DNA of 35,955 nt from Methanobacteriota archaeon (GCA_014240385.1 JAAZXA010000070.1:1-35955); one strand, 5' to 3'. Shown: positions 1 to 35,955, counted from the stretch's first letter. Numbers and translations: made by a program. Notes: generated from the letters alone by a model not told the origin.

Positions 1-654
1 ATTGACAAACAGGATATGATTAACTGGGGAATGGAAAAATTCCCAACAGATAGGGAAAGAACTACTCTTGATGCTAGAATAATCATAATGACCACAAATG
101 AGCCAAATAGACTCCATAACCATCTTCGAGAAGATGGAGCAGATGACATTCTGTATAGAGACGAAAAGGGATTAAGGCTCTATGACCGAGATAATGATCC
201 TGCTCCAATACGAGATGAAGATGCTCATCTTCCTGAGCATGATACAGTTGGAATTTTAGTTCGTTGGAATCCATTTGATTGGAATCATAAAAGATGTCTT
301 GAAAATGGGTCATGTTCAGAAGAGTTCACCTCAATAGGAAAACTATCAAGGGTAACGGTGGGAATGAAAGTTGTCATTCTATGTACTCATAGTCATGGTG
401 TTAAAGCAGTTGGAGAAGTAACTGGTGAAGTTTCAAATGAAACATGGGGAGCAAATCATTGGAGTGGAAAATACAAAATGCAAGCGAATTCTGTAAATAA
501 AAGGAGAGTTCCAATTTCAATCAAGAAAGCATTTATTCATTCTGGAATAGTTGAAATTAATCCTTTGTTGAAAAAGGATTTGCATGTTGTTGAATGTAGA
601 TATCTCAGTGCTGAAAGATGGGCTGAATATGAGAAGTTGGCTAAGTTTTCTTGA
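1..654 (+). CDS. Hypothetical protein, probably 5'-truncated by the window edge; C-terminal half possibly a small beta-barrel (PUA/EVE-like) domain
   Basis: The frame of ORF 16..654 stays open to base 1 (IDKQD-MINWGMEKF...). The stop is at 654. I recognise no family; the fold suggestion is weak. Confidence 0.5.
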   Translation: MDKQDMINWGMEKFPTDRERTTLDARIIIMTTNEPNRLHNHLREDGADDILYRDEKGLRLYDRDNDPAPIRDEDAHLPEHDTVGILVRWNPFDWNHKRCLENGSCSEEFTSIGKLSRVTVGMKVVILCTHSHGVKAVGEVTGEVSNETWGANHWSGKYKMQANSVNKRRVPISIKKAFIHSGIVEINPLLKKDLHVVECRYLSAERWAEYEKLAKFS

Positions 655-746
655 TTTAGTGTCATTAGTTTTTTATTTGTCATTTTGTTTGGCCCTTCCC
701 CCCATCAAAGTCATGACCCCCACCCACCTCGCCCACCTTGAACAAC

Positions 747-2759
747 ATGGGAATGATTGCAGTTACACTCCCTGATGGAGCCATCAACGAATATGCCAAA
801 GGCGTCACCGCTGGTGAAATTGTTTTTGACATATTAGGGAAAAAACATGGCTGCGTAGCTGCTACTATCAACGATGTTGAATCTGATTTCTCTACTGAAT
901 TACATGAAGATTGTAATGTCGAGGGAATCCTTGCAGATTCTGATGCAGGCATGCATATTTTGAGGCATTCAGCAGCACATCTTCTGGCCCAAGCTGTAAC
1001 TGAACTATACCCTGGTGCCTTACCTACTATCGGCCCTGCAATCGACTCTGGTTTTTACTATGATTTTGCTATGGAAGCAATTGATGAGAGTGATCTGAAG
1101 GCCATTGAAAAGAAAATGCAATCGCTTGCCAGAGGCAATCTGACAATCGAAAGAGAAGATAGTGCAGAGTTGCAAACTTTGTTCCAAGCTAATCCATACA
1201 AATTGGAAATTATTAGTGATAAACTCGAGGATGGCGCTGGTTCTACCATTTACCGCCAAGGTGATTTCTATGATTTGTGCCTAGGGCCTCACGTTCCATC
1301 AACTGCCAAACTGATGAATGTTAAATTGCTGAGTATCAGTACTGCATATTGGCGTGGAGACCAAAACAATGCTTCTTTAATTCGAATATATGGAACTGTG
1401 TTCCCAGATAAACACCAATTGAAGGAACACCTTAGGAATTTGGAAGAAGCAAAAAAGAGAGACCACCGGAAATTGGGTAAGGATTTGCAGTTATTCCATA
1501 TCTCAGAAAAGGTAGGTCAAGGCCTGATTCTGTGGACACCCCGTGGTGCTGTCATACGTCAAGAGTTGCAGGATTTTATCGCCAAGGAACTCAAAAGACA
1601 AGGGTACCATCAGGTATTCACTCCACATATCGGTAAACTTGACTTGTATAGGACATCAGGGCATTTTCCATATTATCAGGAATCACAGTATCCTCCTGTT
1701 ATTGAAAGGGATTTATTGAAGAAACTCTCTGAAGATGGTTGTTCGTGTTCTGATTTGTCTAATATGATGAATGACGGTGATATTGATGGATATTTATTGA
1801 AACCGATGAATTGCCCACATCATACCCAGATTTATGCCTCTCAATTACGCTCTTATCGCGATTTACCACTACGTTTGGCTGAGTTTGGCACCGTATATCG
1901 CTGGGAGCAATCGGGTGAGATATCCGGTATGACAAGGGTTCGTGGTTTTACTCAAGATGATGCTCACTTATTCGTAACTGAAGAGCAAATTGCTAAGGAA
2001 GTATTAGGGTGCATCGAATTAGTTCAGATTATTTTTGGTATTCTTGGAATGAATGATTATCGAGTTCGCGTTGGTTTACGCGATCCCGCTTCTGACAAAT
2101 ACGTTGGAACCTCGGATGGCTGGGACAAAGCAGAAGCTGCCTGTATTGCAGCAGCATCATCTTTAGGGGTTCCATTCACTGAAGAAGAGGGAGAAGCCGC
2201 ATTTTATGGTCCAAAGGTTGACTTTGTGGTGAAGGATGTCATCGGTCGTGAATGGCAGTTGGGAACAGTGCAGGTTGACTATAATTTACCAGAGCGTTTT
2301 GACCTGACATACCAGGGTGCGGATGGGGAAAGCCACCGTCCGGTGATGATTCATCGGGCTCCGTTTGGCTCGATGGAGCGCTTCGTCGGAGTTCTGATTG
2401 AGCATTTTGCTGGAAAGTTCCCCACTTGGTTATCGCCAACTCAAGTGCACATCATTACTATTTCAGAGCGGCAAAAAGAATATGCTGCTAAAGTTCATGC
2501 TACTTTGAAAGATGCAGGTATTCGTGTTGAGAGCGATACCTCTGACAATACCATTGGAAAGAAAATCCGCACCCACCGTAAGATGCAGCCTGCCTACATG
2601 TTGATCCTTGGTGAAGAAGAAGCTGCTTCTGATTGTGTTTCGATAAGAGCGCGTGATGGTACACAAGTCAAAGATGTGCCATTAAGTCAATTTATCACAG
2701 ATATTAGTGAAGAAATTGGGTCTAAAACAGCAACTCCTTTCCTCGTAACGAATGAATAA
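747..2759 (+). CDS. thrS: Threonyl-tRNA synthetase, bacterial-type (TGS domain + N2 editing domain + class II core + anticodon-binding domain)
   Basis: N-terminal TGS-like MIAVTLPDGAINEYAKGVTAGEIV; HILRHSAAHLLAQAV editing motif; YLLKPMNCPHH; YRWEQSGEISGMTRVRGFTQDDAHLF; C-terminal anticodon-binding region. ATG at 747 or 753 is more likely than the TTG at 738. Confidence 0.95.
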   Translation: MGMIAVTLPDGAINEYAKGVTAGEIVFDILGKKHGCVAATINDVESDFSTELHEDCNVEGILADSDAGMHILRHSAAHLLAQAVTELYPGALPTIGPAIDSGFYYDFAMEAIDESDLKAIEKKMQSLARGNLTIEREDSAELQTLFQANPYKLEIISDKLEDGAGSTIYRQGDFYDLCLGPHVPSTAKLMNVKLLSISTAYWRGDQNNASLIRIYGTVFPDKHQLKEHLRNLEEAKKRDHRKLGKDLQLFHISEKVGQGLILWTPRGAVIRQELQDFIAKELKRQGYHQVFTPHIGKLDLYRTSGHFPYYQESQYPPVIERDLLKKLSEDGCSCSDLSNMMNDGDIDGYLLKPMNCPHHTQIYASQLRSYRDLPLRLAEFGTVYRWEQSGEISGMTRVRGFTQDDAHLFVTEEQIAKEVLGCIELVQIIFGILGMNDYRVRVGLRDPASDKYVGTSDGWDKAEAACIAAASSLGVPFTEEEGEAAFYGPKVDFVVKDVIGREWQLGTVQVDYNLPERFDLTYQGADGESHRPVMIHRAPFGSMERFVGVLIEHFAGKFPTWLSPTQVHIITISERQKEYAAKVHATLKDAGIRVESDTSDNTIGKKIRTHRKMQPAYMLILGEEEAASDCVSIRARDGTQVKDVPLSQFITDISEEIGSKTATPFLVTNE

Positions 2760-2816
2760 ACTCAAGAAAATAAATATGTGTAAAGTTAATTCTTCACGAA
2801 AAGGAGATGAACCCCA

Positions 2817-2833
2817 AAGGGGCTACGCCCCTT
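2817..2833 (+). promoter_or_regulatory. Perfect hairpin directly abutting the start codon of the 2835..5402 gene, with an overlapping alternative hairpin
   Basis: AAGGGGC(2817-2823)-TAC-GCCCCTT(2827-2833), ATG at 2835. CCCC(2812-2815)-AAA-GGGG(2819-2822) competes for the same G run. Confidence 0.55.
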
Positions 2834-2834
2834 C

Positions 2835-5402
2835 ATGGTGGCAATGAATATCATCGGGGACTACCCGGCTGTGGCATTATTGTCACCTATTCTGGCCTCG
2901 GTTATTTCATGGTTTTTGATGAAATTTTGGGTTACAAGATCACTTGTAGACTTACAAGTCGCTTTTAAAGTAAGTGATTTTGAATACGAGGTTCATACTG
3001 TAACTCGTACTCGAAAAGATGCTGCTGAACTATTGTCGCACCCACGTTCCCGCATCGGAGTTCGGATGTACATTCTATCTCTAGTCGGTGTTTGTATCAT
3101 TATCCTAGAGTTATTACTCGCTTGGTTCGGCTTGTATGAAGGTTATTACTCCTACAATCTTGGTCTTGCTTTGTTGTTTATTTTAGTACCTGCATTAGCT
3201 TCTACTGCTTTTGCATTATTTGCTCAAATTTCACCCTCAAAGTCTTCTCAAAAAGCAACCATGCAAGAAGAGAGTGTCATACGAAAAGGTATGATCGTCA
3301 TCATTGGAATTCTATGGGTTCTAATGATTGCTCTCCTCCATTTAGTGCTTAACAAGATTGTTGGAATATCTAATACTAATTTGACTTCGACAATTCTATT
3401 TGTTGCTATGTTACCTGCAATTATTGCTTATGGTCGAATACTTGGCTCAAGTTGGTTGCCATTATTGCGTTCAAGTTGGAAGTTGTCTAAAGGTAAACCA
3501 AGCCAATTACATCCTTCAACACCTACCCCTGCTAAGCAAGCAGTTGCATTTTTGGTAGCGATCGCTGCATTTTCAATGCCAATAACTGCATTTAATACAT
3601 TGGTTACATTAGCCATGATTACTTTCCGCCCTGGACTGTTAACTCATTCTCAACAAGTACTCGGACTTCCTGAATATACTGAACAAGCAGTTGTTATGGA
3701 GGAGGGGGGGCTAATAGGCTTCATAGCAATTGAGTTGTTTTCCTACATTTCAGTTTATGAAATCAGGATGCCAATGGTGACTGCTGTACTTCTGTTTTTA
3801 TTGCTAAATGTAGCAGTCATTGGAATCGCCTTTGTTTTCGATGTTGCAAAGATTTTATTCTTGGGTATTTCTGACATCTGTGGAAAAGGTGGAATAAAGG
3901 TAGCAGAGAGTCGTATGCTGCGTGCTGAAAAGCGGCAACAGGCCAAAGTTCTGAATTTTTGTTTCTCTGCCTTTGCCGGACAATCTATCTTCTTGTTATT
4001 CCTCGCTTTAATCACCTTCTGGGATTCTGCATTTTTGCCGCAAGGTGCAGCCTGTGGGCCCTGGGAAAATTCTGTTTGTCTAATCTTTGAAAAAGACGCC
4101 ATGGAACAATTGACTTGGATGATGGCAGCAGGTGGGCAACTGGCTTTCCTGACTGTTTGGTTAATGAGCAGAGAAATGAAAGAAGTTCTCGACAAAACCT
4201 ATTTCGATGCCTCAGTCGGTAGCGAAAGAAAAGAAATGTCGGCTTGGGAAGATGTCATTTTCCTGCAGCAGACACCGTTGAACAAATTGATTGCTGAAGA
4301 CGATTGGCAAACGATAATCAATCGATGGGAACATCAAGCCCAAGGCCCGAGTGGCTTGACTTCAGTGCGTAGAGCAAAGGATGAGATGATACTTATGGCA
4401 ACGATTGGGAACTGGAATAAGGCTGAGGAGTTGGCCCTTTCAGTGCTGGCACTGAAGGGCGGTGATTCGAAGGAAGCAAGGTTAATTCTTGCCGCTGCCT
4501 CTATCATTCAGAGAGATTTCCATGAGGCAAGGCCTCGACTATCAAGAATGCGAGGAGAGTCGCAACAAGCAATGCATCTGGAATGGATTGGTGAAATCAT
4601 TGACCCTGAGGTTATCGAATTCCCGGAATCAATGATTCCAATGTGCTCTGTTGACCCACTTGCTAAGTTAAACAAAGATTTACTACAACGCTGGTTAGAA
4701 TGGTTGCCTTGGTCAAATATCAAACACCGTAATGATGCGATAGGGCGAAAGTTCCTGCTCGGAGATATTGCTAGAATGCGAATTTGTGGTCAATCAATAG
4801 AGGCCCTAGATAGACTTGAATATTGGATTCATAGGAACAATGTGCAAAAATGGGTGATGGGGGATATTGCAAGAGCGTTATTGATGATCGATAATGGGAT
4901 GGCTTTGAGTGCCCGACAAATTCGTAGGAATTTGGCTGAAAAGAATCCAAGGCATCCTGCTGTGAGGGCTCTTCAAAGTATAATGTTACGATTGGGGTTA
5001 GAAGACCAACCTATGGATGTAGCAGATGGCTCAGAATTTGATTGGTTGGAGGTTAATGGCAACACCAATTCTGAAGAGAGGCAAAAAGAGTGGCTATCGC
5101 TTTACAACATCATTCCATTTGAAGGCGAATATAACGCTATATCGGGTAAACATATGATGGCTGCAAATTGTTGGTTGATGCATAATTCTTCTAAAAAGGT
5201 AGGTATCCATCCAAGTGCTGTAAAGGCAAAGGTATGGGGCAAGGCTGCAGGCTGGCCAAGTGCACATGAACAACCGGTTGGAAATTTCTTAATATCATCG
5301 GGGCTCATTGCAAATGTCAATGGTGTAGCGATTGACATGGGCTTACCTGCTGCAATAAACCTTGAAGACCCGCGGGTAAAATTAGTCTTGGAATTAGATT
5401 GA
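2835..5402 (+). CDS. Large polytopic membrane protein with a helical, possibly TPR-like C-terminal region
   Basis: 855 aa ORF; many hydrophobic segments in the N-terminal ~450 aa, then a soluble alpha-helical region (WNKAEELALSVLALKGGDSKEARLILAAASIIQRDFHEARPRL). Confidence 0.75.
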   Translation: MVAMNIIGDYPAVALLSPILASVISWFLMKFWVTRSLVDLQVAFKVSDFEYEVHTVTRTRKDAAELLSHPRSRIGVRMYILSLVGVCIIILELLLAWFGLYEGYYSYNLGLALLFILVPALASTAFALFAQISPSKSSQKATMQEESVIRKGMIVIIGILWVLMIALLHLVLNKIVGISNTNLTSTILFVAMLPAIIAYGRILGSSWLPLLRSSWKLSKGKPSQLHPSTPTPAKQAVAFLVAIAAFSMPITAFNTLVTLAMITFRPGLLTHSQQVLGLPEYTEQAVVMEEGGLIGFIAIELFSYISVYEIRMPMVTAVLLFLLLNVAVIGIAFVFDVAKILFLGISDICGKGGIKVAESRMLRAEKRQQAKVLNFCFSAFAGQSIFLLFLALITFWDSAFLPQGAACGPWENSVCLIFEKDAMEQLTWMMAAGGQLAFLTVWLMSREMKEVLDKTYFDASVGSERKEMSAWEDVIFLQQTPLNKLIAEDDWQTIINRWEHQAQGPSGLTSVRRAKDEMILMATIGNWNKAEELALSVLALKGGDSKEARLILAAASIIQRDFHEARPRLSRMRGESQQAMHLEWIGEIIDPEVIEFPESMIPMCSVDPLAKLNKDLLQRWLEWLPWSNIKHRNDAIGRKFLLGDIARMRICGQSIEALDRLEYWIHRNNVQKWVMGDIARALLMIDNGMALSARQIRRNLAEKNPRHPAVRALQSIMLRLGLEDQPMDVADGSEFDWLEVNGNTNSEERQKEWLSLYNIIPFEGEYNAISGKHMMAANCWLMHNSSKKVGIHPSAVKAKVWGKAAGWPSAHEQPVGNFLISSGLIANVNGVAIDMGLPAAINLEDPRVKLVLELD

Positions 5403-5444
5403 TTTCAAACTCAAGCCATAGCAAGCATCATCCCTATCAAGAGG

Positions 5445-7211
5445 ATGGCAGTTGACATGATGGCCTCAGGTATCTCATTTGAGGAGCGAATGGAGGCTCG
5501 TAAAGCCGAGCAATTTGCTCGCTTGGATAAACTCAACAATATTGGCGTCATGATGATTCTTCTTGCGACATTGTGGATGATGATTCCAAAGGTAATGGCC
5601 TCAATGGCGGGAACAAGTGCCCTCTTACCCGAACTTGGCCCTGCTCTCTTGATGTTAACTTGGGCCTTTTTTATTCAGGACTTGATGAATGATGGAGCCT
5701 TAACAAACTCAAGAGTTGGAGGTGTGACTGCAGTCTTCTGGCTGCCATTGATGATTATCGGGACATGGACCATCAATGATTCACTCGGCCCCATGATTGG
5801 AGGGTTTGGCTGTATGGGTATTGCCTACTTACTGTATAGGGAATCTCGTCAGCGCCTGAAAGCAGGTTGGGAGACTATTCGTTATCGAGCCGTAATGGGT
5901 GGGCTTGGCTTAGTAATGTCTCTATCATTATTTGTTGTTGAGCCCCCTGTAGGCTCCATCCTGTTTCTTAATATCGGCTTTGTCGGGCTAGGGCTCTATT
6001 TGGTAATATCAGACAGCATCGGTGGCGATGATAAGCGCGAACTACGTAAAGAATTCAAAAAAAGATTGGACCAGGCCCAAACCCGTTTATTACAATTAAA
6101 ATCAGAAGGAATCGTAGTAGATCAGGCGTCATCCTTGATCACAACCGCTGGAGAGGAAGGGCATATTGACCCTCACCTTGGCATCAAACTAATCCACGAA
6201 GCATTAGATGATATTGAACGTACTTTAGCAATGTCAGAAGATGTTGAAGCCATCAAAGATGATGCCTATGCAGCGGTTGAGAAAGCAGAGAATATCGCAC
6301 CTACTGTTGCAAGGCCACGCTCAGCTTTGGTACAAGGCGACCGCGAAGTAGAACTTGGCAGCCTGCGAGAAGGTGAGATGCTCTATCGTCAAGCCAAGAT
6401 AAGAGCTGGGAAAATTATCGAATGGTGGGCCAAAGCCGAGAAGGCAATAATCAAGGCAAAAAACCTGATTTCAGGGCTGGATGGAGAACAATCACTCCAC
6501 CTCAAGGCTATTCTCAAGGAATCACAAGAGAAATTGGATGCCGAGAATCCAAAATTGGCCTATGAATTTGCAATAACAATCCCTGAACAGGTTGAGGCGA
6601 TTGGAGAGGCAGTGGAAAATGCAGAGGAAGCAGTCAATGAAGCAGAGCGAATTTTGAAGGGAGTTGATGGCCTTGATACCAGCCTATGGGATGAGCGAAT
6701 GAGTGCAGCATCTACAGCCTTAGCAAAGGGTAACCATGCCCTTGCGCGAGGCTTATCAGATAGCGTTGTTAGAGAAATTAGCAGCGAGAGAGAAGCCATG
6801 GAAGATGTTCGAAGGGCTCGCCGCCAAAAGAAAAAGTTGAGTGCAAAATGGGAAAAACGGCCTGATGCTAAAGAATGGCAAGCACGTTGGGATGAACTAA
6901 GTTCAGCAGCCGATGAAAAGCAATGGAGTCATGCTGCAACATTACTGAAGAAAATAGTTGATGACCTCGATAGTGAAACTGAATCAAGTGAAGAGGCTGA
7001 GGAATTACTTCAATTCGTTAAGGATGAATGGAGAATCCTGCGCAATCAATTGGAAGCATCAGGAATCAAGGTTGATGATGAACAACGTCGAGAGTGTGAG
7101 GCGAGTATTGGAGATGCTGAAACTGCGCATGGCTTGAGTGATTGGCAAGGCTGTTTGGAAGCATTAGGGAAAGCTGATGGTTTAATGGAGCGCTTACGCA
7201 GACGTGTCTAA
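5445..7211 (+). CDS. Membrane protein: several N-terminal TM segments followed by a long charged alpha-helical/coiled-coil cytoplasmic region
   Basis: 588 aa ORF; TM-rich first ~190 aa, then Ala/Glu/Lys-rich helices (EAVENAEEAVNEAERILKG...). Follows 2835..5402 on the same strand after a 42-nt gap. Confidence 0.75.
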   Translation: MAVDMMASGISFEERMEARKAEQFARLDKLNNIGVMMILLATLWMMIPKVMASMAGTSALLPELGPALLMLTWAFFIQDLMNDGALTNSRVGGVTAVFWLPLMIIGTWTINDSLGPMIGGFGCMGIAYLLYRESRQRLKAGWETIRYRAVMGGLGLVMSLSLFVVEPPVGSILFLNIGFVGLGLYLVISDSIGGDDKRELRKEFKKRLDQAQTRLLQLKSEGIVVDQASSLITTAGEEGHIDPHLGIKLIHEALDDIERTLAMSEDVEAIKDDAYAAVEKAENIAPTVARPRSALVQGDREVELGSLREGEMLYRQAKIRAGKIIEWWAKAEKAIIKAKNLISGLDGEQSLHLKAILKESQEKLDAENPKLAYEFAITIPEQVEAIGEAVENAEEAVNEAERILKGVDGLDTSLWDERMSAASTALAKGNHALARGLSDSVVREISSEREAMEDVRRARRQKKKLSAKWEKRPDAKEWQARWDELSSAADEKQWSHAATLLKKIVDDLDSETESSEEAEELLQFVKDEWRILRNQLEASGIKVDDEQRRECEASIGDAETAHGLSDWQGCLEALGKADGLMERLRRRV

Positions 7212-7212
7212 A

Positions 7213-9873
7213 TTAGATATTTGCCTTACGCATCATGGTTATTATTACTCCACCTAAAACAATTGCAAATACCCAGAAGGCGAATATCTCGATAGTGGTC
7301 CACGGCTCATCTGCAGTTACTCCAGTTATTATGGCATATGATTCCCATTCTCCAGCGGTATTTTCCCACTCCACTGTTAATTTCAAAACCTCATCGTCAT
7401 CTGCATTCCAAATCATAGTTATCTCATCCTCTCCTGGACCATATGGTGTAGCAGTTGGCATCATCCTCTCTAAACAATCTGAGCCAATGCATAATCTCAT
7501 CAAACCACTCCTTGAGCCTTCGTTGACTACTTTGATAATTATTTCATAAGCACCTGGGCGAACTCCATCATCTGGGTGTTGAATATCCAATACTTTCAGA
7601 GCAACGATATCTTGGGGGTGAATCTGAACATCTAAGTTGTATTTTGCAATATTTCCTGCTTCATCTATTGCCTCGACAAGGATTCGGTGGTTTCCAACAG
7701 ACATTTCGGGTAAACTGGTGTTGATGGCACTATCAAAACTAACTCCATTCCTTTCTGATATGACTTCATCATCCAATGAAATAGTGTAAATTACATTTGT
7801 AGCAGCAGAAATATCATCGAAAGATTCTGAAATATTCAGCCAAATATTCTCCCCTGTTATTGGTTGATTTGATGGCGTCATCAAGCCAGCACCTTCTATC
7901 CATAATCTAGGTTTAATGATAGGTCCTGTACCATCTAAGACTTCTACATTCCATGTTTTTTTGACAAGGTGTCCAACTTCATCCTTGACTTCAATAGTTA
8001 GTGAATGATGGGAAGTATTCCTTTGACCTTGTCTTTCTTCAATCGACATTCCCACTTGGTTAACTTCAGTACCTTGATGAAATACTATGCTAGCCAAAGC
8101 ACCTGCTTCGTTCCAACCTACACTCTTGTTACTGAACCAATGCACAGAAGCCGAACTGGTGTTGTCAATTGCCACAGTTTGAAGATAGATTCGTTCTCCA
8201 GCAACAACCGCTATTTCATCACACTGCATGATGTCAACAACTGCAATGCTGCTCCCATCGCAACTGACATTAGATGTTGAATTTTTAACCCAAGGTAGGT
8301 CTCCATCAAGGACAATATGTCCTTCTGCACTTGCTTGAATCTCGTAGAAATCACTGCAAGTGTGGCTGAAATTAACCTGTTGCCCAGATTGCCATCCGCT
8401 AATTTCAGAAGCATTTAGAAGGAAATTAGACTGACTAAATTGGTGAGGGATATTATCTCCTGCAGTAAATTCCCAACTGCAATCAAGGCTACCTAAGCCA
8501 TGATCGCTTGAACTCGAAGTGACATTGATTGGTAGGTCCCATGCTTGGTATCCCTCCAATTGAGTACTAACTTGCGGGGCTGTGTTTTCACCAATGCTAA
8601 TGATGAATCCCCCAGATAATCCACTCAAGTCTCTACTAATGGTGAAATTGTTTGGACTTCCAGAAACCCATGATTCATCTGAAGATGAGCGATACTCCCA
8701 AGTGGAAGGCAAGAGAACCTGAATTGGCGTGGATTGGCGTGCATCGTCATTGAGTATCAAGGTCAACAAGGCATGTGGAACGTGATTTCTTTGGGCTGCA
8801 AGGCTTCCATTCTCATACCAACCCCAACTACCATCATTTTCGATGAATCCTTCGACTCTAATTCCTTGAGGGGAGTTTAGGTCAATTCCATCTAGTGAAC
8901 AGCAAAGGCCGTCGAGGCTTTCGAACCAAGAACTACTGTTTAGTAAATCAGTGAATGCGGATTCTTCACCTTGCAAATAAAGATCGATTTGTGTTTCAAG
9001 TGGCAAGCCCCAACTTGGTAGTAAAGTCGAACCCATGCCTGTGCCAAACAAATGTTGAGCACTCCAATTTATTTCAAAATCAGAACCTGGCAATGGTGCT
9101 TCCATAAATTCCAATATTGCTTGACCTTTACTTGTAGATGGTGTTGTATTGTTGAGCCAATGTCCAAGACTTTCGCTAATGTTGCTTTGTTGGTTATTGA
9201 AAATTACAGACCATTCTTCTCCCAAATCAAGCAATGGTAAAGAAAAATTTAACCAACCTTCATTTGCTTGTGCATAGATGATATATCCACTGTTTTTATG
9301 GATAATCCGAACTAAATCAGTTACCGAAGTTTCGAATGAATGATTGAAGAAACCAACACCAGCAACTGATGAGTTCATCTCTGAAGTCAAGAGTTGACCA
9401 TAGTCATTGGAAATGAGGAGCCAGCCTGATTCATTGAGTAGAGTCCCTACAGAATCAGTATCTGAATCGATAGAGCCATTTTGATTCCACCAAGACAGAG
9501 AGTTAGCACCACTAATATTGACTAATGTTCCATTCCATGAATGTTCCAAAAGAACCTCAGTAGAGTTGCCGATATCTGGCTGAATTGCTGAAGTGTGGTT
9601 GAAACTGCCATCCTCACAATCTACTTCCAGTCTAACTGTCCCAGCATCAATGTCGGTGAATTGATTTTCTTCTGCAATAATCCAGTTTGAGGTGGGGCTC
9701 CAAGCCGATGATATTTTTGCCATACATTGGCCCTGTGCAGGGTTAATTGATAACGTCCATGTTCCAATTGCAGATTCAGAATCTGCAATTACATTACTTG
9801 GTAGAAGAACTGCCTGTGGAGCGATGCTTGTTGAAAACAATAAAGTGAGTATAATTATGATGGCATTACGCAT
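7213..9873 (-). CDS. Secreted, C-terminally membrane-anchored surface protein with Ig-like segments and many N-glycosylation sequons
   Basis: Start re-assigned to ATG at 9873 (MRNAIIIILTLLFSTSIAPQAVLL, signal-peptide-like). C-terminal TM (TIEIFAFWVFAIVLGGVIITMMRKANI). More than 20 N-x-S/T sites counted by eye. Confidence 0.8.
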   Translation of the reverse strand: MRNAIIIILTLLFSTSIAPQAVLLPSNVIADSESAIGTWTLSINPAQGQCMAKISSAWSPTSNWIIAEENQFTDIDAGTVRLEVDCEDGSFNHTSAIQPDIGNSTEVLLEHSWNGTLVNISGANSLSWWNQNGSIDSDTDSVGTLLNESGWLLISNDYGQLLTSEMNSSVAGVGFFNHSFETSVTDLVRIIHKNSGYIIYAQANEGWLNFSLPLLDLGEEWSVIFNNQQSNISESLGHWLNNTTPSTSKGQAILEFMEAPLPGSDFEINWSAQHLFGTGMGSTLLPSWGLPLETQIDLYLQGEESAFTDLLNSSSWFESLDGLCCSLDGIDLNSPQGIRVEGFIENDGSWGWYENGSLAAQRNHVPHALLTLILNDDARQSTPIQVLLPSTWEYRSSSDESWVSGSPNNFTISRDLSGLSGGFIISIGENTAPQVSTQLEGYQAWDLPINVTSSSSDHGLGSLDCSWEFTAGDNIPHQFSQSNFLLNASEISGWQSGQQVNFSHTCSDFYEIQASAEGHIVLDGDLPWVKNSTSNVSCDGSSIAVVDIMQCDEIAVVAGERIYLQTVAIDNTSSASVHWFSNKSVGWNEAGALASIVFHQGTEVNQVGMSIEERQGQRNTSHHSLTIEVKDEVGHLVKKTWNVEVLDGTGPIIKPRLWIEGAGLMTPSNQPITGENIWLNISESFDDISAATNVIYTISLDDEVISERNGVSFDSAINTSLPEMSVGNHRILVEAIDEAGNIAKYNLDVQIHPQDIVALKVLDIQHPDDGVRPGAYEIIIKVVNEGSRSGLMRLCIGSDCLERMMPTATPYGPGEDEITMIWNADDDEVLKLTVEWENTAGEWESYAIITGVTADEPWTTIEIFAFWVFAIVLGGVIITMMRKANI

Positions 9874-9877
9874 CAAA

Positions 9878-10867
9878 TCACTCCAGGTTGCTTGAATCGA
9901 AAATGATTCTTGTTGCATTTTTTTCTACCTTAAGTGGAAGCATCTGATTGTTAGGTAATGCTTCGGCAATCCTTTGCCTAACATCTAATGAGCCATGGAA
10001 TAGGATGAATCCTCCACCTCCTGCTCCGAGTAATTTCCCTCCTGTAGCTCCACAATCAAGAATTGTTTGATATAAAGAATCAATTTCTGGAATGCTAACA
10101 GAACTCGATAACTGCTTTTTCAACAACCAGCCCTCATGAAGCAATTTTCCTAATCCTTCCAAATCTCCACTTTGCAGTAAGGCCTTTGCAGTCTTTGCTT
10201 GGGCGCACATCAATTGAAGTTGAGATGTATTTTCAGAAGTACTCTCACTCTGTTCTTTCAATACTGAATCCGCTGAGCGAGTTAATCCAGTGTAAAGCAA
10301 GGTAAATTCATCTTCCATTTTATTAATCGTGTCTTCGCTTATTTCCAAGGCTTCAACTTCAACCGAATCATCAGGCAGGAATTTGATGTGGTTAATTCCA
10401 CCCATCGCACAGCCATACTGGTCTTGACGACCTATTGGTTGACCCAATACATCAATTTCTATTTTACAAGCTTGTTCGGCCAATTCCTCAGGTGAAACTT
10501 GATTGCCGACAAATGAATGTAAAGCACTGAGTAATCCAACGGTGACTGCGCTCGAAGAACCTAATCCAGTTCCACGTGAAGGGATATCTGCAATGGTTGT
10601 TATCTCAACCCCTGATGTGACTCCTGTAATGCGCATTGCTTCCCTTACTAATTCATGTTGTAATTCTTCAAAATCATCTACTATTTCAGTCTTGGAATAT
10701 GAAAGGCGAATGTCATCTCCGAATCTCTTGTTAACAGAAACATGGATATGTGCGGCTAAAGAAAGCGAAGTTACACAACCGCCCTCTGGGGATTGGCGGT
10801 AAAAAGCGGGCAAATCGCTTCCTCCGCCACAAAATGAGACCCGCAGAGGGGTTCGGGAGATCATCAT
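9878..10867 (-). CDS. hddA: GHMP kinase, D-glycero-D-manno-heptose-7-phosphate kinase (HddA)-like
   Basis: MMISRTPLRVSFCGGGSDLPAFY N-terminus; GTGLGSSSAVTVGLLSAL GHMP ATP motif; GQPIGRQDQYGCAMGGIN; GATGGKLLGAGGGGFILF C-terminal motif. Confidence 0.85.
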   Translation of the reverse strand: MMISRTPLRVSFCGGGSDLPAFYRQSPEGGCVTSLSLAAHIHVSVNKRFGDDIRLSYSKTEIVDDFEELQHELVREAMRITGVTSGVEITTIADIPSRGTGLGSSSAVTVGLLSALHSFVGNQVSPEELAEQACKIEIDVLGQPIGRQDQYGCAMGGINHIKFLPDDSVEVEALEISEDTINKMEDEFTLLYTGLTRSADSVLKEQSESTSENTSQLQLMCAQAKTAKALLQSGDLEGLGKLLHEGWLLKKQLSSSVSIPEIDSLYQTILDCGATGGKLLGAGGGGFILFHGSLDVRQRIAEALPNNQMLPLKVEKNATRIIFDSSNLE

Positions 10868-10901
10868 CAGGGACGCCGAGATGGCTCATATTCATCAAAG
10901 C

Positions 10902-10952
10902 ATGCGAAGCATCGCATCAGCAATGTTCAAGGAAGTGCTTCGCTGAACAATG
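10902..10952 (+). promoter_or_regulatory. Structured leader/operator region upstream of pyrB: two adjacent hairpins with an alternative long-range pairing
   Basis: Hairpin 1: ATGCGA(10902-10907)-AGCA-TCGCAT(10912-10917). Hairpin 2: TGTTCA(10924-10929)...TGAACA(10944-10949) with inner GGAAG/CTTCGC pairing. Alternative helix: GCGAAGCA(10904-10911) pairs perfectly with TGCTTCGC(10936-10943). Confidence 0.5.
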
Positions 10953-10968
10953 TCGAAGAGGGGTTGAG

Positions 10969-11901
10969 ATGACGAGTCTAATCACCATGGACGACCTAAG
11001 CAATGACGAGATTTACGAGGTTTTGGAGGCCGCTGAAAAGTTACTTCCGGTAGCCCGTGGAGAGAAATATTTACCACTCCTACAAGGTAAGATTTTGGGG
11101 AATCTGTTCTTTGAACCTAGCACCCGGACAAGGATGTCATTTGAGACCGCAATGAAGCGACTGGGAGGCGATGTTGTGAATCTAGGGTCGGTCGCATCTT
11201 CATCCGTAGTCAAAGGAGAAACCTTGTATGATACAATCAGAATGGTCGATGGTTATACCGACATCATTGCTCTGCGACATCCGCGCCAAGGAGCTGCACA
11301 GTATGCAGCAGATTCTGCAGAAGTTCCAATCGCCAACGGGGGCGACGGCGCTGGCCACCACCCAACACAAACTATGTTGGACCTATTTACTATCAAACAA
11401 GCGCATGGAAGACTTGACCAGTTGAATATTGTACTTGCTGGAGATTTACGCTATGGAAGGACAGTTCACAGTCTTGCTCATGCACTACATCGCTTCAATT
11501 GCGATCTTGTTTTCGTCAGCCCAAAGGGCCTAAAAATGCCTGCTGACCTCGTTGCAGACCTTGAGGCTCAAGGTGGAAGGATAACGGAAACTGATGACCT
11601 ATTTGGTAGTATAAATAATGCCGATGTCCTATACATGACAAGGATTCAAAAAGAAAGGTTCCCCGATGAAGAAGAATATCGAAAGGTCAGCGGCTCATTC
11701 AAATTACAAGCATCAGACCTTAATGAAGCGAAGGAAAATATGATTGTCATGCACCCATTACCGAGGGTGGATGAAATCGCCCCCGATGTTGACAAGACCC
11801 GCCACGCTAGATACTTCGAGCAAGCATTCAATGGTGTAGTTACCAGAATGGCATTACTGTGTAAAATGCTTGATGTCGAAATCCCAGGAGGTGAATTGTA
11901 A
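10969..11901 (+). CDS. pyrB: Aspartate carbamoyltransferase catalytic subunit
   Basis: FFEPSTRTRMSFETAMKRLGGDV; HHPTQTMLDLFTI; GDLRYGRTVHSLAHAL; MHPLPRVDEI. Start re-assigned to ATG 10969, preceded by the SD-like GAGGGGTTGAG. Confidence 0.96.
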   Translation: MTSLITMDDLSNDEIYEVLEAAEKLLPVARGEKYLPLLQGKILGNLFFEPSTRTRMSFETAMKRLGGDVVNLGSVASSSVVKGETLYDTIRMVDGYTDIIALRHPRQGAAQYAADSAEVPIANGGDGAGHHPTQTMLDLFTIKQAHGRLDQLNIVLAGDLRYGRTVHSLAHALHRFNCDLVFVSPKGLKMPADLVADLEAQGGRITETDDLFGSINNADVLYMTRIQKERFPDEEEYRKVSGSFKLQASDLNEAKENMIVMHPLPRVDEIAPDVDKTRHARYFEQAFNGVVTRMALLCKMLDVEIPGGEL

Positions 11902-12380
11902 TGGCCGCTCCAGAAACCGCAATGAGAAGAGTTACTGCCATCAATAATGGTACTGTCCTTGACCATATACCTGCTGGAAAGGCCCTTTTAGTGCTAAAAA
12001 TGCTGGGATTGGATGGTGAGATGGCAACTCCCGTCTCACTCGTAATGAATGTCCCATCTGGAAAGATGGGTGGGAAAGATATTGTCAAAGTTGAGGACAG
12101 AGAATTAACTCAATCAGAACTTGACAGATTGGCTTTGATTGCTCCACATGCCAGTGTTGCCATCATTCGTGCTTACAATGTAGCAGAAAAGAGGGTTGTA
12201 AATCTTGGTGAAGAAGTAGTGAATGTAATCAGTTGTTGTTTCAATAATTGCGCTTCCCTTGGAGCCCGTGAGCCTCTTGATCACCGTTTGAAGGTTGCAA
12301 CTCATGAACCGCTAAGTCTTCGATGTCATTATTGTGGACGAACTCAAGATATGGACACCTTAGTCGATAATTTACTCTGA
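11901..12380 (+). CDS. pyrI: Aspartate carbamoyltransferase regulatory subunit
   Basis: Starts in the TAATG overlap with pyrB; GTVLDHIPAGKALLVLKML; C-terminal zinc site C-x4-C...C-x2-C (CFNNC...CHYC). Confidence 0.95.
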   Translation: MAAPETAMRRVTAINNGTVLDHIPAGKALLVLKMLGLDGEMATPVSLVMNVPSGKMGGKDIVKVEDRELTQSELDRLALIAPHASVAIIRAYNVAEKRVVNLGEEVVNVISCCFNNCASLGAREPLDHRLKVATHEPLSLRCHYCGRTQDMDTLVDNLL

Positions 12381-13382
12381 AACTTCTTTTAACATTTGAA
12401 CAAACTCACAACCTTTGCAAATATCCCCACTTGTTGGAGCACTGCAAAGCGGGCAAGGCGTGGGAGTTGCTGGCCGAACATTCTCTGAGGTTTTACTTTC
12501 TAATTCTTTGATAGCATCTACCATATGGACCAATCCGTGGCGTGAACCTGGAACATCTTCCTCTAACCTCGCAACCATGTCTCGGTTCCTCTGTCTCAAT
12601 GCACCTGGAGAATATGGGCATTCATCATGGAAAAAGGGTAAGTCAAGAGCCATTGCAGTAGCATGAATCTCCTGTTCGGGAATCCATCGCATTGGTACGA
12701 TCCGAGGTGGTAAGCCATCAATGGGGTTGGAAGTATGTGGGGCAAGACGGAGGGTTCTTTCTAAGTCGCCTTTTTGCATATTCATTAGCACAGTTTGAGC
12801 CATATCATCGAGGTTATGACCTAAGGCCATCACATCTGCACCAGTTTTTTCAGCCAAATAGTTTAGCCCTTGACGACGAAAAACTCCGCAGAATGAACAG
12901 GGTGCCATACCCTTGACATGAGAATGCTTCTTTCCAATTAGTGGCATCTTTTGAACCACCTCGTCCATCCTTTCAAATCCTAATTCTGGATAAGAAATTG
13001 AAACAAACTCCACATTTTTCTTTTCTGCTAGTTCGATAGCACATTTCATCGATGGTGAGCGATAGCCATCTATTCCCTCATCAACACAGCCAGCGATAAG
13101 AACAACATCTCGACGTTGGCCAAGAATCTTTACCAACCTATCCAGTAGAATTGCTGAGTCTTTTCCACCACTTATTGCAACTAGAATTGTTGTGGTCTTA
13201 CCACTTTTTGGCAAATCCAATTGACGGCGTAATTCTTTGGCAAATCTCTTGTGAACACTATCGATGAGGTGTGTATTACAGAATGAACGCCCAGAATACC
13301 TCTGATGTAAGACCGAAGGGCGTTCGCACCTACTACAGGATGGTACCTGAAGTGGAGCGGACATGGCCTGCTCAAGAGCCAC
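12372..13382 (-). CDS. ncsA: tRNA 2-thiolation adenylase, NcsA/TtuA/Ctu1 family
   Basis: N-terminal CSRCERP...C zinc motif; ISGGKDSAILLDRL PP-loop; CSFCGVFRRQGLN; C-terminal CPLCSAPTSGDICKGC. Alternative start at 13364. The 3' end overlaps pyrI convergently by 9 nt. Confidence 0.88.
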   Translation of the reverse strand: MALEQAMSAPLQVPSCSRCERPSVLHQRYSGRSFCNTHLIDSVHKRFAKELRRQLDLPKSGKTTTILVAISGGKDSAILLDRLVKILGQRRDVVLIAGCVDEGIDGYRSPSMKCAIELAEKKNVEFVSISYPELGFERMDEVVQKMPLIGKKHSHVKGMAPCSFCGVFRRQGLNYLAEKTGADVMALGHNLDDMAQTVLMNMQKGDLERTLRLAPHTSNPIDGLPPRIVPMRWIPEQEIHATAMALDLPFFHDECPYSPGALRQRNRDMVARLEEDVPGSRHGLVHMVDAIKELESKTSENVRPATPTPCPLCSAPTSGDICKGCEFVQMLKEVSE

Positions 13383-13463
13383 TTAGCCTTGAGGATGGCG
13401 GAGAGGTTGTCAGTCCATTCTATCATCAAAAATAGCAATAAGAATTATTAAAATTTCAATTGA

Positions 13464-13496
13464 TTAAATCATAATAATTAATGGTCGATGATTTAA
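13464..13496. promoter_or_regulatory. AT-rich inverted repeat in the divergent ncsA / roadblock intergenic region
   Basis: TTAAATCAT (13464-13472) - 15 nt - ATGATTTAA (13488-13496), a perfect 9-bp inverted repeat. The palindrome TCAATTGA (13456-13463) lies immediately beside it. Confidence 0.4.
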
Positions 13497-13671
13497 CTTA
13501 TTTTGACTATCCAAAAAAGCACTGTTTCTTAGTCTTCAATTGTGTTCAAGGGTGGATTTAATCAATCCCTCAGTTGGAAAGTTGAGAATGGTCTGCAAAT
13601 AGTCCTTACAGGACTAGGACAACAACAACCTCAAGAAGCCGATTGCAACCTGTCCCCCTTCAAGGGTGCAC

Positions 13672-14016
13672 ATGCTACGTCGGTTACTGGCCTCATTGAA
13701 TCGAATCCCTGGGGTTCGAGGAACATCGGTTGTGGATGAACATGGGCGATTGCGAGCAAGCCTAGTTGAAGACCAAGATGAGAACGTTTTCTCCTCTGAA
13801 ATTCCTCTGGCTCTAAGACAAGCCAATGAATTAAGCAAAGATGCCGGAATTGGTTCAATCGACCAAGTCTGGGCTACTGGCTCAAATGGAAGAGTTGGTA
13901 TCGCGAGCATGGCTGCTGGTGCATCCTTAGTTATCGTCTGCAATAGAGAAAGTGCACTTGGCAGGCTACGACATGAAGTTGGACGTAGTCGTCCTACAAT
14001 GAAAGAATTGATTTGA
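13672..14016 (+). CDS. Roadblock/LC7-like domain protein
   Basis: MLRRLLASLNRIPGVRGTSVVDEHGRLRASLVED...VGIASMAAGASLVIVCNRESALGRLRHEVGRS resembles the single-domain roadblock/LC7 fold. GTG 13666 is an alternative start. Confidence 0.65.
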   Translation: MLRRLLASLNRIPGVRGTSVVDEHGRLRASLVEDQDENVFSSEIPLALRQANELSKDAGIGSIDQVWATGSNGRVGIASMAAGASLVIVCNRESALGRLRHEVGRSRPTMKELI

Positions 14017-14022
14017 GGTGAA

Positions 14023-17000
14023 GTGATGTTTGAATTACCAAGTGGAATGAGCCCGAAAGGGGATTTCGAGGCTGCTCTTGATATGGCTGATATGCCATTT
14101 GAGTACGGAGTAGTAACTTGGTCAGCAGCAAGGTCAAAGAAGGCCATTGGGCATCAACTGATTAGTGGCTCAAAGGTTGTTGGATGGCTTTGTTCTTCAG
14201 AAAATAAGGATGAAGTTGTTGTCGGTTCAGCTGCAGCCTCTTTGCTTCGTAGAATAGCCCATGACCGCCGCTTGAGGTCTACAGCAGCAGAATGGACAAG
14301 AGAGCAATTTGCGGCAGTGGCGAAAAGAATTCCTCAGGCCATTGTTGACCGGCGTGATCTTGCTGCCTTCGGAATAACCGGTAGAGAATGTATTGACCTC
14401 AGTTCAAGAGACCTTTCGATGATAGTCCAGGAGTTAGCGCTCAGGCCCGAAGTGATTGGTGCCTTTGCATTTGAAGATGGAGTCATTATCGCAGATGCTG
14501 GTGAATTACCTGCTGAAGCCGAACAAATGGCAATCAAATCAACTGAGGGCCTTTCGGGAATGGCTTCCATGCAAGATTCATTATCCCTAAGCGGATTTGA
14601 TAGGCTGGTATTATGGCTTGATAGTGGAGTCCTATTATTGGCCAACGCAGGTTCTGCAACACTCGGTCTTTGGACTACTCCAAATGCAGACCATCAGCAC
14701 CTTATCGCTAATGCAGCAGCAATGGTTGATTTAGCACCTGAACCGATGATTGCTCCAGAGATTATTCCCGAGGGGTTCTTGATGCGAGCCGGAAAGGCTG
14801 GTGTTGATTCAATGATTACCATGTTGAGAACTGGTCTTGAAGAAAAGGTGGATGGATATCTACTGATTGAAGGGCCTGGTGAAAAACATGAGATAATCAT
14901 TAGACAAGGAATGCCGGTCGCTATTCGGAGTAGAAGTGAGGATTTGCAAACGGCAGTCTTTGCTGCAACTACTCCTGGATTTGGAGCCAGCCTTCGCAGA
15001 ATCGAACGCAATGAGATTGCTGGAGCAATTGCGGGTGGCCTAGACGACTTCAGTCTCAATGGATTCATCACTGCCCTTGCCACATGTCGAACAAGAAGCG
15101 ACAGTCGGCAACAAACTTTGCGCGGAAGAATGGCTCGAATGTGGGGCTTTGAGGCGGGTTTGGAGGCATTAGACATAAGCCGAGTTGGATTCAAATTAAT
15201 CGAGCACAAAGCGGCTGGTGAGGCTAGTCTAAAACCAGTAGAAAGTGAAAATACAGTCCTATTGCCTGTATCAAGGCACCAAGGAGAACGGGCAGCCAAG
15301 TTAGAAACTGAACTCGATGAGAGTCGAATCCAAACTGCTCGCTTGAAAGATAAGATGGATGAGTCAGTCCATTCAGCGGAAGTGCTTCGAGATGAATTGA
15401 GACTTGCCAATGACCGTTGTGACGAATTGCATGAAAGAATAGAAGGGCTCAACATTTCACTAGATGAATCAGCAGCAGCCAAGCGAGGTGCAGATGAAAA
15501 CTCAGAGGAGGTTTCAGACCGCGCTTCCCGCTTGTCAAAGAGAGTTGCAGCATTAGAACATCAATTGGAACAAAGAGCGTCTGAATTGGCATTAGCGCTT
15601 GGTGATTCGGGTAGTCGTTCACAATTGCGTAAAGAGGTGGCTGAACTAAGCACCAATGAAGCTCACTTATCTGCTGAGGTCGAAGCAAATTCAGAGAAGT
15701 TAACCCGCTTACGGGATGAAATCGAGAATGATGAAAGGAGAAGTAGAATGCTGACAGATCAGGTTTCCGCACTTTCAGACCGCCACCGAGTTTCAGCCAC
15801 AGATACTGACGAAATGGAACGAAGGCTAAGCCGAGCCCGTGAAGAATTAACCACTGTCGAAGCAGAAACTCATGAAGTCCGTAAAATGTTGAAGGAAACT
15901 CTGAACGAAAGGGATGAAGTTAGAGCGAAATCTAACCACCTTCAAGTAGAATTACGCGATTTGATGGGTGAGCGACAAAGCCTACTTCGTGAATTAGGTG
16001 ATTTAGCAGCAAACCGTGGTGAAAAGGAAGGTGAATTATCTCACCTCATCAAGCGAGCAAGAGAATTATCAGGAGCCCATGAAGACGCATTAGCAGATAT
16101 CGCAGAAGCAGAAAGGATTCGAGCCCGTCTGTCTGAAGAACCTCTGGCAAGGGCCTTGATGGGGGAGGAATCCGGAATCGAAGCCTTGGGCCCAGTTTTG
16201 GAAAGGCTCGAGCATGCCCGTACAATGGGATATAGCGTAACTCTGCTCGATAGAGCCGTAGAGCGCGGCCTACAATTGATTCAATTCACCGTTGAAGAAG
16301 TATCTCGTACACCTCGCTACCTATTGTCGAATGAAGTGATGGATATTCTTGAACGTCAATCTCCCCATACCGCTGGCACTGTCAGAGGATTGACAAATTG
16401 GTCGGTGAAGCAAAGATTGGAAAACAGATTGGCTGAAACCGTACAGCACGTTGTCCTTGACCTTGAGCGAATGCTCGAAGACTATGAGCAATCAATCACA
16501 ATGCTGCGCCGCCTACGCCAAGTTCTCGATCAGCTACAAGGCCTTGGAGCGCCAACTGAAGAGGTGGAAACCCTCTTGTTAAGTTGCAACCGTCCAGAAT
16601 CATTACCTCTCATTGCTAGAAAGGCCCGTCGCCTAATTCAAATGGCTCTTGATGAAATTTATCTTGAGGCAGATCAGAGAGATGCGGGTGCTGCAGTTAG
16701 ATTGGAAACTACAACCCAAGTTCTTGAAGAATTAGTCTCTCAAATCGAAGCAACCGGATTGACCGGTGAAGATCCAAATGGACCACTATGGGATTTCCAA
16801 AGAAGTGGAATGCTACCGTGGGAAGCGGGCGGTGAGGCACCACATGTTGAGGTTGCAGAAGATGCAATAGTCGAATTGACTCAACCCCTTGAAAGCACTG
16901 ATATTATCGCTGAAGGGCAACATCAAGCAATTTCCGAAGATGAAGAAACTGAAGAATTGTGGACCGATTTACCACCTCCAGAAGATAATCCAGGAACTGA

Positions 17001-17217
17001 AACTGAATTAGTTCCAAAGGCCATGGTAGAAGCTAGTGAAATCGTCGAAAGTACTGGAGAGGCTGATCAAAGAGCCTGGATTGAACAAGAATTAGCACGC
17101 CTTGATGCGCAATGGAAACATCGCGGTGAAGTGGCTAGCGAACCAACTACAAATCCGCTTGTCGATGAGGGTATGCTTTCCGACTTGGAGAGCGATTTAG
17201 CGGACCTTGAACTCTGA
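14023..17217 (+). CDS. Large multidomain coiled-coil protein: N-terminal roadblock-like region, PATAN/DUF4388-like segment, long central coiled coil, helical C-terminal region, acidic tail
   Basis: 1064 aa ORF with SD GAGGTGA. Roadblock-like IVQELALRPEVIGAFAFEDGVIIADAGELP...DRLVLWLDSGVLLLANAG. Long heptad-rich stretch from roughly residue 415 to 680. No Walker A motif seen. Confidence 0.75.
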   Translation: MMFELPSGMSPKGDFEAALDMADMPFEYGVVTWSAARSKKAIGHQLISGSKVVGWLCSSENKDEVVVGSAAASLLRRIAHDRRLRSTAAEWTREQFAAVAKRIPQAIVDRRDLAAFGITGRECIDLSSRDLSMIVQELALRPEVIGAFAFEDGVIIADAGELPAEAEQMAIKSTEGLSGMASMQDSLSLSGFDRLVLWLDSGVLLLANAGSATLGLWTTPNADHQHLIANAAAMVDLAPEPMIAPEIIPEGFLMRAGKAGVDSMITMLRTGLEEKVDGYLLIEGPGEKHEIIIRQGMPVAIRSRSEDLQTAVFAATTPGFGASLRRIERNEIAGAIAGGLDDFSLNGFITALATCRTRSDSRQQTLRGRMARMWGFEAGLEALDISRVGFKLIEHKAAGEASLKPVESENTVLLPVSRHQGERAAKLETELDESRIQTARLKDKMDESVHSAEVLRDELRLANDRCDELHERIEGLNISLDESAAAKRGADENSEEVSDRASRLSKRVAALEHQLEQRASELALALGDSGSRSQLRKEVAELSTNEAHLSAEVEANSEKLTRLRDEIENDERRSRMLTDQVSALSDRHRVSATDTDEMERRLSRAREELTTVEAETHEVRKMLKETLNERDEVRAKSNHLQVELRDLMGERQSLLRELGDLAANRGEKEGELSHLIKRARELSGAHEDALADIAEAERIRARLSEEPLARALMGEESGIEALGPVLERLEHARTMGYSVTLLDRAVERGLQLIQFTVEEVSRTPRYLLSNEVMDILERQSPHTAGTVRGLTNWSVKQRLENRLAETVQHVVLDLERMLEDYEQSITMLRRLRQVLDQLQGLGAPTEEVETLLLSCNRPESLPLIARKARRLIQMALDEIYLEADQRDAGAAVRLETTTQVLEELVSQIEATGLTGEDPNGPLWDFQRSGMLPWEAGGEAPHVEVAEDAIVELTQPLESTDIIAEGQHQAISEDEETEELWTDLPPPEDNPGTETELVPKAMVEASEIVESTGEADQRAWIEQELARLDAQWKHRGEVASEPTTNPLVDEGMLSDLESDLADLEL

Positions 17218-17226
17218 GGTGTTTGC

Positions 17227-17436
17227 TTGGATGAAGAAGCAATAGCCTTTCCAATGTGGAAAGAACGGCTTGGAATGCTATTCATAATAGTCTCGGCAAT
17301 TATGATGAGTCGTTGGTTATTCCAACAAAGCCTATGGCCAGAGCCATTAATCTGGATATTGAATATTTGTGTTCTACCCTTAGTTGTATTAGTCTTAGCA
17401 GAAGGATTTGGTAGGCTTATACAAAAACGTACCTAG
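17227..17436 (+). CDS. Small membrane protein (about two TM segments)
   Basis: 69 aa ORF with TTG start, preceded by GAGGTG, directly downstream of 14023..17217; two hydrophobic stretches. Confidence 0.5.
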   Translation: MDEEAIAFPMWKERLGMLFIIVSAIMMSRWLFQQSLWPEPLIWILNICVLPLVVLVLAEGFGRLIQKRT

Positions 17437-18614
17437 ATTTTTTGACGACTGGTCAAGTGTTCAACAAATCCAGACAAGCGTTGCCATGGGATAACATAGC
17501 GTAATGCAGCCAATAAACCAAGGAATAGTAGAGCAGAAATAACCAGCCCATATGTCAACTTCAATTCAATCGATTCTGACACCTGCATCGCCCATTGACT
17601 TCCAGTTAAATCTGCAACTTGCTCAAGCAAGATGGTGTGGAATCCAAGGGCAACCATAGTAGATAGGCCAGTTATCCCCAAGAAGAAAATTGTGTGGTAA
17701 AGATGGTGATTGAGCAGGTTATCCATTTGGGCAACGTATTCAGGGTCCTTCTTACAAGATTCAGGCAAGCGGAATGCATACTCCATGTAGCCAATTACTC
17801 CAAAGGCGCTCTCTTGGAAGATAAGCATTAAAATTGCGATTAAGATTAAACTTCCCTGCTCTGGTGTAATCATTCCCCAAACGGTGGGCTCACCAACTTG
17901 AGCATCGAAGCGTGGAATGTAAGCGCCTGCACTTCCTAACACATTGTAAATCAGTGGGAATGTCAAAATTGCATGAATAGCCAAGAAAAATAATGTGAAT
18001 CCCATTGCCCATGCTATACCTCTTCGAGATAAACCCCAAATTCCCTTACACCCCATAATGACGGGAAGTAAATAGAATCCAAGTACTAAGACAGTTGCTA
18101 ACATTGAAATTGGCCAAATCAGGAAATTAAATTCAGATTGAGTAGGCACTCTCCATTCCCAACTAAACAACATGCCGAATAGCCAAGAGGCTAGTAAACG
18201 ACCAACCAAGAGAGCTATCAAGGCTACAATCACCCAGAATTTGATTCTCTGCTGTCTTTGAGGTGGTTGGAATGAGAGGAAGGCCATTCCCCCTCCAAGA
18301 ATCAATCCTAATGCAATGGGCATGTAAACCCTTGACATACCATCTGAGTCAAGCCCAGTCATCCAATCGGCTAATGGGATTTCATAATTACCTTCGGTCC
18401 CAGTTTTGATGTACGAATCGAGTTGATTGAGTACTAGAGTGTGATCAAGATGGCCGATGATATAGGTATCAATAACCTCAAGATACATCCAAACGAGGGC
18501 TACGGTTGCAATCACCTGCAATGCAAGTATTTGCCAAGTCTTACGCAAGTTGCGTAGGTGAAGGGTTCTGACTCCTTCCACTTGTCTTGTAACCTCATCT
18601 GCCATATTATTCAC
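17433..18614 (-). CDS. Polytopic membrane protein of unknown function
   Basis: 393 aa ORF with several hydrophobic segments; GGGGTGA SD upstream; co-directional with the DUF58 and DUF4350 genes. Stop overlaps the + strand stop of 17227..17436 in a shared CTAG. Confidence 0.75.
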   Translation of the reverse strand: MNNMADEVTRQVEGVRTLHLRNLRKTWQILALQVIATVALVWMYLEVIDTYIIGHLDHTLVLNQLDSYIKTGTEGNYEIPLADWMTGLDSDGMSRVYMPIALGLILGGGMAFLSFQPPQRQQRIKFWVIVALIALLVGRLLASWLFGMLFSWEWRVPTQSEFNFLIWPISMLATVLVLGFYLLPVIMGCKGIWGLSRRGIAWAMGFTLFFLAIHAILTFPLIYNVLGSAGAYIPRFDAQVGEPTVWGMITPEQGSLILIAILMLIFQESAFGVIGYMEYAFRLPESCKKDPEYVAQMDNLLNHHLYHTIFFLGITGLSTMVALGFHTILLEQVADLTGSQWAMQVSESIELKLTYGLVISALLFLGLLAALRYVIPWQRLSGFVEHLTSRQKI

Positions 18615-18617
18615 CCC

Positions 18618-19877
18618 TCAGAATCCTCTAGCTTGTAGTAAAGCCTGTGATAACTCCATATCTGGCATCCAATCGATTACCGTTGCACCAAAACCGGCCA
18701 ACGAGGTCATCCGGTTTTGCCTCTCAATCTTTAGAACTTCATAACTCATCCTTGGGATACGACTGACTAAGCGCTCGAAATCTACACTTGATGGTGAAAG
18801 AATGACTACTTCGTGGCTCCGACCCACCAAATCACGTAGAGCATGAGGTACTGTACCGTCTCCCTCACAACTAGAGAGGATGAAAACCGGGGAGCCGCGA
18901 CTGAAACGTGGAGCGATTGAATTTGTGACCGCCTGCAAAGGCATGTTGCCCTTTGGTGCAACACCTGCAAGGCTACTTAGAATCTTGAAGTATTGTTTAT
19001 CCCCAGTATCCGGTTGTAAGTAAGATAATTTATCATCATAAATAGCCAATGCGACTGAATCACGACGCTTAAGGAAGAAACTAGCCAATGAAGCGGCGGC
19101 AATGGTATTGTTCTCAAGTGGGTTCTTCAACACCGTACCAATTCGGCTAACATCTCTACTATCCAATATGATGTAGACATCTGTTACCGCATCTCTGCAT
19201 GTGTCATTAACAATTAGAGTGCCATCGCCTGTCTTGGCACTTGCCTTCCAATTAATCATCTTGAATGGATCACCAGGGACATATTCTCTTAGAGCGTAGA
19301 ACTCAGTACCAGGCCCAGCATTTCGAAGAGTAGTAGCGCCGGTGTACATTTTCGGTGTATTAGATTTCACGAAGGCCTCTTCAATTTCCGCAACTTGTGG
19401 GAAAATAATCATGTCTGAATGATGAGGGATATACATCTCCTCCATAAATAAATTGAAGGTGTTACGGAATCGAAGGCTTACAGGTCCCAAAGAGAAATGG
19501 CCACGTAGTGGGCAACGTAGGGAATAGCGAATACGAGCAGTCTCTCCCGGTCCAAGGTTCAAGCGCATTGCGTTCAAACCTGAGCGCAACTTCATTTCAT
19601 GAGGAACATTATCGTATACCTCCAACATTTGAGTTCTACGCATTGAACGGTTAGTCACAACCAATTCCACATAGAGGTCATCACCTTTGTACAAGTTATC
19701 GGCCGACAAAGAACGCGAAACTTCTACATCTCCATGCCCAGATAGCCATGAGTTAACGGTAATAAAGGCGATTAGTGAGAGACCGAAAATCATCAATTGA
19801 TGATTTGCAATCATCATCCCAACCAAAAGAAGAGCAATCCCTCCAACGAAGGTGAATGATGCCTTACGGGTCCACAT
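18618..19877 (-). CDS. DUF58 domain-containing protein
   Basis: Two N-terminal TM segments, then FYALREYVPGDPFKMINWKASAKTGDGTLIVNDTCRDAVTDVYIILDSR, the characteristic DUF58 motif region. Confidence 0.9.
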   Translation of the reverse strand: MWTRKASFTFVGGIALLLVGMMIANHQLMIFGLSLIAFITVNSWLSGHGDVEVSRSLSADNLYKGDDLYVELVVTNRSMRRTQMLEVYDNVPHEMKLRSGLNAMRLNLGPGETARIRYSLRCPLRGHFSLGPVSLRFRNTFNLFMEEMYIPHHSDMIIFPQVAEIEEAFVKSNTPKMYTGATTLRNAGPGTEFYALREYVPGDPFKMINWKASAKTGDGTLIVNDTCRDAVTDVYIILDSRDVSRIGTVLKNPLENNTIAAASLASFFLKRRDSVALAIYDDKLSYLQPDTGDKQYFKILSSLAGVAPKGNMPLQAVTNSIAPRFSRGSPVFILSSCEGDGTVPHALRDLVGRSHEVVILSPSSVDFERLVSRIPRMSYEVLKIERQNRMTSLAGFGATVIDWMPDMELSQALLQARGF

Positions 19878-19878
19878 T

Positions 19879-21489
19879 TCAGCCCCTCCCCCATGCTTTG
19901 ATTCGTTTTACGATAGTCACCAATTGTTCCAATGAATATTCACGGTTTTCAAAGACGAATTTTATCAATACAGGGTCAGAAATCATCTTTTGTAACTCCG
20001 TCGCCGGCATTGCATCGAATTCTTCTCTAGTCAAAGCATTGTTATTCCTAACCCTTGACAAGAATACTTGCTTTATCTTGTTTGATTTGGCGTAGAAACT
20101 ATAACGTCTAGCATCACCAAAACCATAGTAAATAATACTGAAAACGTGCCTCCAAGGCTCTGGGTCCTTCTTCTTGATAACTACAGCCTCAAAGGCAACG
20201 AACAAGCCCATGAAGAGCAAGAGCATAGCCATTGACTCACCTGTGAAATAAACTAATATCCAGTAAATGAGGTTATAGGATTCTGCAAAAAATGCATTCT
20301 GTGGGTGGCGGCTCTCATCGAAAATCACTAATGCGCTATCACTTGCTTCCAATGTACCATTTTCATCTGTCAATAATGCAAGAGCAATGACATCGAGTGC
20401 CCATTTGCGGTTATCGTTAGCAGGCATTGCAACTTTTGGAGTCTTGCCTTCGGTGTAGTCTCCCCGATTATAACCATCATAATCATACATCGCATTGGAA
20501 AGTAATGAGCCATCTGCAATGAAAATAATCCGTCCTTCCATACCTTCTCCTGCATGTTCACATCTACTTTCGCAGACCTCAACACCAACGATGAAATTTC
20601 CTTCAATACTGGCCGCCCTATCTGGTGTTTCTTCATTGAGTTCCTGCCCAACATTAACTTCTCCATCACGATTTACATCGATTGAAGCATCCTTTGAAGA
20701 TACTGCAATAGTATGTGAAACTCCAAGTTTTGAACGGCTTGAACCATTTTCTATGATAGTTGGACCATTCAACAATAATTGATAGGATGAATTGTAGCTA
20801 ATTGCGCCAGCTTGCCAATGGTGAGTGCAAAGCCCAGCTTCATTTGGTGCAGTAGAGCGGCCATCCACCAAGGCGCAGGGGTGGGCTCCATCCCATACAG
20901 GGTGGGCCTTATGTGAAGCATTGTCAACTGTGGTATTCTTCATCCCACAGGCTTCTTCCTGTAGACAAGTCCAAACAAAAGAAGAATTTAGAGTAGGTTC
21001 GTATAAGGAATCATACATCTGGTGGCCATCGAATTTCCAACCAAATGCCTCAGCTAAGCCGCTAGCAAAACCGAAGTCCTCAAGGACAATCACAGTGCCA
21101 TTTGCCTTGTAGAAATCAACGATGGCTTCGATTTCAGAAGTGCTGTATCCATCAGCTTCCTCAATTTCAATGAATCCTGATTCACCGAAATGTGGCATAC
21201 TGAAAGTATCCCTCTCTACCCCACTAATAACGAAAGTAGCATTGCCCGGATCATCGATATCGTTGAGAAGGAGTGGACTGCTAACTACTGAACGGGTTGT
21301 AATACCCATATCGTTGATATCTTCACGGAAGGCCGATAGATCATTCCAATCATCGTCATAGGCGGACAACTGCGAACGGTTTCCAGTTTGAATATATGAG
21401 GCAAGAACAACTCCAATCAAGAGCAATAATGTGCCATAGAATCCTGCTAGGAGCAGGCCTCTTCGCATCTTTCGTCCCATCTTCGCCAT
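19879..21489 (-). CDS. DUF4350-like membrane protein
   Basis: N-terminal TM, extracytoplasmic domain (GFIEIEEADGYSTSEIEAIVDFYKANGTVIVLEDFGFASGLAEAFGW), second TM, short helical C-terminus; stop 1 nt from the DUF58 start. Confidence 0.75.
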   Translation of the reverse strand: MAKMGRKMRRGLLLAGFYGTLLLLIGVVLASYIQTGNRSQLSAYDDDWNDLSAFREDINDMGITTRSVVSSPLLLNDIDDPGNATFVISGVERDTFSMPHFGESGFIEIEEADGYSTSEIEAIVDFYKANGTVIVLEDFGFASGLAEAFGWKFDGHQMYDSLYEPTLNSSFVWTCLQEEACGMKNTTVDNASHKAHPVWDGAHPCALVDGRSTAPNEAGLCTHHWQAGAISYNSSYQLLLNGPTIIENGSSRSKLGVSHTIAVSSKDASIDVNRDGEVNVGQELNEETPDRAASIEGNFIVGVEVCESRCEHAGEGMEGRIIFIADGSLLSNAMYDYDGYNRGDYTEGKTPKVAMPANDNRKWALDVIALALLTDENGTLEASDSALVIFDESRHPQNAFFAESYNLIYWILVYFTGESMAMLLLFMGLFVAFEAVVIKKKDPEPWRHVFSIIYYGFGDARRYSFYAKSNKIKQVFLSRVRNNNALTREEFDAMPATELQKMISDPVLIKFVFENREYSLEQLVTIVKRIKAWGRG

Positions 21490-21585
21490 CTCAATTCCCC
21501 CCTTCTCTCCTGTGAACTGGTTACCCCACGTACTTCGCTCGGTTTAGAAGGTTCCCCGGCCTTGGTCGGTTGTTTATTCACCTCA

Positions 21586-21828
21586 TTAACGCTTCAGATG
21601 TACACTTGTTGCTACTCTGTCAACCTCCTCAACCGGTACTCGCATCAAATTTTCATCCATACTCCAAGGTAATCTGCTTGGATCAAGATTCTCTTCAAGA
21701 CGAACAAACATGGCGAGTACAACTCCAGTAGGGCGGTCTATCTCCAAGTCTACGAGAATCCCTAGGCTATCACCTGCCGAGTCAACGACTTTGCGTCCAA
21801 GTAATTCATGTCCGAAACTTGAGCCCAT
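21586..21828 (-). CDS. PRC-barrel domain protein
   Basis: 80 aa; ELLGRKVVDSAGDSLGILVDLEIDRPTGVVLAMFVRLEE...VPVEEVDRVATSVHLKR is a typical single PRC-barrel. Confidence 0.8.
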   Translation of the reverse strand: MGSSFGHELLGRKVVDSAGDSLGILVDLEIDRPTGVVLAMFVRLEENLDPSRLPWSMDENLMRVPVEEVDRVATSVHLKR

Positions 21829-21830
21829 AA

Positions 21831-21850
21831 ACTCCCCCCTACGGGGGAGT
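21831..21850 (-). promoter_or_regulatory. Perfect GC hairpin immediately 5' of the PRC-barrel gene start codon
   Basis: ACTCCCCC(21831-21838)-CTAC-GGGGGAGT(21843-21850). On the minus strand the 3' arm GGGGGAGT includes the likely Shine-Dalgarno, 2 nt before the ATG. Confidence 0.6.
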
Positions 21851-21904
21851 GGTCACAACACAGCACCATGAAGGCTTTGCCTACGGGCATTAAGATAATC
21901 AAGC

Positions 21905-24139
21905 TCAAACCGTTTCAAATCCACGGTTGGAATCCTTATTCCGCTTGATGTTCGAAAGGCCACTGACAAGCATTGTTTCCATTTTTGTGTAGTATTCCAT
22001 CATATCTGCAGTAACCGTTGGGCGTACTCGTGAAACTGCTTCCTTGAAATGGGCTCCTGTTATCGTCTTCTTATTGGCTCGCATGGCTATCAGGCCTGCT
22101 TCTCTGCAAATAGCTTCAATATCAGCGCCAGTAAATCCATCCAGTCCCTTGAATACAGTCTTCAAATCCACCGATTTACCTAATGGCATTTTTGCTGTAT
22201 GAATCTCTGCGATTACTCTTCTGGCTGGTTCATCTGGTGGCGGCACATGGAGGACTCTCTCAAAGCGGCCACTGCGTAGTAATGCTGGGTCTATCATTTC
22301 CGGTCGGTTAGTAGCTGCCACTACGATGACACCTTCCAGTGATTCTACTCCATCCATACTTGCCAATAATTGGTTGACCACGCGATTAGCAACATCGCTT
22401 CCTTCACTACTTGAGCCACCTGATCTCATATGGGCAACGCTTTCAAATTCATCGAGGAAAATAATCGAAGGTGCAGCCTGCTTTGCCTTCTTGAAAATCT
22501 CACGGATTGCCCTCTCTGATTCCCCGACCCATTTTGATATCAATTCTGGGCCCTTGATTGAAATGAAGTTGGCCTTTGCTTCATTGGCTATTGCTTTCGC
22601 TAACATCGTTTTCCCAGTCCCTGGAGCACCGAATAGGACGATCCCACGTGGTGGTTTTATTCCAAAGTGCTCAAACAGTTCTGGCTTAGTTAGTGGCCAT
22701 TCCACACTTTCTTTCAAGCGTTCTTTGATTTCTTCAAGTCCTCCAACCTCCTCCCATGAGACTTCAGGTATCTCAACATAAATTTCTCGTAATGCAGATG
22801 GCTCAATTTCTCGAATCGCTATCTTGAAATCCTCCATTTTCACTTCCATCTTCTCCAACACTTCTGGTGGGATGACTTCTTCATCCAAATTAATTTCTGG
22901 CAAGTAGCGGCGCAATGCTTTCATGGCTGATTCTCGAACCAAAGCAGCAAGGTCAGCACCAACGAAACCATATGAATTTTCCAACACCCATTCAACATCA
23001 TAATCATCACTAATTGGCATCCCACGGGTATGGACTTCCATGATTTCTTGGCGCCCATTACGGTCTGGTACGCCTATCTCAATTTCTCGGTCAAAGCGGC
23101 CAGGCCTGCGCAAAGCAGGGTCTATGGCATCTCGGCGATTTGTCGCTGCTATGACAATAACATTGTCTCGGCCTTGCATTCCGTCCATCAAGGTTAACAT
23201 TTGAGCTACGACGCGACGTTCAACCTCACCTGAAACATCCTCTCTCTTGGGACAAATTGAATCAATTTCATCGATGAATACAATTGCAGGAGCGTTATTT
23301 GCTGCCTCATCAAAAATTTCTCGCAATTGTTTTTCCGACTCTCCGTAATACTTGCTTATGACTTCTGGGCCATTAATGGCGGTGAAGTGGGCATTAGTTT
23401 CAGTGGCAACCGCTTTTGCAATCATGGTCTTACCAGTACCAGGTGGGCCATGAAGAAGAACTCCCTTTGGTGGGTCAATTCCCAACCTTCGGAATAACTC
23501 GGGGTGTTTTAGTGGCAATTCAATCATTTCTCTAACTTTGAGTAACTGGTCTCCTATCCCACCGATATCCTCGTAAGTAATTCCCGAAGATGCACCGACG
23601 TCTTCCTCATCAACCGATTCATCCTTGATTACTATCTCAGTATCGGCATTAACTTGGACAATCCCTTTGGGTGTAGTTTGAAGAATTGCAAATGGTAAGG
23701 CCTCGGCAAATAGAGTCATCCCCGGAATAAAAATCCGATCACCGGCAACTACTGGGCGCTTATTCAATCCACGTCGAGCAAATCCTTCGATTCCAGGACC
23801 AAATTTGACCTTCTGCTTATTCGCCATAACTGGAGAAAGAACCAATTTAACACATGCTTTGCTTTCAACTTTGCTTACCGAAACCTTGTCACCGAGGCTT
23901 ACTCCAGCGTTTTTACGGATAATTCCGTCTATACGTACAATTTCCATGCCTGAATCTTCTTGGCGCGCACGCCAATACATAGCGGCAGTAGAACGCTTTT
24001 CTCCTTTTATTACTACAATGTCTCCAGGTTTCAAGCCAAGGGCGTTATCACCAGAGATTCTGGCTCGGCCATGACCGACATCGCTTGGTATCGCTTTTGC
24101 GACGCGTAATTCTAGTGAATTGTCCTTCCTTCCAGCCAT
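21905..24139 (-). CDS. cdc48: Cdc48/VCP-like AAA+ ATPase (N-domain + two AAA modules)
   Basis: Two Walker A motifs ([30 protein letters not shown]), Walker B FIDEID and FLDEFE, Cdc48 N-domain. Start re-assigned to ATG 24139 ([29 protein letters not shown]). Confidence 0.95.
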
Positions 24140-24151
24140 ATTCAAACCCCA

Positions 24152-24171
24152 GCCGACCTTACGAGGTCGGC
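24152..24171 (-). promoter_or_regulatory. Perfect hairpin in the cdc48 leader
   Basis: GCCGACCT(24152-24159)-TACG-AGGTCGGC(24164-24171), 12 nt upstream of the cdc48 ATG at 24139. Confidence 0.55.
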
Positions 24172-24247
24172 GAGGGTAAAAAACCCCTTCAATGAATAAT
24201 CTGCAATCTAGGTCAAGAATCAATAGTCTCCGGCTCTTCGACAAAGC

Positions 24248-24913
24248 ATGGACACCCTCAGCCACTTGCAGTCGCATCATAGGGATTTTCAAAGTTTTCA
24301 CGATGTTATGGTTGATACACAGGCTGGGCGGTTTAATGAAGAATATTGGGATTTCTTCTCAAAATGGATTGCACCGGCTTTAGTTCCAAACGCCAAAGCC
24401 TTGGACATGGGTACTGGCCCAGGTGGTTGGTTAACGATGATGAATGCAAGATATCCGGAAGTTGCGGTGTGTGGAGTGGAATTGGTTCCTGTGATGCTCG
24501 AAACTGCACGCCTAACCGGCGCTGAAATTGGCGCTAAAGTTATTGCTGCAGATTTGTCGAGTGAGGAGTGGTCGACGAGCATCGATGAAACCTTTGAAGT
24601 CGGGCATTGTAGTATGGTTCTTCATGAATTGCCAAATCCATTTTCTCTATTGAAAAATGCTGCAAAACTTATCCGCCCAGGAGGGCGCCTTTTCATCTTC
24701 GATTGGTGCCGTCATTCCTTTGCAGATTATTTGGCAAGAAAGGATGAGGAACCACCATTAGATGAAGATACTTTTCAGCACTTTAGCGAACATGCAAGGT
24801 TTAGCCCAGATGATGTAACACTACTGGCGGAAAGAGCCGGATTCAGGGAAATTGGTAGGCATCAGAGGGATGTTGCCCATGTAATGCTGGCATATCAGCG
24901 TAAAGGTGGATGA
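24248..24913 (+). CDS. Class I SAM-dependent methyltransferase
   Basis: ALDMGTGPGGWLTMMNARYPEVAVCGVELVPVMLETARLTG (motif I/II); HCSMVLHELPNPFSLLKNAAKLIRPGGRLFIFDW. Confidence 0.85.
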   Translation: MDTLSHLQSHHRDFQSFHDVMVDTQAGRFNEEYWDFFSKWIAPALVPNAKALDMGTGPGGWLTMMNARYPEVAVCGVELVPVMLETARLTGAEIGAKVIAADLSSEEWSTSIDETFEVGHCSMVLHELPNPFSLLKNAAKLIRPGGRLFIFDWCRHSFADYLARKDEEPPLDEDTFQHFSEHARFSPDDVTLLAERAGFREIGRHQRDVAHVMLAYQRKGG

Positions 24914-24952
24914 GGCGTAGCATTCATCTCCCCCCCGCTGGTCGCCGGCCCT

Positions 24953-26581
24953 ATGGTACACGTACTTGCAAGCGCCCTTGAAGTCCTGAATAATGACAAT
25001 CCCCGTGGACTACCATGCATTAAGGGATGGAATATCATCGGCGGACAATTATCATCGTCCAGTGATGGTGCTACTTTTACATCGACCAATCCAGCAAATC
25101 ATAGCGATATCCTTGGGGAATTTCCACTATCATCAAGAGATGATGTCTCTGCTGCACTGGATGCCGCTCATGCAGCCTTCCCTGATTGGTCATCAATGCC
25201 TGCCCCCACCCGTGGCCAAATTATTGGCAACATGGGGCGCTTGTTGATGGAAAATAAAGATGAAATCGTCCGTTTGGAAACAAGGGAAATTGGCAAAACT
25301 CTGAAAGAGTCAGCTGGCTCAGTGCAAGAAGCAATCGATACATGTCTATTCTTCCAATCTGAAGGTCGCCGCCTATATGGTCAAACTGTGCACTCAGAAT
25401 TACCAAACAAGGAATTATCCACCTATCGCCGTGCTTTGGGTGTTTGCGGAATAATCAATGCCTGTAATTTCCCAGCTGCAGTGCCATTTTGGAAAATGAT
25501 TCCTGCTATAATGTGTGGAAATACATGCGTTTGGAAGTCACCCCAAGATGCCCCGCTCCTTTCCTTTGCCTTGGCTCGAATCATGCATCAAGCAGGTTTA
25601 CCAGATGGTGTAATCAATTTAGTTCACGGAAAAGGTAGCAGTACTGGCCAATATCTGGTTGACGCAGTTGATGAAGGTAGAGTCAACAAGATTTCATTCA
25701 CCGGCAGCACTGCAGTCGGCAAGGCAATCGGTGAAGTATGTGGGCGAAACTTAGTATCTTGTAGCCTTGAATTAGGTGGGAAAAATCCTCTGCTCATTAT
25801 GCCTAGTGCAGATTTGGAGAATGCAGTTGAAGGTGCTTACTGGTCTGGATTTGGAACAGCAGGCCAGCGCTGTACTAGCCTTGGCAACCTAATTCTTCAC
25901 GAAGACATCTATGATCAATTCATGGGGATGCTAATGGAGAAGATCAGGAATACCGTTATCGGAGATTCAATGCATGACGGGGAAGTTCTCTATGGTCCAA
26001 TGCTTTCTCAAAAATATGCTAATGATTTCCTTGAAACTATCAAAATGTGTGATGCCGATGGTGCCACTAAATTGTATGGTGAAGGCAGGATAACTACACA
26101 GTCTGCTCCATCAGGGTTCCTTGGAAATGCTGACGAAGGAGTCTACATGTGGCCACATGTTTACACAGATGTCACCGAAGATATGGATTGCTTCATGAAC
26201 GAGATTTTTGGACCCGCAATTACTATCGTCAAAGCCCGAGACTTTGAGCATGGATTGCACTTGGCAAATGCCTCACCATATGGGCTTTCTAGCGCTATTT
26301 ACACCAATGATAGATTGGAAGCATACCGCTTTAAGTCCGGAATAAAGGCCGGAATGACAGGAATTAATAACTCAACTACTGGAGCTGAAGCACACTTACC
26401 ATTCGGTGGAGTAAAGGGCAGCGGAAATGGTACCAGAGAATCGGGAATATGGGTCATTGAAGCCTATTCTTACTGGCATGCAGTCAACGATGAGTTGAGT
26501 GGCAAATTACAGTTAGCGCAGATGGATGTCGACGAGATTGAAATGGTTGAGGCGGAAATTAATTGGGGAAGCCTGACGTGA
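24953..26581 (+). CDS. NAD(P)-dependent aldehyde dehydrogenase family protein
   Basis: GIINACNFPAAVPFWKMIPAIMCGNTCVWKSPQDAPL; ISFTGSTAVGKAIGE; SLELGGKNPLLIM; GFGTAGQRCTSLG catalytic Cys region; MNEIFGPAITI. Confidence 0.92.
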   Translation: MVHVLASALEVLNNDNPRGLPCIKGWNIIGGQLSSSSDGATFTSTNPANHSDILGEFPLSSRDDVSAALDAAHAAFPDWSSMPAPTRGQIIGNMGRLLMENKDEIVRLETREIGKTLKESAGSVQEAIDTCLFFQSEGRRLYGQTVHSELPNKELSTYRRALGVCGIINACNFPAAVPFWKMIPAIMCGNTCVWKSPQDAPLLSFALARIMHQAGLPDGVINLVHGKGSSTGQYLVDAVDEGRVNKISFTGSTAVGKAIGEVCGRNLVSCSLELGGKNPLLIMPSADLENAVEGAYWSGFGTAGQRCTSLGNLILHEDIYDQFMGMLMEKIRNTVIGDSMHDGEVLYGPMLSQKYANDFLETIKMCDADGATKLYGEGRITTQSAPSGFLGNADEGVYMWPHVYTDVTEDMDCFMNEIFGPAITIVKARDFEHGLHLANASPYGLSSAIYTNDRLEAYRFKSGIKAGMTGINNSTTGAEAHLPFGGVKGSGNGTRESGIWVIEAYSYWHAVNDELSGKLQLAQMDVDEIEMVEAEINWGSLT

Positions 26582-26628
26582 ACAGAGTCTAGGGCTATTG
26601 GATAAAGTAAAGTGCCAACGCAGGCAGC

Positions 26629-26645
26629 CGACCCCATAGGGGTCG
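26629..26645 (+). promoter_or_regulatory. Perfect hairpin 7 nt upstream of the sdhC-like start codon
   Basis: CGACCCC(26629-26635)-ATA-GGGGTCG(26639-26645), ATG at 26653. Confidence 0.55.
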
Positions 26646-26652
26646 ACAATAG

Positions 26653-27507
26653 ATGGTTGATGCGAAGCAATTACCGATGGCAAGAGGCCTTGGTAAGACT
26701 GACAGAATTGATTCTTGGTGGGCTTCACCGATGGCAATGGCTGCCTATCTTGGTATTATGGTGGTCTATGCAACATGGCGCGGATTCATGGAAGCGGACT
26801 TCTGGATATTCTCAGATTTCGGCGCAAGTGCTGGAACCTCGACTATGGCGATTGAAAATAAAAATAGCCATGTTCTTTCACCACTTTTCTCTCCATTGAT
26901 TATACCTGGTAAAGATGGCCTCGGGTCGTGGATCCCAGAGTCCCTCTGGTGGATGAGCCCCGCCATGTTCATCCTAATTGTTCCTGCAGGATTCCGCGGC
27001 ACTTGCTATTACTATCGCAAAGCATACTACCGCTCATTTTTCGCAAGTCCTGCTGCATGTGCAGTTAGCACACCGTTTGGAGATTATAATGGCGAGAGGA
27101 AGTTATTCCTCTTCCAAAACTTGCATCGCTACTTCATGTACTTAGCAGTGGCATATCTCTTCGTCCTTTCTTATGACGTCTACATGGCAACTCAATTTCA
27201 CAGTGGAGATGATGCAGGTATGGGGATTAGCGTGGGTACTCTGGTATTAGCGCTCAATGTAGTCCTACTCGGTGGCTACACCCTTGGCTGTCATTCCTTC
27301 CGACACTTGATCGGTGGAATTCGTAACCGCTTCCGTAATGGTGGTGGCAAAATAGCAGAAAAGTGCTGGACTGCATGTTCTGGCCTAAACAAAAATCACA
27401 ACAAGTGGGCCATCTACTCATTATTCTGGGTCATGTTTTCGGATTTCTATGTCTACATGTGCACCAGCGAAGTTTGGAGCGACTTGGTCTTAATCGGAGG
27501 TGTCTGA
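26653..27507 (+). CDS. sdhC: Succinate dehydrogenase/fumarate reductase membrane-anchor (cytochrome b-like) subunit
   Basis: 284 aa, several TM segments with candidate heme-ligand His (FLFQNLHRYFMYLAVAYLF; GCHSFRHLIGG); directly upstream of sdhA and sdhB. Confidence 0.75.
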   Translation: MVDAKQLPMARGLGKTDRIDSWWASPMAMAAYLGIMVVYATWRGFMEADFWIFSDFGASAGTSTMAIENKNSHVLSPLFSPLIIPGKDGLGSWIPESLWWMSPAMFILIVPAGFRGTCYYYRKAYYRSFFASPAACAVSTPFGDYNGERKLFLFQNLHRYFMYLAVAYLFVLSYDVYMATQFHSGDDAGMGISVGTLVLALNVVLLGGYTLGCHSFRHLIGGIRNRFRNGGGKIAEKCWTACSGLNKNHNKWAIYSLFWVMFSDFYVYMCTSEVWSDLVLIGGV

Positions 27508-27508
27508 A

Positions 27509-29341
27509 ATGATGGAATATAAAAGCCACGAATACGATGTTATCGTCATCGGTGCTGGTGGGGCCGGACTACGTGCTGCAATCGAAGCAGCACGTCAAGG
27601 TGCCCGAACCGCTATCATCTGCAAGTCCTTACTCGGTAAGGCGCACACCGTTATGGCAGAAGGAGGAGCTGCTGCTGCTCTTGCTAATGCAGATAGTCGC
27701 GATAACTGGCAAACCCACTTCAAGGACACCATGAAGGGAGGCAAGTACCTCAACAATTGGCAGATGGCAGAAATCCATGCCAAAGAAGCACCGAACCGAA
27801 TTCGCGAACTTGAACAATGGGGAGCAGTTTTCGACCGTACTCCAGGTGGTCTAACCAATCAACGCAATTTCGGAGGGCATACCTATCCAAGATTGGCCCA
27901 CGTCGGTGATTCTACTGGCCTAGAAATCATCAGAACTCTTCAAGAAAAAGGGATACACTCCGGTCTTGATATCTTCATGGAATACACCGTTCGCCATTTA
28001 CTTCAGGATGATGAAGGTAATTGTACTGGCTGCGTAGCATACGACCGCGTTGATGGTGTTTTACACGCATATTCAGCCAAAACTACCATTCTTGCAACTG
28101 GTGGAATCACCCGTTGCTGGTCAGTCTGCTCAGGTTCTTGGGAGTATACTGGTGATGGCCATGCTCTTGCTCTATGGGCTGGTGCAGAATTAATTGACAT
28201 GGAATTCGTGCAATTCCATCCAACTGGCATGGTTTGGCCACCAAGTGTGCGTGGAATCCTCGTAACAGAAGGAGTTCGTGGAGAAGGTGGCGTACTGAAG
28301 AATAGCGAAGGTGTGCGATTTATGTTCGACAATGTCCCTGATATGTTCAAAGGCGACCATGCCGAAACAGAAGAAGAATCCACAGAATGGGTGCGCCAAG
28401 TCGTTGCCGGAGAAATCGCTAGTGTCCGTAGACCCCCTGAGTTACTAACGAGAGATGTTGTTGCCAAGGCAATCAATAAGGAAGTAGCAGAAGGAAGAGG
28501 TTCGACCCACGGTGGAGCATACCTCGACATCGCATCCCAACGCTCTGCAGAAGAAATCAAAGCGAAACTACCGTCTATGTATCACCAATTCAAGGAACTA
28601 GCAGGCGTAGACATTACCCTAGAACCAATGGAAGTCGGACCTACCGCACACTATGTGATGGGAGGAGTTAGGGTTGACCCTACGACTCAGGAATCCACTA
28701 TCCCACGCCTCTATGCTGCTGGAGAAGTCGCATCAGGGTTACACGGAGCCAACCGGCTTGGTGGAAATTCACTTTCCGATCTCATCGTATTTGGTCAAAG
28801 AGCAGGAGAATATGCAGCCAAAGCAGCTGCAGAGATGGAGCAACCTGCACTCGATACGGATCAAGTTGAAGCAGCCTGCAGAGATATCATGGAACCACTT
28901 TCTCGAGAAGGTGGAGAAAATCCTGGAATAATCTATGAGGCAATGCGCGATATGATGCAGGAGAAGGTTGGCATCATTCGCAGTGGCCCTATTTTGGAAG
29001 AAGCACTGAAGGACCTTGATGAGTTCTCTACACGCTCAATGTCTGCAAACCCAGGGAACTCTACTGTCTTCAATAGTGGCTGGCATCAAGCCTTAGATCT
29101 GAAGAACATGGTCGATATCTCAAGAGCCTGCACTTTGGCTGCTCTAACCCGAACCGAAAGTAGAGGTGGACACACAAGAGAGGACCACCCCGAACCCGAC
29201 ACTGGTAAATGGAGCCACACAACCAATGTTATCTGGATGCAGGATGGGGAAGTAAAAATCCGTCAGGAAGAATTAGATCAACCCCCGCCGGAATTAGAGA
29301 AACTTCTTGACCGTTCAAAAGCAAAAAAGGAGGAGGAATGA
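27509..29341 (+). CDS. sdhA: Succinate dehydrogenase/fumarate reductase flavoprotein subunit
   Basis: DVIVIGAGGAGLRAAIEAARQGARTAII; HTVMAEGGAAAAL; EFVQFHPTGMVWP; GLHGANRLGGNSLSDLIVFGQRAG. ATG 27509 preceded by GGAGGTG; GTG 27500 is the alternative. Confidence 0.95.
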   Translation: MMEYKSHEYDVIVIGAGGAGLRAAIEAARQGARTAIICKSLLGKAHTVMAEGGAAAALANADSRDNWQTHFKDTMKGGKYLNNWQMAEIHAKEAPNRIRELEQWGAVFDRTPGGLTNQRNFGGHTYPRLAHVGDSTGLEIIRTLQEKGIHSGLDIFMEYTVRHLLQDDEGNCTGCVAYDRVDGVLHAYSAKTTILATGGITRCWSVCSGSWEYTGDGHALALWAGAELIDMEFVQFHPTGMVWPPSVRGILVTEGVRGEGGVLKNSEGVRFMFDNVPDMFKGDHAETEEESTEWVRQVVAGEIASVRRPPELLTRDVVAKAINKEVAEGRGSTHGGAYLDIASQRSAEEIKAKLPSMYHQFKELAGVDITLEPMEVGPTAHYVMGGVRVDPTTQESTIPRLYAAGEVASGLHGANRLGGNSLSDLIVFGQRAGEYAAKAAAEMEQPALDTDQVEAACRDIMEPLSREGGENPGIIYEAMRDMMQEKVGIIRSGPILEEALKDLDEFSTRSMSANPGNSTVFNSGWHQALDLKNMVDISRACTLAALTRTESRGGHTREDHPEPDTGKWSHTTNVIWMQDGEVKIRQEELDQPPPELEKLLDRSKAKKEEE

Positions 29342-29342
29342 A

Positions 29343-30101
29343 ATGGAAAAGAAAATCACAATTGACATTTTCAGAGGTCAAGAAGGGGAAGGAAGGCTTG
29401 AGTCTTATGACCTCGAACTCGACGAAGGTATGGTTCTATTGGACTGCGTTCACCGCGTCCAATACGAACAAGAACCCGAATTATCAAGTCGCTGGAATTG
29501 TAAGGCCGGAAAGTGTGGCTCTTGTAGTGCTGAAATCAACGGTAAACCACGCTTAATGTGTATGACAAGAATGAGCGATTTACTCGAAGAAACACCCGAG
29601 GGCACAAACATCACAGTCCGACCAATGCAAACTTTCCCGCACGTGAAGGACCTAGTAACTGATGTCTCATGGAATTATGAGATAGCGAAGGCTGTGGCTC
29701 CTATCAAAGGTCCAGAAGAGATGGATTGGAATTTCAGCCAATTCGAGGCAAAGCGTAGCCAAGAGTTCAGAATGTGCATCGAGTGTTTCATCTGTCAAGA
29801 TACTTGCCACGTACTACGTGAATATCGAAAATTCGATGAATTTGGTGGACCAAGAACTATGGTTAGGTTAGCAAACTTTGAGATGCATCCAATGGACCAA
29901 GAAGATAGAATTCCTGAAGTGAAAAATGAATTTGGTATCGCCTATTGTAATATTACTAAATGTTGTACCGATGTTTGTCCAGCAGGAATAAACATCACTG
30001 ATAATGCGATTATTCCTCTAAAGGAGCGCGTAGCGGACCGCTATTACGACCCGCTGAAGATGATTTGGCGCAAAATAACTGGCAATAAACTACGCACTTA
30101 A
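29343..30101 (+). CDS. sdhB: Succinate dehydrogenase/fumarate reductase iron-sulfur subunit
   Basis: WNCKAGKCGSCSAEINGKPRLMC [2Fe-2S]; CIECFICQDTC; CNITKCCTDVCPAGINI. ATG 29343 preceded by AGGAGGAGG. Confidence 0.93.
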   Translation: MEKKITIDIFRGQEGEGRLESYDLELDEGMVLLDCVHRVQYEQEPELSSRWNCKAGKCGSCSAEINGKPRLMCMTRMSDLLEETPEGTNITVRPMQTFPHVKDLVTDVSWNYEIAKAVAPIKGPEEMDWNFSQFEAKRSQEFRMCIECFICQDTCHVLREYRKFDEFGGPRTMVRLANFEMHPMDQEDRIPEVKNEFGIAYCNITKCCTDVCPAGINITDNAIIPLKERVADRYYDPLKMIWRKITGNKLRT

Positions 30102-30130
30102 GGTTGCTTTCAATATTGCTGGATGTAACT

Positions 30131-30161
30131 AAAAAAAAGCCGCCCAGAAAATCTGGGCGGC
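30131..30161 (-). terminator. Intrinsic-type terminator for the minus-strand MC1 gene
   Basis: GCCGCCCAGA(30139-30148)-AAA-TCTGGGCGGC(30152-30161), a perfect 10-bp stem; A8 at 30131-30138 reads as T8 after the hairpin on the minus strand. Confidence 0.7.
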
Positions 30162-30218
30162 CACCGTATTCGGATGTGATTATCCGTCTCAAACTCTATC
30201 AAAAACTAGAATGAACAC

Positions 30219-30482
30219 TCAGAGGTGCTCTATTCCAACTTTCTTGACATTGGCCTTCTTGACCTTATCAGGTAACCAAGCTGGTCCGTTTGCCGGCTTG
30301 TCTACCATCTTGGTCCAACCGGTGAACACATGGACCCTCTTTGTGCCGCGCTCGCGCAGTCGGATCTCGGTTGCCCCTCGGGTTGCAGCCTTCAATGCCG
30401 CGCCACGTGGTTGACGGCTAGCGAAGACCTGGCCTGTATCTGCCCCGCCCTTCATCAGAACGAAGTACTTTTTATCTGCCAT
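30219..30482 (-). CDS. Archaeal chromosomal protein MC1
   Basis: KYFVLMKGGADTGQVFASRQPRGAALKAATRGATEIRLRERGTKRVHVFTGWTKMVDKPANGPAWLPDKVKKANVKKVGIEHL matches the MC1 family (QPRxAALKAA, IRLRERGTKxVHVF, PAWxPxK). SD GGAGGTAG upstream. Confidence 0.93.
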   Translation of the reverse strand: MADKKYFVLMKGGADTGQVFASRQPRGAALKAATRGATEIRLRERGTKRVHVFTGWTKMVDKPANGPAWLPDKVKKANVKKVGIEHL

Positions 30483-30633
30483 AGTTATCTACCTCCAATT
30501 TTGCCACCTTATCATTTAGGGGATAAACGTTTCGTAAGAAAAACGTTGTACTGCGCCACATATTGCCCTAATTGTTAAATTTCGAGGGTTGTTTTTGCCA
30601 TATTGGAGCAGTCGGCCGTTTAGCCAAAGTCCT

Positions 30634-30650
30634 GAAAATAAAAAAATAAC
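30634..30650 (-). terminator. Oligo-T archaeal-type terminator downstream of the RAM-domain gene
   Basis: + strand GAAAATAAAAAAATAAC reads GTTATTTTTTTATTTTC on the minus strand, about 25 nt after the stop of 30673..30909. Confidence 0.4.
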
Positions 30651-30672
30651 AACTATGTATTACTTGTCTAAA

Positions 30673-30909
30673 TTAGAGTTCTGCACCTGCTAAAGTTTTG
30701 GAATCAGAGACTCCTTCCACTTGTCGAATCTGGTCAACAACGGTACGGGCTATTGTACCCATGTCTTCTGCCTCAATTTTTACGAGAATATCATAATCTC
30801 CAAATAAAATTGTAGCATCAACTACATTTTCCATTACTTTTATTTCTTGGAAGGCTTGAAATTCCATTCCTGGCTTGACATTGATTAATACATATCCTGT
30901 TGCCATCAT
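30673..30909 (-). CDS. Stand-alone Lrp/AsnC ligand-binding (RAM) domain protein
   Basis: MMATGYVLINVKPGMEFQAFQEIKVMENVVDATILFGDYDILVKIEAEDMGTIARTVVDQIRQVEGVSDSKTLAGAEL; no HTH domain. Start re-assigned to ATG 30909 or 30906. Confidence 0.85.
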   Translation of the reverse strand: MMATGYVLINVKPGMEFQAFQEIKVMENVVDATILFGDYDILVKIEAEDMGTIARTVVDQIRQVEGVSDSKTLAGAEL

Positions 30910-30960
30910 ACTCAACCCTGCGAGCCCTTCCTCCATGAATAGGCTTTCGCGTTGGAGTGC

Positions 30961-33900
30961 TCAAATGATCTCATCGAGAATGTCCGAAAACTCACTCTCT
31001 TCATGCTCTTCCAAAACTTGATGATGGTGTTGTAATTCTTCTTCAGACATCTCTGTTGGTCGCTGAAGTAATTTTTCTGACCAAGGGTCTTCCTCAAATT
31101 CTTGTTCTTTCTTTTTTCCTACGATGAATGCTAATGCTATACCTGAGAGTATTGCAATGCCCCCTCCTACAGCGATAATGGTTTTTTGAGTTGAGAAACC
31201 TGATGACACCTTCTGTTCAACTGCGGTTTCGTTTTCACAGTTTTCAGTGCAGGGTGGAATTGGAATTGCGATTATTGAATGGTTTAATTCTGCTTGACCG
31301 GTACCTCCCTGAGAATCAGTACATTGAATGAAGACTTGCCAGGGAGGGATGTTTTGGTTGCTATTTTTCTTCGGAGTTGGGTAAGTATATTCTACAATCC
31401 CCTCATTCTCACTATAAGCAGACACTTGCTTGGAATGGCTGAAAACTGTTTGGTTGAGTGAATCTGTAATACTGATAGTGCAAGAGGTCCCCTCAACACT
31501 ATCAAGATCGGTTACTAATGCTTGAATATTGATGTTTTGACCAGCAGCTACTTCATCTTCAGAAGTTAATTCAATGCTTGGAATGGCATGTTTTATGCTA
31601 AGGTGTAGACTTTCTTGGACCATTAATCCATCAAGGTCTCTGAAGGTTATGCTCAAAACCGCCTCACCTTTCATGAAAGATGAATCAGCCACTACTCTGA
31701 ACCTTAGAAGATGAGATGAGTCTTGCGAGGAGAGGCACAGTCCACTGAAGTCGCTGTCATCTAATTGACTTCCAAACACTGTCCAACCAGTTTGGGCAAG
31801 CCTTGCACTTGCTGAGCCAATAGGTCGTTGACTGGAAATGGGTATACTTGCAATTACTGGATGACCTCGAATTAACCAGTCGACTTGATTTCCTTCAATG
31901 TCGCAAAGTGTTATTCCAGAGGAAGTAGGTGGGGAAAGTAAAACTGACCAAGAATGGCTTGTCTCGACATAGGATGAATGGGCTGCTCTCAAGGTCAATT
32001 CAACGGTGAGTGGGTTTTGCTCCAAGGCTTCATTTGGATATGGTATTGCAATCAGTACTCCTCGTTCACCTATCCCTATTTCGAATGCAACAACCTTGTC
32101 CACATGCCCCGGCCACTTGACCAAGAGGTCCCCATATGCACTACCTTCTGGGTCATCTGCATCATTGAGAGTTAGCCAAATGGATTCACCAATACCGCCA
32201 CTTGAGAATTCGATGCTTTGGTTGTTGGCATTTCTTAATTCCATTATCGGTTCAGGATGGAGATTGGCCAACGTAATGCCCCTAGTGATACTACCTTCTT
32301 CGGTTGTGATTGAGATTTGATGAGGCCCCAATGGCACTCCGTTTTCGATGCTAATATTTGCTTGATAACAGGTAAGACTAGGGGTACTTGTGTTCAATAA
32401 AGTGAAATTTGAGATAACTCCAATACTGCTGTTGAATATCGGTACTTGTAATGTTGGATCATGGTCCGCATCGAGTACACAGGCCTTCATTCTGGAGACT
32501 TGCCCTCGAGCAAGTCCGTTTCCATTTGATGATAGTGTCGTTACCCCAGCCCAGTCTGCAGGGTCAACACCTTCGATATACGGACCATTCCAAGTAGCCA
32601 GTGCATCTACGACTTCAGAAATATTTTCAGCCATAAATGTAGGTGATGCAAAGCCTAAGTTATCATATGAAATTACATGCAATTCAATCCAACCCAATGG
32701 TGAATCTGCAGGGATACTAATTCCAGTCCACCAAGTTGTGTTATCGCTAGTACCTGCAGTTGCCCAAGAAATATTTGTATAGTTTTCATCATCTATTCTG
32801 ATTCTCCAACCGATATCGGTTGAGATAACCGCTACATCATCGCCTACTATTGCACTACAGGTGAATGAACTTCCACGGTAGACTATATTCGACTGACATG
32901 ATGCCTGACTAACACCAGGAGGTTCATTGACTAGTAGGTTGATGATTATCACATTGTTATCTTTGAGGCGTTCATAGGAGCCTGTTGCATTGACCCATCT
33001 AACTACAAATTCAGTATAACCAGAACGTTTTGGAGTGATTGGAACTTCTACCTTTATTCTTGAACCGGTTTGATCTCCAGCTGCCAAACTGAGGTTGATG
33101 CTACCAACTAGTGCATTTCCTTGTCTCTCCCTGACTTCCAATGTACCATTGCCCATCGCAAGACCAAGGTTTTCGATTATTACTTCCAAGCCAGTTGTTC
33201 GGCCTTGAGTAGGTGTTCCATTCTCTCTGATATCAGTGAGGTTAGCATCGTGAAGAATATCTGCAAAAGCCGCCATCTTCGGATCGCCAACAGCGACTCC
33301 CATCCAACTCATCAATGGATTTGCCATGTATATTGATTCAGCCCAAGTATAACCGCTGGCATAGGCTGCTGTCATGACACTTGGATAAGCAACTGCAGTA
33401 AGGTACGGTTCGTAGACATACCCTTTTACGCCTGAAACTCCATCTTCTAGCAGATCTGCAATTAGAGATTGACCATATGAAGTGCCAAATTCAAATGAAC
33501 GGGCGCCGGTAGAAACCGCTGTTTCAGCAATGGAACCATCCACCCATTGGTTATGAGGACGAATGGGGTATAATCGAAGTGTGTCAAGATAGACCGAACC
33601 ACCAGTCGAAGTAGCAACTAGATTGAGAGGTATTCTAATGGTAATATGGGTCGCATTGGAGTGGGGTTGGAAACGTAAGGTGGTAGATCCCCAACTTGTA
33701 CCAAAGATTTGACTGCTTGAAGTGTTGCTCGATAAAATAACACCGTTTCCATCAATCGAATCAGCCTCGATGGTGAAATCGCCGTAAACATCACCAATTC
33801 GCATGCCATAGGCATTCATCAACCAAACATGCCCATCTAAGTGGTTAGGGATAAGGAAGGTTTGTTCTAGAGAAGCAACAGATTGCCCGTTTCCTGAATA

Positions 33901-35955
33901 GGACGAACAATCATGGTAAATATCACGGTGTAGGGTGGTTATTTCATGATCTTGTAAAGCAACATTCCACACTTGTACATTGTCAATCATTCCCTCAAAA
34001 AAAGTGCTCCCAGCACGGTTAACACCCAATTTATACAATTCAAAGTTATTGAGTGAGCCCCCCGGTATTGTGATTGATTGGACATTAACACCGTCCAAAT
34101 ATTGCCGCACAGTTCCATTTTCAAATACTGTAACCAAGTGGGTCCATCGTTGTTCTTCAACATCGCCAAAAGCATAGGTTTGATTGGAGTGCATACGCCA
34201 TTGCCCGTTGTAAACAGTGTGTTGAAAAGACCCGTTGGAACCTGCGGCATCGTCAACAGCAAACGTTGATGCATAATTCGGCAGTGTGGTTGAGTTTGCC
34301 CAAACCCACTGACTAATAGTGAAATCTCCAACCCAGTCATCAACATCAACTGACACCGAATCATCAACTCCATCGTACCACAAGCATGAGCCATCGGCAC
34401 AGGTTCGCCAATTAGTGGAGTTCATGTTGTTCAAGGTCAGATTAGTGCTTGAATTTACTGAATCATTTGCGAAGAAACCTGAACCATCCTCAAAATCCCA
34501 CTTATGCAGAAGAGAAGAGGCAGAAGGGACATAATCGCCTGCAAGTGTAAAGGCTGATGCAGGAATGAAAGTTTTCGACTGATTAGGCCCTTCCCATGAA
34601 AATTGCAGCCCGTGGGGTCCACCTCCTTGAAAGAACTCAATGCGGAAATCATGTATACCCGCATCGAGAACTACCGAATTAGAAATTTCTCTCATTCCAT
34701 GTGAACCATAATTTTGAATCAAACTTTGGCCATCCATCCAGAGTTCTGAGCCGTCGTCAGTAGTCAAGTAAAAAGTCCAGTTTCCAGCTTCTGGAACCGA
34801 AATTAGTCCACTGAATCGGGCGCCCCAATCATTCTTGAAACGATTATCCAAACCAGGGTAAGCCTGAGATGATGAACTATACTGGAGATTGCTTTCAATG
34901 CGAGTATGGTCAGGTACTCGGTCGATGAGTAATGGCATGGAAGCGACGTTGAAACTGACACCATTGTTATCGAAGTATTCAGCTAAGATCCCAGGTTGGT
35001 AAGAACCAGACTTTGCTGTACATACCGCAGAAATAGATGCTTCAACGGCCCCATTTCCAGCTTGTTTGGTATCTGTTTGGTAACTCCAGTTGAAGGTATC
35101 CCCGGCAGATAATGTTGGAACCGTCGCATTCCAAAATTCAGCCCCACTAGACCATGAATCGTTTGCATTATCGAAACCACCATTTGGGAGCAGGTTTTGG
35201 GACCAAGAACCATCGTTTGAACCCCATGAAGCATAAGCAATAACATCGCTAACATTAGTGATAAAAGTACTATTTTGATTGAACAATACTGGCAAATCCA
35301 TACTTCCATTTAGGGTTGTATTTGCAGTATAGAGATCGTCATTCCAATATTTGTAGCCTGAACCATTTCGGTTACTTGCCAGATCTAAGACAATTGTTCC
35401 ACGTTGACCAAGTGAATTATTCGCCTTTTCGATGAGTCCGAGTGCAGTCTCCACAGTATAACCAGTCAACCTAGTTATCAAAAAGAAACCATGCTTTTCA
35501 CGGGTAAATGACTCGAAACCATCCCCGTTGAACGGCCCATATGAATGTTGAACCCACCAATCTGCGTCAATACTGGCCTTCATATCACCTTCAACCAATG
35601 CCAACTCATTATCGAAAGAAACTTTTGAATTGCCACCACTCACTCGTAGTGGAACTCCCTTTGTAGTAACCAAATAATTAATTTCGGTTCTTCGGTATTC
35701 GCTTTCATTCAGCCATTCTCTGAATGGTTCGACAAAATACTGGTTGAATTGATTGCGATTTATCGTCTCGCCTGTTGGAGTACTATCATTATCGAATAAC
35801 AAAACATTATCCAAAGAGATGTTTCTTGCTGCAACAAAAGCCCAACCAATGGTTCGACTGGCCGAACTTTGATTGTTAATCAGTACTCCAACGTCGCTGT
35901 AATCCATATATTCAGTTTGAGTAAAACCACCTTCAACTGCAATATCTCTGAATGG
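30961..35955 (-). CDS. Very large surface protein (5'-truncated by the window): TIGR03790-like region, PA14, LamG/concanavalin-like, Ig-like repeats, C-terminal TM anchor and acidic tail
   Basis: The frame stays open from 35907 to the window end. VGVLINNQSSASRTIGWAFVAARNI...LVTTKGVPLRV resembles TIGR03790; PA14 GILAEYFDNNGVSF...WTFYLTTDDGSELWMDG; LamG HKWDFEDGSG...WRTCADGSCLWYDGVDDSVSV; C-terminal IIAVGGGIAILSGIALAFIVGKKK. Confidence 0.75.
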   Translation of the reverse strand, partial: PFRDIAVEGGFTQTEYMDYSDVGVLINNQSSASRTIGWAFVAARNISLDNVLLFDNDSTPTGETINRNQFNQYFVEPFREWLNESEYRRTEINYLVTTKGVPLRVSGGNSKVSFDNELALVEGDMKASIDADWWVQHSYGPFNGDGFESFTREKHGFFLITRLTGYTVETALGLIEKANNSLGQRGTIVLDLASNRNGSGYKYWNDDLYTANTTLNGSMDLPVLFNQNSTFITNVSDVIAYASWGSNDGSWSQNLLPNGGFDNANDSWSSGAEFWNATVPTLSAGDTFNWSYQTDTKQAGNGAVEASISAVCTAKSGSYQPGILAEYFDNNGVSFNVASMPLLIDRVPDHTRIESNLQYSSSSQAYPGLDNRFKNDWGARFSGLISVPEAGNWTFYLTTDDGSELWMDGQSLIQNYGSHGMREISNSVVLDAGIHDFRIEFFQGGGPHGLQFSWEGPNQSKTFIPASAFTLAGDYVPSASSLLHKWDFEDGSGFFANDSVNSSTNLTLNNMNSTNWRTCADGSCLWYDGVDDSVSVDVDDWVGDFTISQWVWANSTTLPNYASTFAVDDAAGSNGSFQHTVYNGQWRMHSNQTYAFGDVEEQRWTHLVTVFENGTVRQYLDGVNVQSITIPGGSLNNFELYKLGVNRAGSTFFEGMIDNVQVWNVALQDHEITTLHRDIYHDCSSYSGNGQSVASLEQTFLIPNHLDGHVWLMNAYGMRIGDVYGDFTIEADSIDGNGVILSSNTSSSQIFGTSWGSTTLRFQPHSNATHITIRIPLNLVATSTGGSVYLDTLRLYPIRPHNQWVDGSIAETAVSTGARSFEFGTSYGQSLIADLLEDGVSGVKGYVYEPYLTAVAYPSVMTAAYASGYTWAESIYMANPLMSWMGVAVGDPKMAAFADILHDANLTDIRENGTPTQGRTTGLEVIIENLGLAMGNGTLEVRERQGNALVGSINLSLAAGDQTGSRIKVEVPITPKRSGYTEFVVRWVNATGSYERLKDNNVIIINLLVNEPPGVSQASCQSNIVYRGSSFTCSAIVGDDVAVISTDIGWRIRIDDENYTNISWATAGTSDNTTWWTGISIPADSPLGWIELHVISYDNLGFASPTFMAENISEVVDALATWNGPYIEGVDPADWAGVTTLSSNGNGLARGQVSRMKACVLDADHDPTLQVPIFNSSIGVISNFTLLNTSTPSLTCYQANISIENGVPLGPHQISITTEEGSITRGITLANLHPEPIMELRNANNQSIEFSSGGIGESIWLTLNDADDPEGSAYGDLLVKWPGHVDKVVAFEIGIGERGVLIAIPYPNEALEQNPLTVELTLRAAHSSYVETSHSWSVLLSPPTSSGITLCDIEGNQVDWLIRGHPVIASIPISSQRPIGSASARLAQTGWTVFGSQLDDSDFSGLCLSSQDSSHLLRFRVVADSSFMKGEAVLSITFRDLDGLMVQESLHLSIKHAIPSIELTSEDEVAAGQNINIQALVTDLDSVEGTSCTISITDSLNQTVFSHSKQVSAYSENEGIVEYTYPTPKKNSNQNIPPWQVFIQCTDSQGGTGQAELNHSIIAIPIPPCTENCENETAVEQKVSSGFSTQKTIIAVGGGIAILSGIALAFIVGKKKEQEFEEDPWSEKLLQRPTEMSEEELQHHHQVLEEHEESEFSDILDEII

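Follow-up and report, generated by a model that had tools for sequence, protein, structure and literature searches.

The window, that is, the whole stretch of 35,955 nucleotides that was analysed, corresponds to contig C29 in the genome of a member of Ca. Poseidoniaceae (Marine Group II), an assembly of 1.51 Mb that is 83% complete. Three co-directional ORFs are found where the initial annotation had placed them, at 13666-14016, 14023-17217 and 17227-17436, and encode a small roadblock/LC7 protein (ROB), a long roadblock/coiled-coil protein (CC) and a mini membrane protein (MINI). The coordinates of the genes and of the CC domains are collected in Table 1. Judging by the aligned N-termini, ROB probably starts at ATG 13672 (MLRRLL, with MLxRLL in homologues), the longer form from GTG 13666 being less likely, and CC probably starts at ATG 14026 (MFELP, with MFxLP in homologues), GTG 14023 lying one codon upstream. 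MINI is assigned a TTG start because its homologues align upstream of the first internal ATG. The gene follows CC after a spacing of 9 nt, and at its 3' end it converges on the next gene with an overlap of 4 nt. Measured against locus L042, dN/dS is 0.04 for ROB, 0.09 for CC and 0.29 for MINI, and all three are therefore real, constrained genes.

Table 1. Genes of the locus and domains of CC, in window positions
Feature	Position	Strand	Basis
ROB (gene 1), single-domain roadblock/LC7 protein, 114 aa	13672..14016	+	PF03259 match, family alignment, dN/dS
CC (gene 2), roadblock/coiled-coil protein, 1063 aa	14026..17217	+	full-length orthologues, dN/dS
CC residues 28-108, alpha/beta domain 1	14104..14346	+	AlphaFold, pLDDT about 85-92; no family match
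CC residues 128-237, roadblock domain	14404..14733	+	AlphaFold and Foldseek, profile matches
CC residues 252-336, alpha/beta domain 3	14776..15030	+	AlphaFold, pLDDT about 95 for most
CC residues 420-705, coiled coil	15280..16137	+	3.5-residue period
CC residues 706-935, all-helical domain	16138..16827	+	AlphaFold, dN/dS
CC residues 936-1064, acidic variable tail	16828..17214	+	charge, alignment
MINI (gene 3), 69 aa, two predicted TM segments	17227..17436	+	hydropathy, presence at CC loci

Roadblock domains and the coiled coil

ROB matches the Pfam family Robl_LC7 (PF03259) with an E-value of 4.4e-8 and 33.2 bits, above the curated cut-off of 23, in agreement with the first reading of gene 1 as a roadblock/LC7 protein. 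The family profile retrieves a roadblock protein of Thorarchaeota (7f8m, E=3.3e-8) and two more Asgard roadblocks (E of about 3e-4), and it reaches MglC at E=0.055. The family alignment reveals a basic motif in the C-terminal helix, which reads GRLRHEVGR in the window and LARWRHALDR in other members, and the R/R/H pattern of this last helix would fit contact with a membrane.

CC is far less accessible to sequence searches. Single-sequence scans with Pfam, NCBIfam and PHROGs returned coiled-coil artefacts or nothing, and no enzyme family was found in either ROB or CC with Pfam and NCBIfam. An AlphaFold model of residues 1-405 was built from an alignment of 44 orthologues (mean pLDDT 84.8), and in this model residues 128-237, approximately, adopt a roadblock fold (alpha-beta-beta-alpha-beta-beta-beta-alpha). 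All of the best 50 Foldseek matches listed for this domain are roadblock folds; the top match is Roadblock3 of MK-D1 (9jue; E=8.8e-7, prob 1.00, TMt 0.76), and MglB, p14/MP1 (1veu, E=5.5e-6) and CvnB5 (3leq) are among the others listed. By sequence the domain stays below the Pfam threshold and is invisible to single-sequence HMMER; a profile search matches CvnB5 3leq over residues 131-232 (E=0.018), and PF03259 matches inside the CC orthologue of genome G063 (E=9.8e-4). The roadblock fold suspected in both proteins is thus present, in gene 2 by structure prediction of the N-terminal region combined with these profile matches, and in gene 1 by Pfam. ROB and the CC roadblock domain resemble each other weakly (profile-profile E=0.0024 over 94 columns).

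Profile-profile comparison of the three N-terminal domains of CC detected no mutual repeats. The segment 252-336, first read as PATAN/DUF4388-like, is modelled as a separate alpha/beta domain, the 50 Foldseek matches listed for the N-terminal model being taken up by roadblocks. That first reading has no sequence support, as PF14332 (DUF4388/PATAN) did not match the locus in any of 60 genomes, even with the limit relaxed to E<=1, and was equally absent from a scan of 44 CC family members.

The long coiled coil expected in gene 2 was recovered as a stretch of about 285 residues with a periodicity of 3.5 residues (z=8.5 relative to shuffles) and only 10 Pro/Gly in 286 residues; if one continuous helix, it would be about 42 nm long. 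Residues 636-945 are modelled by AlphaFold as all-helical (pLDDT 79.7) with a mean column identity of 75% in the alignment, and residues 706-935 are the most constrained part of CC, with a dN/dS of 0.02 against L042. A structure search with the helical model found no PDB relative, and a profile search with the domain returned nothing below E=0.48. The tail carries a net charge of -31, and conservation rises again in a stretch close to its end.

The coil scores against SMC (E=4e-11) and weakly against EzrA, which would be in keeping with the pair being a chromosome-organising or cell-division scaffold built on an SMC-like or EzrA-like coiled coil. However, the match covers the coil only, as is expected of any coiled coil, the ATPase head and hinge were not found, and a large living clade shows no trace of the pair, which is therefore not part of an essential core. 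We consider such a role improbable. A relation of CC to SMC proteins was rejected as well: the model of the N-terminal region does not represent an ABC head, in line with the earlier observation that SMC/Rad50-type Walker motifs are missing from gene 2.

Distribution, synteny and joint absence of ROB and CC

The closest public relative of CC is 94% identical and belongs to a Candidatus Poseidoniales MAG, and the next, at 70%, is labelled Poseidoniaceae. Among 390 Thermoplasmatota genomes, CC is present in 84 Poseidoniales, and the two weak matches outside the order are short and marginal. The orthologues are full-length, most of them 36-46% identical, and occur in Poseidoniales only. In a sample of 97 genomes, for which the family names were inferred (f1 as Poseidoniaceae, f2 as Thalassarchaeaceae), CC is found in four f2 genera and in every f1 genome except G082, which is 83% complete. 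Two contigs labelled Flavobacteriales and Phycisphaerae (L070 and L119) bear a Poseidoniaceae cassette and are probably misbinned MAG contigs. In the single-contig genome G002 (C1:1852805-1855974), CC is broken near its 3' end by an in-frame TGA and the tail appears as a separate match, reflecting either pseudogenisation of the tail or a sequence error.

The three genes are conserved neighbours, as had been supposed. Of the 80 loci fetched, 76 extend far enough upstream to be scored for ROB, which immediately precedes CC in every one of them, and MINI immediately follows CC in 76 of 78. The conserved wider order is pyrB-pyrI, ncsA(-), ROB-CC-MINI(+), TM393-DUF58-DUF4350(-) and Cdc48. The TM393-DUF58-DUF4350 block, at 17433-21489 (-) in the window, is kept in both families, including genomes that lack the cassette, and TM393 itself matched no Pfam family.

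Ten cassette-minus f2 loci were inspected. Here ncsA and TM393 are separated by 100-412 nt, compared with about 4.1 kb where the cassette is present, and no trace of ROB or CC was found between them, whereas a divergent MINI is kept in nine of the ten (HMM E-values from 6e-10 to 2e-3). In these nine (L150-L157 and L159), MINI has a partly conserved N-terminal motif, approximately L-x-G-R ... P-W-x-x-R. A search of 34 genomes with the ROB profile gave the same picture for the pair, with ROB in 15 of the 16 CC-positive genomes and in no CC-negative genome (0 of 18); in the exception, G038, CC begins where the contig ends. As ROB and CC are jointly missing while MINI stays, the functional unit is the ROB/CC pair, and MINI is not just an anchor.

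A single membrane-tethered complex of all three gene products, with MINI as the obligate anchor, would account for the tight CC-MINI spacing and for the adjacency of the two genes at nearly all loci. The retention of ncsA-MINI-TM393 without genes 1 and 2 in nine of the ten cassette-minus genomes argues against it; MINI therefore does at least one job for which the pair is not needed, and the anchor function initially proposed for MINI, in its obligate form, is very doubtful.

A tree of four neighbouring genes places all cassette-minus genomes on one side of a fully supported branch, and the CC tree separates the two families, with the lineage of the window as a separate deep branch. If the root is assumed to lie between the families, vertical inheritance with a single joint loss of ROB/CC would follow; if it is assumed to lie on the cassette-minus branch, a single gain would be equally simple. 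ROB and CC behave as one unit under either root, and MINI does not depend on them.

Small GTPases and the archaellum

The usual view of roadblock proteins is that they serve small GTPases as accessories and mark the path to eukaryotic membrane signalling. The small-GTPase models PF08477 (Roc) and PF00025 (Arf) matched none and one, respectively, of 60 Poseidoniales genomes, and both matched all positive controls (Thermus, Deinobacterium and M. jannaschii). The earlier remark that the window encodes no GTPase is borne out, in that no MglA-like GTPase accompanies the genes; a divergent GTPase could escape the Pfam models. The lone Arf-like GTPase is private to the source genome, G000 (L122 1447-2187; L129 10294-11037, contig C65), and probably belongs to a mobile island, with a serine recombinase some 6 kb away and glycosyltransferases nearby. 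It was rejected as a general partner of the pair, being absent from the 59 other genomes and having this recombinase and glycosyltransferase neighbourhood.

The main rival to a scaffold role is that the pair regulates an NTPase that escaped detection, as a GAP/GEF or effector platform for a divergent or non-Ras NTPase encoded elsewhere, in the manner of MglB/MglA or CvnB/CvnD. Among the roadblock proteins that have been characterised, most act on small GTPases; of 749 prokaryotic MglB homologues, 421 are coupled to an MglA (PMC4316618); and the CC roadblock resembles CvnB5. Set against this, the Arf and Roc models are empty in 59 of the 60 genomes, the only NTPase among the conserved neighbours is Cdc48, which is also found beside the cassette-minus locus, and orphan MglB is common (328 of 749; PMC4316618). 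On balance, we find regulation of such an NTPase unlikely.

In another alternative, the pair would act in the polarity or assembly of the archaellum or type IV pilus-like filaments, as a counterpart of FrzS, SgmX and MglA of Myxococcus. Nearly all Poseidoniaceae have both archaellins and the pair, as do the Thalassarchaeaceae genera g15 and g19, and FrzS joins a pseudo-receiver domain to a pole-localising coiled coil (PMC11580455). The published distribution that was considered as a potential match to that of the pair (PMC6336850) did not match in the genus-level archaellin comparison: the pair occurs without archaellin in g17 (three genomes) and g22, and archaellin occurs without the pair in g21 and g14. 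The two loci also lie about 200 kb apart in G002, a single-contig genome. Because each occurs without the other, the pair is not a part of the archaellum and an obligate relation was rejected; a polarity or assembly role has little probability in our estimation.

A proposed roadblock platform on a coiled-coil tether

The pair is probably a scaffold or tether. ROB and CC would be two subunits of one complex, in which ROB pairs with the CC roadblock domain to form a hetero- or homodimeric platform, as in Ragulator. A long parallel coiled coil would carry this platform at one end and, at the other, the constrained helical domain, which would bind a conserved client. Placement of the platform at the membrane may come from the basic last helix of ROB or from MINI, although the step involving an anchor is weakened because MINI survives without the pair. 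The complex would then do its scaffolding or tethering without the help of a dedicated Ras-like GTPase. Precedents exist for several of these elements, as roadblock heteromers serve as platforms in Ragulator and in MglB with RomY, a basic patch confers membrane contact on MglB, and scaffold or membrane roles are also described for an Asgard roadblock (PMC10933270, PMC9481161). The chances are about even, in our view, that the pair is a two-subunit roadblock platform carried by a long coiled-coil tether, whose far end holds a conserved helical domain that binds a client. The fuller proposal, that of a Poseidoniales-specific, two-subunit roadblock scaffold independent of Ras-like GTPases, whose platform caps a tether of ~40 nm and which represents a new intracellular or membrane organiser, is more tentative. 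Of the membrane-tethered polarity, cytoskeletal or division scaffold first suggested, the scaffold is still the best reading that we can infer, whereas polarity linked to the archaellum is not backed by co-occurrence.

The pair shares features with several known systems. MglB and MglC of Myxococcus and Thermus have the same fold and, like ROB, are small single-domain proteins; unlike them, ROB occurs in genomes without an MglA-like GTPase and has as its partner a roadblock/coiled-coil protein of 1063 aa. An MglA/MglB module, which has an MglA-type GTPase encoded alongside or elsewhere in the genome, was accordingly not found, the lone Arf gene being private to the source genome. The closest solved structures, for ROB and, among the matches listed, for the CC roadblock, are Asgard roadblocks (7f8m of Thorarchaeota; 7yh1 and 9jue of MK-D1). 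Asgard archaea have many small GTPases, unlike the setting of the Poseidoniales pair, and we know of no comparable coiled-coil partner gene for their roadblocks. With Ragulator (LAMTOR1-5) the pair shares the concept of several roadblock domains in a membrane-placed platform, but it has neither a LAMTOR1-like wrapper nor a Rag GTPase, and Ragulator lacks a long coiled coil. The CC roadblock matches CvnB5 (3leq) of the actinobacterial conservons, yet no CvnA kinase, CvnC or CvnD GTPase is located near the pair. FrzS of Myxococcus likewise combines a signalling-type N-terminal domain with a large coiled coil; this domain is a pseudo-receiver rather than a roadblock, and the link to the archaellum is not supported for CC.

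The folds are known, but the architecture, the strict pairing, the restriction to one order and the missing recognisable GTPase are not described in the literature searched. No paper on the pair was found there, and the one text that combines 'Marine Group II' with 'roadblock' is, judging by its title and abstract, a review of Asgard archaea. Poseidoniales are abundant ocean archaea, with Poseidoniaceae as a dominant marine archaeal family. ROB/CC is a defined gene pair with a candidate role in structure or signalling, and its presence sets this family apart from most of the Thalassarchaeaceae, which have smaller genomes. If the proposal is true, a GTPase-less pair in euryarchaeal plankton would split the scaffold role of roadblock proteins from GTPase control.

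The source genome encodes a second roadblock gene (L128, contig C66) at 9134-9478 (PF03259, E=4e-7), between genes for a GNAT acetyltransferase and a KaiC-family ATPase on the opposite strand. The surrounding region (L128 5705-12576) contains two DUF7121 coiled-coil proteins, a 666-aa ORF and a DUF1246/DUF1297 (purP-like) gene. Clusters related to this roadblock/coiled-coil neighbourhood, which is separate from the ROB-CC locus, occur in L036 and L038.
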